Source: Marmoricola sp. OAE513 | GTDB taxonomy: Bacteria > Actinomycetota > Actinomycetes > Propionibacteriales > Nocardioidaceae | Length of the DNA stretch: 64,000 nt | Assembly: GCF_040546585.1 (NCBI RefSeq) | Contig: NZ_JBEPOC010000001.1 | Span: forward strand, 2,294,001-2,358,000 | Reading direction: 5' to 3' | Part shown: positions 1-64,000 of the stretch, piece after piece | How positions within the stretch are numbered: position 1 is the first letter of the stretch | Layout: every line of letters begins with the position of its first letter | Notes under the pieces: model-generated | Told to the model about the DNA's origin: nothing | The model's input: the letters and a program-made list of their open reading frames with translations, nothing else | Databases searched by the model: none | Translations under genes and position numbers: made by a program

Positions 1-1
1 G

Positions 2-871
2 CTCGGCATGATGCTCCTGCGCAAGCCGTGGGTGCTCTGGCACCAGGACGTGTACGCCGTCGCGATCAAGGCCTTCGCCGGCGAGAAGCTCGGGCGCGGG
101 TTCCGCCTCGTCGCGGCGCTGTTCACCATCGCCGAGCGCTGGGTGTCGCGCCGCGCTGCTGCCGTGGTGGTCATCGCCGACTCGTTCGTCGACGTCCACC
201 GCGAGTGGGGCACCGCGCACAAGACCACGGTGATCCCCAACTGGGCACCCCTGGACGAGATCTTCCCGGTCGACCGGCACAACGCCTGGTCGGCCGAGCA
301 GCAACTCGACGACACCCGCACCCTGCTCTACTCGGGCACGCTCGGCCTGAAGCACAACCCCGCCCTGCTCGTCGGCGTCGCCGCGGCCGTCCGCGACGCC
401 GGCACGCCGGTGCACCTGGTCGTGGTGAACGAGGGTCCGGCCGAGGCGGTCCTGCGCGACGAGGCCGCTCGCCTCGACGTCCCGCTCACGCTGCTGCCGT
501 TCCAGCCCTACGAGCGGCTCTCGGAAGTGCTCGGCAGTGGCGACATCCTGGTGGTCCTGCTCGAGCAGGACGCCGGCGCGTTCTCGGTGCCGTCCAAGAC
601 GTTGTCCTACCTCTGCGCCGGCAGGCCGGTGCTGGGGTTCATGCCGGCTGAGAACTTGGCCTCGCAGCTCGTCAACGACGTCGAGGGCTGCGTACTCCCG
701 CCGAACGAGGGTTCATTGCCCGCCGCCGCGGCCTGGGCCGCCTCGGTCCTGGCCGATGACGAGGAGCTGGCCCGGTTGGGCAAGCAGTCCCGGGCGCTGG
801 CTGAGCGCGAGTTCGCGCTCGAGGGGTGCGGGAATCGCTTCGAGGAGATCTTGGTCCGCGTAACGTCTTGA
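2..871 (+). CDS. glycosyltransferase, WcaI/GT4-like (5' truncated)
   Basis: The reading frame is open to the window edge, so the true start lies upstream. About 289 residues are visible where GT4 enzymes usually have about 400. The visible part is the C-terminal Rossmann half: a YSGTLGLKHNP nucleotide-binding turn, then a VPSKTLSYLCAGRPVLG segment typical of the WcaI-like sugar-nucleotide site. It probably transfers a sugar onto a lipid-linked exopolysaccharide intermediate at the inner face of the membrane. The neighbouring polymerase and tyrosine autokinase at 4887-7629 support this. The acceptor and donor cannot be read from the sequence. It ends in TGA at 869-871. Confidence 0.8.
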   Translation, partial: LGMMLLRKPWVLWHQDVYAVAIKAFAGEKLGRGFRLVAALFTIAERWVSRRAAAVVVIADSFVDVHREWGTAHKTTVIPNWAPLDEIFPVDRHNAWSAEQQLDDTRTLLYSGTLGLKHNPALLVGVAAAVRDAGTPVHLVVVNEGPAEAVLRDEAARLDVPLTLLPFQPYERLSEVLGSGDILVVLLEQDAGAFSVPSKTLSYLCAGRPVLGFMPAENLASQLVNDVEGCVLPPNEGSLPAAAAWAASVLADDEELARLGKQSRALAEREFALEGCGNRFEEILVRVTS

Positions 872-931
872 ATCGTGGACTGTCGTCTCACGATGCAAGA
901 ACTCGGTTTCCGGGGCGTTGTCCGTTCCGCC

Positions 932-937
932 TAGGCT
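932..937 (+). promoter_or_regulatory. -10 box of the leader peptide transcript
   Basis: TAGGCT is followed after 6 nt by ATG at 944, the spacing expected if transcription starts at the A of the start codon. No convincing -35 element is visible. Confidence 0.55.
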
Positions 938-943
938 GATGCC

Positions 944-1021
944 ATGTTCTCGACCATGCTGACGAAGCGCCGTGCAGTGGACCACTGCCGCGTGCACTCG
1001 GCACTGTGTCCGTCGTTCTGA
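944..1021 (+). CDS. cysteine-containing leader peptide (25 aa), putative attenuator peptide
   Basis: A 25-codon frame starts at ATG 944 and stops at TGA 1019-1021. After a few residues it reads LTKRRAVDHCRVHSALCPSF, the pattern of the short leader peptides found before sulfur genes in actinobacteria (LTxRRAVDxxRVxSxLC). Cysteines are at residues 15 and 22. The -10 box TAGGCT is 6 nt before the ATG, so the mRNA is probably leaderless. A second in-frame ATG at 956 is possible. The peptide precedes the DUF4395 / sulfurtransferase / DUF1416 operon by 139 nt containing hairpins. Known mycobacterial polycysteine leaders act as cysteine-responsive attenuators, and the same role is inferred here. Confidence 0.65.
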   Translation: MFSTMLTKRRAVDHCRVHSALCPSF

Positions 1022-1086
1022 CGGGACGCCCCAGCCTCTTCAGCGGCAGTCGTAGAACAGGACTGTCCGGGCCTGACCAGCCCGCC

Positions 1087-1105
1087 GCGATCGTTGCGCG
1101 ATCGC
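1087..1105 (+). promoter_or_regulatory. hairpin between leader peptide and operon
   Basis: GCGATCG, loop TTGCG, CGATCGC forms a perfect 7-bp stem. A smaller GGGC/GCCC stem at 1068-1082 lies just upstream, so alternative folding is possible. This is the natural place for translation-coupled attenuation, but the fold is not proven. Confidence 0.4.
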
Positions 1106-1160
1106 ACGGCTCCGCGTCCCGCCGCCGACCGGCCCGTCAGTCCACGTCAGGAGAAAACCC

Positions 1161-1670
1161 ATGAGCACCACCCCGAACGAGATCGATCCGCGTGGTCCGC
1201 GGTTCACCGCGGGTGTCACCCTCGTGCTGTTCGCGGCCGTCCTGCTGACGGCCCCGAGCACCGCAGCCGTCGTGCTGCTCGCCGTCCAGACGGCGTTCTT
1301 CGCGATCGGCGCCGGCAGGGGCGTGCAGTTCACGCCCACGGCGTACGTCTTCAAGAAGCTGATCCGTCCGCGGCTCTCGGCGCCCTCGCACCTGGAGGAC
1401 GCACGGCCGCCGCGGTTCGCCCAGACCGTGGGCCTGGTGTTCACGGTGGTCGCCCTCGGCGGCTTCCTGGCTGACCTCGACACCCTCGGGTTCGTCTTCT
1501 CGGCCTTCGCCCTGGCAGCAGCGTTCCTGAACTCCGTGTTCGGGTTCTGCCTCGGGTGCGAGATGTACCTCCTGATCCAGCGCCTGAGGCAGGGCGCATC
1601 CCGCAACACCCACGCATCAACCCACGACTCCACCAATGCAGCAGCGAACAAGGAAGAAGTAACCGCATGA
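1161..1670 (+). CDS. DUF4395 domain membrane protein
   Basis: A 169-residue membrane protein with about four hydrophobic segments (roughly 18-35, 36-52, 90-112 and 115-140). It has a conserved CxxC in FCLGCE near residue 132. SD AGGAGA lies about 8 nt before ATG. DUF4395 proteins are regularly paired with rhodanese-type sulfurtransferases. The CxxC could shuttle thiols or sulfane sulfur at the membrane, which is inference. The stop overlaps the start of the sulfurtransferase in ATGA, indicating translational coupling. The Cys leader upstream suggests control by cysteine supply. Confidence 0.85.
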   Translation: MSTTPNEIDPRGPRFTAGVTLVLFAAVLLTAPSTAAVVLLAVQTAFFAIGAGRGVQFTPTAYVFKKLIRPRLSAPSHLEDARPPRFAQTVGLVFTVVALGGFLADLDTLGFVFSAFALAAAFLNSVFGFCLGCEMYLLIQRLRQGASRNTHASTHDSTNAAANKEEVTA

Positions 1671-2515
1671 GCCGCGAATCCGCACTCGTCACCGCCGACT
1701 GGGTGGCCGAGAACCTCGACAACCCGTCGGTCGTCCTGATCGAGGTCGACGAGGACACCACGTCCTACGACCGCAGCCACATCCGTGGCGCGATCAAGCT
1801 CGACTGGACCACCGACCTCCAGGACCAGGTCCGTCGCGACTTCGTCTCGAAGTCCCAGTTCGAGGCGCTGCTGTCCGAGAAGGGCGTCAGCAACGACCAC
1901 ACCGTCGTCCTGTACGGCGGCAACAACAACTGGTTCGCCGCGTACGCGTACTGGTACTTCAAGCTCTACGGCCACGAGGACGTCAAGCTGCTCGACGGCG
2001 GCCGCAAGAAGTGGGAGCTCGACGCGCGCGAGCTGACCGACGAGCCGGTCAAGCTGGAGCCGACCACCTACACCGCGAAGGACCAGGACCTCTCGATCCG
2101 CGCCTTCCGTGACGAGGCCGTGGCCGCCATCGGCGTGCACAACCTGGTCGACGTCCGCAGCCCCGACGAGTACGCCGGTCGTCTGCTGGCTCCGGCCCAC
2201 CTCCCGCAGGAGCAGTCCCAGCGGGCCGGTCACGTGCCGACCTCGATCAACGTCCCGTGGAGCAAGGCGGCCAACGACGACGGCACCTTCCGCAGCGACG
2301 CCGAGCTGAAGGAGATCTACGGCGAGGCCGGTCTCGACGACAGCAAGGACACCATCGCGCTCTGCCGCATCGGTGAGCGCTCGTCGCACACCTGGTTCGT
2401 CCTCAAGGAGCTGCTGGGCCACGAGAACGTCAAGAACTACGACGGCTCCTGGACCGAGTACGGTTCCCTGGTCGGCGTTCCGATCGCCCTCGGCGACGAG
2501 CCGGGCGAAGCCTGA
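1667..2515 (+). CDS. thiosulfate sulfurtransferase (rhodanese, CysA2/SseA type)
   Basis: A 282-residue tandem rhodanese. The N-terminal inactive domain covers about residues 1-140. The catalytic domain carries Cys233 in ALCRIGERSS, which would hold the persulfide during transfer of sulfane sulfur from thiosulfate to a thiol acceptor. ATG at 1667 was chosen because of SD AAGGAAGAAG and the ATGA overlap with DUF4395; in-frame codons upstream lie inside that gene. The pairing with a DUF1416 protein matches mycobacterial cysA2-sseC. It is probably cytoplasmic and serves sulfur recycling or cysteine metabolism. Confidence 0.92.
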   Translation: MSRESALVTADWVAENLDNPSVVLIEVDEDTTSYDRSHIRGAIKLDWTTDLQDQVRRDFVSKSQFEALLSEKGVSNDHTVVLYGGNNNWFAAYAYWYFKLYGHEDVKLLDGGRKKWELDARELTDEPVKLEPTTYTAKDQDLSIRAFRDEAVAAIGVHNLVDVRSPDEYAGRLLAPAHLPQEQSQRAGHVPTSINVPWSKAANDDGTFRSDAELKEIYGEAGLDDSKDTIALCRIGERSSHTWFVLKELLGHENVKNYDGSWTEYGSLVGVPIALGDEPGEA

Positions 2516-2811
2516 TGTGCGGCGCGACTGCCGGCGGTCTTTCCCTCGACGGGATCGACGTGGCCAAGGAAGCGATCATCCAGGGCCAGGTGACCCGGGG
2601 TGGCGAACCTGTCGGTAGCGCCTACGTACGTCTGCTCGACAAGACCGGGGAGTTCACCGCCGAGGTCCCGACCTCGGCGACCGGGCACTTCCGGTTCTTC
2701 GCGGGTCCGGGTGACTGGACCCTGCGGACGCTCGCACCGCAGAGCGACCCGGTCGACAACACGGTGACCGCCGCCATCGGCGTCGTCTCCGAGCTCGAGA
2801 TCGCGCTCTAG
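2515..2811 (+). CDS. DUF1416 protein (SseC-like)
   Basis: A 98-residue protein beginning MCGAT, with a beta-rich GQVTRGGEPVGSAYVRLLD core like a carboxypeptidase-regulatory/transthyretin fold. The family (mycobacterial SseC) is almost always encoded directly after a CysA2-type sulfurtransferase. Its biochemical role is not established. The start overlaps the previous stop by one base (TGATG). A strong terminator ten bases after the stop ends the operon. Cys2 is conserved in the family as I recall it and may accept sulfur, which is speculation. Confidence 0.88.
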   Translation: MCGATAGGLSLDGIDVAKEAIIQGQVTRGGEPVGSAYVRLLDKTGEFTAEVPTSATGHFRFFAGPGDWTLRTLAPQSDPVDNTVTAAIGVVSELEIAL

Positions 2812-2820
2812 CAGGACCTC

Positions 2821-2856
2821 GGACGCCCCGCCACCCGCTCGGGTGGCGGGGCGTCC
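2821..2856 (+). terminator. intrinsic terminator of the sulfurtransferase operon
   Basis: A perfect 16-bp stem (GGACGCCCCGCCACCC against its complement) with a GCTC loop. No U tract follows, as is common in high-GC actinobacteria. Confidence 0.85.
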
Positions 2857-2903
2857 GCGTGTCCGGACCTCGCGATCCGGTCGTTGGGCCCGCCCCGGTT
2901 GGG

Positions 2904-2909
2904 TAGGCT
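2904..2909 (+). promoter_or_regulatory. -10 box, leaderless gene at 2918
   Basis: TAGGCT followed by 8 nt and ATG 2918. The short distance implies little or no 5' UTR. Confidence 0.5.
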
Positions 2910-2917
2910 CAACGGCC

Positions 2918-3778
2918 ATGTCGGGCATCGATGATCCGGGGACGCCACCGGAGCTTCCGGAGGAGTACGCGGACACCTACCGCGATGCCTACCGGCGTGC
3001 CCTGGAGGACACCGGCACCGGCCTGCTGGACGAGGTCGCGGAGCCGGAGGAGGTCCTCGTCCCCGGTCCGACCGGAGGGTCGAGCCTGCGGTGGATCGCC
3101 GTCGCGGCGCTCGCTGTGCTGGTCCTCGTCGCGGTCGCGTACGGGATCGGGCAGCTGCTCGGGTCGAGCGTCGACGAGACTCCTGACAGCGCGTCGACGC
3201 CGTCGGTGCAGCAGTCTGCCGACGACCCTCCGGCGGACCCCGAGCCGTCCGAGAAGTCCGACGGGAATCCGGACCAGAAGTCCCAGCCGGCGGCGTGGGA
3301 CGGCGAGGTGGTCCCGGTGGCACCGGAGTCGGCAGAGGCGACCTGCACCTCGGACCCCGGCGTCGACTCGTCCAACGACCCGGTCAGCTACGACGTCGCC
3401 AACACCCTCGACGACGACCCGACGACCGCCTGGCGCTGCGACGGCTCGGCGCGCAACGAGTCGATCACGTTCACCCTCCCCGCGGGGACCGAGATCGGCG
3501 AGGTCGGCCTGATCCCCGGGTATGCCAAGACCGACTCACGGAGCGGCATCGACCGGTACGCCGAGAACAACCGGATCGCCCGGGTCACCTGGACGTTCGA
3601 CGACGGCACCGAGGTAACCCAGGACGTCGACCCGAACCCGGAGGATCGCGAGATCCAGTCGATCCGGGTCCCGCGCACGGCGACCGGCACGGTCACATTG
3701 ACGGTCGTCAAGGTGCAGAAGGGCCCGCGCAACACGACCGCGATCAGCTCGGTCGCGTTCGCCGCAGCAGAGAGCTAA
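2918..3778 (+). CDS. membrane-anchored protein with NADase-type glycan-binding (discoidin-like) domain
   Basis: 286 residues: an acidic cytoplasmic N-terminus of about 60 residues, one membrane segment around 66-90, a Ser/Pro/Asp-rich linker to about 145, and a C-terminal beta-sandwich. The last domain has the ANTLDDDPTTAWRCDG signature and paired cysteines typical of the NADase-type glycan-binding (discoidin-like) domain. It probably binds carbohydrate outside the membrane. ATG 2918 is preferred because a TAGGCT box is just upstream; an earlier in-frame start at 2843 would run through the terminator. The stop overlaps that of the convergent methyltransferase in CTAA. Confidence 0.75.
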   Translation: MSGIDDPGTPPELPEEYADTYRDAYRRALEDTGTGLLDEVAEPEEVLVPGPTGGSSLRWIAVAALAVLVLVAVAYGIGQLLGSSVDETPDSASTPSVQQSADDPPADPEPSEKSDGNPDQKSQPAAWDGEVVPVAPESAEATCTSDPGVDSSNDPVSYDVANTLDDDPTTAWRCDGSARNESITFTLPAGTEIGEVGLIPGYAKTDSRSGIDRYAENNRIARVTWTFDDGTEVTQDVDPNPEDREIQSIRVPRTATGTVTLTVVKVQKGPRNTTAISSVAFAAAES

Positions 3779-4707
3779 CGCTTGGTGGCGTAGACGTCGA
3801 GGACGATCCGGGGGACCGGACCGTACTTGATCGCGAGGTCGACCAGCTTGCTGCTCCGCTCCGCCACGCCCGCCGGGACGCCGAGCGACTGCATGTAGAG
3901 GGCGGAGTTGAGGCTGTACCGGCCGCGCGGCCGCACCTCGAAGGTGTCGAACCCGTGCCGGTCGAGCAGTACTTTGATGCTCTTGCGGGTGTGCAGCTGC
4001 CAGTGGTGCCAGGCGACCCGGCGGTCCACGATCCGGTTGAGGCGACCGCGGGTGGCGCGCAGGGCACCGAGGGCGAGGGCGTCGGCCGCGGTCCAGTGGG
4101 GCGTCTGCAGGAACAGCGTGCCACCGGGCTTGAGCAGCTTGTTGCAGTTGTCGAGCGTCATGTCGACGTCCTCGGTGTGCACCATGACGCACCACATCGT
4201 GAGGGCGTCGTGGATCGGCTCGAGCTCGAGCTCGGAGAGGTCGCCGATCTCGACGTCGTAGCCGTAGCGGGCCTTGGCCAGTCGCGCGGCACCAGCGTGC
4301 ACCTCGTTGCCCGCGACCGTGAACCCGGTGTTCTCCGCGAGCTTGAGGAAGGCGCCGTCGCCGGTCCCTACGTCGTACAGGCGGGGCTGGGCGCTTCCGT
4401 TTCCAGCGCTCAGCGCGAGCAGCCGTTTCGCCGTGTCCGTCCACGCGGCCTCCACGGTCTCGATCCGCTTCTGGTCTGCGTATCCGCTGTACTCCTCGCC
4501 GAGGTCGCGCTCCTCGGTCTCGACCTCGATGCTGTAGACGGGCGTGGAGAACTCGCGCCGCTCGGCCCAGGAGCGCAGCCCGCACGCGCGACAGCCCAGG
4601 ACGCTCCGGCCTGTCTTGCGCGAAGCCGGGTAGTGCAGCAGCCGCGCCGAGCCGCAGCCCGGGCACCGCAAGATCGTGGATTCGGCCGACTGGGTGGCGG
4701 CTGCCAA
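3775..4707 (-). CDS. class I SAM-dependent methyltransferase with N-terminal zinc ribbon
   Basis: 310 residues. The N-terminus has two Cys pairs (CPGCGS and CRACGL, roughly residues 15-40) like a zinc ribbon. A class I methyltransferase core follows with the SAM motif VGTGDGAFLKLAE near residue 110 and a KPGGTLFLQTPHW strand. Such proteins sit in sugar and exopolysaccharide loci and methylate sugar or lipid intermediates; the substrate here is unknown. The start is TTG at 4707 with SD GGGAG about 7 nt before it. A TACACT -10 box on this strand (4817-4812) implies a UTR of about 100 nt with a hairpin. Confidence 0.78.
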   Translation of the reverse strand: MAAATQSAESTILRCPGCGSARLLHYPASRKTGRSVLGCRACGLRSWAERREFSTPVYSIEVETEERDLGEEYSGYADQKRIETVEAAWTDTAKRLLALSAGNGSAQPRLYDVGTGDGAFLKLAENTGFTVAGNEVHAGAARLAKARYGYDVEIGDLSELELEPIHDALTMWCVMVHTEDVDMTLDNCNKLLKPGGTLFLQTPHWTAADALALGALRATRGRLNRIVDRRVAWHHWQLHTRKSIKVLLDRHGFDTFEVRPRGRYSLNSALYMQSLGVPAGVAERSSKLVDLAIKYGPVPRIVLDVYATKR

Positions 4708-4775
4708 GGAAGTTCTCCCTCATGTGGGCGTCACGGACGGACGCGGCCGCGTCGCAGCAGCCGGGCCCCCGTACT

Positions 4776-4797
4776 CCGGTCCGTCCCTCCGGACCGG
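4776..4797 (-). promoter_or_regulatory. hairpin in the leader of the methyltransferase gene
   Basis: CCGGTCCG and CGGACCGG pair across a 6-nt loop. It lies between the polymerase stop (4887) and the methyltransferase start, downstream of the TACACT box. It could be a leader structure or a weak terminator. Confidence 0.4.
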
Positions 4798-4811
4798 TGC
4801 CCTCCGGTGTC

Positions 4812-4817
4812 AGTGTA
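4812..4817 (-). promoter_or_regulatory. -10 box for the methyltransferase gene
   Basis: TACACT on the minus strand, about 105 nt before the TTG start. No clear -35 is present. Confidence 0.4.
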
Positions 4818-4886
4818 GGACTGCTGTGCCGTCGGAACATCGCGTTTTGCCGCTTTTGGGCACACGCGTCGGGAGGACGTCCGAGG

Positions 4887-6218
4887 TCAGCGAGGTGGCT
4901 GTCTCTTGCTCTGCGTATCGTTCCCGGCGTCGAGGTCGAGATCAGGTTCCGCACCCTCGGGGCGCACTTCTGGACGCACGTTGGCTGACGAGACCAGGAT
5001 GAGTGCCAGTGCTGCCCAGACGATCCGGTCGTAGAGCGTGGGCCCGATCATGCCGAACGCCGCGTACGACAGGCCGGCGTAGGCCAGTCGGTTGGGGGCG
5101 CCCGCGGTGAAGAGCGGTCGCACCAGGGCAGTCACCACCAGGACGAAACCCAGGAGGGTGATCACGCCGCCGCCGACCGCGACCTGCAGGTACGCGTTGT
5201 GGAACGCCAGGATGGTGTCGCCGCCCCAGCCGTTGCCCTGGACCGGATGCTTCCAGAACAGCGTGAAACCCTGGTCGAGCAGGAGACTTCGAGCCTGGTC
5301 CGAGTACTGCGCGCTGCTGTTGCCGCGGAGACGGTCGAGCACCGTCTCCTGGCCGATCGCGCTGAGCACCTTGTCGGCGCTGAGGACTGCGACCAACGCT
5401 CCCGACAGGATGACGTACCAAGCGATCGCCGACCGCTCGACGATCGGCCACAGGACGGTGATCAGCGCGCAGCACAGGAGGCTCGCGCGACTTCCGCTGT
5501 CGATGACCGAGTACCCGACCACACCCATCGCACCGACCACGATCCAGCGGTGCTTCGGGTCGACCCGGTAGAACAGGAAGATCAGGAGCGCGTACGCCAT
5601 CTGACCACCGAGCCCGTAGAAGTTCGGCTGCGAGGTCAGGCCGACCCCGCGACCCTGCACGTGCGTGGCGCCGTACCGGACCAGGCCGTAGGCGACGCTG
5701 ACGCCTTGACCCAGGACGTAGGCCCAGGCGAAGGTCTCGAGCAGCTTGTCGCCGGGGCGCAGGAGGTTGAGCAGGAAGACGAGGATCATGGTCGCCGCGA
5801 TGATCTTCAGGAAGCCGACCAGGCTGTCGACGATCCCCTCGGCCAGCAGGCTCGAGACGATGCCGCCGATGAACAAGATCCCTGCTCCGATGACGTAGAG
5901 CGGCGGCAGTGCCACCCGTCCGGAGCTGAGGAGCCGCGGGATCAGGAGGCCGAATCCGGCGACCATCAGCAGGTCCGAGGCGCCGATCCCGCCGGACAGT
6001 CCGAGGGCGTTCATCGGTGCCGTGAACATCCCGAGGACGAGGAGTCCGATCCCCATCTTCTCGGGTCCCACCGCGACCAGGACGGTGAGGCCTACGGCCA
6101 GGCCCACTGCGGCGACCGACAGCAACAAGCTGTTCGTGTACACGCCGAGCACGAGCAGGGCGAACAGGACAACCAGGCCGACGACGTTGGGGACCGCCCT
6201 TTGCAGGGCTTGGATCAT
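4887..6218 (-). CDS. O-antigen ligase / Wzy-like polysaccharide polymerase
   Basis: 443 residues with about ten to twelve hydrophobic segments and a hydrophilic periplasmic loop around residues 300-340. This is the layout of the O-antigen ligase/Wzy family (PF04932). The loop includes HPVQGNGWGGD, matching the family's conserved H-x(n)-G-x-G pattern. It probably polymerises lipid-linked repeat units on the outer face of the membrane. It lies 22 nt after the Wzz/tyrosine autokinase gene in the same direction, which fits joint control of chain length and polymerisation. Confidence 0.85.
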   Translation of the reverse strand: MIQALQRAVPNVVGLVVLFALLVLGVYTNSLLLSVAAVGLAVGLTVLVAVGPEKMGIGLLVLGMFTAPMNALGLSGGIGASDLLMVAGFGLLIPRLLSSGRVALPPLYVIGAGILFIGGIVSSLLAEGIVDSLVGFLKIIAATMILVFLLNLLRPGDKLLETFAWAYVLGQGVSVAYGLVRYGATHVQGRGVGLTSQPNFYGLGGQMAYALLIFLFYRVDPKHRWIVVGAMGVVGYSVIDSGSRASLLCCALITVLWPIVERSAIAWYVILSGALVAVLSADKVLSAIGQETVLDRLRGNSSAQYSDQARSLLLDQGFTLFWKHPVQGNGWGGDTILAFHNAYLQVAVGGGVITLLGFVLVVTALVRPLFTAGAPNRLAYAGLSYAAFGMIGPTLYDRIVWAALALILVSSANVRPEVRPEGAEPDLDLDAGNDTQSKRQPPR

Positions 6219-6240
6219 CGCTTCGTCCGTCCGCGAGGGC

Positions 6241-7629
6241 TCACGACTGACGTGACTTGTCCGGCCCGTAGCCGTAGCCGTAGCCGTAACCGTAGCCGTA
6301 GCCCTTGCCGCCGCGCTTCGGCGTCATGTTGACCATGACACCGAGCAGGTTGGCATCGACCTGGGCCAGACGTGTCGTGGCTTGCTTCAGCTGCTCCTTG
6401 GTGGTCTTGCCGTGGCGGACGACCAGGATCGCGCCGTCGACGTCGCGGGCCATGATCGCGGCGTCGGAGACGGGCAGCAGCGGCGGGCCGTCGATGATCA
6501 CCATGTCGAACATCTGGGAGACGCGGTCGAACAGCTCCTGGGCAGCGCGGGACTGCAGGACCTCGGTGGGGTTGGGCGGGATCGGACCGCTGGCCAGGAA
6601 GTAGATCCCCGAGTCGGTGTGCTTCTGGATGCTGTCCTGCAGCTCGCTGCGGCCGACCAGGACCGTCGTCAGACCGACCGAGCGCTCCAGGCCGAGCACG
6701 CTGGCGACCTTGGGGCGACGCAGGTCGCCGTCGACGAGCAGGACTCGCAGGCCCGTCTGGGCGAGTGCGATGGCGAGGTTCGTCGCCGTCGACGTCTTTC
6801 CTTCGCTCGGGACGGCACTGGTGATGACCAGGGCGCGCGGACGAGAGTCGAGGTCGAGGAACTGCAGGTTGGTGCGGAGGAGCCGGAACGCTTCGACGCG
6901 CGTCGAGTGGCTCCCCACCTCGGTGAGCAACGGGTGTCGGGGAACGTCCGCGTCGTAGGCGACGCTGGACAGGACGGGAGCGTCGATCGTGTTCTCGACG
7001 TCCGCGGCGGAGCTGACGGTGTTGTCGAGCACGTCCCGCAGCAGTGCCATCGCAGCGCCGATGACCAGGCCCAGGAGTGCGGCGACCACCAGGTTCAACG
7101 CCGGCTTGGGGCTGACCTGCTTGGAGCTGTACGACGCGGGGTCGGCGATCGTCGCCTTGACGGGCGAACCGCTCGGGCTCAGCTCCTTGGCGATGTAGGC
7201 AGTCAGCAGCTCGGCCTCGATGCGGGCGATCTGCTGCGCCTGGTCAGGCTTGCGGTCCTTGACCTTCAGCTCGATGATCACCGTCTGCTCGATGACGGAG
7301 GCCTCGATCTTGTCCTTCAGCTGGTCCGGCGTGTAGTTGAGGCTCGGGTCGACCTGCTTGAGCTTGTCCGCCACATCTGTCATCAGCGTGGTGTTCGTCG
7401 CGACCTGGGCGTACGACTGGACCTGCTGCGCCGCGAAGTACCCGGCCGCCACCGCGGTGCTCGGGGACCCGTCGTTGGCGTCGGCAGCGATGAAGATGCG
7501 CGAGACCGACTCGTACTGCGGGGTCTGGACGTAGGTGAACGCACCGCCGCCGAGCAGTCCCAGCAGGAAGAAGACGACGATGGTCAGCCAACGGCGCTGC
7601 ACTGTGCGCAGCAGTTCCTTGAAATCCAC
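6241..7629 (-). CDS. Wzz-type chain-length regulator fused to BY tyrosine autokinase
   Basis: About 462 residues. Wzz domain with membrane segments near 16-36 and 170-190, then a bacterial tyrosine kinase domain. It shows Walker A (SAVPSEGKTST), Walker A' (VLLVDGDLRRP) and Walker B (MVIIDGPPLLP). The tail is a GYGYGYGYGYGYG cluster of six tyrosines, the usual autophosphorylation site. It controls exopolysaccharide chain length with the adjacent polymerase. GTG at 7629 is preferred: it follows SD AGAAAG and lies about 37 nt after the start point predicted from the TACACT box (7678-7673). The longer GTG start at 7668 lies at or before that start point. Confidence 0.88.
   Translation of the reverse strand: MDFKELLRTVQRRWLTIVVFFLLGLLGGGAFTYVQTPQYESVSRIFIAADANDGSPSTAVAAGYFAAQQVQSYAQVATNTTLMTDVADKLKQVDPSLNYTPDQLKDKIEASVIEQTVIIELKVKDRKPDQAQQIARIEAELLTAYIAKELSPSGSPVKATIADPASYSSKQVSPKPALNLVVAALLGLVIGAAMALLRDVLDNTVSSAADVENTIDAPVLSSVAYDADVPRHPLLTEVGSHSTRVEAFRLLRTNLQFLDLDSRPRALVITSAVPSEGKTSTATNLAIALAQTGLRVLLVDGDLRRPKVASVLGLERSVGLTTVLVGRSELQDSIQKHTDSGIYFLASGPIPPNPTEVLQSRAAQELFDRVSQMFDMVIIDGPPLLPVSDAAIMARDVDGAILVVRHGKTTKEQLKQATTRLAQVDANLLGVMVNMTPKRGGKGYGYGYGYGYGYGPDKSRQS
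6267..6303. repeat. hexanucleotide tandem repeat coding the Gly-Tyr tail
   Basis: About six copies of CGTAGC/CGTAAC in tandem encode the alternating Gly-Tyr tail of the autokinase. Copy number could change by slippage without shifting frame. Confidence 0.8.
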
Positions 7630-7672
7630 GCTGAACTTTCTGATTCGTAGCTGGTACCACTCGACCACCGGA

Positions 7673-7678
7673 GTGTAG
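7673..7678 (-). promoter_or_regulatory. -10 box of the polysaccharide autokinase-polymerase operon
   Basis: TACACT on the minus strand. The predicted start point is near 7666. Confidence 0.45.
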
Positions 7679-7805
7679 TCGGACCGGGGCCGAGGGAGGG
7701 TCCACCGCCGCGACGCTGGTCCCGGCTAGGAACGATCATGCCTTGCGAACCTGCTCGATCCACGCAAAACGACCGCAATCTTCCGGATTCTTCCGCTGGG
7801 TTCGG

Positions 7806-8234
7806 TCAGTCGGAGTCGAGCACCACGGTGAACGGACCGTCGTTGACCAGGTCGACGGCCATCTCGGCGCCGAACACGCCGCGTTGCACCCGGGTGCCCT
7901 GCTCCTCGAGACCGCGGCACACGAGCTCGTAGAGCGGCTCGGCCACCGGCCCGGGAGCAGCCGCGGCCCACGTCGGGCGGCGTCCCTTGCGCGCGTCGCC
8001 GTACAGGGTGAACTGGCTGATCACGAGAACCGGGGCGTCCGCCTCGGCCACCGACCGCTCCTGGCGCAGGACCCGCAGCTCGCGGACCTTGCGGACCAGC
8101 CAGGCGACCTGGTCGGGGCCGTCGTCGTGGGTGATCCCGACCAGGACGACGAGTCCGGGCTCGTCGATCCGACCGACGACGTCACCGGCGACGGTGACCG
8201 AGGCACGAGCGACCCGCTGCAGCACTGCTCTCAT
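7806..8234 (-). CDS. dtd: D-aminoacyl-tRNA deacylase
   Basis: 142 residues, the usual Dtd length. It hydrolyses D-amino acids and misacylated glycine from tRNA, protecting translation. Both signature motifs are visible: SQFTLYGD near residue 72 and a C-terminal NDGPFTV, a variant of the cross-subunit NxGPVT (Gly-cisPro) motif. A TAGCCT box (8248-8243) lies 8 nt before the ATG, so the transcript has almost no leader. The gene is divergent from the membrane protein at 8300. Confidence 0.95.
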   Translation of the reverse strand: MRAVLQRVARASVTVAGDVVGRIDEPGLVVLVGITHDDGPDQVAWLVRKVRELRVLRQERSVAEADAPVLVISQFTLYGDARKGRRPTWAAAAPGPVAEPLYELVCRGLEEQGTRVQRGVFGAEMAVDLVNDGPFTVVLDSD

Positions 8235-8287
8235 GCCGGACGAGGCTAGCGAGTGGCGGAGGCTGGCGAGCGCCCGAGCGCTGACCC

Positions 8288-8293
8288 TAGGCT
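8288..8293 (+). promoter_or_regulatory. -10 box, leaderless gene at 8300
   Basis: TAGGCT with a 6-nt spacer to ATG 8300, which would place transcription start on the start codon. Confidence 0.6.
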
Positions 8294-8299
8294 GCGCGC

Positions 8300-9256
8300 A
8301 TGGACGACATGCACCGCGCTCCGGGGAGCGGCGACAGGGATCCCGTCAGCGCTCGGATCAGGAAGGCCGTCGCCGACGGGAGGATCAGCTCCGCCGACGG
8401 CGACATCCGCCTCGGCAACGTGGCCTCGGCCTCGAGCATGAACGAGCTCCACCTGATCGTCCGCGACCTCGACCAGCTCGAGGCGACCCTGCCGGCGGGT
8501 GTTCCGCCGGTGCCGCAGAGCACCTGGACGCCGACGTCCCAGGCCGACGTCGCGCGGAGGTCCGCGACCGGTGCGGGAAGCAAGACGGTGCCGTTCCTGA
8601 TCCTGGGGCTGGTCGTGGCGCTGGTCGCCGCCGGCGGCATCGCCCTGTTCGTCTTCGCCGGCTCGGACTCCGACTCGGGATCGGGCTCCGTGACGTCGGC
8701 CGAGCTGCCCGAGCCGGCGTCGCCGGGTGCGGACCCGAGCGAGGAGCCGGGGGAGGAGCCAGGGGAGGAGCCCGGTGCCGAGGGCACGCCGGCCGAGGAG
8801 CCGGAGGGCGAGAGCTTCCGGCTGACGGCCGCCGGCGTGAAGTCCTTCCTGACCGTCTACCAGCGCACGTTCGGGACCACGAAGGTCAACGACCTGACGA
8901 TGTACGGCGACTACGCGATCGCCCGCGTGCCGGTCCCGGGCAAGAAGCGGAATTCGGGCCACATCTACCGCGACGGGAAGTGGAGCGAGTTCGGCGGTGT
9001 GACCGCGAACTTCCCGGGCACCGAGTCGGTGGACCTCCGCAGGCTCGACGTCGCGGCGGTGATGCGCAACCTGGCCCGGGCCAAGCGGACGCTCAACGTC
9101 GAGGACCCGAAGACGTTCTACGTGACGATCAACTTCCGGCCGCAGTTCGACGACGAGCCGAACGTGAACATCTACGTGTCCAACGAGTTCAACGAGTCCG
9201 GGTACCTCGCCACCACCCTGGGCGGCAAGGTCGAACGCGCCTACCCGTTCAGCTGA
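8300..9256 (+). CDS. membrane protein with DUF1707-like N-terminus
   Basis: 318 residues. The first 65 residues (ADGRISSADGDIRLGN, then SSMNELHLIVRDLDQLE) resemble the DUF1707 helical domain. One membrane segment follows near 95-118, then an acidic Pro/Glu linker (EEPGEEPGEEPG) and an extracytoplasmic domain of about 140 residues that I do not recognise. The function is unknown; a cell-surface sensor or binding role is a guess from topology. The leaderless -10 box settles the start. Confidence 0.65.
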   Translation: MDDMHRAPGSGDRDPVSARIRKAVADGRISSADGDIRLGNVASASSMNELHLIVRDLDQLEATLPAGVPPVPQSTWTPTSQADVARRSATGAGSKTVPFLILGLVVALVAAGGIALFVFAGSDSDSGSGSVTSAELPEPASPGADPSEEPGEEPGEEPGAEGTPAEEPEGESFRLTAAGVKSFLTVYQRTFGTTKVNDLTMYGDYAIARVPVPGKKRNSGHIYRDGKWSEFGGVTANFPGTESVDLRRLDVAAVMRNLARAKRTLNVEDPKTFYVTINFRPQFDDEPNVNIYVSNEFNESGYLATTLGGKVERAYPFS

Positions 9257-9272
9257 ACCAGGAGTCCCTGGG

Positions 9273-9632
9273 TCAGTAGACGATGGCCTGCACGCCGTCC
9301 GCCAGGATCGCCTCGGTGAAGGCGGCAGCACCGGAGATCCGGGCGCCGGGCGCGAGGTCGGCCTCGGTGATGCCGCGGCGGGCGGCGCACTGCGCGCAGA
9401 CGACCAGGTCGCCGGACTCGAGGACCAGGTCGCGGGCGTCGGCCAGCGATCCGGCCAGGGGCAGGTCGAAGTCCTCCGCCCGCCCCGGGACGCCCAGCCA
9501 CGCGGCCTCCCCGGTGAGCCAGAGGCTGACCTGCGCTCCCGAGACGATGGCTGCGGTCGCGACGGTGAACGCCTGGCTGCAGCGCTCGGCGTCGTCGGTC
9601 CCGGCGGTGCACTTGATCACCAGACTTCGCAT
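9273..9632 (-). CDS. DsrE family protein
   Basis: 119 residues with the DsrE/DsrF-like alpha/beta fold: an N-terminal VIKCTAGTDD strand-loop and an ESGDLVVCAQCAARRG segment containing two cysteines, where sulfur-carrier members hold the persulfide. It may bind or relay sulfur, or act as a peroxiredoxin-like protein. No partner DsrF or DsrH is next to it, so the role is uncertain. On the minus strand TAGGCT is 6 nt before the ATG (leaderless). Confidence 0.75.
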   Translation of the reverse strand: MRSLVIKCTAGTDDAERCSQAFTVATAAIVSGAQVSLWLTGEAAWLGVPGRAEDFDLPLAGSLADARDLVLESGDLVVCAQCAARRGITEADLAPGARISGAAAFTEAILADGVQAIVY

Positions 9633-9638
9633 GCGTCG

Positions 9639-9644
9639 AGCCTA
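9639..9644 (-). promoter_or_regulatory. -10 box, leaderless DsrE gene
   Basis: Minus-strand TAGGCT with a 6-nt spacer to ATG 9632. Confidence 0.6.
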
Positions 9645-9734
9645 ACGAGCGTCCCAGCCTGCTCGTGGCCGAGAGGGCGAGATCGCGGTGACGAGCGCAG
9701 CGAGGATCACCGTCGGGTTTGCGACCGGGCGCTC

Positions 9735-9740
9735 TAGACT
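9735..9740 (+). promoter_or_regulatory. -10 box of the small-protein / nitrobindin operon
   Basis: TAGACT with a 7-nt spacer to GTG 9748. Confidence 0.5.
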
Positions 9741-9747
9741 CGCTCCC

Positions 9748-9864
9748 GTGGAAGCCTTCTTCGTGGTGCTGACGGCAGCAGTGGTGCTCGGTGTCGCCGC
9801 GTGGGCCTGGCGCGCCATCGACGCGTTCCTGAACCTGACCGCCCTCGAGCCCGGAGACGAGTAG
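9748..9864 (+). CDS. small single-pass membrane protein (38 aa)
   Basis: GTG 9748 to TAG 9862-9864. The sequence is a hydrophobic helix (FFVVLTAAVVLGVAAWAW) followed by a short acidic tail ending EPGDE. The TAGACT box 7 nt upstream supports expression from this codon. The nitrobindin-like gene starts 5 nt after its stop, so the two are probably co-transcribed. No family is recognised. The case rests on promoter placement, spacing and the clean helix-plus-tail design. Confidence 0.5.
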   Translation: MEAFFVVLTAAVVLGVAAWAWRAIDAFLNLTALEPGDE

Positions 9865-9868
9865 AGAC

Positions 9869-10369
9869 GTGCCGTTCGAGATCCCCGAGAACATCCATCC
9901 GAACTGCGCCCGGCTCGCCTGGATCATCGGCACCTGGGCCGGCAACGGTCACGGCGAGTACGAGGGCATCGACAGCTTCCAGTTCGGTCAGGAGCTGATC
10001 TTCCAGCAGGACGGGCGTCCCTTCATCCACTTCATGAGCCGCGCCTGGATCATCGACGCCGAGGGCAACCACGTGCGCGAGGCGGCCCAGGAGACGGGCT
10101 TCTTCCGGCCCCAGGAGGACGGCAGCCTCGAGGTCGTGATGACCCACAACACCGGTTTCGTGGAGATCTGGCACGGTGAGCTGCACCCCGAGCAGCCGCG
10201 CTTCGAGATCGTCACCGACGCCGTGGCGCGCACCGGGTCCGCCAAGGAGTACGCCGGTGGCAAGCGCCTCTACGGCTACGTCAACGGAGACCTGCTGTAC
10301 GCCTTCGACATGGCAGCGATGGGCAAGGAGCTGCAGCCGCACACGCACGCGCAGCTGGTGCGTCAGTGA
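9869..10369 (+). CDS. nitrobindin-like heme-binding protein (DUF1794/FABP family)
   Basis: 166 residues forming a small beta-barrel. It has the family opening IIGTWAGNGHGEY (GTWxGxGxGxY) near residue 20 and alternating strands to the C-terminus. Actinobacterial members bind heme and have peroxynitrite isomerase activity. The start is GTG 9869, just after the stop of the small membrane protein. A Fur-family gene follows after 10 nt in the same direction, which suggests a metal- or redox-responsive operon. Confidence 0.88.
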   Translation: MPFEIPENIHPNCARLAWIIGTWAGNGHGEYEGIDSFQFGQELIFQQDGRPFIHFMSRAWIIDAEGNHVREAAQETGFFRPQEDGSLEVVMTHNTGFVEIWHGELHPEQPRFEIVTDAVARTGSAKEYAGGKRLYGYVNGDLLYAFDMAAMGKELQPHTHAQLVRQ

Positions 10370-10379
10370 GGCCGGACCG

Positions 10380-10799
10380 GTGACGGACTGGCAGACCCGG
10401 CTGCGGGAGAGCGGTCACCGGTTGACCCCGCAGCGCGAGCTCGTGCTGGCGGCGGTCGAGACACTCGGGCACGCGACCCCGGACGAGATCTACGCCGAGG
10501 TGCGTACCCGGTCCGACGCGATCAACCTGTCCACCGTCTACCGGACCCTGGAGCTTCTCGACGACCTCGGGCTGATCCGGCACGCCCACCTCACCGACCG
10601 GGCGCCGACGTACCACTCGGCCACGGGTCACGAGCACTCCCACCTCGTCTGCCGAGGCTGCTCGCGCGTGATCAGCGTGGGTCGCTCGAGGATGGAGCAC
10701 GCCCTGGCGGACCTGGCCGCGGAGTACGGCTTCGACCCCGACTACGGGCACCTCTCGGTCTTCGGCCGGTGCGCCGACTGCGTCGGGTCCACGGAATGA
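10380..10799 (+). CDS. Fur family transcriptional regulator
   Basis: 139 residues. Winged-helix N-terminus (GHRLTPQRELVLAAVE, then STVYRTLELLDDLGLI) followed by the dimerisation domain. The regulatory metal ligands are visible as HEHSHLVCRGC near residues 81-92, and a second pair CADC near the C-terminus forms a structural zinc site. The metal specificity (Fe, Zn or Mn) cannot be told. GTG 10380 lies 10 nt after the nitrobindin-like stop. A perfect 16-bp palindrome directly downstream (10814-10829) may be its operator. Confidence 0.9.
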   Translation: MTDWQTRLRESGHRLTPQRELVLAAVETLGHATPDEIYAEVRTRSDAINLSTVYRTLELLDDLGLIRHAHLTDRAPTYHSATGHEHSHLVCRGCSRVISVGRSRMEHALADLAAEYGFDPDYGHLSVFGRCADCVGSTE

Positions 10800-10813
10800 G
10801 GACGGCCTCCCCG

Positions 10814-10829
10814 ACGTTGGGACCAACGT
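10814..10829. promoter_or_regulatory. perfect 16-bp palindrome at the ygfZ start
   Basis: ACGTTGG, GA, CCAACGT. It overlaps the GTG start codon of ygfZ and lies 14 nt after the fur stop. It could be an operator or an mRNA hairpin that affects initiation. Confidence 0.45.
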
Positions 10830-11775
10830 GATGACCAGCCCTCTGCTCGCCCTCCCCGGAGCCGTCGCCGGAAACGGCGTGGACGCCTCCGTGGCCGCGC
10901 ACTACGGCTCCTTCCACGGCGAGCAACGGGCCCTGGAGCAGGGCGAGGGGTTCGTCGACCTGTCGCACCGCGAGGTCGTCCGGATCTCCGGTCCCGACCG
11001 GTTGGACTGGCTGCACTCGCTGACCACGCAGCACCTCACCGGTCTGCTGCCGGGCCAGCAGACGGTCACGCTGGTCCTCTCGCCCCAGGGCCACCTCGAG
11101 CACACCCTGTACGGCGTCGACGACGGCGAGGCGTTCACCGCGCACGTCGAGCCCGGCGCTGCTGCCGCGCTGGTGGAGTGGCTCGACCGGATGCGTTTCA
11201 TGCTGCGGGTCGAGGTCGCGGACGTGACGGCTGAGGTCGCGGTCGCCTGGCGGCCGGGACCCGAGGACTTCGGACGGTACGACCTGGTGCCGCGAGCCGA
11301 GCTCACGGCGTACGCCGAGGCTGCCGGCCCGGCAGCGGGGCTGTGGGCGTTCGAGGCGCTGCGCATCGCTCGCGGCGAACCGCGCGCCGGCCTGGACACC
11401 GACGCCCGCACCATCCCGAACGAGATCGGCTGGATCCCGCGCGGCGTGCACCTCGACAAGGGTTGCTACCGGGGTCAGGAGACGGTCGCGCGCGTGCACA
11501 CGCTCGGTCGGCCGCCGCGTCGGCTCACGCTGCTGCACCTCGACGGCTCCGACAACAGGCTGCCGGCCCAGGGCACCCCGCTGGTCCACGGCGGCCGCGA
11601 GATCGGCTTCGTCGGGACCTCGGCGCGGCACCACGAGCTGGGGCCGATCGCCCTGGCCCTGCTCAAGCGAGCGGTGCCGGTTGACGTGACGCTCGAGGTG
11701 GACGGCATCGCCGCAGCCCAGGAGGTCGTGGTCGACCCCGAGGTGGGTCTGCACGTCCGTCGGCGTCTCGGCTGA
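10828..11775 (+). CDS. ygfZ: folate-binding YgfZ/GcvT-like Fe-S cluster maintenance protein
   Basis: 315 residues. The protein binds tetrahydrofolate and supports repair or assembly of iron-sulfur enzymes. The diagnostic motif KGCYRGQE with its cysteine is present near residue 213. An N-terminal GcvT-like segment (LDWLHSLTTQHL) is also visible. Start is GTG 10828 or ATG 10831. It follows the Fur regulator by 28 nt in the same direction, which suits iron-linked control. The family is cytoplasmic. Confidence 0.92.
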   Translation: MMTSPLLALPGAVAGNGVDASVAAHYGSFHGEQRALEQGEGFVDLSHREVVRISGPDRLDWLHSLTTQHLTGLLPGQQTVTLVLSPQGHLEHTLYGVDDGEAFTAHVEPGAAAALVEWLDRMRFMLRVEVADVTAEVAVAWRPGPEDFGRYDLVPRAELTAYAEAAGPAAGLWAFEALRIARGEPRAGLDTDARTIPNEIGWIPRGVHLDKGCYRGQETVARVHTLGRPPRRLTLLHLDGSDNRLPAQGTPLVHGGREIGFVGTSARHHELGPIALALLKRAVPVDVTLEVDGIAAAQEVVVDPEVGLHVRRRLG

Positions 11776-11824
11776 GGCCGCTCCGGGCTCCACGGTTGCC
11801 CTGAAAGGGCGTGCCCCGCTGTTC

Positions 11825-11830
11825 TAGGGT
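11825..11830 (+). promoter_or_regulatory. -10 box, leaderless manA
   Basis: TAGGGT with a 6-nt spacer to ATG 11837. Confidence 0.6.
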
Positions 11831-11836
11831 GGAGCA

Positions 11837-13024
11837 ATGCATCGGCTCCGCAACGGCGTGAAGAATTACGACTGGGGTTCGCCGGACGCGATCCCGCAGT
11901 TCCTCGGCGACGGTGGTTCGACCGACCCGATCGCAGAGGTCTGGATCGGCACGCACCCGCTGTCCCCGTCGATCGTCCTCGAGGACGACGGCAGCGAGCG
12001 TCTGTTGTCCGACCTCACCGGTGACCTGCCGTACATGGTGAAGCTGCTCGCGGCCGCACGCCCGTTGTCGCTCCAGGTGCACCCCTCCAAGCCGCTCGCG
12101 GAAATCGGTTTCGCGCGGGAGGAGGAGGCCGGTGTGCCGCTCGACGCCCCCCACCGCGTCTACAAGGACGCGAACCACAAGCCGGAGATGGTTTACGCGC
12201 TGAGCACGTTCGACTCACTGATCGGTTTCCGGCCGAGCGCCGAGATCCTGCGCGTTCTCGGTCCGCTGGACACCGAGCTGACCCAGCGGCTCTCCGACGA
12301 GCTGCGGGCCGACCCCGGGTTCGCGACGATCGTGAAGCTCATCGAGCACCTGCTCACCGCCGACATCGACCGCGCGGAGGTGCGGCGGATCGTCGAGGCC
12401 TGCCGCGGGTTGAGCGAGGTCGGGCTCGACATCAAGCGCGCGTACCAGACGGCGGTCGAGATCGCGGAGCACTACCCGGAGGACATCGGCGTGGTGATTG
12501 CGCTGATGCTCAACCGGATGACGCTGCAGCCCGGCGAGGCCGCGTTCCTGGACACCGGCGTGATCCACGCGCACCTGTCCGGCCTGTGCGTCGAGGTGAT
12601 GGCGAACTCGGACAACGTCCTCCGGGCCGGCCTGACCAGCAAGCACATCGACACGGCCGGGCTGGTCGCCTGCCTGCAGGGCGGGATGGCCAGGGTCGCC
12701 CGGGTCACGCCCGACTTCCTCGACTACGACACCGAGGTGTTCTCGCCGGCGGGCGGGAACTTCGCGCTCGCCGTCACGCAGATCTCCGCCGCAGCGCCCG
12801 AGGGCGTCGAGCTGGTGCGCGGTGACGGCAGCGTGCTGATGTGCACCGGCGGAAACGTCACCATCACCACCGACGCCGGTGGCAAGGTCGACCTGCGTCG
12901 GGGCGAGTCGGTCTACCTCGACGCGGACGACCGCGGTGCGACGGTGCACGGCTTGGGCGAGGTCGCCCAGGCGTACGTGCCCTCCTCGCGTGCGCTGCGC
13001 TCGCGCCTGGTCGACGTGGTCTGA
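11837..13024 (+). CDS. manA: mannose-6-phosphate isomerase, class I
   Basis: 395 residues. The enzyme interconverts mannose 6-phosphate and fructose 6-phosphate, feeding GDP-mannose for glycans. Cupin zinc ligands are visible: QVHPSK near residue 76, HKPEM near 115, and HAHLSGLCVEVM in the C-terminal half. The length and the start NGVKNYDWGS are typical of the type I family. The leaderless TAGGGT box decides the start. Its 3' end faces the cysN gene across a REP-like repeat. Confidence 0.94.
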   Translation: MHRLRNGVKNYDWGSPDAIPQFLGDGGSTDPIAEVWIGTHPLSPSIVLEDDGSERLLSDLTGDLPYMVKLLAAARPLSLQVHPSKPLAEIGFAREEEAGVPLDAPHRVYKDANHKPEMVYALSTFDSLIGFRPSAEILRVLGPLDTELTQRLSDELRADPGFATIVKLIEHLLTADIDRAEVRRIVEACRGLSEVGLDIKRAYQTAVEIAEHYPEDIGVVIALMLNRMTLQPGEAAFLDTGVIHAHLSGLCVEVMANSDNVLRAGLTSKHIDTAGLVACLQGGMARVARVTPDFLDYDTEVFSPAGGNFALAVTQISAAAPEGVELVRGDGSVLMCTGGNVTITTDAGGKVDLRRGESVYLDADDRGATVHGLGEVAQAYVPSSRALRSRLVDVV

Positions 13025-13026
13025 CT

Positions 13027-13135
13027 GGTTGGTTGAGGTGCGGCCGCGCTAGCGGTCGCCTCGAAAACTCCGGACCTATGCGCAGAGCTCACCAGGTTTC
13101 GAGGCCCGCGCTGAGCGCGGGCACCTCAACCAACC
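13027..13135. repeat. REP-like inverted repeat pair
   Basis: Two outward arms, GGTTGGTTGAGGTGC (13027-13041) and its exact complement (13121-13135), enclose two imperfect palindromes (around CCGCGCTAGCGG and CCCGCGCTGAGCGCGGG) and matching GCCTCGAAA blocks. This is the layout of a paired REP/BIME element between convergent genes. It may also act as a bidirectional terminator for manA and cysN. Confidence 0.75.
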
Positions 13136-13139
13136 TGCG

Positions 13140-14466
13140 TCAGGAGCGGTCGTTGATCATGCCGGCGCCGACGGTCACGCCGGTCGCCTCGTCGATCAGG
13201 ATGAACGAGCCGGTGGTCCGGTTCTTCGAGTAGGGGGTCGCACAGCAGCGGGACCGTCGTGCGCAGCTGCACCCGACCGATCTCGTTCAGGGCGAGCTCC
13301 TTGGTGTCCTGGTCGCGGTGCAGGGTGTTGATGTCGAGCCGGTACTGGATGTCCTTGACCAGTGCCCGCCCCGTGCGGGTGGTGTGCTTGATCGCGAGCT
13401 TCTGGCCCTTGCGCAGCGGCTCGTTCGTCATCCAGCAGACCATCGCGTCGATGTCCTGGCTCGGCTTCGGCGCGTTGTTCACCCGGGCGATCATGTCGCC
13501 GCGGGAGACGTCCACGTCGTCCTCGAGCCGGACCGTCACCGACATCGGCGGGAACGCTTCTGCGATCTCGCGGTCGAACAGGTCGATGCCGGCGATCTTC
13601 GAGGTCATGCCGGAGGGCAGCACGACGACCTCGTCGCCGGGCTTGAGGACGCCGCTGGCGACCATGCCGCCGTACCCGCGGTAGTCGTGGAACTCGTCGG
13701 ACTTCGGCCGTACGACGTACTGCACCGGGAAGCGGGCGTCGACCAGGTCGCGGTCCGATGCCACGTGCACGTTCTCGAGGTGGTGCATCAGCGACGGGCC
13801 CTGGTACCAGTCCATGTTCTCGGACCGGTTCACCACGTTGTCGCCGGCGAGTGCCGAGATCGGGATGACCTGCAGGTCGGGGATGTTCAGCTTCGTCGCG
13901 AACGAGGTGAACTCGGCCTGGATCTTGTCGTACACCTCTTGGCTGTAGTCGACGAGGTCCATCTTGTTCACCGCGAGGACGAGGTGCGGGACGCGGAGCA
14001 AGGAGAGCAGCACCGCGTGCCGGCGGGACTGCTCGGTGAGGCCCTGGCGGGCGTCGACGAGGACGAGTCCGAGGTCGGCGGTGGAGGCACCGGTGACCAT
14101 GTTCCGGGTGTACTGCACGTGCCCGGGGGTGTCGGCGATGATGAACTTGCGGTTCGGCGTCGCGAAGTAGCGGTACGCCACGTCGATGGTGATGCCTTGC
14201 TCGCGCTCGGAGCGCAGACCGTCGGTCAGCAGCGCCAGGTCGGTGTAGTCGTAGCCCTTGGCCTCGCTGGTGGCCTCGACGGCCTCGAGCTGGTCCTCGA
14301 AGATCGACTTGGAGTCGAGCAGCAGACGACCGATCAGGGTGGACTTGCCGTCGTCGACCGAGCCGGCGGTGGCGAAGCGGAGCAGGTCCATGCCACGGCC
14401 GACGTTGTGCGCGGTCGACTTCAGCTGCTCGTCGTCGTGAAAGCGTGCATTTTCGGGGGCGGGCAT
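13140..14466 (-). CDS. cysN: sulfate adenylyltransferase subunit 1 (CysN GTPase), frameshifted near the C-terminus
   Basis: About 441 residues. An EF-Tu-like GTPase that drives CysD to make adenosine 5'-phosphosulfate from sulfate and ATP. It shows G1 GSVDDGKST, G3 DTPGH and G4 NKMD; no CysC domain is fused. As read, the frame leaves the family after VPLLCDP and runs to 13126. Removing one base from the run of five G at 13233-13237 restores YSKNRTTGSFILIDEATG and a stop at 13140. The start ATG 14466 overlaps the cysD stop in ATGA. Confidence 0.9.
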
Positions 14467-15380
14467 CAGAAGTAGCCTTCCTTCTTGCGGTCTTCCATGG
14501 CTGCCTCGGAGAACCGGTCGTCACCGCGGGTGGCGCCGCGCTCGGTGACCCGGGCGATCGCGACCTCGTCGATGATCTCGTCGATGGTCGACGCGGTGCT
14601 CTCCACGCAGCCGGTCAGCGTCAGGTCGCCGACGGTGCGGAACCGGACGGTCCGCTCGCTGGCCTCCTCGCCCGGCTTGCAGGGGTTGAACTCGCTCTCG
14701 GTGAGCAGCATCCCGTCGCGCTCGAAGACGCGGCGCTGGTGGGAGTAGTAGATGGAGGGGATCTCGATGCCCTCGCGACCGATGTAGTGCCAGACGTCGA
14801 GCTCGGTCCAGTTGCTGATCGGGAAGATCCGCATGTGCTCGCCCGCGTGCAGCCGGCCGTTGTAGAGGCTCCACAGCTCGGGGCGCTGGTTCTTCGGGTC
14901 CCACTGGCCGAACTCGTCGCGGTGGGAGTAGACGCGCTCCTTGGCGCGGGCCTTCTCCTCGTCGCGGCGGCCACCACCGAAGGCGGCGGTGAAGCCCTCC
15001 TCCTCGATGGCGTTGAGCAGGGTGCCGATCTGGTGGCGGTTGCGCGAGGTCTTGCCGTCGTCGACGACGATGCCCTTGGCCAGGGCCTCCTCGACGCTCG
15101 CGACGATGAGGCGGACACCGAGGCGGTTGACCCAGTTGTCCCGGGTGGCGAGCACCTCGGGGAAGTCGTAGCCGGTGTCGACTTGCAGCACCGGGAACGG
15201 GATCTTCGCCGGGTAGAAGGCCTTCTCCGCCAGGCGCATCATGACGATGGAGTCCTTGCCGCCCGAGAACATCAGGACGGGCTTCTCGAACTCCGCCGCG
15301 ACCTCGCGGAAGATGTGGATCGACTCCGCCTCGAGCTGGTCGAGCTGGCTCAGCCGGTAGTCGGCGTGGGTCTGGGACAT
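14466..15380 (-). CDS. cysD: sulfate adenylyltransferase subunit 2
   Basis: 304 residues. The PP-loop catalytic subunit that adenylates sulfate, working with CysN. The PP-loop MFSGGKDS appears near residue 39, and the family segment RRDEEKARAKER lies further on. ATG 15380 is preferred over a GTG at 15422 because MSQTHADYRLSQLDQLE is the usual family start and an SD (GAGAGG) lies before it. The promoter box TACGAT (15428-15423) predicts a leader of about 36 nt. Confidence 0.95.
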   Translation of the reverse strand: MSQTHADYRLSQLDQLEAESIHIFREVAAEFEKPVLMFSGGKDSIVMMRLAEKAFYPAKIPFPVLQVDTGYDFPEVLATRDNWVNRLGVRLIVASVEEALAKGIVVDDGKTSRNRHQIGTLLNAIEEEGFTAAFGGGRRDEEKARAKERVYSHRDEFGQWDPKNQRPELWSLYNGRLHAGEHMRIFPISNWTELDVWHYIGREGIEIPSIYYSHQRRVFERDGMLLTESEFNPCKPGEEASERTVRFRTVGDLTLTGCVESTASTIDEIIDEVAIARVTERGATRGDDRFSEAAMEDRKKEGYF

Positions 15381-15422
15381 GAGGGCCTCTCGGTGACTGT
15401 GCGCCCGCACGGGGCAGCGCAC

Positions 15423-15428
15423 ATCGTA
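15423..15428 (-). promoter_or_regulatory. -10 box of cysDN
   Basis: TACGAT on the minus strand, predicted start near 15416. The -35 region is poor, so an activator may be needed. Confidence 0.45.
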
Positions 15429-15467
15429 TCGAGTCGTCGTACGACGGGGCTCATCGTCTCACAGGAG

Positions 15468-15481
15468 TGGAACGTGTTCTA
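15468..15481. promoter_or_regulatory. KstR-like operator motif upstream of cysD
   Basis: TGGAACGTGTTCTA fits the TnnAACnnGTTnnA consensus known for the TetR-family cholesterol regulator KstR. It is centred near -58 of the predicted cysD start. No kstR or sterol gene is in the window, so the assignment is only by motif. Confidence 0.35.
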
Positions 15482-15503
15482 GTTTTCGGTTCGGACGGAC
15501 CAC

Positions 15504-16169
15504 TCAGACCTCGTCGAGGTCGGCGCCCGTCGGGTCCGGAGCGGTCTCGTCCTCGAGGTAGGCGCCGCCGATCGGATCGGCCACCCACGACACGACCGAC
15601 CAGCCGGACGCCGGGTCACCGTCGAGCTCGATGCACGCGGTGTTGTTGAAGCCCTGGGTCGCCATCTCGTGCGTCTCGGAGTCCGTGACGCGGTTCGACA
15701 CCCACGTCCGGATGGCCGCTCCGTGGCTGACCAGCAGTGCGACCTCGTGCCCGTCGGCCGCGATCCGGGCGACCGCGTCGTCGTACCGGGCGAGGAACTC
15801 GTGACCGGTCTCGGCCCCGGACATCTGCTTGTCCAGGCGCCGCTCGATCCAGTCGGCGACGGTGCCGACGTACCCGAGGATCGAGTCCTCGTCGGTGGCC
15901 ATCTCGTAGTCGCCGGCGGAGATCTCGCGCAGCCCTTCGAGGGTGACCGGCTCCAGGCCGAGGGCCTCGGCGAGCGGGGCGCCGGTCTGCCCGGTACGCA
16001 CCAGTGCCGAGGTGTAGATGCCGGTGATGCCACGGTCGGCGAGTGCCAGCGCAGCGCTCTCGGCCTGCTGGATGCCGAGGTCGGTCAGGTCCGCCCCCGG
16101 GTACGCCGTGTCCAGGGCGCCGATCGCGTTGCCATGGGTCTGGCCGTGGCGCAGGAGCAGAAGACGCAT
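15504..16169 (-). CDS. histidine phosphatase superfamily protein
   Basis: 221 residues. It opens LLLRHGQTHGNA, the phosphoglycerate-mutase-like RHG motif whose His takes the phosphate, and has the second catalytic His in LLVSHGAAI near residue 147. The family covers sugar, nucleotide and cofactor phosphatases; the substrate here is unknown. On the minus strand TAGCAT lies 7 nt before the ATG, inside the end of the permease gene, so it can be transcribed leaderless on its own. Confidence 0.88.
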   Translation of the reverse strand: MRLLLLRHGQTHGNAIGALDTAYPGADLTDLGIQQAESAALALADRGITGIYTSALVRTGQTGAPLAEALGLEPVTLEGLREISAGDYEMATDEDSILGYVGTVADWIERRLDKQMSGAETGHEFLARYDDAVARIAADGHEVALLVSHGAAIRTWVSNRVTDSETHEMATQGFNNTACIELDGDPASGWSVVSWVADPIGGAYLEDETAPDPTGADLDEV

Positions 16170-16176
16170 GTTCGGA

Positions 16177-16182
16177 ATGCTA
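16177..16182 (-). promoter_or_regulatory. -10 box, leaderless histidine phosphatase gene
   Basis: Minus-strand TAGCAT with a 7-nt spacer to ATG 16169. It overlaps the 3' end of the TauE/SafE gene. Confidence 0.5.
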
Positions 16183-17148
16183 CGGACCGGAGTTGTCGTT
16201 GCGGTGAACGGGCTGCTCGGGCGTCTCGGGCAGTCGCCAGGCGGTCGCGTCGTTGTCGAAGTTCGGTAGGCCGTGGCGCTGCCGGATGAAGCCCCAGGCC
16301 AGCGGACCGAGCAGCAGGATGCCGGCGCCGAGGAAGCCGATCGTCTCCGGCGGGACGCCGAGCATCTTCAGGCCGGTCAGCGTCAGCACGATCACGATGC
16401 CGCGCCGGATCACCGACTGCGACACCCAGCTCGACATCTGCGCCCCGAGGTAGGTGCCCGGACTGCCGCCGAGGACCAACGGGATCAGCACCGCCCACTC
16501 GACACCCTCGTTGACGACGTGACCGATCGCTGCTGCAAATACCAGCGGGACGGCCTGGACGAGGTCGGTGCCGACCAGCTTGAGCGCCGTCATCGTCGGG
16601 TAGAGGAGCAGCAACGCGACCATGATCACCGAGCCGGAGCCGACGCTGGTGATGCCGACCAGCAGTCCGCCGATCGCACCGACGAGCACCGTCGGGAGAG
16701 CACGGACGTGCGGCTCGGCGCTGGGCACGACGTTGCCGGAGCTGACCAGACGCAGCTGCAGGTAGATGCGCAACGCGTAGGAGCCGGCCGCGAGCAGGAG
16801 TGCGTACCCGATGGCGGCGGTGAGGAACTCGGTCTTCGCCTCGGTGTCGCCGACCGCCTTGACGATGAACCCGCCGGCGAAGGCGCACGGAACCGAGCCG
16901 AGCATCAGCAGGCCCGCGAGCCGCAGGTTCGGTGAGCCCTTGCGCCAGTGCACCGCGGCACCGACGGACTTGTTGACGCTCGCCGCCACCAGGTCGTTGG
17001 CGACCGCCGTGGCCGGGTTGATGCCCAGGAAAATCAGGGCGGGTGTCATCAGGGCACCGCCGCCCATGCCCGTGAGCCCGACGACGATGCCGACGCCGAA
17101 GCTGACGGCGAGTACGGAGGCGGCGTCGAGCGTGAAGAGGTCGTGCAC
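16180..17148 (-). CDS. TauE/SafE family sulfite/sulfonate permease
   Basis: 322 residues with about eight membrane segments and the repeated TauE/SafE signature (GLTGMGGGALMTP near residue 23, and GITSVGSGSVIM in the second half). The family moves sulfite, sulfonates or related anions. Its place among cysC, cysD and cysN points to sulfate uptake or sulfite export in sulfur assimilation. Start GTG 17148; it begins 49 nt after the cysC stop and is probably in the same transcript. Confidence 0.88.
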   Translation of the reverse strand: MHDLFTLDAASVLAVSFGVGIVVGLTGMGGGALMTPALIFLGINPATAVANDLVAASVNKSVGAAVHWRKGSPNLRLAGLLMLGSVPCAFAGGFIVKAVGDTEAKTEFLTAAIGYALLLAAGSYALRIYLQLRLVSSGNVVPSAEPHVRALPTVLVGAIGGLLVGITSVGSGSVIMVALLLLYPTMTALKLVGTDLVQAVPLVFAAAIGHVVNEGVEWAVLIPLVLGGSPGTYLGAQMSSWVSQSVIRRGIVIVLTLTGLKMLGVPPETIGFLGAGILLLGPLAWGFIRQRHGLPNFDNDATAWRLPETPEQPVHRNDNSGP

Positions 17149-17197
17149 AGGTCAGTCCATGTCTGTTGGTCAAGCAGAACGTGGTGGATGAAGCAGG

Positions 17198-18367
17198 TCA
17201 GCCGGTGGCGACTACCTCGAACGGGAGAACGGCGAGGACGTCGCTCAGGGCATCCTCGATGGTGCGTCCGGTGGTGTCCACCGCGACGGCGGCGTCGGCG
17301 GGGACTTCGTAGGGGCTGGAGATGCCGGTGAACTCGGGGATCTCGCCTGCCCGGGCCTTGGCGTACAGGCCCTTGCGGTCGCGGCGCTCGCACTCCTCCA
17401 GGGGTGTCGCCACATGCACCAGGACGAACTCGCCACCCGCGGACTCCACCATCGCGCGCACCTGCTGCCGGGTCTCGTCGAACGGCGCGATCGGGGAGCA
17501 GATGGCGACGCCGCGGTGTCGGGCGATCTCGGCGGCCACCCAGCCGATGCGCCGGATGTTGGTCTCCCGGTCGGCCTTGGAGAAGGACAGTCCGGCTGAC
17601 AGGTTCCGGCGTACGACGTCGCCGTCGAGGCTGGTCACGGTGCGCTCGCCCTGCTCCAGCACGAGGTCCAGCAACGCCTGTGCCAGCGTCGACTTGCCGC
17701 TCCCGGACAGGCCGGTGAAGAACACGACGACGCCGGGATTCTTCGGCTGGTCGGCATCGACGACGGCGGCGACGGCGTCGGGGTGCTCGCCGGTCCCGGC
17801 GACCGCGAGGATCTCGCCGGCCGCGTAGTTCGCGCTCACCCGGAGGCCGAGCTCGTGGTCAGCGGCCGGGTCTCCGTGAGCGGCCAGCGGGACGGCGACG
17901 ACGTGCGCATCGCCGAGCAGCTCGGCCGCGGCGAGCGACGCCCGCACCAGGCCCACCGGGCTGACGTCCTGCGGGGTCCCGGTGCCGACGAACGCGAGCA
18001 GCACGACCGGGCGACCCCTCCGGGCCGCGCCGATCGCGATCAGGTCGTCGTCGGTGAGCGCGCCCGCTACCGGGACGGTGAGCGCGTCCGGGTAGGTCTC
18101 CCGGGTCTGCGCCGGGGAGAGGTGCAGCCGGCGGAACGGCCCGTACGCCGGCCGTGCCAGCTCCGTCAGGCCGTTCGCGCTCACTCGAGCCAGCGGCAGC
18201 CCCTCGGGGTCGACGAGCTCGACCTCGTCCTCGCCGACCAGCTCGGCCGGCAGGGACAGGCGGACCGGACCCGCGTCGTCGAACGTGGTGAGCGGCGCCA
18301 GGCCGCCGTTGAGGAGGAGCTCGAGGTCGTCGAGCTCACGGGGCGACGGGCAGAACTGGGCGGTCAC
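17198..18367 (-). CDS. cysC: adenylyl-sulfate kinase with ATP-sulfurylase-like N-terminal region
   Basis: 389 residues, about twice a stand-alone CysC. Residues 1 to about 205 resemble the PUA-like and partial catalytic part of ATP sulfurylase (SPRELDDLELLLNGGLAPL), but I see no HxxH nucleotide-binding motif. The C-terminal APS kinase has Walker A FTGLSGSGKST near residue 220 and the DGDVVRRNL loop. It phosphorylates APS to PAPS. GTG 18367 was chosen: an ATG just upstream terminates at once, and SD GGGAG precedes. An open frame reaching 19066 is antisense to the asparaginase and is not used. Confidence 0.88.
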   Translation of the reverse strand: MTAQFCPSPRELDDLELLLNGGLAPLTTFDDAGPVRLSLPAELVGEDEVELVDPEGLPLARVSANGLTELARPAYGPFRRLHLSPAQTRETYPDALTVPVAGALTDDDLIAIGAARRGRPVVLLAFVGTGTPQDVSPVGLVRASLAAAELLGDAHVVAVPLAAHGDPAADHELGLRVSANYAAGEILAVAGTGEHPDAVAAVVDADQPKNPGVVVFFTGLSGSGKSTLAQALLDLVLEQGERTVTSLDGDVVRRNLSAGLSFSKADRETNIRRIGWVAAEIARHRGVAICSPIAPFDETRQQVRAMVESAGGEFVLVHVATPLEECERRDRKGLYAKARAGEIPEFTGISSPYEVPADAAVAVDTTGRTIEDALSDVLAVLPFEVVATG

Positions 18368-18423
18368 GGCGTCATGCTCCCACGACGCCGCCTTGCCGCC
18401 ACCCGACGTCCAGCGCCGCCTCC

Positions 18424-19377
18424 TCAAAGGACCGCGCGGACCTCGCCGACGACCCGGTCGCCACCCAGCAGCGGCGCTGCCCCGGTGCGCCGTACGGCCT
18501 CGGTGTCGACGCCGGCCTCGGTGCTGACCCCGAGCTGATCCAGCAGCGCCGCCATCACGACCGGCCGCGCCCGGATGCCTCCGTCGTCGGCCTTCAGGGC
18601 GAAGGCGCGCCCGTCGGTGAGCGCGACCACGTAGCAGGACTCGGCGCCGGCCTTGGCGATCGCGCCGGGGATCGCGGTGACCAGGGCGAGCTCGTCCCGG
18701 GTCGTCCCGGACACGTACGCCGGGAAGCGCCGCATCGCCCTGGCGACCTTCGCCAGCGCGGGTTCCTCGCTGGTGGCCAGGCGGCCGAACGCGCGCGCCA
18801 GACCGGTCAGCGAGGTCGCCAGCAGGGGAGCGCCGCACCCGTCGACAGCGGTGTGCGCGACGGGTTCGCCGGTGAGGTCGGCGAACGTGCCCGCGAGCGC
18901 GCGCTGCAACGGGTGCTGAGGGTCCAGGTAGGTCTCGAGCGGCCAGTCGTTGACGACGCAGGTCGCCAGCATCGCGGCGTGCTTGCCCGAGCAGTTCATC
19001 GTGAGCACCGACGCCTCGCCGCCTGCGCGGAGCAGGTCGTCCTTGATGCCGTCGAGCAGCGGCCATCCCACCGGGTTGCGCAGGGCCGACGCCCCGAGTC
19101 CGACCGAGGCGAGGATGCGCTCGACGGCCTCGACGTGGAACGGCTCTCCGGAGTGCGAAGCCGCCGCAAGCGCGAGCAGCTCGTCGTCCAGGGCGAGTCC
19201 GGCGCGGACCATGCCGACCGCCTGCAGGGGCTTGTTGCAGGACCGTGGCAGCACCGGGGAGTCCACGTCGCCTCGCGCGTACGCCGCGCTGCCGTCGGTC
19301 CCGAGGGCGACCACCGAGCCGTGGTGGTGGCCCTCGACGAAGCCGGAGCGGACGACCTCAGCGATCACCGGAAGCAT
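18424..19377 (-). CDS. asparaginase family protein (L-asparaginase II type)
   Basis: 317 residues starting MLPVIAEVVRSGFVEGHHHGSVVAL, the hallmark of the Rhizobium-type L-asparaginase II family, unrelated to the classical bacterial enzymes. Family features include RSCNKPLQA near residue 50, MNCSGKHAAML, and VDGCGAP. It should hydrolyse asparagine to aspartate and ammonia, in the cytoplasm. ATG 19377 is preferred over an upstream ATG at 19473 because TACCCT lies 7 nt before it (leaderless) and because of family length. Confidence 0.88.
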   Translation of the reverse strand: MLPVIAEVVRSGFVEGHHHGSVVALGTDGSAAYARGDVDSPVLPRSCNKPLQAVGMVRAGLALDDELLALAAASHSGEPFHVEAVERILASVGLGASALRNPVGWPLLDGIKDDLLRAGGEASVLTMNCSGKHAAMLATCVVNDWPLETYLDPQHPLQRALAGTFADLTGEPVAHTAVDGCGAPLLATSLTGLARAFGRLATSEEPALAKVARAMRRFPAYVSGTTRDELALVTAIPGAIAKAGAESCYVVALTDGRAFALKADDGGIRARPVVMAALLDQLGVSTEAGVDTEAVRRTGAAPLLGGDRVVGEVRAVL

Positions 19378-19384
19378 GCTCGTC

Positions 19385-19390
19385 AGGGTA
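19385..19390 (-). promoter_or_regulatory. -10 box, leaderless asparaginase gene
   Basis: Minus-strand TACCCT with a 7-nt spacer to ATG 19377. Confidence 0.5.
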
Positions 19391-19488
19391 GGTGACGGCG
19401 TGTTCCGGCCTTGCTTGCTAGCGCCGGTTTGGTTGAAGAGTTGCCTATTTATGGGCCGTGTGACCCGTTTCACCGTTCCGCAATTTGC

Positions 19489-19514
19489 ATGGTGCTAGCA
19501 ATAGTTAGCACCAT
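19489..19514. promoter_or_regulatory. palindromic operator upstream of the XRE regulator
   Basis: ATGGTGCTA and TAGCACCAT are exact inverted repeats 8 nt apart, ending 6 nt before the ATG at 19521. It covers the expected promoter and probably binds the regulator itself. Confidence 0.65.
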
Positions 19515-19520
19515 GGGCTC

Positions 19521-19985
19521 ATGGCCAAGAAGCTCAACGTCGGTCTGACCGTCGAGACCCTGGGTGGGTACCTGCGCGAGCAGCGTGACGCCGCCGGGAT
19601 GTCGCTGCGTCAGCTGGCTGAGCAGGCGGGTGTCTCCAACCCGTACTTGAGCCAGATCGAACGCGGGCTCCGCAAGCCGTCCGCGGAGGTGCTGCAGCAG
19701 CTCGCCAAGGCCCTCCGAATCTCTGCCGAGCAGGTCTACGTCCAAGCCGGGATCCTCAAGCCCGACGACGACCAGGTCCGGTCGGTGGAGCTGGCAGTAC
19801 TCGCTGATCCCGTGCTCAACGCCCGGCAGAAGCAGGCCCTCCTCGCGGTGTACCAGTCCTTCCGGGCTGAGGCCGCTGGTGCTGAGCCGGAGGAGCACGG
19901 GAGCAACGACGCTCCCACCCCCGACCCCGAGAACACCCCCCAGCCGGTGACAACCCCGCCGGTGAACCCAACCGAAGGAAGCTGA
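19521..19985 (+). CDS. XRE family transcriptional regulator (Rv0474-like)
   Basis: 154 residues. The lambda-repressor-type helix-turn-helix covers about residues 14-70 (SLRQLAEQAGVSNPYLSQIERG). The C-terminal half is acidic and proline-rich. The order regulator, HbhA-like gene, DUF2516 matches the mycobacterial Rv0474-hbhA-Rv0476 block, so it probably controls the HbhA-like gene that starts one base after its stop. The palindrome at 19489-19514 suggests autoregulation. Confidence 0.88.
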   Translation: MAKKLNVGLTVETLGGYLREQRDAAGMSLRQLAEQAGVSNPYLSQIERGLRKPSAEVLQQLAKALRISAEQVYVQAGILKPDDDQVRSVELAVLADPVLNARQKQALLAVYQSFRAEAAGAEPEEHGSNDAPTPDPENTPQPVTTPPVNPTEGS

Positions 19986-19986
19986 C

Positions 19987-20565
19987 ATGGCTAAGACCCA
20001 GTTCAACGCCGACAAGATCAAGACCGAGGCCAAGAAGCCGCTGTTCGCCGCCGCCGGCGCGACCGAGCTGGCCGTCGAGAAGGCTCGCGGCTACGCCACC
20101 GAGGCGACCAAGGCGACCCAGGCGCAGATCGACGCCGCCCAGACCCGGGTCTCCGGCGTCCAGGCCCGCGTCTCGAAGGTCGAGTTCGACTCCAAGAAGG
20201 TCCAGGCCGAGGCCAAGGCCCGCGTCGAGAAGCTGCAGGCCGACGCGAAGGACGCGCAGGCCAAGTTCGAGGCCCGCGTGAACGAGCTCCAGAAGGAGGC
20301 CGCGGACTTCCCGGCCAAGTTCGAGGCGAAGCTGAACGAGGCGCTCAAGGACCTGAACACGACGTACGCCGACCTGGCCGAGCGGGGCGAGAAGTTCGTC
20401 GCCGCTGTCCGCAAGGACGGCGTCAAGGCCGTCACCGCGAAGAAGGCCACCAAGAGCACCGCGAAGAAGGCGCCGGCGAAGAAGGCCCCCGCCAAGAAGG
20501 CTCCGGCGAAGAAGGCTGCTGCCAAGAAGGCTCCGGCGAAGAAGGCTGCCAAGAAGGCCAGCTGA
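19987..20565 (+). CDS. HbhA-like heparin-binding / coiled-coil protein
   Basis: 192 residues. After about 25 residues a long coiled coil runs to about 150, followed by a Lys-Ala-Pro tail with repeated APAKK units. This is the architecture of mycobacterial heparin-binding haemagglutinin: coiled-coil oligomerisation plus a cationic tail that binds sulfated glycans or, in other settings, DNA or membranes. In a non-pathogen an envelope or lipid-body role is more likely. It is in the same operon as the XRE gene and is followed by a terminator. Confidence 0.85.
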   Translation: MAKTQFNADKIKTEAKKPLFAAAGATELAVEKARGYATEATKATQAQIDAAQTRVSGVQARVSKVEFDSKKVQAEAKARVEKLQADAKDAQAKFEARVNELQKEAADFPAKFEAKLNEALKDLNTTYADLAERGEKFVAAVRKDGVKAVTAKKATKSTAKKAPAKKAPAKKAPAKKAAAKKAPAKKAAKKAS

Positions 20566-20581
20566 CCTCCGTCACCTGATG

Positions 20582-20609
20582 GGCCCCTGGGGATCGCTCC
20601 CCGGGGGCC
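20582..20609 (+). terminator. terminator after the HbhA-like gene
   Basis: GGCCCCTGGGGA and TCCCCGGGGGCC pair over 12 bp with one mismatch and a TCGC loop. A pyrimidine-rich stretch (TCTCTGCGTCCCCCTCT) follows. Confidence 0.75.
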
Positions 20610-20706
20610 TCTCTGCGTCCCCCTCTGCGTCCGCCTCTGGGTCCCCGGGCGCGCGACGCGAGACGCCGATGTGGAGGTACTCCCCACGAGGCGCGGGCAA
20701 CCCCTC

Positions 20707-20712
20707 TAGGCT
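20707..20712 (+). promoter_or_regulatory. -10 box, leaderless DUF2516 gene
   Basis: TAGGCT with a 6-nt spacer to GTG 20719. Confidence 0.6.
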
Positions 20713-20718
20713 TGGCGG

Positions 20719-21003
20719 GTGTTCTTCGCCGACCTGCAGTACAGCATCACGACCGTCGTGTACTTCGTGCTGCTCGCCGTCAAGCTGTGGGCGCTCGTCG
20801 ACGCCTCCTTGCGTCCTGCCGCCGCCTACGACGCGGCGGACAAGCTGACCAAGACCGGCTGGCTCTGGATCCTCGGTCTCACCTTCCTGGCCCACCTGCT
20901 CCTGGGCAGCTTCCTGCTCTCGATCCTGGGTACGGTCGCGGCCTTCGTCTACCTGCTCGACGTCAAGCCCGCCCTGGCGGAGCTGACCCGGCGGCGCCGG
21001 TGA
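20719..21003 (+). CDS. DUF2516 membrane protein (Rv0476-like)
   Basis: 94 residues with hydrophobic segments near 10-28 and 48-78 and a charged C-terminus. DUF2516 is an actinobacterial family of unknown function. In mycobacteria the same gene follows hbhA, so the synteny is conserved even though a terminator and a separate leaderless promoter divide them here. The sugar transferase starts 11 nt after the stop and may be read through. Confidence 0.85.
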   Translation: MFFADLQYSITTVVYFVLLAVKLWALVDASLRPAAAYDAADKLTKTGWLWILGLTFLAHLLLGSFLLSILGTVAAFVYLLDVKPALAELTRRRR

Positions 21004-21013
21004 GGACCTCTCT

Positions 21014-22489
21014 GTGACCGACCAGCTCCCTGACCACGAGACCGACGCCGGAACCGAGGCTGCGACTCAGCGGCCGCGCCTGAACGAGCGCATCCGGCAC
21101 ATGCTGGTAGGGGTGTTCCTCCTCGACGCGGGCGTCCTGTTCGTCACCTCGGTCCTGGCCTGGTACTGGCAGGGCTCCATCGACAAGAGGTGGCCCGAAC
21201 CCCCCTACCCGTTCCACTGGGCGCCGGTGCTCGGCCCCGGGCTGATCATCACCTGGTTGCTCATGCTCGTCGTCCTCGGCGCGTACCGGACACGCAACTA
21301 CGGGACCGGGTTCGAGGAGTTCCGTGCGATCACGGTGGCCTCGGCGATCACCTTCGGGCTCGCCTGCGCCGGGGGCTTCCTGTCGTACTACCAGCCGACC
21401 CGCGGGTACGTCCTCATCTTCTTCGCCCTCGGCACTCCCATGCTGCTGCTGGTCCGCTATGTCGACCGGCAGACGCTGCACAGCGCTCGCAAGCAGGGGC
21501 GCCTGGCCATCCGGACGATCGCCGTCGGGTCGCCGGTCGCGGTCGCCGAGCTGGTGGAGGTGCTCGATCGGGCGCCGTGGATGGGCTACCGCCTCGTCGG
21601 CATGTGCGTGCCCGGTGCGCAGGACCATCTCGAGACCGGCGTCCCGGTCTTCGGTGACATCGAGGACGTGCGTCAGGTCGCGATCGACCAGGGCGCGGAC
21701 GCCGTGATCGTCGCCGGCGGTTCGTACTCCTCGGCAGCCGACCTACGCCGTCTCGGGTGGGCGCTCCAGGGTCTCTCGATGGAGATGCTGGTGGTCCCCT
21801 CGCTCACCGACATCGCCGGTCCGCGGGTCCACATGCGGCACGTCGCCGGCCTGCCGTTCGTGCAGGTCGAGGAGCCGCAGAGCGACCGCGCCGGTGGCTG
21901 GATCAAGCGCGCTTTCGACGTGTCCGCGGCCTCGGTCGTGGTCTTCCTCCTCTCCCCGCTGCTGATCGCCACGGCGCTCATCATCTGGGTGCAGGACCGC
22001 GGCCCGGTGTTCTACCGGCAGACCCGGGTCGGCATCCGCGGCACCGAGTTCAAGATGATCAAGTTCCGCTCGATGGTGGTCAACGCCGAAGCGCTGCGCG
22101 CCGAGCTCGAGCAGCACAACGAGGTCGACGGGGTGCTGTTCAAGATGACCAACGACCCGCGGATCACGGCGTTCGGTCGGTTCATCCGGAAGTACTCGAT
22201 CGACGAGCTCCCCCAGCTGCTCAACGTGCTCAAGGGCGAGATGAGCCTGGTCGGCCCACGGCCCCTGCTCCCCGCCGACGTCGAGCGGTACGAGAAGGAC
22301 ACCCACCGCAGGATGCTGGTGCGACCGGGCATGACCGGCCTCGGCCAGGTCTCGGGCCGCTCCGACCTGTCCTGGGCGGAGACGGTCCGTCTCGATCTCT
22401 ACTACGTCGACAACTGGTCGATGGTCATCGACCTCGTGATCATGGTGAAGACCGTCAAGGCCGTCCTGGTGTCCGAGGGTGCGTACTGA
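21014..22489 (+). CDS. exopolysaccharide polyprenyl glycosylphosphotransferase (initiating sugar transferase)
   Basis: 491 residues. About four to five membrane segments in the first 150 residues, a Rossmann-like CoA-binding region (AIRTIAVGSPVAVAEL), a further membrane helix near 300-325, and the bacterial sugar transferase domain. The domain has KMIKFRSMV, the IDELPQLLNV motif and SLVGPRPLLP. It loads the first sugar-1-phosphate onto undecaprenyl phosphate, starting exopolysaccharide synthesis. It may serve the polymerase and autokinase at 4887-7629. Start GTG 21014. Confidence 0.93.
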   Translation: MTDQLPDHETDAGTEAATQRPRLNERIRHMLVGVFLLDAGVLFVTSVLAWYWQGSIDKRWPEPPYPFHWAPVLGPGLIITWLLMLVVLGAYRTRNYGTGFEEFRAITVASAITFGLACAGGFLSYYQPTRGYVLIFFALGTPMLLLVRYVDRQTLHSARKQGRLAIRTIAVGSPVAVAELVEVLDRAPWMGYRLVGMCVPGAQDHLETGVPVFGDIEDVRQVAIDQGADAVIVAGGSYSSAADLRRLGWALQGLSMEMLVVPSLTDIAGPRVHMRHVAGLPFVQVEEPQSDRAGGWIKRAFDVSAASVVVFLLSPLLIATALIIWVQDRGPVFYRQTRVGIRGTEFKMIKFRSMVVNAEALRAELEQHNEVDGVLFKMTNDPRITAFGRFIRKYSIDELPQLLNVLKGEMSLVGPRPLLPADVERYEKDTHRRMLVRPGMTGLGQVSGRSDLSWAETVRLDLYYVDNWSMVIDLVIMVKTVKAVLVSEGAY

Positions 22490-22491
22490 GC

Positions 22492-23499
22492 ATGCCCCGC
22501 GCGGCTGGCACCACCTCGGCGCTGGTCGGCGCGCTCGTCGCTGCGCTCGTGCTCCTCAGCGGCTGCGGTGGTGATCCGGGAGGAAAGACCGGCGGTGGCG
22601 GTGGCGGCGGCGAGGACGGAGCCGAGGTCACGCTGGCCGCGAAGACCTGCTGGACCTCGGAGACGCTCGGCGCGGACCCCCAGGACATCCTGAAGCTGTC
22701 GGAGAAGTACGCAGTCACCTACTTCGACGCGGCGAACGCACTGGCGGCGAAGCCGGCGTTCACCGAGACCGAGGCCTGCGGGGACGCGCACCACGTCGAG
22801 ATCTACAAGGTCGTGCCGGTGGCCTCGGTGAAGCCGGCGGTCACCAGCTACGCCTCCTTGCTGCAGCCGAACCAGGCTGCCTACCGGCGGCTGTCGGAGT
22901 CGGTGGAGAAGGCCTGCATGAACAAGGTTCTCGCGAGCACGGCGAAGAAGACCAAGCTCGAGGGGGTGATCGCCGAGCCGGCGTTCCCGGACGGCGTGAC
23001 CTTGGGGTGGGCGCCTCCGTCGCCGCAGCAGTGGGAACGCGGACAGCGGGTCTACGCGTGCACGGTGACCTCGAAGAAGGCCGTGAAGTTCAGCTACGCG
23101 GCGGTCTTCTCGAAACGCTTCCCGACCTCGCTGCGCACCTGCATCGACAGCCGCAAGCTCGTGTACCTGGACTGCGCCCGCAAGCACGACCGCGAGACGA
23201 TCGCGATCCTCGACGTCCGTCTTCCGGTCGCTGCGGGTCGGTTCCCGGGGAAGAAGGGCATCCGCCTGGGTCCCGACGGTCGGTACGTCGACGTCCCCGC
23301 CGGCGTCCTGGCGCAGCTGGACAAGGCCTGCACGTCCTACCTGCGCTCGGTCTCCACGACCAAGAAGCTGACCGGCATCGCCGAGATCGACCCGGACCGC
23401 TGGCCGCTCGCCGACGGGACCTACCCGGTGGCGTGCGAGGCCGACGTGCCGATCACCTCGAAGTCGATCGTCACCACCGGGTCGGTCTACAACCGCTGA
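22492..23499 (+). CDS. lipoprotein with two septum-formation-like repeats
   Basis: 335 residues. Signal peptide with lipobox LLSGCGG near residue 23, a Gly-rich linker, then two related halves of about 130 residues. Each has spaced cysteines; CGDAHHVEIYKVV in the first half resembles the septum-formation domain (PF13845) found in actinobacterial surface proteins. It should be anchored outside the membrane. It begins 2 nt after the sugar transferase stop, so the two are probably one transcript. The function is unknown. Confidence 0.75.
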   Translation: MPRAAGTTSALVGALVAALVLLSGCGGDPGGKTGGGGGGGEDGAEVTLAAKTCWTSETLGADPQDILKLSEKYAVTYFDAANALAAKPAFTETEACGDAHHVEIYKVVPVASVKPAVTSYASLLQPNQAAYRRLSESVEKACMNKVLASTAKKTKLEGVIAEPAFPDGVTLGWAPPSPQQWERGQRVYACTVTSKKAVKFSYAAVFSKRFPTSLRTCIDSRKLVYLDCARKHDRETIAILDVRLPVAAGRFPGKKGIRLGPDGRYVDVPAGVLAQLDKACTSYLRSVSTTKKLTGIAEIDPDRWPLADGTYPVACEADVPITSKSIVTTGSVYNR

Positions 23500-23533
23500 G
23501 CGCCGCCAGGCGCGACGCTCAACGACTCGGTGC

Positions 23534-25450
<1,917 letters not shown>

Positions 25451-25540
25451 GAGCAGTGGTGCCTTCCGGGCAGGAGTGAGACAGGTCTCGATAACGGGGT
25501 CTGATGCTGGGTGAGTGCGTCGAACGACGACCCCGAAGTC

Positions 25541-25546
25541 TATCGT
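25541..25546 (+). promoter_or_regulatory. -10 box, leaderless phosphatase gene
   Basis: TATCGT with a 7-nt spacer to GTG 25554. It decides the start codon of the phosphatase. Confidence 0.55.
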
Positions 25547-25553
25547 GAGTCTC

Positions 25554-26105
25554 GTGTCCGACCTGCCACCGCCAATTGGCGCCCCCACGTTCTCGGTGCT
25601 GTTCGTCTGCATCGGCAACGTCTGCCGCTCCCCGGTGGGAGAACGGCTGCTGGCGGCCCGGTTGCCGACGGACCGGTTCACCGTCTCGAGCGCCGGGGTC
25701 GGGGCGATGGTCGGCTACGCGATGAGCAAGTACGCCGCGGCGGAGCTGGTCGGCTACGGCGGCGATCCAAAGGGCTTCGCCGCCCGCCAGCTGACCCCCG
25801 ACCTGATCGAGGGCGCGGACCTGATCCTGACGGCCACCCGCGACCTGCGCTCGCAGGTGCTCTCGGAGTCACCGGGTGCGCTGCGGCGCACCTTCACCAT
25901 CCTGGAGTTCGCTGCGCTGACCGGCATGAACGACGCCACCTCGCCGGCCGAGGTCGTCAAGTGGGCCGGTGCGCACCGTTCCGCCGCGGGCTCGGTCGAG
26001 CAGGACGTGCCCGACCCCTTCCGCCGGGGTCCGGAGATGCACGCGGCGGCGGCAGCGGCCATCCACGACGCGGTCCAGCAGATCGCCGAAGGCCTGCAGC
26101 GTTGA
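25554..26105 (+). CDS. low-molecular-weight protein tyrosine phosphatase family protein
   Basis: 183 residues. The P-loop VCIGNVCRS (CxxxxxRS) lies near residue 19, with the catalytic Cys and Arg present; a C-terminal DVPDPF supplies the general-acid Asp. Such phosphatases remove phosphate from bacterial tyrosine autokinases, so the autokinase at 6241-7629 is a plausible but unproven partner. The start GTG 25554 is set by the leaderless TATCGT box; a longer in-frame version from 25515 would read through the promoter. It overlaps the amidase by 4 bp. Confidence 0.88.
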   Translation: MSDLPPPIGAPTFSVLFVCIGNVCRSPVGERLLAARLPTDRFTVSSAGVGAMVGYAMSKYAAAELVGYGGDPKGFAARQLTPDLIEGADLILTATRDLRSQVLSESPGALRRTFTILEFAALTGMNDATSPAEVVKWAGAHRSAAGSVEQDVPDPFRRGPEMHAAAAAAIHDAVQQIAEGLQR

Positions 26106-26947
26106 TCCGCTCGGTTCTCGCCGCGACGGCGGTCGTCGCCGTCGGGCTCACCGCGGTGCTGACCTCGGGGTCGGCTCCCGGAGCGGAGCGCGTGCACGAC
26201 GACCGGCCCGACCGGGTCGCGGTCGTCGCCGGGCAGACCGTGGTGGCACCGGAGACGCTGGTCGCCAGGACGACCGCTCGGCCGCTGGCCGGGATCCGGA
26301 TCGCCCTCGACCCGGGTCACCAGCTCGGCAACCACCGCTTCCCGGCGAAGATCAACAGGCTCGTCCCGGCCGGGGGCTTCGAGAAGCCGTGCAACACCAC
26401 GGGGACCTCGACCAACGGCGGCTACCCGGAGGCGACGGCCAACTTCGCGATCGCGTCGGCCGTGAAGAAACGCCTCGAGGCGCTCGGGGCCACCGTGCTG
26501 ATGACCCGCACGCGGAACAGCCCGAAGCTGTGGGGACCGTGCGTCGACGTCCGGGGCAGGTTCGGCGAGAAGGTGCACGCGTCGCTCACGGTGAGCCTCC
26601 ACGCCGACGGCACCCGTGCGTCCGGCCGCGGTTTCCACGTGATCGCGCCGAAGTCGCGCAAGCCGTGGACGAACGACATCGCCAAGCGGTCGTTGAGGCT
26701 GGCCAAGGCGCTGCGCGCCGGCCTGGACCAGCACGGGGTGAAGCGGTCGAACTACCTCGCCGGCGGCACCGGTCTGGTGATCCGCTCGGACCTCGGAACG
26801 TTGAACAAGTCCGACGTGCCGATCGCGATGGTCGAGCTCGGCAACATGCGCAACGCCAGGGAGGCGAAGAGGTTCTCCAGCGGCAAGGGCCAGCAGACGT
26901 ACGCCGCAGCAGTGGTCGCCGGGATCCGGAAGTACCTGCGCCGCTAG
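26102..26947 (+). CDS. N-acetylmuramoyl-L-alanine amidase (Amidase_3)
   Basis: 281 residues. Signal-like N-terminus (IRSVLAATAVVAVGLTAVL), then the zinc amidase fold with LDPGHQLGN (first His), the Glu in GGYPEATAN, SLHADG (second His) and the catalytic Glu in VELGNM. It cleaves the stem peptide from peptidoglycan outside the membrane. The start is a TTG at 26102 sharing TTGA with the phosphatase stop, with GAAGG upstream; no better start fits. The stop shares CTAG with the convergent SDR gene. Confidence 0.88.
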   Translation: MIRSVLAATAVVAVGLTAVLTSGSAPGAERVHDDRPDRVAVVAGQTVVAPETLVARTTARPLAGIRIALDPGHQLGNHRFPAKINRLVPAGGFEKPCNTTGTSTNGGYPEATANFAIASAVKKRLEALGATVLMTRTRNSPKLWGPCVDVRGRFGEKVHASLTVSLHADGTRASGRGFHVIAPKSRKPWTNDIAKRSLRLAKALRAGLDQHGVKRSNYLAGGTGLVIRSDLGTLNKSDVPIAMVELGNMRNAREAKRFSSGKGQQTYAAAVVAGIRKYLRR

Positions 26948-27705
26948 TCGGAGAAGATCGGCCCCCGGTGCAGCTGGAACTGCGCCGCCTGGGCGACCGG
27001 CCGCAGCACCATCTCGTCGACGTTCACGTGCCGGGGGAGGGTCGCGACCCAGCGCACGGCCTCGGCCACGTCCGCCGCGACCAGCGGGCTGTCCACGTCT
27101 GCGTACACGGCAGCCGCACGGTCCGCGTCACCGAGCCGGGTCAGCGCGAACTCGTCGGTGTGCACCATCCCGGGCGCGATCTCGGTCACCCGGATCGGTT
27201 CGCCGTTCAGCTCCAGGCGCAGGGTCTGGCTGACCGCGCGCAGGCCGTGCTTCGCCGCGGTGTAGCCGCCACCGGCGACGTAGGTGTTCGTTCCCGCGGT
27301 CGAGCCGATGTTCACGATCAGGCCGTGCCCGGTAGCGCGCAGCGCCGGTAGCAGCGCCTGGGTCACCCGGACCACGCCGAGCACGTTCACCTCGTACATC
27401 CGTTGCCAGGTCTCGATCTCGGCGTCGGCGACGTGGGCGGCGTCGAAGGCACCGCCGGCGTTGTTGACCAGGACGTCCAGGCGGTCCCCGACACTGTCCG
27501 CCAGTGCGGCGACCGACGCCGCCGAGGTGACGTCGCAGGTGACCGCGGTGCCGCCGATCTCCTCCGCGAGCTGGGCTATCCGGTCGGTACGCCGTGCCGC
27601 GCAGACCACCCGGTACCCGTCCGCGGCGAGAGCCCGGGCCGAGGCGGCGCCGATCCCGCTGCTGGCACCGGTGACGACGGCGACTCGGGCTTGATCGGTG
27701 CTCAC
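26944..27705 (-). CDS. SDR family NAD(P)-dependent oxidoreductase
   Basis: 253 residues. Classical short-chain dehydrogenase: cofactor motif TGASSGIG near residue 14, NNAGG near 88, and a YTAAK catalytic pair. The opening AVVTGASSGIGAASARAL and the CAARRTD segment suggest NADP use. The substrate is unknown. GTG 27705 was chosen for the SD GAGGAG about 7 nt upstream. It is divergent from mshA and convergent with the amidase. Confidence 0.88.
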   Translation of the reverse strand: MSTDQARVAVVTGASSGIGAASARALAADGYRVVCAARRTDRIAQLAEEIGGTAVTCDVTSAASVAALADSVGDRLDVLVNNAGGAFDAAHVADAEIETWQRMYEVNVLGVVRVTQALLPALRATGHGLIVNIGSTAGTNTYVAGGGYTAAKHGLRAVSQTLRLELNGEPIRVTEIAPGMVHTDEFALTRLGDADRAAAVYADVDSPLVAADVAEAVRWVATLPRHVNVDEMVLRPVAQAAQFQLHRGPIFSD

Positions 27706-27814
27706 AGGGGCTCCTCGGGGACTGCGCGGAAGGGGGTTTCCCATCCTGGCACGGGGGAATGGGCAACAATGACCGGTGGTTGTGTCGGTGATCGGTGCCA
27801 GGGGAGGAGGCCAG

Positions 27815-29116
27815 GTGAACGCAGCGCGCACGCACGACGAGCCGCACGGCGCGGAGCCGTCGATCCGTCGTCTCGCGATGATCAGTCTGCACACCTCGCC
27901 CCTCGAGCAGCCCGGGACGGGTGACGCCGGCGGCATGAACGTGTACGTCACCGAGGTGGCCAAGCGGCTCGCCTCCCGCGGCATCGAGGTCGACATCTTC
28001 ACCCGCGCCACCGACTCGCAGCTGCCCGCGCTCGTCCCGGTCTCGGCCGGCGTGAACGTGCGGCACATCGTCGCCGGACCCTTCGAGGGTCTGGCCAAGG
28101 ACGAGCTGCCCGGCCAGCTCTGCGTGTTCGCCCGCGAGGTGCTGCGCACCGAGGCCCAGTTCGACCTCGGCCACTACGACGCCGTGCACAGCCACTACTG
28201 GCTCTCCGGACAGGTGGGCGCGCTCGCCCGCGACCGGTGGGGCGTGCCGCTGGTGCACTCGATGCACACGATGGCCAAGGTCAAGAACGCGTTGCTCGCC
28301 GAGGGCGACGCTCCCGAGCCGCCGGCGCGGGTGATCGGCGAGGAGCAGGTCGTCGCCGCTGCGGACATGCTCATCGCCAACACGGTCGACGAGGCGAAGG
28401 ACCTGATCAACCGCTACGACGCCGACCCGTCCAAGGTCGAGGTCGTGCACCCCGGTGTCGACCTGGACGCCTTCCGCCCGACCTCGATGGCCGCTGCGCG
28501 CGCCCGGCTCGGGGTGCGCCAGGACGCGCACGTGCTCGCCTTCGTGGGCCGCATCCAGCCGCTCAAAGCGCCTGACGTGCTGCTCCGCGCCGCCGCCGAG
28601 CTGCTGCGCCAGGACCCGTCGCTACGCCACCGGCTCGTGGTCGCCGTCATCGGCGGACCGTCGGGCACGGGGCTGGAGCACCCTGACGCCCTGGTCGGGC
28701 TGGCGCGTTCGTTGGGCATCGCCGACGTCGTCCGGTTCGTGCCGCCCGTGCGCCGCGACGAGCTGGTCGACTGGTACGCCGCCGCGACCCTGGTGTGCGT
28801 GCCGTCGTACAACGAGAGCTTCGGGCTCGTCGCCGTGGAGGCCCAGGCCGTCGGCACTCCGGTCGTCGCTGCCGCTGTCGGCGGCCTGACCACCGCCGTG
28901 GTCGACGGCGAGTCCGGTTTCCTGGTCGAGGGTCACGACCCGGCCGACTACGCCCGGGTGTTCCGCCGCGTGATCGCGGAGCCGGCGCTGCGCGCCGAGC
29001 TGTCGATGGGCGCGGTCGCGCAGGCGTCCGGCTTCAGCTGGGAGCGGACGGCCGACGCGACGCTGGAGGTCTACCAGCGTGCGGTCCAGGTCCTCACCGC
29101 AGAGGGTGTCCGATGA
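27815..29116 (+). CDS. mshA: D-inositol-3-phosphate glycosyltransferase (mycothiol synthesis)
   Basis: 433 residues. MshA joins GlcNAc from UDP-GlcNAc to inositol 3-phosphate, the first step of mycothiol synthesis. The GT4 features are visible: [22 protein letters not shown] near the N-terminus, [11 protein letters not shown] near 245, and the donor-site [17 protein letters not shown] 27815 is preferred because GGGAGGAGG lies 5 nt before it; a GTG at 27776 has no SD. It overlaps the YbjN gene in ATGA, the usual actinobacterial pairing. Confidence 0.94.
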
Positions 29117-29607
29117 GCGCGGCGGACGTCCTGCGCGCGGCGCTGACCGACGGGGGGATCGACTGGGAGGAGCTGACGCCCGGCATCGTCGACGTCGTCC
29201 TGCCCGGTGAGCGCAAGCTCAAGATCCCGGTGCGGATCGAGGTGGGCGCGCACGCACTGAGCCTGCACGCGTTCGTGTGCCGCAAGCCGGACGAGAACTT
29301 CGAAGCCGTGTACCGGTGGATGCTCGAGCGCAACATGAAGATGTTCGCGATGGCCTTCGCCCTCGACGCGGTCGGCGACATCTTCCTGGACGCGCGGCTG
29401 CCGCTGAGCGTGGTCACCCCGGAGGAGATCGACCGGCTGCTCGGGTCGGTGCTGTCCTACGCCGACGAGTCCTTCAACGTGCTGCTCGAGCTCGGCTTCG
29501 CCTCGGCGATCCGCAAGGAGTGGAACTGGCGGATCGCGAACGGCGAGTCGACCGCCAACCTGGAGGCGTTCCGGGGCTGGCTCGAGGTGGAGCCGGCCGC
29601 GGACTAA
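29113..29607 (+). CDS. YbjN domain-containing protein
   Basis: 164 residues with the YbjN/type III secretion chaperone-like alpha/beta fold ([19 protein letters not shown], then a long C-terminal helix). It follows mshA with a 4-bp overlap, as in many actinobacteria, so it is probably translated together with MshA. Its role is not established. The stop overlaps that of the next, convergent gene in CTAA. Confidence 0.88.
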
Positions 29608-30278
29608 CCCCGCTGGACCACCCGCGAGAGCAGGACCGGCTTGTGGTCCCGGACGATCGCGTAGTCCACCGGCCTGCCTGTCGCTTCGAAGACCGAGATC
29701 GGGGCGACGCGACCGCGCGAGATGAAGCTGCCGCCCGCCTCGGAGGTCAGTCTGTCGATCTCTGCCTGGCCGACGAGCGCACCCGCCTTCACGTCGCCGT
29801 CCTGGGGACCGAGACGTTTCGTGCCGAGCTCGAAGAAGGCGAGCGGTGACCGACCCGTGGCCTTCTCCAGGCACGCCGCCGTCTCGGTGACCCGCCAGAG
29901 GTTGTCGGTCCGCTTCACGGTCAGGACCACCCGAGGCTGCTTGCCCGGCTCGGCCAGACCGACCCGCTTGGTGTCCTCGTCGATGTTCGTCGAGCGGGCG
30001 GTCTCGTTCGCGCCGAGCCACTTCTCGACGGCGGCGGTCGCGGTGAAGGAGCCGCTCTTCGCCGAGGTCTCGACGTCGAACCGGACCACGGCATCCGCGG
30101 CGCAGATCCCCTCGGCGCTGAACTTGTCCACGTTCGCGCCGGGCTCGACCACCGACGTACCACCCTCGGGCTCGTCGTCGACCGACCGCGAGATCGCAAA
30201 GCCGATGACGCCGATCAGCACGATCGCGCCGATGATCCCGAACAGCACCCGACGGGGGTTCGCGCTCTCCTCGCTCAT
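29604..30278 (-). CDS. single-pass membrane protein of unknown function
   Basis: 224 residues. A short cytoplasmic N-terminus, one membrane helix at about 11-30 (LFGIIGAIVLIGVIGFAI), then an extracytoplasmic region of about 190 residues with two cysteines (GICAADAV and TAACLEKA). I recognise no family. ATG 30278 is preferred over a GTG at 30314 because MSEESANPRR precedes the helix directly. The gene is divergent from the DMT permease. Confidence 0.7.
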   Translation of the reverse strand: MSEESANPRRVLFGIIGAIVLIGVIGFAISRSVDDEPEGGTSVVEPGANVDKFSAEGICAADAVVRFDVETSAKSGSFTATAAVEKWLGANETARSTNIDEDTKRVGLAEPGKQPRVVLTVKRTDNLWRVTETAACLEKATGRSPLAFFELGTKRLGPQDGDVKAGALVGQAEIDRLTSEAGGSFISRGRVAPISVFEATGRPVDYAIVRDHKPVLLSRVVQRG

Positions 30279-30391
30279 GCCGGACAGGGTGTCAGCACCC
30301 CGGTGGACGGACAATCACCGGGTCGCCGATGTTGTCCGGATCCTGCGGGTCGCCGTCCGAAAATGGTGTGCCGCGGGACGTCCCGGTCGCC

Positions 30392-30397
30392 TAGGTT
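30392..30397 (+). promoter_or_regulatory. -10 box, leaderless DMT permease gene
   Basis: TAGGTT with a 6-nt spacer to GTG 30404. Confidence 0.55.
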
Positions 30398-30403
30398 CGA
30401 TCA

Positions 30404-31327
30404 GTGACGACGACCCCAGCTCCCCCCGCCGGTTCGAGCACCACCGCACCGCCGGCCTGGCAGCCGGTCGCGGCGATCGCGACGACGTTGCTGCTGTGGG
30501 CCTCGGCCTTCGTCGCGATCCGGCACCTCGGGCACGAGGTCAGCCCGGGTGCGCTCTCGTTGGGCCGGCTGCTCATCGCGGCGCTGGCGCTCTCGGTGGT
30601 GCTGCTGCGTTCCCCGCGCAACCGGTTCACCCGCACCGAGATCCTCCTGCTGCTCGGCTGCGGGGTCGCGTGGTTCGGCATCTACAACCTGGCCCTGAAC
30701 GCGAGCGAGCAGAAGATCGACGCCGCCACGGCCGCCATGGTGGTCCAGGTCGGCCCGATCCTGATCGCGCTGCTCGCGGCGCTCTTCCTCGGCGAGAAGC
30801 TCACCGGGTCGCTGCTGCTCGGCATGGCGGTCGCCTTCGGTGGCGTGGTCGTGATCGGCAGTGCGATGCGCGGCGACGGAGGCTCCGACCTGGACGGCGT
30901 GCTGCTCGCCCTGCTCGCAGCGGCTACCTACGCCATCGGTGTGGTGTGCCAGAAGGTGTTGCTGCGACGTCTCACCGGACTCGAGGTCACCTGCTACGCC
31001 TGCTGGATCGGCGTCGTGGTGTGCCTCCCGTGGGTGGGCGACCTGTCGGACGTGGTGACGCACGGATCGGCGCAGACTCTGCTGCTGATCGGGTACCTCG
31101 GGCTCTTCCCGACGGCCGTCGCGTTCCTCACCTGGGCGTTCGCCCTGCGCTTCACCGACGCCGGCAAGCAGTCGCTGACCACGTTCCTGGTGCCGGTGAT
31201 CGCCACGGTGCTGGCCTGGGTGCTGCTCGACGAGGTCCCGCCGGTCCTCGCCTTCGTCGGCGGTGCTGTGTGCATCGGCGGGGTCCTCGTCACCCGGCGC
31301 AAGCCGAAGGTGCCGCCGGCCGGTTAG
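30404..31327 (+). CDS. EamA/DMT superfamily permease
   Basis: 307 residues with ten hydrophobic segments in two EamA repeats, for example LLLWASAFVAIRHLGHEVSPG in the first and GYLGLFPTAVAFLTWAF in the second. The family exports amino acids, nucleotides or other metabolites; the cargo cannot be inferred. Start GTG 30404 is set by the leaderless promoter. No SD is needed or seen. Confidence 0.88.
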   Translation: MTTTPAPPAGSSTTAPPAWQPVAAIATTLLLWASAFVAIRHLGHEVSPGALSLGRLLIAALALSVVLLRSPRNRFTRTEILLLLGCGVAWFGIYNLALNASEQKIDAATAAMVVQVGPILIALLAALFLGEKLTGSLLLGMAVAFGGVVVIGSAMRGDGGSDLDGVLLALLAAATYAIGVVCQKVLLRRLTGLEVTCYACWIGVVVCLPWVGDLSDVVTHGSAQTLLLIGYLGLFPTAVAFLTWAFALRFTDAGKQSLTTFLVPVIATVLAWVLLDEVPPVLAFVGGAVCIGGVLVTRRKPKVPPAG

Positions 31328-31433
31328 CGAGCACGGGTCGTTGGTCCCGACCTTCGCCGAACGGCCCCGGACCGGGGGTGCGCGGGGTGACAGTGGAGGT
31401 CAGCACGATTCACGAAGCCAAGGAGGGCGAGCC

Positions 31434-31736
31434 GTGCAGACCTCGATGCTGTACACCGTCGGGCGGGCACTGACCCGAGCTCACGACGAGGGGCACGTCG
31501 TCGACGTGCTGGTCGGAGGGGTCTGGCTCAGCGGCCGGATCGTCGGCAGCGACACGGCAGGTGTCGTCCTCGAGGACGGCCAGGACCACTGCATCGTCCG
31601 GCTCGAGGGGATCATCGCCGTCCGGGTGCGTCGAGGTGAGCTCGTCGAGGACTCCGCGGACGACGCCATGCCGATGCCGCCCCCGGGGACGAACCGGTCA
31701 GGTGCTCACACCGCGCGGGTCGTCGACGTGGCGTAG
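31434..31736 (+). CDS. small protein, possible Sm-like barrel
   Basis: 100 residues. SD AAGGAGG lies 7 nt before GTG 31434. Residues about 15-62 alternate as short strands (VDVLVGGVWLSGRIVGSD, GVVLEDGQDHCIVRLEGI, IAVRV), a pattern like Sm/LSm barrels in which a G-x-x-x-x-G-x-V/I strand is followed by V-V-L-E-D. The tail is disordered and proline-rich. The Sm-fold idea is inference. The last 31 bp overlap the convergent sirtuin gene. Confidence 0.7.
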   Translation: MQTSMLYTVGRALTRAHDEGHVVDVLVGGVWLSGRIVGSDTAGVVLEDGQDHCIVRLEGIIAVRVRRGELVEDSADDAMPMPPPGTNRSGAHTARVVDVA

Positions 31737-32545
31737 CCGGTGAGGGTCTCGGCGCAGCCCGCGTCGACCTTGAGGCTCGCCAGCTCGTCGCCGCGGGTCT
31801 CGCCGCGGTTCACGATCACGATCGGGATGCCGCGTGCGTGCGCCTGCTTCACGAACCGCCGGCCGCTGTAGACCTGCAGCGACGAGCCCAGGACCACGAG
31901 TGCCTCGGCCTCCTCGACCAGCCGCTGGCACTCCTGCACCCGGGGCGGAGGCACGCTCTCGCCGAAGAAGATCACGTCGGGCTTGAGGTCGCCACCGCAC
32001 CGGCCGCACGGCGCGACCACGAAGGTGGCGGTCTCCTCCAGCGCGACGTCGCCGTCGGGCAGCTGCACCAGCGCGTCCGGACCGAAGCCCGGGTTCAGGT
32101 CGGCGAGCACGGACTGCAGCTCGGCGCGCGCGGTCGTCGTCGAGCAACCCAGGCAGATCACCTGGTCGAGCCGACCGTGCAGGTCGATGACGTCCCGGTG
32201 CCCGGCCGCCCGGTGCAGGCCGTCGACGTTCTGGGTGATCAGGCCCGACAGCCGCCCCTCCGTCTCCAGACCGACCAGCGCCGAGTGCGCGGCGTTCGGG
32301 AGGGCGGTCCCCATCGCCGACCACCCGAGGTAGGCACGCGCCCAGTAGCGCTGCCGCGCCGCCTCGGTACGCCGGAAGTCGGCGTACGTCATCGGCCGGC
32401 GGACCGGAGCTCCCGGCCCGCGGTAGTCGGGGATCCCGGAGTCGGTCGACACGCCGGCACCGGTGAGGACCAGCCAGCGCCGGTCCCCGAGGACGTCGGC
32501 CATCGAGTCCGCGGTCGGGGTCGCAGTCGGAAGCGCGCTGGTCAC
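31706..32545 (-). CDS. Sir2 family NAD-dependent protein deacylase
   Basis: 279 residues. The sirtuin core is clear: TGAGVSTDSGIPDYRG near residue 30, QNVDGLHRAAGH with the catalytic His, and two zinc Cys pairs (CLGC and CGRC) with KPDVIFFGE after them. It removes acyl groups from lysines using NAD+, e.g. on acyl-CoA synthetases. GTG 32545 has GACAAT 6 nt before it on this strand, a passable leaderless -10. Confidence 0.93.
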   Translation of the reverse strand: MTSALPTATPTADSMADVLGDRRWLVLTGAGVSTDSGIPDYRGPGAPVRRPMTYADFRRTEAARQRYWARAYLGWSAMGTALPNAAHSALVGLETEGRLSGLITQNVDGLHRAAGHRDVIDLHGRLDQVICLGCSTTTARAELQSVLADLNPGFGPDALVQLPDGDVALEETATFVVAPCGRCGGDLKPDVIFFGESVPPPRVQECQRLVEEAEALVVLGSSLQVYSGRRFVKQAHARGIPIVIVNRGETRGDELASLKVDAGCAETLTGYATSTTRAV

Positions 32546-32576
32546 TCCATCATTGTCGCGGACCGCGCAAGCAGCC

Positions 32577-33860
32577 TCAGCCGATCGGTGCCGCTTCCAG
32601 GCCGATCCGGTGGCCGATCTCCCAGAACCGCGCGAGCTCGGGGTAGATGACCGATTTCCCCGTGGTGATCAGCCCGACCGACAGCGCACGCTCGGGGTCG
32701 GCCCACCCCATGATGTTGATCCAGCCGAGGTGGCCGAACGCCTTGGTCGTGTTCGGCCCGTACAGGCTGAGCACCTTGCCGCCGAGCATGTAGCCGTAGC
32801 TGAAGGCGATCGGCAGACCGAGGCTGCCGTCGACCTCGAGGTGCGACTGCGCGACCCGCGCCCGGCGCAGGGTGCGCTCGCCGATCACCCGGGTGCCGTC
32901 GAGCTCGCCCCCGCAGCGCAGCACCTCGTAGAACCGACCGAGCTCGTTCGCGGTGGCGACCCCGTTGGCGGCGGGAAGCACGGCGGTGAGGAACCGCGGG
33001 TCGTTCGACATCCGAGTCGCCTCGTCCGGGTGCACGCCGAGCGCGCGGGTCAGGAAGGTGCTCAGCGGCGGGACCGGGATTGGTCCGGTCGGGTAGTTCA
33101 CCGCCACCTTGCCGATGTCCTCGGGGGCGACGCCGTAGTTCATCCAGCGGAAGCCGAGCGGTTCGAGGATCTCCTCGGCGAGCACGTCGCGGATGCTGCG
33201 CCCGGTGATCTCGCGGACCACCTCGCCGAGCAGGCTGCCACCGGACACGGCGTGGTACGCCTGCTTGGTCCCGGCACGGGAGAGCGGCTTGGCGTCGTAC
33301 ATGTACTCGCGCTGGGCCTGCCAGTCGTCGATCGTGTCGAAGGTCAGGGCATCCTTCGGAGCGTTCGGGATGCCCGCGCGGTGCGAGAGCACGTGACCGA
33401 TCGTGATGTTCGACTTGCCGTTGCGGGCGAACTCGGGGAGGTACTCGGCGACCGGGTCGCCGATGTGCAGCAGACCCTTCTCGTCGAGCAGGTGGATCAG
33501 CGTCGCCGTCGTGCCCTTGGTGGCCGAGAAGATGCAGAAGGGGGTGTCGGGGGTGGCCAGCACCTTCTCGGCGTCACGGTGATCATCGGGGCCGTTGCCA
33601 CTGGCGTGACCGATCGCGCGGTCCAGGACGACCTGGCCCTCCCGGCGCACGCAGAGCGCGACGGCGGGGTGGATGCCGGAGCGGTACAGGTTCCGGGCGG
33701 CTTCCCAGATCGCCTCGACGTTGTCGCGGGTCATCCCGACGTCGGTGGGGTCGACCTCGTCACCGACCGTGGTGACCGCGTCCAGGTCCTTCGGGATCCG
33801 CGCGCGGCGGAGCAGGTCGGGGACGCCGAGACTGTCGTGGATGAGCGAGGACCTGCGCAC
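32577..33860 (-). CDS. serine hydrolase (beta-lactamase / class C-like family)
   Basis: 427 residues of the beta-lactamase-related family (PF00144). Nucleophile in SATK (Ser112, Lys115), a Tyr in QAYHAVSGGSLLGE corresponding to YxN, and an FGHLG segment in place of KTG near the C-terminus. Family members are esterases or D-aminopeptidases as often as lactamases. No signal peptide is seen, so it is probably cytoplasmic. GTG 33860 is set by TACATT 6 nt upstream; the open frame beyond it lies inside regX3. Confidence 0.87.
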   Translation of the reverse strand: MRRSSLIHDSLGVPDLLRRARIPKDLDAVTTVGDEVDPTDVGMTRDNVEAIWEAARNLYRSGIHPAVALCVRREGQVVLDRAIGHASGNGPDDHRDAEKVLATPDTPFCIFSATKGTTATLIHLLDEKGLLHIGDPVAEYLPEFARNGKSNITIGHVLSHRAGIPNAPKDALTFDTIDDWQAQREYMYDAKPLSRAGTKQAYHAVSGGSLLGEVVREITGRSIRDVLAEEILEPLGFRWMNYGVAPEDIGKVAVNYPTGPIPVPPLSTFLTRALGVHPDEATRMSNDPRFLTAVLPAANGVATANELGRFYEVLRCGGELDGTRVIGERTLRRARVAQSHLEVDGSLGLPIAFSYGYMLGGKVLSLYGPNTTKAFGHLGWINIMGWADPERALSVGLITTGKSVIYPELARFWEIGHRIGLEAAPIG

Positions 33861-33866
33861 TGGTCG

Positions 33867-33872
33867 AATGTA
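33867..33872 (-). promoter_or_regulatory. -10 box, leaderless serine hydrolase gene
   Basis: Minus-strand TACATT with a 6-nt spacer to GTG 33860. Confidence 0.55.
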
Positions 33873-33880
33873 CCGGGCCT

Positions 33881-34554
33881 TCAGAGGTCGAGCTTGTACC
33901 CGAGTCCTCGCACCGTGGTGAGGAAGACCGGCTCCGCGGGACTGGGCTCGATCTTCGCCCGGAGCCGCTTCACGTGCACGTCGAGCGTCTTGGTGTCGCC
34001 CACGTAGTCCGATCCCCAGACCCGGTCGATCAGCTGACCGCGGGTGAGCACCCGGCCGGGGTTGCGCAGGAACATCTCGAGGAGCTCGAACTCCTTGAGC
34101 GGCAGCCGGACGTCCTCGCCGTCGATGGTGACGACGTGCCGCTCGGTGTCCATCCGGACCGGGCCGGCCTCGAGCGTCAGGGGTGCCAGGTCGGGTTCGG
34201 TGCCTCGGCGCAGCACCGCGCGGATCCGGGCGACCAGCTCGCGCGGTGAGTAGGGCTTGGTGATGTAGTCGTCCGCGCCGAGCTCGAGACCGACGACCTT
34301 GTCGACCTCGTCGTCCTTCGCGCTGACCATGATCACCGGGACGTTGGACGTCTGCCGGATCTGCCGGCACACCTCGGTGCCGGGCATGCCCGGAAGCATC
34401 AGGTCGAGCAGCACGATGTCCGCGCCGGCACGGTCGAACTCGGTCAGTGCGTCGGGGCCGGTGGCGGCGATCGCCACGTCGAAGCCCTCCTTGCGGAGCA
34501 TGTACGACAGGGCGTCGCTGTAGCTCTCCTCGTCCTCGACTACCAGGACTCGGG

Positions 34555-34558
<4 letters not shown>
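33881..34558 (-). CDS. regX3: phosphate-responsive response regulator
   Basis: 225 residues, OmpR/PhoB type. Receiver domain with the phospho-accepting Asp52 (LLDLMLPGMPG) and the conserved KPYSPREL lysine, followed by a winged-helix domain ending TTVRGLGYKLD. It activates phosphate-starvation genes when phosphorylated by SenX3. It overlaps senX3 by 4 bp. The PHO-box array between senX3 and phoU (35770-35812) is the expected target. Confidence 0.93.
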
Positions 34559-35706
<1,148 letters not shown>

Positions 35707-35713
35707 ACCGGGA

Positions 35714-35719
35714 ATCGTA
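35714..35719 (-). promoter_or_regulatory. -10 box, leaderless senX3
   Basis: Minus-strand TACGAT with a 7-nt spacer to GTG 35706. Confidence 0.5.
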
Positions 35720-35769
35720 CGCAGGGTTTCACCCAGTGGTTCGGCCGCTCGCTATGGCTTTCAAGGACT

Positions 35770-35812
35770 GTTCGCCCCCCGTTCACACAACGCCCCCTGC
35801 TGTTCACCCGCC
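35770..35812 (+). promoter_or_regulatory. PHO-box-like direct repeats (RegX3/PhoP site)
   Basis: Units GTTCGCC (35770), GTTCACA (35781) and GTTCACC (35802) recur at 11-bp steps with one degenerate unit between. They match the GTTCACC direct repeats bound by PhoP/RegX3 in actinobacteria. The array lies just upstream of the phoU -10 box at 35818. Confidence 0.75.
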
Positions 35813-35817
35813 GCGCC

Positions 35818-35823
35818 TAGGGT
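35818..35823 (+). promoter_or_regulatory. -10 box, leaderless phoU
   Basis: TAGGGT with a 7-nt spacer to ATG 35831. Confidence 0.55.
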
Positions 35824-35830
35824 GAGGGTC

Positions 35831-36487
35831 ATGCGCGATGCCTATGCAGACCAACTCGACTCGATTCGGGACGACTTGCTCACCATGACCAAGCTGGTGG
35901 GGAACGCCGTCTCCCAGGCGACCGGCGCCCTGCTCGACGGGGACGCGACGGTTGCCGAGCAGGTGATCTCCGACGACGCCGCGATCGACTCCCTCCGGGT
36001 CACGATCGAGAACCGCAGCTTCGAGCTGCTGTCGCTCCAGAACCCGGTTGCCGGCGACCTGCGCATGCTCGTCGCCTCGCTCCGGATGGTCAGCGAGTTC
36101 GAGCGGATGGGTGACCTCGCGGTGCACGTCGCGAAGATCGCCCGGCTGCGCGTCCCCGACGTCGCGGTGCCCGACGAGGTCGTCCCGACGATCGCCCGGA
36201 TGGCCGCGGTCGCCGAGGTGATGATCGCGAAGGTCGGCCACGTCATCGCCGATTCCGACGTCGCCGCCGCCGAGGAGCTCGAGCAGGTCGACGAGGAGAT
36301 GGACAAGCTCCGTCGCAGCTCGTTCCGCGAGCTGCTGGGGTCGGACTGGAAGCACGGCGTCGAGCCGGCCGTCGACATCGCCCTGCTGGGGCGCTACTAC
36401 GAGCGGATCGCGGACCACGCGGTCTCGATCGCCCGCCGGGTCGTGTTCCTGGTGACCGGCGAGCAGCCGACCTACCTCACCAGCTGA
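35831..36487 (+). CDS. phoU: phosphate signalling protein PhoU
   Basis: 218 residues, two three-helix-bundle repeats. Metal-binding acidic residues and the family segments LLSLQNPVAGDLRMLVASLRM and GRYYERIADHAVSIARR are present. PhoU damps the histidine kinase when phosphate is plentiful. No pst transporter genes are in the window. ATG 35831 follows a TAGGGT box by 7 nt, and the PHO boxes just upstream indicate control by RegX3. Confidence 0.94.
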   Translation: MRDAYADQLDSIRDDLLTMTKLVGNAVSQATGALLDGDATVAEQVISDDAAIDSLRVTIENRSFELLSLQNPVAGDLRMLVASLRMVSEFERMGDLAVHVAKIARLRVPDVAVPDEVVPTIARMAAVAEVMIAKVGHVIADSDVAAAEELEQVDEEMDKLRRSSFRELLGSDWKHGVEPAVDIALLGRYYERIADHAVSIARRVVFLVTGEQPTYLTS

Positions 36488-36578
36488 CGTGGCTGGGACC
36501 GCGCGTCCCTCACCACATCTCGCGCGCTCGGTCGCCGAGCTCGTTCCTCGCCTATGCGCTCGCTGCTCGATGACCGAC

Positions 36579-36606
36579 GATCAAGGCCGCTGACGCCTCC
36601 TTGATC
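36579..36606. terminator. possible bidirectional terminator between phoU and gpmA
   Basis: GATCAAGG and CCTTGATC form an 8-bp stem with a 12-nt loop at the 3' ends of two convergent genes. The right arm overlaps the gpmA stop codon. Confidence 0.5.
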
Positions 36607-37348
36607 ACTTGCCCTGGTTGGCCACCGCGGCGGCCGCAGCGGCAGCAGCCTCGGGGTCGAGGTAGCGACCGCCGGGGACGGTCGGCTTGAAATCGGCGTC
36701 CAGCTCGTAGACCAGCGGCATCCCGGTGGGGATGTTCAGGCCGGCGATGTCCTCGTCGGAGATCTGGTCGAGGTGCTTCACGATCGCGCGCAGGCTGTTG
36801 CCGTGCGCTGCGACCAGCACGGTGCGCCCGGCGGCCAGGTCGGGGACGACCTCGTCGTTCCAGTAGGGCAGCAAGCGGGCGATGACGTCCTTGAGGCACT
36901 CGGTGCGCGGCAGGTCCTCGCCGAGGTCGGCGTACCGGGCGTCGTTGGCCTGGGAGTACGGGTCGTCGTCGCTCAGCGGCGGCGGCGGTACGTCGAAGGA
37001 ACGCCGCCAGAGCATGAACTGCTCCTCGCCGTACTCCTCCAGCGTCTGCTTCTTGTCCTTGCCCTGGAGCGCGCCGTAGTGCCGCTCGTTGAGGCGCCAG
37101 GAGCGCTTCACCTCGATCCAGTGCCGGTCCGCCGCATCGAGGGCCAGGGCGGCGGTGGTGATCGCGCGCCGCTGCAGCGAGGTGTGCAGGACGTCGGGCA
37201 GGATCCCGGCCTCGACCAGCAGCTCACCTCCGCGGACAGCCTCGGCGCGACCCTTCTCGGTCAGCGCGACGTCGACCCAGCCGGTGAACAGGTTCTTGGC
37301 GTTCCACTCGCTCTCGCCGTGGCGGAGCAGGACGAGCGTGGAGGTCAT
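36605..37348 (-). CDS. gpmA: 2,3-bisphosphoglycerate-dependent phosphoglycerate mutase
   Basis: 247 residues. LRHGESEWN with the phospho-accepting His10, the [12 protein letters not shown] substrate loop, and [13 protein letters not shown] with the second His: the dPGM family of glycolysis. The C-terminus is an alanine-rich tail. ATG 37348 overlaps the stop of the upstream lipoprotein in ATGA. An open frame continuing to 37864 is antisense-type noise inside the lipoprotein gene. Confidence 0.96.
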
Positions 37349-37929
37349 CCCTCGGCCTGCTCGGTCTCCTCGTCGGCGGGCGCGGTGGCCTCGTCGCCGG
37401 GCTTCTCGGTGGCCTCGTCCGTGGCCTTGTCGTCCGGAGTCTCGGTCGGAGCCATCGGGACCTCGAGGTACTCGTTGCCGTCCTCGGGGTCGTTGCTCAC
37501 GATCGTGGCGTTGACGGTCAGCGAGTCCCCGTCGGAGAACGTGAAGGTGAGGCGCACGTGCTCGCCGACCTTGATCGCGGAGCCCGCGAGCGAGAGCTGC
37601 GGGAGACCCTTGACCGGGGTGGCCAGGTTGACGATCCCGTTCGGGGCGATCTTCACGCCGTCGCTGGTCGCGGTGATGCCGTCGCCGGTCACGCCGGTGA
37701 GGGCGAGCTCCTCGTTGGTGTTGTTCACGATGCTGCCCGCGAACGTGCCCGAACCGTTCTCCGCCGCGACCACGACCGCGTTGTGGATCTCGGCGCTCGC
37801 GGAGCGCTTGTAGGCGCCCTGGGCCGGCTGGTAGGGCTGGTCGGTCTGCGCGCCGAAGCCGCACGCCGCCAGGGCAGGAGCGATCAGGACGGCGACAAGG
37901 GCCGTACGGCGCTTGAAGGGGGACTTCAC
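37345..37929 (-). CDS. lipoprotein of unknown function upstream of gpmA
   Basis: 194 residues. Signal peptide with lipobox LAAC near residue 20, a beta-rich domain of about 120 residues ([33 protein letters not shown]) that resembles small copper-chaperone-like or immunoglobulin-like lipoproteins, and a Glu/Asp/Thr-rich tail. It should be anchored on the outer face of the membrane. GTG 37929 has GAGAGGA about 12 nt upstream. It is coupled to gpmA by a 4-bp overlap; the link is probably transcriptional only. Confidence 0.78.
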
Positions 37930-37991
37930 GAGAACTCGTGTCCTCTCAGGAGGCGTGCGAAACGTGGGTGTGGGGCGGCAGCAGCCTACCG

Positions 37992-38720
37992 TCACTGGCG
38001 CAGGCCCACGGACGCGGCAGCGACGACGAGACCGACCAGTGCTGCTGCCGTGGCGACCACGGTGAGGAACAGCAGCCGCGGAGCGCCCAGGCGCAGGGCG
38101 GTCCGGAGCGGGAGGGTGCGCGCGCCGGACTTGTTGTCGGCCACCAGGTCCCCCAGCGAGGTGATGAAGTGCACGCAGAGCCCGAGTCCCGCGGCGAGCA
38201 GGGTGACCGCCCAGGTGGGCTCCGAGCCGTGCAGCCCACCGGCCCAGCCGCCGTACGCCAGGAAGGCCGGGTACAGCGCGAAGGTGAGCATCCAGCCGAG
38301 GAACGACAACGGGGTCCGGTGCAGCCAGCGGTTGTGGATCCAGCCGATCGGCAGCGTGGCCAGCAGGGCGATCGCGGCGACGACGCCGCTGGAGACCGCG
38401 AGCGGGACCGCTAGCAGGATCAGCACCATCATCCAGTAGCTGGCGCTGCTCGGGTCGACGAGGCCGGCGGCCAGCGGCTTGCCCGGCGTCTGGGCGCGAT
38501 CGTCGTGCTTGAGGTCGCACAGGTCGTTCGAGAGACCGAGCGAGAGCTGGACGACGAGGACGGCGCCGATGACGACGAGCACATCCCGCGCGGGACGGTC
38601 CGTGAGCGAGGCCAGCACGCCCATGACCGCGGCGGCCAGGACGGCCTGCTTGGGGTGCGTGCACCGCACCAGGTCGGTGATCCGCTGCCTGCGGCGCTGC
38701 GTCGTGCCTGACTCGGTCAT
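37992..38720 (-). CDS. UbiA family prenyltransferase
   Basis: 242 residues, eight hydrophobic segments. The first Asp-rich motif is LSNDLCDLKHD near residue 64 (NDxxD). The second, usually DxxxD, is less clear in IGWIHNRW and GDLVADNKS. These enzymes attach prenyl chains to aromatic or sugar acceptors in the membrane; the product is not known here. ATG 38720 is set by TAGTTT 6 nt upstream on the minus strand. Confidence 0.88.
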   Translation of the reverse strand: MTESGTTQRRRQRITDLVRCTHPKQAVLAAAVMGVLASLTDRPARDVLVVIGAVLVVQLSLGLSNDLCDLKHDDRAQTPGKPLAAGLVDPSSASYWMMVLILLAVPLAVSSGVVAAIALLATLPIGWIHNRWLHRTPLSFLGWMLTFALYPAFLAYGGWAGGLHGSEPTWAVTLLAAGLGLCVHFITSLGDLVADNKSGARTLPLRTALRLGAPRLLFLTVVATAAALVGLVVAAASVGLRQ

Positions 38721-38726
38721 GGACGA

Positions 38727-38732
38727 AAACTA
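38727..38732 (-). promoter_or_regulatory. -10 box, leaderless UbiA-family gene
   Basis: Minus-strand TAGTTT with a 6-nt spacer to ATG 38720. Confidence 0.5.
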
Positions 38733-38878
38733 TCCATGTCGTGCGTCCGCGGGGAGTGCGACGCGACGCGACGTTCGGCGGACCTCGGTCCGTTGACGCA
38801 CACACAGCACATCCCTGTCAAGGCCTCGTTAGCGGCCTGACCTGCGCAAACGCGAAATCGACGCGCCGTACGCCGTGT

Positions 38879-38884
38879 TAGACT
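38879..38884 (+). promoter_or_regulatory. -10 box of carD
   Basis: TAGACT. The predicted start is near 38891, giving a leader of about 20 nt with SD GAAAGGGGT before ATG 38912. Unlike many neighbours, carD is not leaderless. Confidence 0.6.
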
Positions 38885-38911
38885 GGTCACCTTGAAAGGG
38901 GTTAACTGCAT

Positions 38912-39397
38912 ATGACTTTCACCGTCGGCGAAACGGTTGTTTATCCGAATCACGGGGCCGCCATCATCGAGGACATCGAGATGCGCACCATCAAGGGCGA
39001 GCCGAAGGAGTACCTCGTACTCCGGATCGTGGCCCAGCAGGACCTCGTTGTACGAGTCCCCGCCTGCAACCTCGACCTGGTCGGGGTTCGCGACGTGGTG
39101 GACAAGGAAGGACTGGACCGGGTCTTCGACGTGCTGCGCGCGATCGTCCCGGACGAGCCGACCAACTGGTCGCGCCGCTACAAGGCGAACCTGGAGAAGC
39201 TGCACTCCGGTGACGTGATGAAGGTGTCCGAGGTCGTTCGCGACCTGTGGCGCCGCGAGCGTGACCGCGGACTGTCGGCCGGCGAGAAGCGGATGCTCGC
39301 GAAGGCTCGTCAGATCCTCGTCTCCGAGCTGGCACTGGCCGAGCACACCAACGAGGACAAGGCCGAGGCCATCCTCGACGAGGTCCTCGCGAGCTGA
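38912..39397 (+). CDS. carD: CarD family transcriptional regulator
   Basis: 161 residues. The N-terminal RNA-polymerase-interacting Tudor-like domain ([17 protein letters not shown]) is followed by the helical DNA-contacting domain containing [12 protein letters not shown], with the Trp that stabilises the open complex. CarD is a general activator of rRNA and housekeeping promoters. SD and -10 box fit. The downstream terminator shows it is transcribed alone. The ispD and ispF genes further on are the usual actinobacterial neighbourhood. Confidence 0.96.
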
Positions 39398-39420
39398 GCC
39401 CACGCGACTGCTGCTGTCGA

Positions 39421-39449
39421 ACGCCCCCGATCCTGGTGATCGGGGGCGT
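39421..39449 (+). terminator. terminator of carD
   Basis: ACGCCCCCGATC and GATCGGGGGCGT pair over 12 bp with a CTGGT loop, followed by TCTGCTTTG. Confidence 0.85.
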
Positions 39450-39466
39450 TCTGCTTTGCTGGGCGG

Positions 39467-40036
39467 GTGGACGACGAGGAGATGGCCGCACTCGGCTGGG
39501 TCCCGGTCGAGGGCCGGGGATCGCTGCCGTTCGCGCTGGTGCACGGCGAGTCGCTGGTCGCGGCCGCCTCCTGGGCGGTCGGCGAGGCCGGGGTGCAGCT
39601 CTTCGACGCCTCCGTCGCCTTCGAGCAGGTCAAGGAGTCCGGCCGGCCGCTGCTGCTGCACGACCCGCTCTGCCCGCTGGTGCCGGCCGACTTCCTCGCG
39701 CGTGCGGTCGACCGGTGCCGGGAGACCGGGCAGACCGTGGTGGCGTTCAGGCCGGTCACCGACACCGTGAAGCTGCGCGAGGGCGACGTCCTCGGCGCCA
39801 CGGTCGACCGCTCCGGACTGCGCGCGGTCACCAGCCCGGTGGTGGTGCCCGGCTCGGTGCTGGCCCGGGTCGACGGCCTGGACACGACGGACTTTCCGGC
39901 ACTGGTCGCGCAACTCTCCGATCTCGGCGACCTGCTCTGGTTGGAGGCTCCCGCGATCGGGCGCCGCATCTCCGGTCAGGACGACCTGACCGGGTTGGAG
40001 GCCCTCAGTCGTTCGCTGAGCTCGGCGCCTGACTGA
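39467..40036 (+). CDS. degenerate IspD-like nucleotidyltransferase-fold protein
   Basis: 189 residues. Residues about 60-130 align with the middle of IspD: LLLHDPLCPLVPADFL corresponds to VHDGARPLVP, and FRPVTDTVK and TVDRSGLRAV correspond to the later strands. The N-terminal LAAGSGxR nucleotide-binding loop is missing, so CDP-methylerythritol synthesis is unlikely. It may be a regulatory or structural partner. GTG 39467 has TTTGCT 6 nt upstream. It overlaps the 3' end of the true ispD by 32 bp, convergently. Confidence 0.75.
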   Translation: MDDEEMAALGWVPVEGRGSLPFALVHGESLVAAASWAVGEAGVQLFDASVAFEQVKESGRPLLLHDPLCPLVPADFLARAVDRCRETGQTVVAFRPVTDTVKLREGDVLGATVDRSGLRAVTSPVVVPGSVLARVDGLDTTDFPALVAQLSDLGDLLWLEAPAIGRRISGQDDLTGLEALSRSLSSAPD

Positions 40037-40706
40037 CCAGGAGCTCCTCGGCCAGCGCGAGGTCCTCGGGGAACGTCACCTTGATGTTCGCGGCCTCGCC
40101 GTCGACGGCGTGGACGGCGAGGTCGGTGTACCGCTCCAGGCAGGCGGCCGTGTCGGTGCCGCGGAAACCGTTGGCGGCAGCCGCGTCGTACGCCGCGACC
40201 AGCGGACCAGCGGCGAACGCCTGCGGTGTCTGGACGGCTGCCAGCCCGCTCGGCGCGCGACTGCCGTCGGCGTTGCTCAGCGGCACGGTGCGCAGGACCG
40301 GAACGGCCGCCCCGTACCGGTCGGCTGCAGCGACGACTGCGGTGAACAGGGCTGCTGACGCGAGCGGACGGGCCCCGTCGTGGATCGCGACGACGTCGAG
40401 CTCGCCCGCGTCGATGTCGGTCCGGAGCGCCTCCAGCGCCCTGGTCTCGGAGTCGTGCCGCTCCTCGCCGCCGTCGACGAGCCAGACGTCGTACGGGCCC
40501 AGGTGCGGTGCCAGTGCGGCACCGACCTCGTCGCGGTCCTCGGGGCGGACCACCACGACGATCCGTGTGCAGCTCTCCACCGCCAGGGCGGTGCGGACGC
40601 TGCGGGCCAGGATCGGGCTGCCGCCGAGCGGGAGCAGCACCTTGTTCTTCTCCGCGCCGACGCGTCGGCCGGACCCTGCTGCGAGCAGGACGATCGCGGT
40701 CTTCAC
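40005..40706 (-). CDS. ispD: 2-C-methyl-D-erythritol 4-phosphate cytidylyltransferase
   Basis: 233 residues. Third enzyme of the non-mevalonate isoprenoid pathway, joining CTP and methylerythritol phosphate. LLAAGSGRRVG (residues 7-17) is the CTP loop, IHDGARPL carries a catalytic Asp, and TVPLSNADG replaces the more common PVTDT. It follows the hydrolase gene by 10 nt in the same direction; ispF is two genes upstream. Confidence 0.94.
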   Translation of the reverse strand: MKTAIVLLAAGSGRRVGAEKNKVLLPLGGSPILARSVRTALAVESCTRIVVVVRPEDRDEVGAALAPHLGPYDVWLVDGGEERHDSETRALEALRTDIDAGELDVVAIHDGARPLASAALFTAVVAAADRYGAAVPVLRTVPLSNADGSRAPSGLAAVQTPQAFAAGPLVAAYDAAAANGFRGTDTAACLERYTDLAVHAVDGEAANIKVTFPEDLALAEELLVSQAPSSAND

Positions 40707-40716
40707 CGGCGCAGTC

Positions 40717-41586
40717 TCACACGTGCGGGCGGATCAACCTGATCAGGACGCCGGAGACCAGCTCGTCGCGTTCCAGGGGCAGCATGTGGCCGGCGTCGGG
40801 GATCACCGTGAGCACGGCGCCCTCGATGTTCTCGGCGATCTTGCGCGCGTGCGCGGGCGTGGTCAGCACGTCGCGGGTGCCGACCAGGACCTGGGTGGGG
40901 ATGCCGTCGAAGACCTTGAGCGCCTCGACCGCGTCGAGGCGCAGGCAGTCCTCGTAGAAGCCGACCACGGTCGCGGCGGAGGAGTTGATGAGACCCTCGA
41001 CGGTGAGGGCGGCGTCGACCAGGCGCATCGGGCGTCCGAACAGGAAGCGCCGGATCACCTGGCGTTCGATGATCGGTGCGCGACGACGTGCCTTCTTCGT
41101 GAGTGTCCGCGAGCGCAGCGCGAGCATCCGGGGGATCTGGGCGCGCACGAACGGGCCCATCTCGGGGAGACCCAGGGTGATCGTGTCGAGCTCGCCGGAG
41201 GAGGTCGCGACGAAGGCGACCCCGACGACGCGGTCGAAGAGCTCCGGGCGCTGACCGGCGAGCACCATCGTCGTCATGCCGCCGATCGAGTGTCCCGCGA
41301 TGACGAGCTTCCCGGTCGGCGCGTAGGCGTCGATGACGTCGCTCATGTCGCGCGCCAGGTTGGCGATGGTGCAGTCGGCCTTCGGCGTCTCGTCGGAGCT
41401 GCCGTGGCCACGGTGGTCCCAGGTGACGATGCGGATCCGGTGGCCGAACTCCCGCTGCAGGTCCCGGACCTGGTAGTGCCAGTCCGCCTGGTTCAAGGTC
41501 CAGCAGTGCGCGAGCACGGCGGTCAGCGGCGCGTCCTCGGGACCGTAGGTGCGCACGTCGAGGCGCAGGCCGTCAAAGGTCTTCAT
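40717..41586 (-). CDS. alpha/beta hydrolase
   Basis: 289 residues. Nucleophile elbow GHSIGG near residue 96, acid in VGTRDVLTTP, catalytic His in DAGHMLP, and the oxyanion segment AHCWTLN. It could be an esterase, lipase or haloperoxidase-like enzyme; the substrate is unknown. It is inserted between ispF and ispD, which are usually adjacent or fused. ATG 41586 lies directly after a 25-bp palindrome, so it may have its own regulated promoter. The open frame beyond 41586 belongs to antisense reading of ispF. Confidence 0.87.
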   Translation of the reverse strand: MKTFDGLRLDVRTYGPEDAPLTAVLAHCWTLNQADWHYQVRDLQREFGHRIRIVTWDHRGHGSSDETPKADCTIANLARDMSDVIDAYAPTGKLVIAGHSIGGMTTMVLAGQRPELFDRVVGVAFVATSSGELDTITLGLPEMGPFVRAQIPRMLALRSRTLTKKARRRAPIIERQVIRRFLFGRPMRLVDAALTVEGLINSSAATVVGFYEDCLRLDAVEALKVFDGIPTQVLVGTRDVLTTPAHARKIAENIEGAVLTVIPDAGHMLPLERDELVSGVLIRLIRPHV

Positions 41587-41596
41587 GGAAGGAAAG

Positions 41597-41621
41597 TACC
41601 TGATACACCGTGTCTCAGGTA
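41597..41621. promoter_or_regulatory. 25-bp near-perfect palindrome between ispF and the hydrolase gene
   Basis: TACCTGA T ACAC C GTGT C TCAGGTA: arms of 11 matching bases with a single T/C mismatch. This is the size and style of a TetR-family operator. It overlaps the ispF stop codon and ends 11 nt before the hydrolase ATG. Confidence 0.7.
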
Positions 41622-42091
41622 TCTCGTTGCAGCAGTGCGGTCGCGATCGCCGCGACGCCCTCGCCGCGACCGGTGAGGCCCAGGCCGTCGGTGGTGGTCG
41701 CGGAGAACGAGACCGCGATGCCGTGGGTCTCGGCGAGGTGACGTTCGGCCTCGGTCCGGCGGCCCCCGATCCGCGGCCGGTTGCCGACCAGCTGGACCGC
41801 GACGTTGCACACCGTCCAGCCCGCTGCCCGGACCCGCACCAGGGTCTCCGCCAGCAGGGCGTCGCCGGCAGCGCCGGACCACTGCGGCTCGGAGGTCCCG
41901 TAGTTGCTGCCGAGGTCGCCAAGACCTGAGGCGGAGAAGAGTGCGTCGCAGATCGCGTGCAGCACGACGTCGCCGTCGGAGTGACCCTCGGGCCCCGAGG
42001 TCTCCTCCGGCCAGGTCAGTCCGGCGATCGTCATCGGCCGTCCCTCGACGAGACGGTGCACGTCGGTTCCGATACCCGTTCTGAGATCCAC
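41615..42091 (-). CDS. ispF: 2-C-methyl-D-erythritol 2,4-cyclodiphosphate synthase
   Basis: 158 residues, the normal IspF length. Metal ligands in GTDVHRL (DxH, residues 9-12) and a conserved HSDGDVVLHAICDAL. The usual FPDTD segment is replaced by GSNYGTSEPQW. It makes the cyclodiphosphate intermediate of isoprenoid synthesis. GTG 42091 has TAGCCT 6 nt before it on the minus strand, so it is leaderless. Confidence 0.94.
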   Translation of the reverse strand: MDLRTGIGTDVHRLVEGRPMTIAGLTWPEETSGPEGHSDGDVVLHAICDALFSASGLGDLGSNYGTSEPQWSGAAGDALLAETLVRVRAAGWTVCNVAVQLVGNRPRIGGRRTEAERHLAETHGIAVSFSATTTDGLGLTGRGEGVAAIATALLQRDT

Positions 42092-42097
42092 GGGACG

Positions 42098-42103
42098 AGG
42101 CTA
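42098..42103 (-). promoter_or_regulatory. -10 box, leaderless ispF
   Basis: Minus-strand TAGCCT with a 6-nt spacer to GTG 42091. Confidence 0.55.
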
Positions 42104-42278
42104 CCGAGTGTCCGAGCTTGCGCGGGGCCACACCCGTGGCGCCAACGCCTGCTGAGGAACGAAGTGACGATTGCGCCCGTGATCATGCCGGGTATTCGGG
42201 GCGGATGCTGCACGATGGGGCGGTGATCCCCGCTCCTCCCGCCGTCGCCGCGGCGTCGGCGCCTCCCCGGAGGCTCGT

Positions 42279-43790
42279 GTGAAGCGGACCACGCCCTACC
42301 TCGCCCTGGCGGGTCTGCTGACCGGCGCTGCCGGCATCGTGACTGCTCAGTCGACCGCCTGGCTGCTCCAGGCCGGCGCGGGCCCGGTGCGCGCTGCGCG
42401 CACCACGGCCGTCGACCTAACGCCCGGCGTCGTCATGCGCTGGCTGGTCTCCAAGACCAGCTCGGTGGGTCTGCCGCTCGGCAACATCATGGTGATCATC
42501 CTCCTGCTGGTGGTGTTCGCGGTCGTCGGTGTGCTCGCGCTGCGACGCCCTCTGGTCGCAGACGTCGTGTACGTCGCGACGGCGGGCATCGGGGTGGTCT
42601 CCGCCCTCCGGATCGACCGGTCCATCGAGTCGGCGATGTGCCCGGTGGTCGCGATGGTCACCTGGATCGTCGTGTCCCGGCTGCTCGTGCGGACCGTGGG
42701 ACGCAGCCTTGCGCCGGACGAGGTCGACCCGTCGCGCCGGCAGCTGCTCGGCTTCTTCAGCGGGGTCGTCCTGGTAACCGCGGGGGTCGGCGTGGCAGGT
42801 CTCTCGAGCCGGTCCAAGCGCAACGCGGTCGACAGGTCTCGTCGCCTGCTGCGCCTGCCCATCACCCGCGGCTCGGTGCCCGCCGGGTCGCGCCTCGGGG
42901 TCGTCGGGATCAGCTCGTGGCGCACCCCGGCCCGCTCCTTCTACAAGGTGCGCGCGTCGATCTCGGACCCGGTGATCGAGATCGACGACTGGACGCTGCG
43001 GGTGCACGGGATGGTCGACCGCGAGGTCGAGCTGAGCTACTCCGACCTCGTGAACCTGCCGATGATCGAGGCGTGGGTGACCATGTGCGCGGCCACCAAC
43101 GAGGTGGGTGGGGAGAAGGTCGGCAACGCCTACTGGTCAGGGATCCGGTTGGGCGACATCCTCGAGCAGGCCGGCGTCCAGGCCGCGGCCGACACCGTCG
43201 TGCAGACCGGGAAGGACGGCTGGACCTGTGCCGTTCCCCTCGACCTGCTGACCGACGGCCGGACGGCGATGCTCGCACTGGCCATGAACGGTGCCGTGCT
43301 CGAGGTGGGTCAGGGGTTCCCCGCGCGCACGGTCGTCGCCGGTGTCTACGACTACGCGACGACGACCAAGTGGGTCGTCGATCTCGAGGTCACCACGGCG
43401 GAGGAGGCGTCGACCCGGTCGGCCGAGGAAGGCTGGGACGAGGGCAGTCCGGTCCGCACCCAGTCCCGGATCGACCTGCCCCGCGACGGCGACGACGTAC
43501 CGTCCGGCACCCTGGAGATCGGTGGCGTCGCGTGGTCGCCGCACGCCGGGATCAGGGCGGTCGAGTACCAGCTCGACGGTGGCCCGTGGGTGACCGCCCG
43601 CGTGGGCACGACGACGAGGACCGGCGATGCCTGGGTGCAGTGGACCGCCGACCTGGAAGTCGGGACCGGTGCGCACGTGCTCGTGGTGCGAGCCACCGAC
43701 ATGACCGGGGTCGTGCAGACCGACGTCGAGAACGCGGCGGAACCGAGCGGTGCCACCGGGCTCCACCAGATCGACTTCGACGTCGTCTGA
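42279..43790 (+). CDS. membrane-anchored molybdopterin-dependent oxidoreductase (sulfite-oxidase family)
   Basis: 503 residues. About five membrane segments in the first 175 residues, then the sulfite-oxidase-type molybdopterin domain with VTMCAATNEVGG, whose Cys should bind molybdenum (near residue 270), and NAYWSGIRLGDIL. A C-terminal Mo-co dimerisation domain follows (GVAWSPHAGIRAVEYQLDGGPW). The electron acceptor and substrate are unknown; the catalytic part is probably extracytoplasmic. GTG 42279 has CCGGAGG upstream. No molybdenum cofactor genes are nearby. Confidence 0.9.
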   Translation: MKRTTPYLALAGLLTGAAGIVTAQSTAWLLQAGAGPVRAARTTAVDLTPGVVMRWLVSKTSSVGLPLGNIMVIILLLVVFAVVGVLALRRPLVADVVYVATAGIGVVSALRIDRSIESAMCPVVAMVTWIVVSRLLVRTVGRSLAPDEVDPSRRQLLGFFSGVVLVTAGVGVAGLSSRSKRNAVDRSRRLLRLPITRGSVPAGSRLGVVGISSWRTPARSFYKVRASISDPVIEIDDWTLRVHGMVDREVELSYSDLVNLPMIEAWVTMCAATNEVGGEKVGNAYWSGIRLGDILEQAGVQAAADTVVQTGKDGWTCAVPLDLLTDGRTAMLALAMNGAVLEVGQGFPARTVVAGVYDYATTTKWVVDLEVTTAEEASTRSAEEGWDEGSPVRTQSRIDLPRDGDDVPSGTLEIGGVAWSPHAGIRAVEYQLDGGPWVTARVGTTTRTGDAWVQWTADLEVGTGAHVLVVRATDMTGVVQTDVENAAEPSGATGLHQIDFDVV

Positions 43791-43822
43791 CCCGAACTCC
43801 GGTGCTGCCCGGAGCAAGGTCC

Positions 43823-43828
43823 TACGCT
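43823..43828 (+). promoter_or_regulatory. -10 box, leaderless SDR gene
   Basis: TACGCT with a 6-nt spacer to ATG 43835. Confidence 0.55.
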
Positions 43829-43834
43829 GCGGGC

Positions 43835-44620
43835 ATGGGAACCGACCTGAGCGCCGACTTCTCCGACCGTCCCGGCGCGGCACTGGTGGTCGGGGGCAGC
43901 GGCGGCCTGGGCCGTGCCGTCGTGCGGATGCTCGGTGAGCGCGGCAGCGCGGTGGTCGCGACGTACCGGTCCGGCCGGCGGGCCGCCGAGCAGGCGGTCT
44001 CCGAGGCGACGGCGCACGGCGTACGAGGCGAGGCGCTGGGGCTGGACACCCTCGACGACGCCGCGGTGGTCGACGCGGTCACCGCAGTCGTCGCCCGGTA
44101 CGGCGGCCTGCACACGCTGGTCTACGCAGCCGGACCGCACGTGCCGATGACGCACCTCAGCAAGGTCGACCCGGCGGCTCTGTCGACCCAGCTCGAGGTC
44201 GACACCGGCGCGTTCTTCCGGGTCGTCTCCGCCGCGCTGCCGGCGCTGCGCGAGGCGCGAGGGAGCGTGGTCGCGGTGACGACGGCTGCCACCTCGCGTT
44301 ACCCCGTCCGTGACGGGTTGTCGGCTGCTCCGAAGGCGGCGGTCGAGGCGCTGGCGCGCGGTCTCGCCGCGGAGGAGGGGCGGTTCGGCGTGCGGGTGAA
44401 CTGCGTCGGTCCGGGGATGCTGACCGACGGGATGGCGGACCGGTTGATCAGCTCGGGGGAGCTGGACGAGCGAGCGCTGGAGGTGACGCGGGGGAACATC
44501 CCGCTGCGGCGGTTCGGGCAGGCGGTCGACATCGCCGAGGCCGTGTGCTTTCTGGCTTCTGACCGGGCGGGGTTCATCTCGGGGCAGAAGCTGGACGTCG
44601 ACGGGGGATACGGGGTCTAG
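43835..44620 (+). CDS. SDR family oxidoreductase lacking the catalytic tyrosine
   Basis: 261 residues. Cofactor motif VGGSGGLG near residue 20 and a C-terminal FISGQKLDVDGGYGV typical of FabG-like enzymes. Where the catalytic YxxxK is expected the sequence is LSAAPKAAVEAL: the Lys is present but the Tyr is Ser (SAAPK). It may be a non-catalytic or altered member. Start ATG 43835 from the leaderless promoter. A longer open frame from 42638 is noise. Confidence 0.83.
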   Translation: MGTDLSADFSDRPGAALVVGGSGGLGRAVVRMLGERGSAVVATYRSGRRAAEQAVSEATAHGVRGEALGLDTLDDAAVVDAVTAVVARYGGLHTLVYAAGPHVPMTHLSKVDPAALSTQLEVDTGAFFRVVSAALPALREARGSVVAVTTAATSRYPVRDGLSAAPKAAVEALARGLAAEEGRFGVRVNCVGPGMLTDGMADRLISSGELDERALEVTRGNIPLRRFGQAVDIAEAVCFLASDRAGFISGQKLDVDGGYGV

Positions 44621-44624
44621 CGTC

Positions 44625-44689
44625 CCGGTCGTCGAGCTTGCCGAGACGTGGTGAGGTCCCCGGTCGTCGAGCTTGCCGAGACGTGGTGA
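44625..44689. repeat. two direct copies of a 30-bp REP-like repeat
   Basis: Two identical 30-bp units (44625-44654 and 44660-44689), each starting CCGGTCGTCGAGCTTGCCGA and ending GACGTGGTGA. The core TCGAGCTTGCCGA is an imperfect palindrome. The rest of the gap to 44887 is GC-rich with no gene I can support. Confidence 0.75.
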
Positions 44690-44887
44690 CCTGACCGCAA
44701 CCCGCGCGCCACCCGGCCGCCCGCGGGGGCGGCTGAGCCAACCACCGTTCCGCTCGTTCCTCGCTCCACGGGGCCAGGCCCATCCACGGCTCCGCCGCCC
44801 CCGCGGGCGTCCGGACGTCGCGCACCCCACCTCCGCGGCTCCGAGGTCGCGTCGCTGCGCTGGTGAACTTTCCCGCCTGGGTGGTGC

Positions 44888-46198
44888 CTACCAGTTGTGG
44901 ATGCCCTTTGGCCGCTTCGGGAGCGGGTGCTTGGCGTCGGTGACGATGTAGGCGGTGCCCCAGGAGCCGCGGAGCCAGGCTCGTTCGAACTCGGCGCGGT
45001 TGTAGGTGCGGCGGACGCTCTTGTTGGTGGGGGCTGCGGGGTCGTTGACGATCGGGTTGCCGGCGGCGGTGAGGCCGGTGAGGACGACGAGGTGGCCGGC
45101 GGTGGCGGTGATGGGGGCGTTGCGGAGCTGGCCCTTGCCGAACTTGATCGAGACGATCACGGGGATGCCTGCGCGGAGGAATCGCTCGGCCATGCGGAGG
45201 TTGGTGAGTCGCGTGACGAAGGCGTTGCCGGTGCGGGTGGCGGCGTACGCGGTGTTGAACGGCCAGTTGCCGGTACCCCGGTAGGCGTAGTCGTAGGTCA
45301 GTCGGGCGACGTGGTCGACCCAGCGGTCGGCGTACTTCTTCGGGACCCAGGCGTACGACGTCGGGTCCGGGAGGCGGCCGTAGTAGCCGAGCACCATCGA
45401 GAGTGACGTGGGCGAGCACCAGGCCTCGCCACCTCCGCCGTACTGGGGAGCGTGTCCGCGGTGGGTCATCTGGCTGTACCCCGGGACGGCCAGGCTGACA
45501 GCCGTCCTCCTGAGCGGGACCGACGTCGCGGGCAGCGTTGTCGACGGGGTCGCGGTTGCGGCGCCGATCGCGTTCAGGCTCGGTGCCGCCCCTCGGGGCA
45601 GACGGAGCAACCGGACCGTGAGGCGGTAGCCGGTGAGCGCCTTCGGCCCAGCCACGACGGTGTCGGTCGAGACCCGGGCGACGGCGTCCTTCTGGGTGCT
45701 GCCGCTGGTGCGCTTGAACCCGGAGTCACCGAGCGTCCAGGTGCCGAGCTTCTTGGCGCTGCTCACCGTGCCCGCGGTGTTCCTGACGGTGACGAGGACC
45801 TGGACCAGGGAGCCGGTCGGGGTGCTCGCGGTCCAGGACGGCACCAGCTGGGTGAAGGTCTGCTTCGGGGTGACCCACGGGGAGGTCCAGGTCGCGTACT
45901 CGTAGCTCTTGTCGCCGATCTTGCGGGTCCCGACGGGGGAGCCGAGGTGGACGGTGCCCGCCGAGATGGTCGTCCCGCCGCGGGTGCCGCGCGCGAAGTC
46001 GGCGGTGCTGGTGAAGGCGCCGTAGCTGCTCTTGACCGGGGTGGCTGCCAGGCGGACCGAGTCGACCGGGCCGCTGCTCAGGTCCGGGCGTATCACCACC
46101 AGGGCGCCGAGGCCGAGCACGAGGGCGACCAGGCTGACGGCGACGCGCGGGTACGCGATCGCACGCGCGAGCTGTGGCCGGAGATCGGGGAAGGGCAC
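44888..46198 (-). CDS. C39-family peptidase, membrane-anchored or secreted
   Basis: 436 residues. One membrane helix near 18-38, a repetitive Ser/Thr-rich extracellular region of about 200 residues, and a C-terminal papain-like C39 domain. The domain has AWCSPTSLSMVLGYYG (catalytic Cys), TAGHLVVLTGL (His) and IVNDPAAP (Asn/Asp). It probably cleaves proteins at the surface. GTG 46198 is preferred over an ATG at 46243 because TACCGT is 6 nt before it. It is divergent from cysS. Confidence 0.85.
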   Translation of the reverse strand: MPFPDLRPQLARAIAYPRVAVSLVALVLGLGALVVIRPDLSSGPVDSVRLAATPVKSSYGAFTSTADFARGTRGGTTISAGTVHLGSPVGTRKIGDKSYEYATWTSPWVTPKQTFTQLVPSWTASTPTGSLVQVLVTVRNTAGTVSSAKKLGTWTLGDSGFKRTSGSTQKDAVARVSTDTVVAGPKALTGYRLTVRLLRLPRGAAPSLNAIGAATATPSTTLPATSVPLRRTAVSLAVPGYSQMTHRGHAPQYGGGGEAWCSPTSLSMVLGYYGRLPDPTSYAWVPKKYADRWVDHVARLTYDYAYRGTGNWPFNTAYAATRTGNAFVTRLTNLRMAERFLRAGIPVIVSIKFGKGQLRNAPITATAGHLVVLTGLTAAGNPIVNDPAAPTNKSVRRTYNRAEFERAWLRGSWGTAYIVTDAKHPLPKRPKGIHNW

Positions 46199-46204
46199 CT
46201 GAGA

Positions 46205-46210
46205 ACGGTA
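46205..46210 (-). promoter_or_regulatory. -10 box, leaderless C39 peptidase gene
   Basis: Minus-strand TACCGT with a 6-nt spacer to GTG 46198. Confidence 0.5.
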
Positions 46211-46259
46211 ACCCCACTTGTCACATAAGTGATCAATTTTCACATAGCCTCGGGACCAA

Positions 46260-46265
46260 TAGACT
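46260..46265 (+). promoter_or_regulatory. -10 box, leaderless cysS
   Basis: TAGACT with a 6-nt spacer to GTG 46272. Confidence 0.6.
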
Positions 46266-46271
46266 TCCCCG

Positions 46272-47684
46272 GTGACCCTGAGGCTCTATGACACCGCAAC
46301 CGGCGAAGTCCGCGACTTCGTGCCCCTGGAAGAGGGCAAGGCCGGCATCTACGTGTGTGGTCTGACGGTGCAGAGCGAGCCCCACGTCGGGCACGTGCGT
46401 TCGGCGGTGAATTTCGACCTGCTGCGGCGCTGGCTGATCGCGTCCGGGTCCGAGGTCACCTTCATCCGGAACATCACCGACATCGACGACAAGATCCTCA
46501 CCAAGGCCGCCGAGCAGGGTCGCCCCTGGTACAACCTCGCCTACGACATGAAGCGCGAGCTGGACCGTGCCTACGCGGACCTGCACGTGCTGCCTCCGAC
46601 GTACGAGCCGGCCGCGACCGGGCACGTACCGGAGATGATCGAGCTCATCGAGCTGCTCATCGAGAAGGGTCACGCCTACCCAGCCTCCGACGACTCCGGT
46701 GACGTCTACTTCGACGTCCGGTCCTGGCCGTCGTACGGCGAGCTGACCCACCAGGGCATCGACGACATGGAGGCGGCCACCGACGCCGACCCGCGGGGCA
46801 AGCGGGACCCCCGTGACTTCGCCCTCTGGAAGGGTTGGAAGTCCGACTCCGAGCCGGTGACGGCGTCGTGGCCCGCGCCCTGGGGTCGCGGTCGTCCGGG
46901 GTGGCACATCGAGTGCTCCGCGATGGCCGGCAAGTACCTGGGCCAGGCGTTCGACATCCACGGCGGTGGCGTCGACCTGCGCTTCCCGCACCACGAGAAC
47001 GAGCAGGCCCAGTCCCGCGCCGCGGGTGGTGGGTTCGCGTCGTACTGGTTGCACAACGCGTGGATCACCACGTCCGGCGAGAAGATGAGCAAGTCGCTGG
47101 GCAACTCGCTGCTCGTCCCGGAGGTGCTCAAGAAGGTCCGCGGCATCGAGCTGCGCTACTACATGGTGGCGGCGCACTACCGCTCGCACGTCGAGTTCTC
47201 GTTCGAGGCGCTGGGCGACGCCGCCTCGGCCTTCCAGCGCATCGAGCGCTTCGTCGAGAAGGCCGGGGGTGTCGCCGCCGACGGGACGTTGCCGGAGGCC
47301 TTCGTCGCTGCGATGGACGACGACCTCGGCGCTCCGGCCGCGGTCGCCGTCATCCACGACCTGGTCCGCGCCGGCAACTCGGCGCTGGCCGACGGCGATG
47401 CCGCCGGCGCTACCAGGGCTGCCGACGACGTCCGGGCGATGCTCTCGGTTTTGGGTCTGGACCCGGCTGATCCACACTGGACCCAGGACTCGGGCGGTTC
47501 CTCGGAGCGCCTGAGCACGGCAGTCGACGTGCTGGTGCGCGGACTGCTCGAGGCCCGACAAGCAGCACGAGAGGCGAAGGACTTCGCCACCGCCGACACG
47601 ATCCGCGACCAGATCGCGGCTGCCGGCATCGAGATCGAGGACACCGCGGCGGGGCCGCGGTGGACTTTGGAAAGTAGCAACTGA
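46272..47684 (+). CDS. cysS: cysteinyl-tRNA synthetase
   Basis: 470 residues. Class I synthetase: [18 protein letters not shown] holds the first zinc Cys and the HIGH-equivalent HVGH, HIECSA and HHENE supply further zinc ligands, and KMSKS is present at about 276. It is the tRNA synthetase rather than the mycothiol ligase MshC, as shown by its length, its C-terminal anticodon domain and linkage to rlmB. The start is leaderless GTG 46272; the stop overlaps rlmB by one base. Confidence 0.95.
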
Positions 47685-48634
47685 TGGCAGGCAACAGCGC
47701 GCGACGTGGCGCGATCAAGAAGTCCGGCAAGGGCAACCCGACCGCGGGTTCGGGTGGACGGGTGAAGCGCGGCCTGGAGGGCAAGGGTCCGACGCCGAAG
47801 GCCAAGGACCGCCCGAACCACAAGGTCTACAAGGCCAACGAGCGCGCGGCGCGCGCCGAGGCCAAGCGACCGAAGCGGCGTGCCAAGCCCGGTGAGGCCG
47901 AGTGGGTCGCCGGGCGCAACTCGGTGGTCGAGGCGTTGCGCGCCAAGATGCCGGTGATCGCGGTGTACGTCGCCGAGGGCGCCGAGCGTGACGCCCGCCT
48001 GCGCGAGACCTTCCAGCTCACCTCCGACCTCGGCATCTCGCTGATGGAGGTGCCCCGGGTCGAGCTCGACCGGATGACCGCCGGTGCGGTGCACCAGGGC
48101 CTCGCGGCGCGGGTGCCGGCGTACGAGTACGCGCACGCCGACGACTTCCTCGAGCTCGCGGACGAGCGCGGCGAGAAGCCGCTGATCGTCGCGCTCGACT
48201 CCGTGACCGATCCGCGCAACCTCGGTGCCGTGGTGCGGTCAGCCTCGGGCTTCGGTGCGCACGGTGTCGTCATTCCGGAGCGCCGTGCCGCAGGGATGAC
48301 GCCGTCGGCGTGGAAGACCTCCGCCGGGGCTGCTGCACGGGTCCCGGTCGCGCAGGTCGTGAACCTGGTCCGCCAGCTGAAGGCCTACCAGGACGCGGGT
48401 TGCATGGTCATCGGTCTGGCCGCCGACGGGGAGGTCTCGCTGCCCGACCTGGATCTCGCCGACGGGCCGCTGGTCATCGTCGTCGGGTCCGAGGGCGAGG
48501 GCCTGGGACGCCTGGTCTCGGAGACCTGCGACGTGCTGGTCTCGGTACCGATGGCGTCCTCGCTGGAGTCGCTCAACGCGGGCGTCGCTGCATCGATCGC
48601 GCTCTACGCGGTGGCGGAGAAGCGCAAGGGCTGA
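47684..48634 (+). CDS. rlmB: 23S rRNA (guanosine-2'-O-)-methyltransferase RlmB (SpoU/TrmH family)
   Basis: 316 residues. A basic N-terminal extension of about 65 residues, the substrate-binding domain (EWVAGRNSVVEALRAK), then the SPOUT knot with motifs DPRNLGAVVRSA, VVGSEGEGLGRL and SVPMASSLESLNAGVAAS. It methylates a guanosine ribose in 23S rRNA. It follows cysS directly, a common actinobacterial pair. Confidence 0.93.
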   Translation: MAGNSARRGAIKKSGKGNPTAGSGGRVKRGLEGKGPTPKAKDRPNHKVYKANERAARAEAKRPKRRAKPGEAEWVAGRNSVVEALRAKMPVIAVYVAEGAERDARLRETFQLTSDLGISLMEVPRVELDRMTAGAVHQGLAARVPAYEYAHADDFLELADERGEKPLIVALDSVTDPRNLGAVVRSASGFGAHGVVIPERRAAGMTPSAWKTSAGAAARVPVAQVVNLVRQLKAYQDAGCMVIGLAADGEVSLPDLDLADGPLVIVVGSEGEGLGRLVSETCDVLVSVPMASSLESLNAGVAASIALYAVAEKRKG

Positions 48635-48707
48635 ACCCCCGACACGCGTCCATCGGCACGTGTCCCAGTTGGATCCATTGAGTTGAGCGATCTGAGAGAC
48701 TTAGCCC

Positions 48708-49166
48708 ATGCGCGTCACAGCCAAGTCCGACTACGCCCTGCGAGCACTCATCGAGATCGCTCGCCGGGACGACGCTGCCCCGGTCAGCGCGGAGGAGCTG
48801 GGACGTCTCCAGGACATTCCGCACGGCTTCCTCCAGGCAATCCTGGCCGACCTCCGTCGGGCGGGTGTGGTGATCGCCCAGCGCGGTCAGTCCGGTGGCT
48901 GGCGGATGAGCCGGGACGCCGCTGACGTGTCCGTCGCCGACGTCATCCGCGCGGTCGACGGCCCGCTGGTCTCCGTCTACGGACTGCGTCCCGAGGCGGT
49001 GAACTACAACGACTCGGCGGCCGTGCTGCAGCACGTCTGGATCGCCGGCCGGGTCTCGCTGCGCGAGGTCTTCGAGGCCGTGTCGGTGCGGCAGCTCGCG
49101 GACGGCAAGCTCCCCAAGGCGGTCACCAGCCGTACGGCGGACGACGACGCCTGGCAGTCGCACTAG
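48708..49166 (+). CDS. Rrf2 family transcriptional regulator without Fe-S cysteines
   Basis: 152 residues. Winged helix-turn-helix (MRVTAKSDYALRALIEIA, then PHGFLQAILADLRRAGVV). No cysteine occurs in the protein, so it cannot bind an Fe-S cluster as IscR or NsrR do. It is closer to CymR-like members that sense through a partner. Repeated TTGAG/CTGAG elements lie 12-30 nt upstream and could be an operator. The targets are unknown; cysS is two genes before it. The stop shares CTAG with the convergent amylase gene. Confidence 0.9.
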   Translation: MRVTAKSDYALRALIEIARRDDAAPVSAEELGRLQDIPHGFLQAILADLRRAGVVIAQRGQSGGWRMSRDAADVSVADVIRAVDGPLVSVYGLRPEAVNYNDSAAVLQHVWIAGRVSLREVFEAVSVRQLADGKLPKAVTSRTADDDAWQSH

Positions 49167-50947
49167 GCGTTGGGCCGGACACTCCACACGGCGGCTCGTG
49201 GAGTCGGTCCGGTTTCGCCGAGTCCGAACAGGTGCTCCTCGAGCACGATGCCGGGCAGCTCGGTGAACTCTCCCGGCGTACGACGGACCTGGACCAGCAG
49301 CGTGCCGGACTCGTGCTCGCGCAGGAAAGCGACCTCGTCCTCGGCGACGTGCGCCCACCGCAGGCTGCCGCGGGTCAGTGCGACGTGCTCCCGGCGGAGG
49401 GCGGCCAGTGCCCGGTAGACGTCGCGGGTCCGGGTCTTGAACGCGATCTCGTCGCCCCACGGCATGGTGCGTCGGGAGTCCTCGCCGTTCACGCCCTCGA
49501 GGCCGAGCTCGTCCCCGGCGAAGATCATCGGTACCCCGGGCAGCGTGAACTGCAGGACGGCGGCCAGGTGGTGCAACGCGGCTGAGCCGGTGATCGTGCG
49601 GATCCGGGGGGAGTCGTGCGATCCCAGGATGTTCCAGCTGGCCTGGGTCGCCCGCCAGCCGAAGCTCGCCGTGAAGGCCTGCATCGCTGCGACCATCGCC
49701 GCGCCTCCGCGCCGGGGAAGGTCGACAGGGAGACCGAAGCTCGGGGTGGGTCGTCGTGGGTCGCGCAGCCACTCCCAGACCGGGAAGGAGAACCCGTAGT
49801 AGTTCATCGTCCCGTGCCAGCCGTCACCGGCGAGGTCGCCGGTCGCGTCGTGGCCGTGCTCGGCGAGCACGAGGGCTTCGGGGTCGACGGCGACCGCCGC
49901 CTCCCGGATCTCGCGGGCGACGTCGAGAGCACGGTCGACCGCGCCGAGCCGACCGGTCATGTTGGCGACGTCGATCCGCCAGCCGTCCAAGCCGAACTCG
50001 AGCCAGCGCGCGACCACCCGGCGGAACCGGTCGCCGAGCGCCCCCGAGGCGTGGTCGAGCTTGGGCAGGGTGTGGTGCCCCTTCCACGTCTCGTAGCTTC
50101 CGTCGGCGGAGAAGAAGTAGAACTTCCGCTCCTGGCTGCGCTTGTCCGACCGCGCCTTGAGGAACCACTCGTGGGTGTCGCCGGTGTGGTTGCTGGTCAG
50201 GTCGCCGAGGATCTTGAGTCCGCGGTCGTGGGTGGCGTCGACCAGGCGTCGGTAGGCCTCGTCCCCGCCGAGCAGCTCGTCGACCTCGTCGAAGGTGCTG
50301 GCGTTGTAGCGGTGGTTGCTCTCCCCCGGGAAGACCGGTGTCAGGTACAGCGTGTCCACCCCGAGGTCGACGAGGTGGTCCAGGTGCTCGGTGATCCCGT
50401 CGAGGTCGCCGCCGTAGAACTGCAGAGGCGTGTGCGGGCCCTGGTGGATCGGAGCGTCGTCCCACTGCGCAGGCACGGCCCACTCCGGGATCGGGCGCAC
50501 GTCGGCGGCGGCCGAGCGCGCGAACCGGTCGGGGAAGACCTGGTAGACCACGGCATCGCGCCCCCAGGCAGGAGGTCCGCCGTACGCCGAGACCGTGAAG
50601 TCCTGCGCGTCCGGGACGTCGTGGTCCACGACACCGGAAGCGTTGAGCCAGCGGAAGGTCTCGCCCGTGACGATCATGAACCGGTAGCGCTGGGTCGGGT
50701 TGTGCACCGGCACCGAGGCCGTCCACCAGATGTCCGCGCCGTCGGTGGCGCCTCGGGTGCACGGGTCGAAGAAGGGCTCGCCGTCGCGGACGGTCCTGAG
50801 CCAGACGGCGTCGACCGGGTCGTGGGTACTGGTGCGCACCCGGACGGTGATCGCCCTGCCCAGGGGTGCGCTCTCCGCGGAGGTGTACAGCGGTGAGCCG
50901 TCGTGGTGGGGGCGGTGCAGCAGGTGGCTCACACGGCCATTCTTCAC
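49163..50947 (-). CDS. glycoside hydrolase family 13 (alpha-amylase / neopullulanase-like)
   Basis: 594 residues. N-terminal beta-sandwich of about 115 residues (CBM34-like), then the (beta/alpha)8 barrel. Catalytic residues are visible: nucleophile Asp326 in DGWRIDVAN, acid/base Glu363 in VLAEHGHD and Asp445 in LGSHDSPR. No signal peptide is seen, so it probably acts on maltodextrins inside the cell, like maltodextrin glucosidase or neopullulanase. GTG 50947 precedes the family-like start. Confidence 0.9.
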   Translation of the reverse strand: MKNGRVSHLLHRPHHDGSPLYTSAESAPLGRAITVRVRTSTHDPVDAVWLRTVRDGEPFFDPCTRGATDGADIWWTASVPVHNPTQRYRFMIVTGETFRWLNASGVVDHDVPDAQDFTVSAYGGPPAWGRDAVVYQVFPDRFARSAAADVRPIPEWAVPAQWDDAPIHQGPHTPLQFYGGDLDGITEHLDHLVDLGVDTLYLTPVFPGESNHRYNASTFDEVDELLGGDEAYRRLVDATHDRGLKILGDLTSNHTGDTHEWFLKARSDKRSQERKFYFFSADGSYETWKGHHTLPKLDHASGALGDRFRRVVARWLEFGLDGWRIDVANMTGRLGAVDRALDVAREIREAAVAVDPEALVLAEHGHDATGDLAGDGWHGTMNYYGFSFPVWEWLRDPRRPTPSFGLPVDLPRRGGAAMVAAMQAFTASFGWRATQASWNILGSHDSPRIRTITGSAALHHLAAVLQFTLPGVPMIFAGDELGLEGVNGEDSRRTMPWGDEIAFKTRTRDVYRALAALRREHVALTRGSLRWAHVAEDEVAFLREHESGTLLVQVRRTPGEFTELPGIVLEEHLFGLGETGPTPRAAVWSVRPNA

Positions 50948-51037
50948 GAAGTCCGGTTTGTCCGGTCACCCGGAGGGTGAAGTTCTCAGGATTTCTTGCG
51001 CTCGTGTCGGATCGCCGGGGACGGGTACATGCAACGC

Positions 51038-51493
51038 ATGAGCGCAGTCATCATCAACAACCCGTTGCGACCGCACGACGAGGGGACGCCGGCACCCGTC
51101 GGGGACGAGCCGGACAGTCGCTCTCTCGGACGCCTCGTGGGCGACCTGACCGAGCAGGTACCGGATCTGATCCGCGCGGAGCTGCGGCTCGCCCAGGCCG
51201 AGGTGGCCGAGAAGGGGAAGCGCCTGGGAATCGGGGCAGGCATGCTCGGCGCGGCCGGGGTGGTGGCGCTGTTCGCCGTCGGGACCGCTCTCGCAGCCGC
51301 GATCCTGGCGCTGGCGGAGGTCGTCGACGGGTGGTTGGCGGCGCTGATCGTGACGGCCGGCCTCCTGGTGGTCGCAGGTTTCCTGGCAGTGGTCGGGCAG
51401 GCGCAGGTCAAACGCGGCGCACCGCCGGTGCCGAAGCGCGCGATCGAGGGGTTGTCCGACGACGTGGCCGTGCTGAAGGAGGTCCGCCCGTGA
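51038..51493 (+). CDS. phage-holin-superfamily (DUF1469) membrane protein
   Basis: 151 residues. An N-terminal amphipathic helix (SLGRLVGDLTEQVPDLIRAEL) followed by two long membrane helices near 70-95 and 100-125. The DUF1469 family is widespread in actinobacteria and often follows or precedes DUF3618. It is not evidence for a prophage. ATG 51038 is chosen; an upstream in-frame ATG at 51029 is possible. The stop overlaps the next start in GTGA. Confidence 0.85.
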   Translation: MSAVIINNPLRPHDEGTPAPVGDEPDSRSLGRLVGDLTEQVPDLIRAELRLAQAEVAEKGKRLGIGAGMLGAAGVVALFAVGTALAAAILALAEVVDGWLAALIVTAGLLVVAGFLAVVGQAQVKRGAPPVPKRAIEGLSDDVAVLKEVRP

Positions 51494-51726
51494 GCGAGGT
51501 CCAGCAGCTGGAGGCAGAGGTGCGCCGCCGTCGCGCGGAGCTGGAGAAGACCGCCACGAGCCTGAGCGCCAAGCTCGACGTTCCTGCGCGCAGTGCGGAG
51601 GCCGTCCACCGTCTGCACGACCGGGCGACCACCCCCGCCGGGCTGCCCAAGCCGCCGGTGGTCGCCGCATTTCTCGGCGCCGCGTTCGCAGCCGCGGCGC
51701 TCGTCTGGTGGCGGCAGCGTCCCTGA
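51490..51726 (+). CDS. DUF3618 small membrane protein
   Basis: 78 residues. A charged N-terminal helix (VQQLEAEVRRRRAELEKTATSLSAKL) is typical of DUF3618, and a membrane segment lies near the C-terminus (VVAAFLGAAFAAAALVWW). It is translationally coupled to the DUF1469 gene by a 4-bp overlap. The function is unknown; the pair is common in actinobacterial envelope-stress clusters. Confidence 0.82.
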   Translation: MSEVQQLEAEVRRRRAELEKTATSLSAKLDVPARSAEAVHRLHDRATTPAGLPKPPVVAAFLGAAFAAAALVWWRQRP

Positions 51727-51751
51727 TCCACGATGTCGAGGAGCTGGTCCC

Positions 51752-51925
51752 GTGTTCTCCGTAGTGCTGGTCGTGCTGATGGTCCTGGTCGCCGTCGGCT
51801 GGTGGTTGGCCGCCGAGGTCGTCCCGAGCCGTCGTGCGGGGTCCGAGCCCGTTGATACCGAGGAGTCCGAGCGCCCCGACGTCGGTACGATGGGCGTTGC
51901 CGGTCGCCCCGGCAGGCCGATGTAG
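51752..51925 (+). CDS. small membrane protein whose 3' end overlaps tRNA-Thr
   Basis: 57 residues. GTG 51752 has GAGGAG about 9 nt upstream. A hydrophobic helix (VVLVVLMVLVAVGWWLAAEVV) is followed by an acidic-basic tail. The stop TAG lies at 51923-51925, inside the tRNA gene that begins at 51916, so the last three codons use tRNA sequence. It sits 25 nt after DUF3618 and is probably co-transcribed. No family is recognised. Confidence 0.55.
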   Translation: MFSVVLVVLMVLVAVGWWLAAEVVPSRRAGSEPVDTEESERPDVGTMGVAGRPGRPM

Positions 51926-51988
51926 CTGAGTTGGTACAGCAGGGTCCTTGTAAGACCAAGATCGCAGGTTCGAGTCCTGTCATCGGCT
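51916..51988 (+). tRNA. tRNA-Thr (anticodon TGT)
   Basis: A 73-nt cloverleaf: acceptor GCCGATG/CATCGGC, D-stem GCTG/CAGC, anticodon loop CTTGTAA with TGT, and T-arm GCAGG-TTCGAGT-CCTGT. CCA is not encoded. The anticodon stem has one unpaired position (G27-A43). Confidence 0.93.
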
Positions 51989-51998
51989 CCGAGTTGTC

Positions 51999-52286
51999 CT
52001 AGGCGCCGTCGAAGCCGTTCAGGATCAGGAAGAACGTCGCCACCCCGACGACAGCCATCAGCAGACCCCACCCCGCGCCGACGACGGCACGCCGCGCAGG
52101 CGAGGATCCCTCCCGCGCCAGCCGTGGGATCGCGAGCGCGACCAGCGCCCCGATCGCCGCCATGCCGCCGAGCTGGACGGGCAGGATCCAGTTCTCGCTG
52201 CCCTCCTCGTCGAAGCCCAGTGCAGCCAGCGGAAGGCTGAGCATGCCGAAGACCAGCAGGATGGCTAGACCGAGTACGCGCTGCAC
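51999..52286 (-). CDS. small membrane protein of unknown function
   Basis: 95 residues with three hydrophobic segments (about 4-24, 34-52 and 68-90). GTG 52286 has SD GGAGGTG about 5 nt upstream, and TAGTCT (52323-52318) on the minus strand provides a -10 with a leader of about 25 nt. No family is recognised. It ends 11 nt past the tRNA, in the opposite direction. Confidence 0.72.
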   Translation of the reverse strand: MQRVLGLAILLVFGMLSLPLAALGFDEEGSENWILPVQLGGMAAIGALVALAIPRLAREGSSPARRAVVGAGWGLLMAVVGVATFFLILNGFDGA

Positions 52287-52320
52287 AGGGCACCTCCGGG
52301 AGGGGATCAGTGCTCGGAGA

Positions 52321-52713
52321 CTAGTGGCTCCGGGTGTCGCGGAACCAGGTCGCGGTCACCGTCTTGCCGGGGTTGCGCTTCTGGGTGCCCCAGGTGTCGG
52401 CGAGCTGCTCGACGATGGCCAACCCGCGGCCGCCGGTGTCGCCGGGGAGCGAAGGTCTCGGGGTGGGCCACCCCTCGGCATCGTCGGTGACCTGCAGGTC
52501 GATGCGGTCCGAGGTGGTGCTCAGCTGTACGTCGATCCGCGCAGCCCCCGCTCGCACGGCGTTGGTGACCAGCTCGCTGACGATGAGGACGAGGTCCTCG
52601 CCCAAGGTCTCGTCGTCACCGATGCCCTCCAGCTGCGTGGCCACGAAGCTGCGCGCCTGGGCCGGTGCCCGCAGGTCGGCAGGGAACGTGGCTCTCACGA
52701 CTCCGGCACCCAT
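52321..52713 (-). CDS. RsbW-like anti-sigma factor ATPase (HATPase_c)
   Basis: 130 residues, a GHKL ATPase of the RsbW/SpoIIAB type. The N box is SELVTNAVRAGA near residue 46, the G1 box VTDDAEGWP, and the G2 region GGRGLAIVEQLA. It probably phosphorylates a STAS protein and may bind a sigma factor. It is the last gene of a three-gene minus-strand set with the phosphatase and STAS genes. Start ATG 52713; a GTG at 52698 that overlaps the phosphatase stop in GTGA is an alternative. Confidence 0.88.
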   Translation of the reverse strand: MGAGVVRATFPADLRAPAQARSFVATQLEGIGDDETLGEDLVLIVSELVTNAVRAGAARIDVQLSTTSDRIDLQVTDDAEGWPTPRPSLPGDTGGRGLAIVEQLADTWGTQKRNPGKTVTATWFRDTRSH

Positions 52714-54350
52714 CGCAACGCGAGGACGGCGATGTCGTCCTCGGCATCCGTCGAGCGGAGCGCGCTCACCGTGTCCGAGACCAGGTGGTCGACCGAGCCG
52801 CGGGAGGCCCCGGCCGTCGCGGCGAGGCGCGCCATCCCGGTGTCGATGCCTTCGCCCCGCCGCTCGATCAACCCGTCGGTGAAGCAGAAGAGGGTCGAGC
52901 CGGCCGGCAGGGAGAAGGTGGTCGACCCGTACGACGTCGGTCCCGTCCCCAGGGGCGGCCCCGTGGCCACCTCCACGAAGTCAGCGCTGTGGTCGGTGAG
53001 CAGCAGCGGCATCGGGTGGCCCGCGTTGGCCACCGTGATCTCTCCCGTGCGCCAGTTCCCGACTCCGACGATGGTCGTCGCGATGTGGCCGTCGGCAGTG
53101 ATGTCGAACTGGTGCGAGCACATCTCCAGCGCGGTCGACGGGCTGTCGCCGCGCAGCAGGTAGGCGCGCAGCGTGAACCGTGCCCGCGCCATGACCGCGA
53201 CGGCGTCGATGCCGCGGCCGGAGACGTCGCCGACCACGAACGCGAACTCGTCGGTGCCCAGCGCGATGAGGCTGTACCAGTCGCCGCCGATGTCGACGCC
53301 GTGCGCACCCGCGACGTACTCGACCGCGACCTCGAGGTTCGGGACGTGGGGGATGACCGGGGGCAGCAGCGCCCGCTGCAGGCGCACCGACAGCTCGCGC
53401 TCCTGGCCGTAGAGGGCGTCCACCCGGCTGTAGAGGTCGGTCACCAGCGCCGTCGCCTCCTCGGCCTTGGCGCGGCGACGCGCGAACTGCTGACCGACGA
53501 ACGCCGCGACCGCGGTGAGGAACAGACCGCCGAGCAGCAGCACGACCGGCAGACGCCTGCTCAGGGCGGACCCCAGGTGGTGCCGGGGTGAGGTGACGAC
53601 CGTGAGGACGGTGTTCCCGAACGGCACCGTGGCCGTCGCCCGCGGATCGGACAACGGAAGCGAGGACGGCGCGACGTCGGTCGCCACCAGCGCAGCGGGA
53701 GTGGCGCGCGAACCGATGTAGATCGCGTAGTGGAGACCGGAGAACGCGCTGTCGGAGTCGACCGGCGAGCGTCGGTTCATGGGCAGGGCGCGCTCGGCGT
53801 ACACCACGTACGACGAGTCCGGGGCAGCGAGCGCGTACGCGATCCGACGCTTCTGGGGCAGGGTGATCGGCCGCACGATGAACTCGGGCTGGCCGAACGC
53901 TGCTCGCAGGTACTTCTGCTGCGCGGGTGACCCGACCTTCAACGAGGGTGCTTCGCCGACGTTGGCCAGCCGAACCATCCGGTCTCCGGTGCGACGCCAG
54001 ACCGACGCGGACGCGAAGAGCTTGCCCGGCCCGACCGAGGACCTCACCGCCTTCCTGAATGCTGACGCGTCGCCGCTGCCCGCCATGGGCTGCACCGTCA
54101 ACGCCGTGGTGAGGGTGCTCCGGATGACGAGGACCGTGGTCGACAGCACCGCGCCGACCTGCTTGGTCTGCACGTCGAGAAGACGCTGCTCGGTGTTGTA
54201 GTCCACGCGTGACGTCGCGTAGGTGGCCAGACTGGTGAGAGCCAGACCCACCACGCAGATGACCACGGCGACCGGGCTCACCCTGCGCGTGCGTGAGGTG
54301 CGTTGGGTCCGGGGCTGAGTCTGGTTCCCGGGCTCGGTCCCCGGGGTCAC
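52695..54350 (-). CDS. membrane SpoIIE/PP2C-type serine phosphatase with extracytoplasmic sensor
   Basis: 551 residues. Membrane helices near 20-42 and 270-292 bracket an extracytoplasmic sensor of about 225 residues. A short coiled coil and a C-terminal PP2C/SpoIIE domain follow, with metal-binding Asp motifs VDIGGDWYSL and VGDVSGRGIDA and the late FTDGLIERR. It should dephosphorylate the STAS partner on signal, releasing a sigma factor. The start GTG 54350 shares GTGA with the STAS stop. A longer open frame is antisense noise. Confidence 0.9.
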   Translation of the reverse strand: MTPGTEPGNQTQPRTQRTSRTRRVSPVAVVICVVGLALTSLATYATSRVDYNTEQRLLDVQTKQVGAVLSTTVLVIRSTLTTALTVQPMAGSGDASAFRKAVRSSVGPGKLFASASVWRRTGDRMVRLANVGEAPSLKVGSPAQQKYLRAAFGQPEFIVRPITLPQKRRIAYALAAPDSSYVVYAERALPMNRRSPVDSDSAFSGLHYAIYIGSRATPAALVATDVAPSSLPLSDPRATATVPFGNTVLTVVTSPRHHLGSALSRRLPVVLLLGGLFLTAVAAFVGQQFARRRAKAEEATALVTDLYSRVDALYGQERELSVRLQRALLPPVIPHVPNLEVAVEYVAGAHGVDIGGDWYSLIALGTDEFAFVVGDVSGRGIDAVAVMARARFTLRAYLLRGDSPSTALEMCSHQFDITADGHIATTIVGVGNWRTGEITVANAGHPMPLLLTDHSADFVEVATGPPLGTGPTSYGSTTFSLPAGSTLFCFTDGLIERRGEGIDTGMARLAATAGASRGSVDHLVSDTVSALRSTDAEDDIAVLALRWVPES

Positions 54351-54661
54351 GCCTCGTCCTCGTCGCGGATCTCGAAGACCTGGTCGAGGCCGGAGACCTG
54401 GAAAAGTCGACGCGCCGTCGCAGGCATCCGGTCCAGGGTGACCTGGGTACCTTGCTGGGCGGCGTCGTTGCGGATCCGGACCAGGGCACCCAGACCGCTG
54501 GAGTCGATGAACGTCACTCCGGCGAGGTCGAGGGTCATGGCCTGAGGACCCTGCTCGAGGCAACGCCGGGCGTCCTCGAGGAGGTCCTCGACCGAGGCGA
54601 TGTCGATCTCCCCGGAGACAGCGAGGGAGCACGCGTCGTCGGGCTGGTGCTGGTCGGGCAC
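54347..54661 (-). CDS. STAS anti-anti-sigma factor
   Basis: 104 residues from GTG 54661, preferred because AGGAG lies 6 nt upstream; a TTG at 54721 would extend it. The STAS core has FIDSSGLGALV, whose first Ser is the expected phosphorylation site (about residue 56). It is the first gene of the STAS-phosphatase-ATPase set, translated with 4-bp overlap into the phosphatase. Confidence 0.87.
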   Translation of the reverse strand: MPDQHQPDDACSLAVSGEIDIASVEDLLEDARRCLEQGPQAMTLDLAGVTFIDSSGLGALVRIRNDAAQQGTQVTLDRMPATARRLFQVSGLDQVFEIRDEDEA

Positions 54662-54787
54662 GGACGGCTCCTGCCGCTTCGTCGACACCTGGATGGCAGC
54701 TGGTTGTACCGAGGTGACCAACGAAGTTTGCCATCACGCGTTACGTGGGAGCATGACGCCCACCGAGCAGAGCGGGAAGAGGTACGT

Positions 54788-55372
54788 GTGGAGATCGAGA
54801 TCGAGCACACCACCGAGGGCGATCACGACGTCCTGGCGGTGCGGGGCGAGCTGGACCTGTCGTCGTACACGACGCTGCGCGACCGGATCTCGGACCTGAT
54901 CTCGGCGGGACGCACGAAGCTCGTCATCGACCTCGCGGCGACGGAGTTCCTCGACTCCACGGCGCTGGGTGCGTTGATCGGCGGGCGTCGGCGTGCCCAC
55001 GCGGCCGGGGGCTCCTTCGTGATCGCCTGCGCCAACGCGAACCTCCTCCGGCTCTTCAACCTGACCCGGCTCGACCTGGTGTTCACCGTCTACCCGTCGC
55101 TGGCGGCGTGGCGGGAAGTCCACCAACCGACGGCCGCGCCGCTGACGGAGAAGTCGCGCAACCGGCTCCGGATGGAGCTCGTGGAGTACCTCGGAGCGCA
55201 GCTGGACGGCGAGGAGGCGGCCGACCTGTTCGAGCTCGCAGCGGCCGATCCGCAGATCTTCTTCGCCGAGCTGGCATCGCGGCACAAGGCGGGCGAGCTC
55301 GAGCTCCCGCGGGACCTGCTGCGGACCGTGCTGGTCGACCTGCGCAGCCGTCGGGACGTCGAGGTCGACTAG
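54788..55372 (+). CDS. STAS-domain protein with C-terminal extension
   Basis: 194 residues. An N-terminal STAS domain (about 1-105) has FLDSTALGALIGG, where the phospho-acceptor position is Ser. The remaining 85 residues are helical (SRNRLRMELVEYLGAQLDGEEAADLFELA) and are not part of the usual STAS. GTG 54788 has GGAAGAGG 5 nt upstream. It is divergent from the STAS-phosphatase-ATPase operon and may be a second input or output of it. Confidence 0.85.
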   Translation: MEIEIEHTTEGDHDVLAVRGELDLSSYTTLRDRISDLISAGRTKLVIDLAATEFLDSTALGALIGGRRRAHAAGGSFVIACANANLLRLFNLTRLDLVFTVYPSLAAWREVHQPTAAPLTEKSRNRLRMELVEYLGAQLDGEEAADLFELAAADPQIFFAELASRHKAGELELPRDLLRTVLVDLRSRRDVEVD

Positions 55373-55400
55373 CCCGTGGCGCACGGGGTACCCGACCTGC

Positions 55401-56391
55401 ATGACCAAGATCGGCTACACCCTGATGTCCGAGCAGTCCGGCCCGAACGACCTGGTGCGGTACGCCCAGCGTGCCGAGGAGGTGGGGTTCGACTTCGAGG
55501 TGATCAGCGACCACTACTTCCCGTGGCTGGAGAGCCAGGGGCACTCGCCGTACGCGTGGTCCGTCCTGGGCGCGGTCACCCAGGTCACGAAGCGCGTCGA
55601 GCTGATGACCTACGTGACCTGTCCGACCCTGCGCTACCACCCGGCGGTGGTGGCGCAGAAGGCCGCGACGACGAGCCTGCTGAGCAACGGCCGCTTCACC
55701 CTCGGCGTCGGGGCGGGGGAGAACCTCAACGAGCACATCGTCGGTCCGTGGCCGGCGGTGAACGTGCGCCACGAGATGCTGGTCGAGGCCCTGGTGATCA
55801 TCTCCGAGCTGCTCGGCGGCGGGTACGTGAACTTCCCGGGCAAGCACTTCCAGGTGGACTCAGCGCGCCTGTGGGACGTGCCCGAGAAGCCGGTCCCGAT
55901 CGCTGCCGCGGTGTCGGGTTCAGACGGGGTCGAACGCCTGGCCGACCTCGCTGATGACCTGATCGCCGTGGAGCCGGATGCCGACCTGGTCCGCTCCTGG
56001 GACGAGGTCCGGGGGAACACCTCGTCGCGCAAGATCGGTCAGCTCCCGGTGTGCTGGGCGCCGAGCAGGGACGAGGCGGTCGAGATCGCCCACGACCAGT
56101 TCCGGTGGTTCGGGGGAGGCTGGAAGGTCAACGCGGAGCTGCCGGGTCCGGCCGCGTTCGCCGGGGCGACCCAGTTCGTCACGCCCGACGACGTCGCGGG
56201 AGCGATCCCGTGCGGCCCCGACCTGTCGGAGGTGGTCTCCCTCGGTGCGCGAGTTCGTCGACGCAGGCTTCACCGACGTAGCGCTGGTCCAGATCGGCGA
56301 CCGGTACCAGGACGAGTTCCTCGACGTCGCGGGCAAGGAGCTGATCCGCACGCTGCGCGCCGAGCTCCGTCCCGGTGACGGTCCGGCCTAG
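55401..56391 (+). CDS. LLM class F420-dependent oxidoreductase, frameshifted near the C-terminus
   Basis: About 330 residues after correction. TIM-barrel flavin/F420 family with KIGYTLMSEQSGPNDLVRYA, SDHYFPW, VGAGENLNEHI and VCWAPSRDEA, closest in style to F420-dependent glucose-6-phosphate dehydrogenase-like proteins (TIGR03557). As read, the frame leaves the family after the IPCGPDLSEVVS region and stops at 56378. Removing one C from CCC at 56239-56241 gives VREFVDAGFTDVALVQIG and a stop at 56391 that shares CTAG with the next gene. F420 is supplied elsewhere in the genome. Confidence 0.85.
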
Positions 56392-57182
56392 AGGTCCGGT
56401 TCTCCGGGGAGGTCGCTGACTGCGAAGCCCCACCGGGGTGAGCGCTTCTCCCGCCACGCGGCAGCCCCCTCCTGCGCGTCCGGGTGCGCCATCAGCACGC
56501 GGTGGGCGGCGGTCTCGCGGCGCTCGACGTCGGGCGCGTCCAGGTCTGCCCACAAGATGTGCTTGCTGAGCGCGATCGAGGCCGGGCTCGCGTTCACCGC
56601 GACGTCGTGCGCCAGCTCCAGGGCCTGCTCGAGCACCTGGTCGGCCGGGACCGCGCGGTTCGCGATCCCCCGCTCGAACGCCTCGGCTCCGGTGATCGAC
56701 CGTCCGGTGAGCAGCATCTCGGCGGCGACGCCCCGGCCCGCGATCCGTGGAAGCGTCAGGTGGCTGTGTCCGTCACCGATCATCCCGAACCGCACCTGGG
56801 GGATGGCCAGGGTGGCGTCCGCCGCGACGATCCGCAGGTCGCACTGCAGGGCGAGCGTGAGGCCGATCCCGATCGCAGACCCGTTCACGGCAGCGACGAC
56901 GAGCTTGCGCACGCCGAAGGCGGGCGGGTCCACCGGCGAGGCCGAGAAGTCATCACCGGGGGCGCCGAACGAGTCCGCCGACGGGCTCAGGTCGGCGCCG
57001 GCGCAGAACGCGCGGCCCGCGCCGGTCAGCACCACGACCTTGACTTCGTCGTCGGCGTCGCAGGTCCGGTAGGCCGCGCTGAGCTCGCGTCCGGTCGTCG
57101 ACGAGAAGGCGTTGAGCCTCGCAGGTCCGTCGAGGGTCACGACGGCCACGCCGTCGGTGACGTCGAGCCGGACCTGGGTCAT
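56388..57182 (-). CDS. enoyl-CoA hydratase/isomerase family protein
   Basis: 264 residues of the crotonase fold. The CoA oxyanion hole segments GRAFCAGADLS and AAVNGSAIGIG are visible, and LPRIAGRGVAAEMLLTGR follows. The substrate is not clear; fatty-acid or aromatic acyl-CoA degradation is possible. ATG 57182 has TAGCGT 7 nt upstream on the minus strand (leaderless), and the open frame beyond it is antisense to the DUF5709 gene. Confidence 0.9.
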   Translation of the reverse strand: MTQVRLDVTDGVAVVTLDGPARLNAFSSTTGRELSAAYRTCDADDEVKVVVLTGAGRAFCAGADLSPSADSFGAPGDDFSASPVDPPAFGVRKLVVAAVNGSAIGIGLTLALQCDLRIVAADATLAIPQVRFGMIGDGHSHLTLPRIAGRGVAAEMLLTGRSITGAEAFERGIANRAVPADQVLEQALELAHDVAVNASPASIALSKHILWADLDAPDVERRETAAHRVLMAHPDAQEGAAAWREKRSPRWGFAVSDLPGEPDL

Positions 57183-57189
57183 GGGCCGC

Positions 57190-57195
57190 ACGCTA
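57190..57195 (-). promoter_or_regulatory. -10 box, leaderless enoyl-CoA hydratase gene
   Basis: Minus-strand TAGCGT with a 7-nt spacer to ATG 57182. Confidence 0.5.
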
Positions 57196-57233
57196 GCGGG
57201 TTTGGTGGGTGCTGTTCGGGGAACTGACGCCGC

Positions 57234-57638
57234 ATGACCGAAGACCAGCTGCAGCCGAGCGACACCCTGGACGACCGAGGTGTCGACGACGTGCTCGACG
57301 AGGGCTACTCGCCTCCGGAGCGCCCGATGGCCTCGGGTCCCAAGGGGCGTACTCCGCGCGAGCAGGCCGAGGGCGAGACGATCGAGGACCGCTTGGCGCA
57401 GGAGGAGCCGGACGTCGATCCGCTCGGCGGCGACGGCGCGGCGCTCGACGACGAGTTCGGCGACCCTGCCGAGTCGTTCGCAGGCGACGTGCGCAGCGGT
57501 CGGTTGGTCGCTCCCGACGAGGGCCTCGGAGAGGACACCTCGAAGGACGAGATCGCCTCCGACGTCGGCATCGACGGCGCCGGCGCCAGCGCCGAGGAGG
57601 CCGCCATGCACGTGATCGACGAGGAAGGTTCCGGATGA
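57234..57638 (+). CDS. DUF5709 family acidic protein
   Basis: 134 residues, strongly acidic and probably disordered. The DUF5709 pattern is visible: DTLDDRGVDDVLDEGYSPPERP, then IEDRLAQEEPDV and a C-terminal AEEAAMHVIDE. These proteins are small actinobacterial stress-associated proteins of unknown function. ATG 57234; the stop overlaps the DUF4235 start in ATGA. Confidence 0.85.
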   Translation: MTEDQLQPSDTLDDRGVDDVLDEGYSPPERPMASGPKGRTPREQAEGETIEDRLAQEEPDVDPLGGDGAALDDEFGDPAESFAGDVRSGRLVAPDEGLGEDTSKDEIASDVGIDGAGASAEEAAMHVIDEEGSG

Positions 57639-57928
57639 GCAGCGATTCGCGCCACAAGTCGGCGAAGGTGCTGTACCGGCCGATCGGCCTGGTCGGCAGC
57701 GTGGCCGGCGGCGTGGTGGCCGGCCAGGTCTTCAAGCAGGTGTACGGGCGGGTCGTCCCCGGGCCCTCGGACCAGGCGCCGCAGCCGTTGGAGTCCCGCT
57801 ACTCGGTCGGGCAGGTGGTGCTGGCGGCCGCTCTCCAGGGCGCGATCTTCGCTTCCGTGAAGGCAGCGGTCGACCGGGCGGGGGCACGCGTGTTCCAGCG
57901 CTGGACCGGGGAGTGGCCGGGGAGCTAG
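57635..57928 (+). CDS. DUF4235 membrane protein
   Basis: 97 residues. Two hydrophobic helices (about 14-34 and 61-80) with the DUF4235 pattern KVLYRPIGLVGSVAGGVVAGQVFKQVY split across them. It is coupled to DUF5709 by a 4-bp overlap and ends in CTAG shared with the convergent membrane protein. Function unknown. Confidence 0.83.
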   Translation: MSSDSRHKSAKVLYRPIGLVGSVAGGVVAGQVFKQVYGRVVPGPSDQAPQPLESRYSVGQVVLAAALQGAIFASVKAAVDRAGARVFQRWTGEWPGS

Positions 57929-58401
57929 GCCCCCTCGCCGCCAGCCCGACGACGACGGCCCGCCACCGGTACGGCAGCCCAGAGCGCCGCGAAAAATCCC
58001 AGGGCAACGACGAACGCGACCACGCCGGCGAGGTCGCCGACCACGACGTCGAAGACCAGGAACAGCACGCCGCTGATCGTCAGGCCGAGCAGGACGAGGC
58101 CGGCCTTGGCGCACGTGTTGGCCGCCTCGACCAACCAGAGGCGAGCGTGCTTGCGGAACAGCACGCGGTGGAAGGCGACCGGAGCGACCACCAGTGCCGT
58201 CGTCGCGACCGAACCGGTGAGGACGAACAGGTAGAGCGTGCGCTGGAAGTCGTCGAGGTCCTCGAACCGCGAGTTGAACGGGACGGTCAGCAGGAACCCG
58301 GTGAGGATCTGCACCCCGGTCTCGATGACCCTGATCTCCTGCAGCAGCTCGTCCCAGTTGCGCGTCACCGTGTCCGGGCTCAACCCACCGTCGTGGTCCA
58401 T
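57925..58401 (-). CDS. DUF6328-like membrane protein
   Basis: 158 residues with four hydrophobic segments. The N-terminus carries ELLQEIRVIETGVQILTGFLLTVPF and FEDLDDFQRTLYLFVL, the pattern I associate with DUF6328, a common actinobacterial membrane family of unknown role. ATG 58401. The frame is open upstream to 58893 but that part is antisense to the YihY gene. Confidence 0.78.
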   Translation of the reverse strand: MDHDGGLSPDTVTRNWDELLQEIRVIETGVQILTGFLLTVPFNSRFEDLDDFQRTLYLFVLTGSVATTALVVAPVAFHRVLFRKHARLWLVEAANTCAKAGLVLLGLTISGVLFLVFDVVVGDLAGVVAFVVALGFFAALWAAVPVAGRRRRAGGEGA

Positions 58402-58473
58402 GCACTGACCTCTACCCTCAGGACGACGCCCCACGCAAGGTGTGGACGCGGTACGAGCGGGTACCTCACCGCC

Positions 58474-59461
58474 ATGGCCACCCCAGACACGCTCGAGCGC
58501 AGGTTTCCGGGCGCACACGCCGAGGCGCCCACCGAGATCCCCCGGCGCGGCTGGGTGCAGGTCGCCAAACGTGCCTGGGCGGAGGGCAAGGAGGACCAGG
58601 TCACCCTGCTGGCGGCAGGGGTCGCCTTCTACGCGTTCATGGCGCTGTTCCCTGCTCTGATCGCGGCCGTGCTGCTCTACGGGCTGGTGCGGGACCCGGC
58701 TGACATCCGCGCCCAGGTCGCGGACTGGACCGCCGGGATGGCCGAGTGATGCCACGAGCATCATCACCAAGCAGGTCGACCAGCTGACCTCGAGCTCGCA
58801 GCAGTCGCTCGGCATCGGGTTGGTCGTCGCCCTGGCGCTGGCGCTGTGGAGCGCGGCCGGCGGTGTCGGCAACCTGGTCACCGCCATCAACATCGCCTAC
58901 GACGAGAAGGACGAGCGCGGCTTCGTGAAGAAGAAGCTGCTCTCCCTGGGACTGACGGCCGGCGCGATCGTGTTCGGCTCCCTCACCCTCGCCCTGGTCG
59001 CCGCGGCGCCGGCTGTCCTCGACAACCTCGTCGACTCGGGCCCGGCGCGCTGGGGGCTGGAGGCCGCTCGCTGGATCCTGCTGCTAGTGGCCATGATGGG
59101 TGGCTTGGCCGTCCTGTACCGGGTGGCCCCGGACCGGGGTTCCCCGAAGTTCTCCTGGGTCTCGGTCGGTGCGGTGAGCGCGACCCTGGTCTGGCTGGTC
59201 GCCAGCCTCGGCTTCTCCCTGTACGTCGACAACTTCGGGTCCTACGCCAAGACCTACGGCGCCATGGCCGGTGTCGTGGTGCTCCTGCTGTGGCTCTGGA
59301 TGACCATGTTGGTGGTCCTGCTCGGCGCCGAGCTCAACGCCGAGGCGGAGGAGCAGACCGTCGTCGACACCACGACGGGCGAGCCGCGTCCGCTGGGCCA
59401 GCGCAACGCGGTCAAGGCGGACAGCGTTCCCGGTCGGGGCGGCTCCTCGCAGAGCTCGTGA
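58474..59461 (+). pseudogene. YihY/virulence factor BrkB family membrane protein, interrupted by a single-base insertion
   Basis: Two reading frames together form one YihY-like protein of about 328 residues. The first ends at TGA 58747-58749 after LVRDPADIRAQVADWTAGM; the second continues with SDATSIITKQVDQL and the conserved ALWSAAGGVGNLVTAINIAY and DNFGSYAKTYGAMAGV. Deleting one G of the GG near 58740-58741 joins them as ...GMPSDATS. Six membrane segments are then expected. It could be a real pseudogene or a sequencing error; the rest of the gene looks under normal selection. Confidence 0.83.
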
Positions 59462-59551
59462 GGTGACTCACGCCCGGGCGCGACCTGCGTAAGTCACGGC
59501 GCGGTCGGGTAGGGGCTCGGGGAACCACCACCGACCCGCTGGGAGGCGCCC

Positions 59552-60604
59552 GTGCTCGACCTCGTCACTGCCCGTCCGACCCTCGTGCTCGCCGGAACCC
59601 TTGTCGGGACCCTGCTCGTGGGCTGGTTCACCGGGAAGGTGCTCGACGTCGTCGCCCGCCTCTCCGGCCAGCCGGCGCTGCGACGGATCCACGAGCAGTG
59701 CGGATCGGCCTGGCGCGCGACGCTGGTCGCGGTCGGCGAGCTCGCTGCACTGAGCGCCGCAGGGCTCCCTCGCGAGGCAGAGGGACCGCTGCGCCACGCC
59801 CTGGTGATCGTGACGATCGCCTCGGTCTCCTGGTTGGCGGCGAAGGTGCTCTTCCTGGTGGAGGACACCGTGCTGAGCAGGGTCAAGGTGGACGTCGAGG
59901 ACAACCGGCGCGCGCGTCGGGTCCGCACCCAGCTCGGGGTGATCCGGCGACTCAGCGCCGTCATCATCGCCGTGATCGCGCTCGCCGCCATCCTGATGAC
60001 CTTCGACACGATGCGGACCTACGGAGCCTCGGTCCTGGCTTCTGCCGGACTGGCGGGCGTGGTGGCCGGGCTCGCCGCCCAGACCACGCTGAGCAACGTC
60101 TTCGCCGGTCTGCAGCTCGTCTTCACCGACGCCCTGCGCTTCGACGACATCGTCGTGGTCGAGGGGCAGTGGGGACGGATCGAGGAGCTGACGTTGACCT
60201 ACGTCGTCGTGCACCTGTGGGACGAGCGCCGGCTCGTGCTCCCGGCCACCTACTTCGCCACGACGCCGTTCGAGAACTGGACGCGCTCGGAGTCCCGGGT
60301 GATCGCCGCTGTCGAGCTGCACGTCGACCCGTCGGCACCGATCCAGGAGATGCGCAGCCGGACCCGCGAGCTGGTCGAGGCGAACCCGTTGTGGGACCGT
60401 CGCGAGTGGGTCCTGCAGGTCACGGGCAGCACGGAGCTGACCATGGTCGTGCGGGTCACCGCATCGGCAGCCGATGCGTCCTCCGCCTGGGACCTCAAGT
60501 GCGACCTCCGCGAGCAGCTGCTCGAGTGGCTCCAGCAGGAGCACCCCACCGCGCTCCCGCAGGTGCGCACCACGACAGTGGGCGAGCGGGCTACTGCGCG
60601 ATGA
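59552..60604 (+). CDS. MscS-type mechanosensitive ion channel
   Basis: 350 residues. Membrane segments near 10-30, 88-110, 140-165 and the pore helix at about 165-190 (YGASVLASAGLAGVVAGLAAQTTLSNVFAG, split by Gly/Ala packing). The cytoplasmic domain follows with FTDALRFDDIVVVEGQWG. It releases solutes on hypo-osmotic shock. GTG 59552 has GGGAGG about 4-5 nt upstream. The 3' end overlaps the small membrane protein gene on the other strand by 14 bp. Confidence 0.9.
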   Translation: MLDLVTARPTLVLAGTLVGTLLVGWFTGKVLDVVARLSGQPALRRIHEQCGSAWRATLVAVGELAALSAAGLPREAEGPLRHALVIVTIASVSWLAAKVLFLVEDTVLSRVKVDVEDNRRARRVRTQLGVIRRLSAVIIAVIALAAILMTFDTMRTYGASVLASAGLAGVVAGLAAQTTLSNVFAGLQLVFTDALRFDDIVVVEGQWGRIEELTLTYVVVHLWDERRLVLPATYFATTPFENWTRSESRVIAAVELHVDPSAPIQEMRSRTRELVEANPLWDRREWVLQVTGSTELTMVVRVTASAADASSAWDLKCDLREQLLEWLQQEHPTALPQVRTTTVGERATAR

Positions 60605-60722
60605 AGTACATGACGATCATCAGGGCCAGCCCGATCACGAGCACGGCGGCGACCACGGTGGCCACCCCTGTGCGGCGATGCTGCTCGGCCTCCGGCTCGC
60701 CACCGTTGTTCTCGGTGCTCAT
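60591..60722 (-). CDS. small single-pass membrane protein (43 aa)
   Basis: ATG 60722 to TAG 60591. A polar N-terminus (STENNGGEPEAEQHRR) leads into one membrane helix (VATVVAAVLVIGLALMIVMY) and a short end. A strong SD, AGGAGG, lies 4 nt before the ATG. That and the clean topology are the case for it. It overlaps the 3' end of mscS by 14 bp and no family is recognised. Confidence 0.65.
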   Translation of the reverse strand: MSTENNGGEPEAEQHRRTGVATVVAAVLVIGLALMIVMYFIAQ

Positions 60723-60777
60723 GGTTCCTCCTGTGCTCGGGGAGGTCTCCCGTACCCGTAGTGGCGGGTCCGAAGCC

Positions 60778-61779
60778 TCAGGCCGCGGGTGAGCGCACCT
60801 CGAGGGTCTGCAGCAGGGTGAGCACAGCCGCTTCTCCGGCCGCCTGGCCTCGCGGCACCACGCCGAGCGCGTCCTCCTCGTAGAGATCGATCACGCGCGG
60901 ATCGACGTACGAGCTGCGAGCGACGCTGCGGGTGTTGCCGAGCACGCCGGCGGCGACGTCGATCGCCGCGGGGACGGCCCGGCGCCGTGCGGCGGCGGTG
61001 GTCGCGACGACCTGGCTCAGCTCGCGCGCGACGGTGACCGTCGCGTGCCAGGTGCGGAAGTCCTTGGCGGTCGCGTCCATGCCGAGCAGGTCCCGGATCG
61101 TCTCGTTGATCTCATCAGGAGCGAGCGGACGCCACCGGGCGCCGACCTTGGAGGCGAGCAGGATCTGCTCGCGGTGCCGGGAGCGCATCAGCCGGTCGAG
61201 CACCGGGGTGATCGGCCGGTCCGCGATGTGCACGTCGTGCTCGATGCCGGACTTGCCGACGAAGGCGAAGGCGAAACCGTCGCCCTCGCGTCGTACGTGG
61301 TTGCGCTGCAGGGTGCTCAGTCCGAAGCTGCCGTTCTCCGCGGCGTAGGACTCCGCACCGATACGGAAGTACCCGAGGTCGATGAGGCGGACTGCTGCGG
61401 CGACCGCCTGCTCCCGGGTGGGGGAGGTGCCCTCGAGCGGTTCCGCCAGCACGCGTCGGACCTTGCGGCGCATGGACGGGAGACGGCTGGCCATCTCCTG
61501 CACCCGTTCGAACTTCTCGAGGTCGCGCTGGACGCGCCACTGCGGGTGGTAGAGGTACTGGCGGCGTCCGGCGTCGTCGGTGCCGACGGCCTGCAGGTGT
61601 CCGTTGGCCACGGGGCAGACCCACACGTCCGTCCACGCCGGCGGGATCACCAGGGCGCGGACACGCTGGGCCTGCTCCTCGGTCAGCGGGTTGCCGCCGG
61701 CGTCGACGTAGCTGAACCCGCGTCCTCGGCGGACTCTGCGCCAGCCGGGCTGCTGGCAGGAGACGGTGCGCAGTCTCAC
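60778..61779 (-). CDS. DNA topoisomerase IB
   Basis: 333 residues of the poxvirus/bacterial type IB family. The N-terminal domain contains VIPPAWTDVWVCP, and the catalytic core has FRTWHATV, IDVAAGVLGNT and the nucleophile Tyr291 in RSSYVDPRV. It relaxes supercoils of both signs through a 3'-phosphotyrosine link. GTG 61779 shares GTGA with the stop of the small acidic gene, so the two are coupled. Such enzymes are scattered in soil bacteria. Confidence 0.93.
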   Translation of the reverse strand: MRLRTVSCQQPGWRRVRRGRGFSYVDAGGNPLTEEQAQRVRALVIPPAWTDVWVCPVANGHLQAVGTDDAGRRQYLYHPQWRVQRDLEKFERVQEMASRLPSMRRKVRRVLAEPLEGTSPTREQAVAAAVRLIDLGYFRIGAESYAAENGSFGLSTLQRNHVRREGDGFAFAFVGKSGIEHDVHIADRPITPVLDRLMRSRHREQILLASKVGARWRPLAPDEINETIRDLLGMDATAKDFRTWHATVTVARELSQVVATTAAARRRAVPAAIDVAAGVLGNTRSVARSSYVDPRVIDLYEEDALGVVPRGQAAGEAAVLTLLQTLEVRSPAA

Positions 61780-61904
61780 GAGTCGTCGTCGGTGTCGGTG
61801 GCAGGTCCCTCCTCGGTGGCGCCACCCTCGGTGGTCCAGTCGCTGCCGATCTCGTCGTCACGGGCGGGGTCGGAGGTCACGTCGTCGCGGGTGCCTGGAT
61901 GCAT
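61776..61904 (-). CDS. small acidic protein (42 aa) coupled to topoisomerase IB
   Basis: ATG 61904 to TGA 61778-61776. Rich in Asp, Glu and Thr (DDEIGSDWTTEGGATEEGPA), with no hydrophobic segment. TACTGC, 6 nt upstream, is a weak leaderless -10. The 4-bp GTGA overlap with the topoisomerase start suggests translational coupling. It could be a small partner or just a translated leader; no family is recognised. Confidence 0.5.
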   Translation of the reverse strand: MHPGTRDDVTSDPARDDEIGSDWTTEGGATEEGPATDTDDDS

Positions 61905-61982
61905 GCAGGGGCAGTACCCCGTCCGCGTCTGCGCAGTACTCCCGCGTCGTTTCCTCGCGGGGCGGCCGGGTACCGGATCCGG

Positions 61983-62459
61983 GTGCACGATCGTCGGTGG
62001 GCTGGCACAGCTCTGGCGCTGCTCCTGGCGGCGCTGATCGTGATCGCCCTGGGCGGGTGCGCGCCACGGGTCGGGTCGGCCTCGACCGCGCAGCAGTGGC
62101 GCGACGACGCGGACCAGGTCCTCGGCAGCGCGATCAGCGCGCTCGGCACCGCGAGGACGGTGCTCGAGGGTCGCGACGCCGGCGACCTCCCGCAGAGCTA
62201 CGCGGTCGTCGCCCTCCAGGACGCGACCGATGCGCTGGAGAAGGACCTCACCGCCTTCGTCGACGTACGCCCGCCGAGGTCGCTGGCCGACCGCGACCGC
62301 GACGTCCTCGCACGGGTCCAGGAGGCGGTCGCGCTGCTGCACGCCGCCGGCACCGCGGTGACCGGGAGCGCCGGGAGCGGTCGGGCCGCGCTGACCGACT
62401 TGCGCCGCGCGTACGACGACGCGGTCGCCGCGCGGGACGCCGTGGGTGCGACACCGTGA
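61983..62459 (+). CDS. lipoprotein, helical
   Basis: 158 residues. Signal peptide with lipobox ALGGC near residue 22, then a helical region of about 130 residues (DQVLGSAISALGTARTVLEG, VVALQDATDALEKDLTAFV). It should lie on the outer face of the membrane. GTG 61983 has TACCGG 6 nt upstream, a weak -10. The stop overlaps the Nramp-like start in GTGA, so the two are co-translated; a metal-linked role is a guess. No family recognised. Confidence 0.75.
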   Translation: MHDRRWAGTALALLLAALIVIALGGCAPRVGSASTAQQWRDDADQVLGSAISALGTARTVLEGRDAGDLPQSYAVVALQDATDALEKDLTAFVDVRPPRSLADRDRDVLARVQEAVALLHAAGTAVTGSAGSGRAALTDLRRAYDDAVAARDAVGATP

Positions 62460-63685
62460 AGAAATTCCTCTCGCTGGCGCTGGGCATCCTCACCGCGATC
62501 GGTGGCTTCGTCGACATCGGCGACCTCGTGGTCAATGCCCAGGTCGGTGCACGTTTCGGGCTCTCCCTCGGCCTGGTCGTGGTCGTCGGTGTGCTCGGCA
62601 TCTGCGTGTTCGCCGAGATGTCAGGTCGAGTCGCCGTGTGCAGCAACCGGGCCACCTTCGATCTTGTCCGCGAACGACTCGGCCCACGGATGGGCCTGCT
62701 GAACCTGTTGTCCTCGCTGGTCGTCACCGTGCTGACGTTCATCGCCGAGATCGGGGGCGTGGCCCTCGCGCTGACCCTCGCCAGCGCCGTCAACGACCTG
62801 CTCGTGATCCCGTTGGTCGGCCTGCTGGTCTGGCTGGTGCTGTGGCGTGCGAAGTTCTCCCTGATGGAGAACGTGCTGGGCCTGCTCGGCCTGGCCCTGG
62901 TCGTGTTCGGCGTCGCCCTGTGGAAGCTCTCGCCGGAGTGGGGTGACCTGCTGCACCAGCTGGCGACCGCCGACAAGCCGGGCGACGAGGGCTGGGCGAC
63001 CTACGCGTACTACGCGGTCGCGCTGTTCGGTGCAGCGATGACGCCGTACGAGGTGTTCTTCTTCTCCTCCGGCGGCGTCGAGGAGGGCTGGACGGAGAAG
63101 GATCTCGGCACCATGCGGGCGAACGTCCTCGTCGGGTTCCCGCTCGGAGGACTCCTGTCGCTGGCGATCGCCGGTTGCGCGGCGACCGTGTTCGGTCCGC
63201 TGGACGTGGAGGTCGACTCGTTGAGCCAGGTCGGGATGCCGGTCGGCATCGCCTTGGGGCAGATCGGCATCGCGGTCGTGCTCGTCGGGTTCGTGGCAGC
63301 CACCTTCGGGGCCGCGTGCGAGACCGGGCTGTCCGCGGGCTACAGCATCGGGCAGTACCTCGGCTGGCAGTGGGGCAAGTACGTCCGTCCGGGTGAGGCG
63401 ACCCGTTTCCACGTCGTGCTGGTGGCGGCGGTCCTGCTCGCCGTCGGCGTCCTGATGACCGGCGTCGACCCGATCCTGGTCACCGAGGTGTCCGTGGTGG
63501 CGTCCGCAGTCGCCCTCCCCCTGACCTACTTCCCCATCCTGGTGGTGGCCAACGACAAGGACTACATGGGGGAGCAGACCAACGGGCGGCTGGCCAACAC
63601 CCTGGGCACGTTCTACCTCGTTCTGGTGGTTGTCGCGGCCGTGGCGGCGATCCCCCTGCTGCTGGTGACCGGGATGGGGTCGTGA
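62456..63685 (+). CDS. Nramp family divalent metal transporter with variant metal-site motifs
   Basis: 409 residues, about eleven membrane segments with the LeuT-like Nramp layout. In helix 1 the usual DPGN is replaced by DIGD (GGFVDIGDLVVNAQVG, about residues 17-32). In helix 6 the usual MPHN is MTPY (AAMTPYEVFFFSS). The Asp and Met that touch the metal are kept in place but the surrounding residues differ, so the ion may not be Mn or Fe. GTG 62456 is coupled to the lipoprotein upstream. Confidence 0.83.
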   Translation: MKKFLSLALGILTAIGGFVDIGDLVVNAQVGARFGLSLGLVVVVGVLGICVFAEMSGRVAVCSNRATFDLVRERLGPRMGLLNLLSSLVVTVLTFIAEIGGVALALTLASAVNDLLVIPLVGLLVWLVLWRAKFSLMENVLGLLGLALVVFGVALWKLSPEWGDLLHQLATADKPGDEGWATYAYYAVALFGAAMTPYEVFFFSSGGVEEGWTEKDLGTMRANVLVGFPLGGLLSLAIAGCAATVFGPLDVEVDSLSQVGMPVGIALGQIGIAVVLVGFVAATFGAACETGLSAGYSIGQYLGWQWGKYVRPGEATRFHVVLVAAVLLAVGVLMTGVDPILVTEVSVVASAVALPLTYFPILVVANDKDYMGEQTNGRLANTLGTFYLVLVVVAAVAAIPLLLVTGMGS

Positions 63686-64000
63686 TGACGAACAGGCTGC
63701 ACGGAGAGCACCTCGACGCGGCGCTGCACCTCCTCGACCGCCAGGTGGTCGACGTCGAAGGACTGGCCGTCTGCAAGGTGGACGACCTCGAGATCACCCT
63801 GTACGCCGACGGCGGCGCCCCGGCCGTGACCCGCATCCTCGTCGGTCCCGCAGCGCTGGTGCCCCGGCTCTCGAGCCGATCTGGTCACTGGCTGCGCGCG
63901 CGCTGGGTGAGTCTGGGCATCCAGTACGCCGACCGCGACGTCCCGCTGTCGTTGCCGCTCACCGTGGTCCGCCACCTCGGGTCCGCCGTCGAGCTGTCGG
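63685..64000 (+). CDS. PRC-barrel-like protein (3' truncated by window end)
   Basis: At least 105 residues; no stop before the window ends. ATG 63685 overlaps the transporter stop in TGATG. The start is NRLHGEHLDAALHLLDRQVVDVEG, and DRQVVDVEGLAVCKVDDLEI looks like the beginning of a PRC-barrel domain. In actinobacteria such proteins sit beside Nramp and MgtE-type transporters. Function unknown; the rest of the gene is needed. Confidence 0.65.
   Translation, partial: MTNRLHGEHLDAALHLLDRQVVDVEGLAVCKVDDLEITLYADGGAPAVTRILVGPAALVPRLSSRSGHWLRARWVSLGIQYADRDVPLSLPLTVVRHLGSAVELS

Follow-up and report, generated by a model that had tools for sequence, protein, structure and literature searches.

In mycobacteria, a Cys-rich leaderless uORF precedes cysA2/Msmeg_5788 (PMC4633059), and in M. 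smegmatis ORFs whose Cys codons are contiguous adjust the expression of the genes behind them to the cysteine supply (PMC9031893, PMC9094748), through a mechanism termed translation attenuation (PMC13236596). Several NCBIfam models describe leaders of this kind: NF042933 represents the Ms5788A family ahead of cysA2/MSMEG_5788, NF042936 the Ms4527A family ahead of nirA/MSMEG_4527 in mycobacteria, and NF042934 generic putative leader peptides of actinobacteria (cis_reg_atten). In Rhodobacterales, the uORFC-8-2 motif is found ahead of cysS (PMC8632094).

The window, that is, the whole 64,000-nt stretch of Marmoricola sp. OAE513 DNA analysed here, carries a leader that, judged from its sequence, is a real, sub-threshold relative of the Ms5788A kind and probably an orthologue of the Ms5788A leader of M. 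smegmatis. Its nearest family is NF042933, with which it shares the LTKRRAVD.CR core, the predicted leaderless start and the place ahead of DUF4395/sulfurtransferase genes. Since the match (E 7e-10, 38.4 bits) misses the 45-bit cut-off, the leader is probably overlooked by standard annotation; three other Nocardioides-type leaders score 37.7-40.6 bits against the same model. With NF042934 it has in common a 19-residue core and its nature as a short ORF ahead of sulfur-related genes, but its score of 25.5 bits lies just under the cut-off of 27 bits, as does that of a paralogue in the same genome (23.6 bits), while some orthologues pass. Conserved Cys codons in a uORF with a cysteine-related gene downstream are also features of uORFC-8-2, which differs in its two tandem Cys codons, the dominance of UGC and the presence of an intrinsic terminator (PMC8632094).

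The leader ORF, its promoter and the operon downstream

The features of the locus are listed below in window coordinates.

865..900 (+), pair of operator-like palindromes at 865-880 (GTCTTGAATCGTGGAC) and 885-900 (GTCTCACGATGCAAGA), each a degenerate copy of GTCTC-N6-GAGAC
932..937 (+), -10 box TAGGCT, 6 nt upstream of the leader ATG
944..1021 (+), predicted leaderless leader ORF, MFSTMLTKRRAVDHCRVHSALCPSF plus stop
971..990 (+), hairpin within the leader frame, CG-GCAG...CUGC-CG (RNAalifold consensus)
986..988 (+), Cys-15 codon TGC
1007..1009 (+), Cys-22 codon TGT, proposed sensor codon, invariant in homologues
1022..1121 (+), C-rich, G-poor, rut-like stretch with no intrinsic terminator
1149..1153 (+), Shine-Dalgarno sequence AGGAG of the DUF4395 gene
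1161..1670 (+), DUF4395 gene (PF14340, E 2e-41)
1667..2515 (+), sulfurtransferase gene with two rhodanese domains, CysA2/SseA type (PF00581, E 3e-33; NF008557 below its cut-off)
2515..2811 (+), DUF1416 (SseC-like) gene (PF07210, E 2e-37)

As the first-pass annotation had claimed, a frame of 25 codons runs from the ATG at 944 to the TGA at 1019-1021 (sequence and ORF list of the window), and the -10 box stands at leaderless distance from it, so that transcription is predicted to start at A944 or an adjoining base. This spacing, which points to a leaderless start of the Ms5788A type, is kept in relatives. TAnnnT is found 6-7 nt upstream of the start codon in 62/62 homologues lying within 900 nt of DUF4395, a count somewhat favoured by a choice of start codons that gave preference to such a box, and the same geometry is present in 18 of 19 congeners.

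The three downstream genes, whose ends overlap, follow the leader directly, in the location that Ms5788A-type leaders hold ahead of the cysA2 operon. We surveyed 81 loci (80 DUF4395 loci and the window); in 73 of them the same operon is preceded by a homologous leader, other gene orders included. It lies within 900 nt of DUF4395 in 62 loci and farther upstream in 11 more; among the latter, the three with ORFs read well enough all have the sulfurtransferase gene first. The leader goes with the operon rather than with one gene. For eight of the 81 loci the flank that was read holds no clear leader; at least two of these (L052, L078) end at a contig edge, and L064 has a weak candidate. Searches of 23 other genomes of the genus returned a homologue in 22.

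Differences between leaders fall mostly at third codon positions, synonymous change being free. Among Nocardioides-type sequences, pN/pS is 0.27 in the leader frame but 1.04 and 2.89 in the two alternative frames, indicating that the leader peptide itself is under purifying selection. The conserved element reads LTKRRAVDxCRVxSxLC, its final Cys codon being UGU. The first-pass annotation had proposed kinship with mycobacterial cysteine leaders, and absence of the frame from related genomes would have told against it; the Ms5788A family match, the wide conservation and the selection on the frame all speak for this kinship.

Upstream of the leader promoter, comparison of window positions 865-900 with the matching place in loci L003-L082 reveals tandem GTCTC-N6-GAGAC palindromes, whose strict form occurs there in 27 of 73 relatives versus 0.7% of shuffles; the palindromes of the window, being degenerate, do not match the strict pattern. 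These candidate operators suggest that an additional transcription factor may control the operon. Separately, a palindrome of type TTAGTCGACTAATCTCAGG between leader and DUF4395 is common to L007, L009, L016, L024, L069 and L079 and absent in the window; it may be an additional internal promoter or operator.

The genome contains a second leader, STWLVTRRHVDLGRTGSAMCPAR, on the minus strand at C1:3579513-3579563, also with TGT. It matches the Ms4527A family NF042936 weakly (23.6 bits, cut-off 45). The gene behind it probably encodes a ferredoxin-dependent sulfite reductase, a name read from the sequence, the first 60 residues having been scanned with no Pfam match. The paralogue is a separate leader with its own operon, and the window leader is nearer to Ms5788A than to Ms4527A.

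Cysteine codons of the leader

The mycobacterial-type relatives have a C-terminal Cys tract, unlike the window leader, in which Cys codons are not contiguous. Its only cysteines are Cys-15 and Cys-22, two and separated, as had been noted at first pass. Cys-15 is encoded by TGC in 59 of the 60 homologues having this residue and is replaced by Gly in 13 of 73 (for example RRVVDYGR; L026, L029, L038, L043, L045, L047, L050, L051, L056, L060 and L075-L077), the last Cys of these leaders remaining TGT.

Cys-22 is the one universal Cys codon among the 73 operon leaders. This cysteine, nine residues after a conserved Asp (D+9), is encoded by TGT in 73/73 homologues; its presence in all of them is partly due to a search pattern demanding a Cys near the end, which leaves the choice of codon unaffected. 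TGT also occupies D+9 in 19/19 congeners and in 75/79 leaders of the wider NF042934 family (63/67 distinct), which precede several different sulfur-related genes. Three of the four exceptions are leaders with a GGCCC tract and a TGT two codons earlier. As related leaders are non-independent, these counts stand without a p-value. The background is strongly the reverse: in the conserved Cys motifs that the downstream genes carry, TGC is used 208 of 214 times (~ 97%), and it makes up 108 of the 119 Cys codons in long ORFs of the window, against 11 TGT.

The constraint at Cys-22 looks like one on codon choice, because the bases either side of the codon vary among relatives and a search of the downstream RNA for partners of the UGU region gave no enrichment in pairing. 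Bacterial Cys tRNA has the anticodon GCA, so that UGU is read by wobble. Taken together, the codon pattern marks the single UGU-22 codon as the likely cysteine sensor. An alternative stall signal suggested at first pass, the C-terminal CPSF, fell away as unconserved, this ending being present in no relative; relatives end in CRMS, CRMR, CRPC and similar sequences. Some leader-like peptides of the same family stop short of the usual last Cys (L133, L154 and L155, e.g., MPRNGLTRRLHIDLLRVSSAY).

Read-out of the leader and rival explanations

We give a probability of roughly 75% to the leader being a cysteine-responsive attenuator related to the Ms5788A leader, with UGU-22 as its sensor and Rho as the most likely read-out. 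Frame conservation, peptide selection, promoter geometry, UGU invariance and C>G skew are the observations on its side, along with the same-genome paralogue with TGT ahead of a probable sulfite reductase. Counted against it is the presence of two Cys codons and no tract, so that the tested mycobacterial precedent is not identical. The cysteine response would hold by analogy with M. smegmatis, and stalling, Rho action and a contribution of the nascent chain are likewise put forward conditionally. Transcription would start at the leader ATG, and ribosomes would translate the leaderless ORF. With ample Cys-tRNA, they would reach the stop codon and leave, exposing C-rich, G-poor RNA and lowering downstream expression, most likely by Rho-dependent termination. 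With scarce Cys-tRNA, a ribosome would stall four codons short of the stop, the Cys-22 UGU occupying its A site, and would shield the start of the C-rich RNA, allowing expression of the DUF4395-sulfurtransferase-DUF1416 operon. Decoding of UGU by wobble, together with the conserved nascent chain (LTKRRAVDxCRV), may make one codon an effective pause site.

As expected of a Rho-dependent attenuator, the leader ORF is followed by C-rich, G-poor RNA, mildly so in the window itself (skew +0.11, modest). In the 100 nt past the leader stop, C exceeds G in 68/73 loci, with a mean skew of 0.171, and in 79/79 leaders of the wider family, with a mean of 0.246. Control regions upstream of 76 other genes, with starts assigned by a simple script, display a mean skew of -0.013, with 39% positive. 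The stretch resembles a Rho loading region, C>G skew being a correlate of Rho sites rather than proof of one.

The stalled ribosome might instead act on translation, by preventing an RNA structure that hides the Shine-Dalgarno sequence of DUF4395. Such relief of masking is reportedly what a stalled ribosome does in M. smegmatis, and this record for mycobacterial relatives makes the mechanism a real possibility here, if one that we lean against. With a ribosome modelled at Cys-22, mean accessibility of the Shine-Dalgarno sequence rises slightly (+0.039, s.e. 0.019); the effect is equal with the ribosome at the stop codon and almost nil in the window (0.44 to 0.47), which tips the balance neither towards unmasking nor away from it. 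The gap RNA is unconserved and barely more folded across relatives than shuffles (mean z -0.76), and the UGU-22 region, as noted above, lacks an enriched downstream partner. We consider the Rho read-out more likely than masking.

Selection at the peptide level is more than a pure codon-counting attenuator requires, and it is compatible with a nascent-chain-dependent stall. In its strongest form, this would be an arrest peptide, with the nascent chain in the exit tunnel sensing a sulfur compound, cysteine or another, whatever the state of tRNA charging. Amino-acid conservation extends well beyond Cys with synonymous change free, and a ribosome with codon 22 in its A site would hold the basic and Asp residues in the upper tunnel. 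However, invariance of UGU, not UGC, at codon 22 points to decoding, and the C-terminal Cys tracts of mycobacterial-type relatives are as expected for tRNA sensing; we regard an arrest peptide as unlikely.

A transcription attenuator of the classical kind, built on alternative hairpins plus an intrinsic terminator, comes close to the picture drawn in the first-pass annotation, which placed two hairpins before the DUF4395 gene. Local stems do exist in 1044-1105, but their standing as a functional feature was not borne out. From the leader stop into the gene, 154 nt of RNA fold no better than shuffles (z -1.0), the first 80 nt of the gap give z +0.36, and the gap stems do not align with relatives. 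No U-tailed intrinsic terminator was found after the leader; with the gap stems unconserved as well, the locus does not fit a trp-type design of terminator and competing antiterminator. Rfam returned no relevant match. The evidence at this site does not support attenuation by hairpins, and we rejected the downstream hairpins and a terminator as functional elements; the classical design appears highly improbable. A hairpin around the stop codon is found in the closest relatives, but was rejected as a family feature, being at chance level across the family. Covariation, which had been proposed as a check on leader and hairpins, is seen to some extent in the weak hairpin at 971-990 within the frame. 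The five-pair core of that hairpin is paired in 90.5% of cells against 84.8% in shuffles, with covariation of 0.290 against 0.175; as the covariation comes essentially from one column pair, partial conservation is no more than suggestive.

That the frame arose by chance, or owes its conservation to an antisense gene or DNA element, is scarcely credible: short ORFs are common in GC-rich DNA and several antisense ORFs overlap the leader, but selection is frame-specific, start and -10 box are conserved together, and the peptide belongs to a known family.

Implications for the wider leader family

Elsewhere in the wider family, a leader reading VTDTxVRLWRRVHMDLVRYAGCVCRPSC precedes a cysteine dioxygenase gene (L106, L107 and L121-L125; PF05995 match on the one scanned). 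Cysteine dioxygenase downstream of some wider-family leaders fits induction by starvation poorly, because the gene is catabolic.

For actinobacterial cysteine leaders in general, a bolder and rather doubtful proposal is that one wobble-read UGU at D+9 and the nascent peptide form the sensor, acting via Rho and not hairpins; the tandem tract would then be a mycobacterial elaboration rather than the basic design.

At the strength given to the main reading, the locus would extend cysteine leader attenuation from mycobacteria to leaders of Nocardioidaceae that score below curated cut-offs. The near-invariant UGU at one cysteine is a sharp and easily tested feature of the wider family, and the C-rich stretch behind the leader hints at a read-out through Rho, which is directly testable; a specialist may expect neither the codon invariance nor the C-rich stretch. 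If one wobble codon together with the nascent chain does sense tRNA charging, this would depart from the usual tandem-codon design of attenuators.
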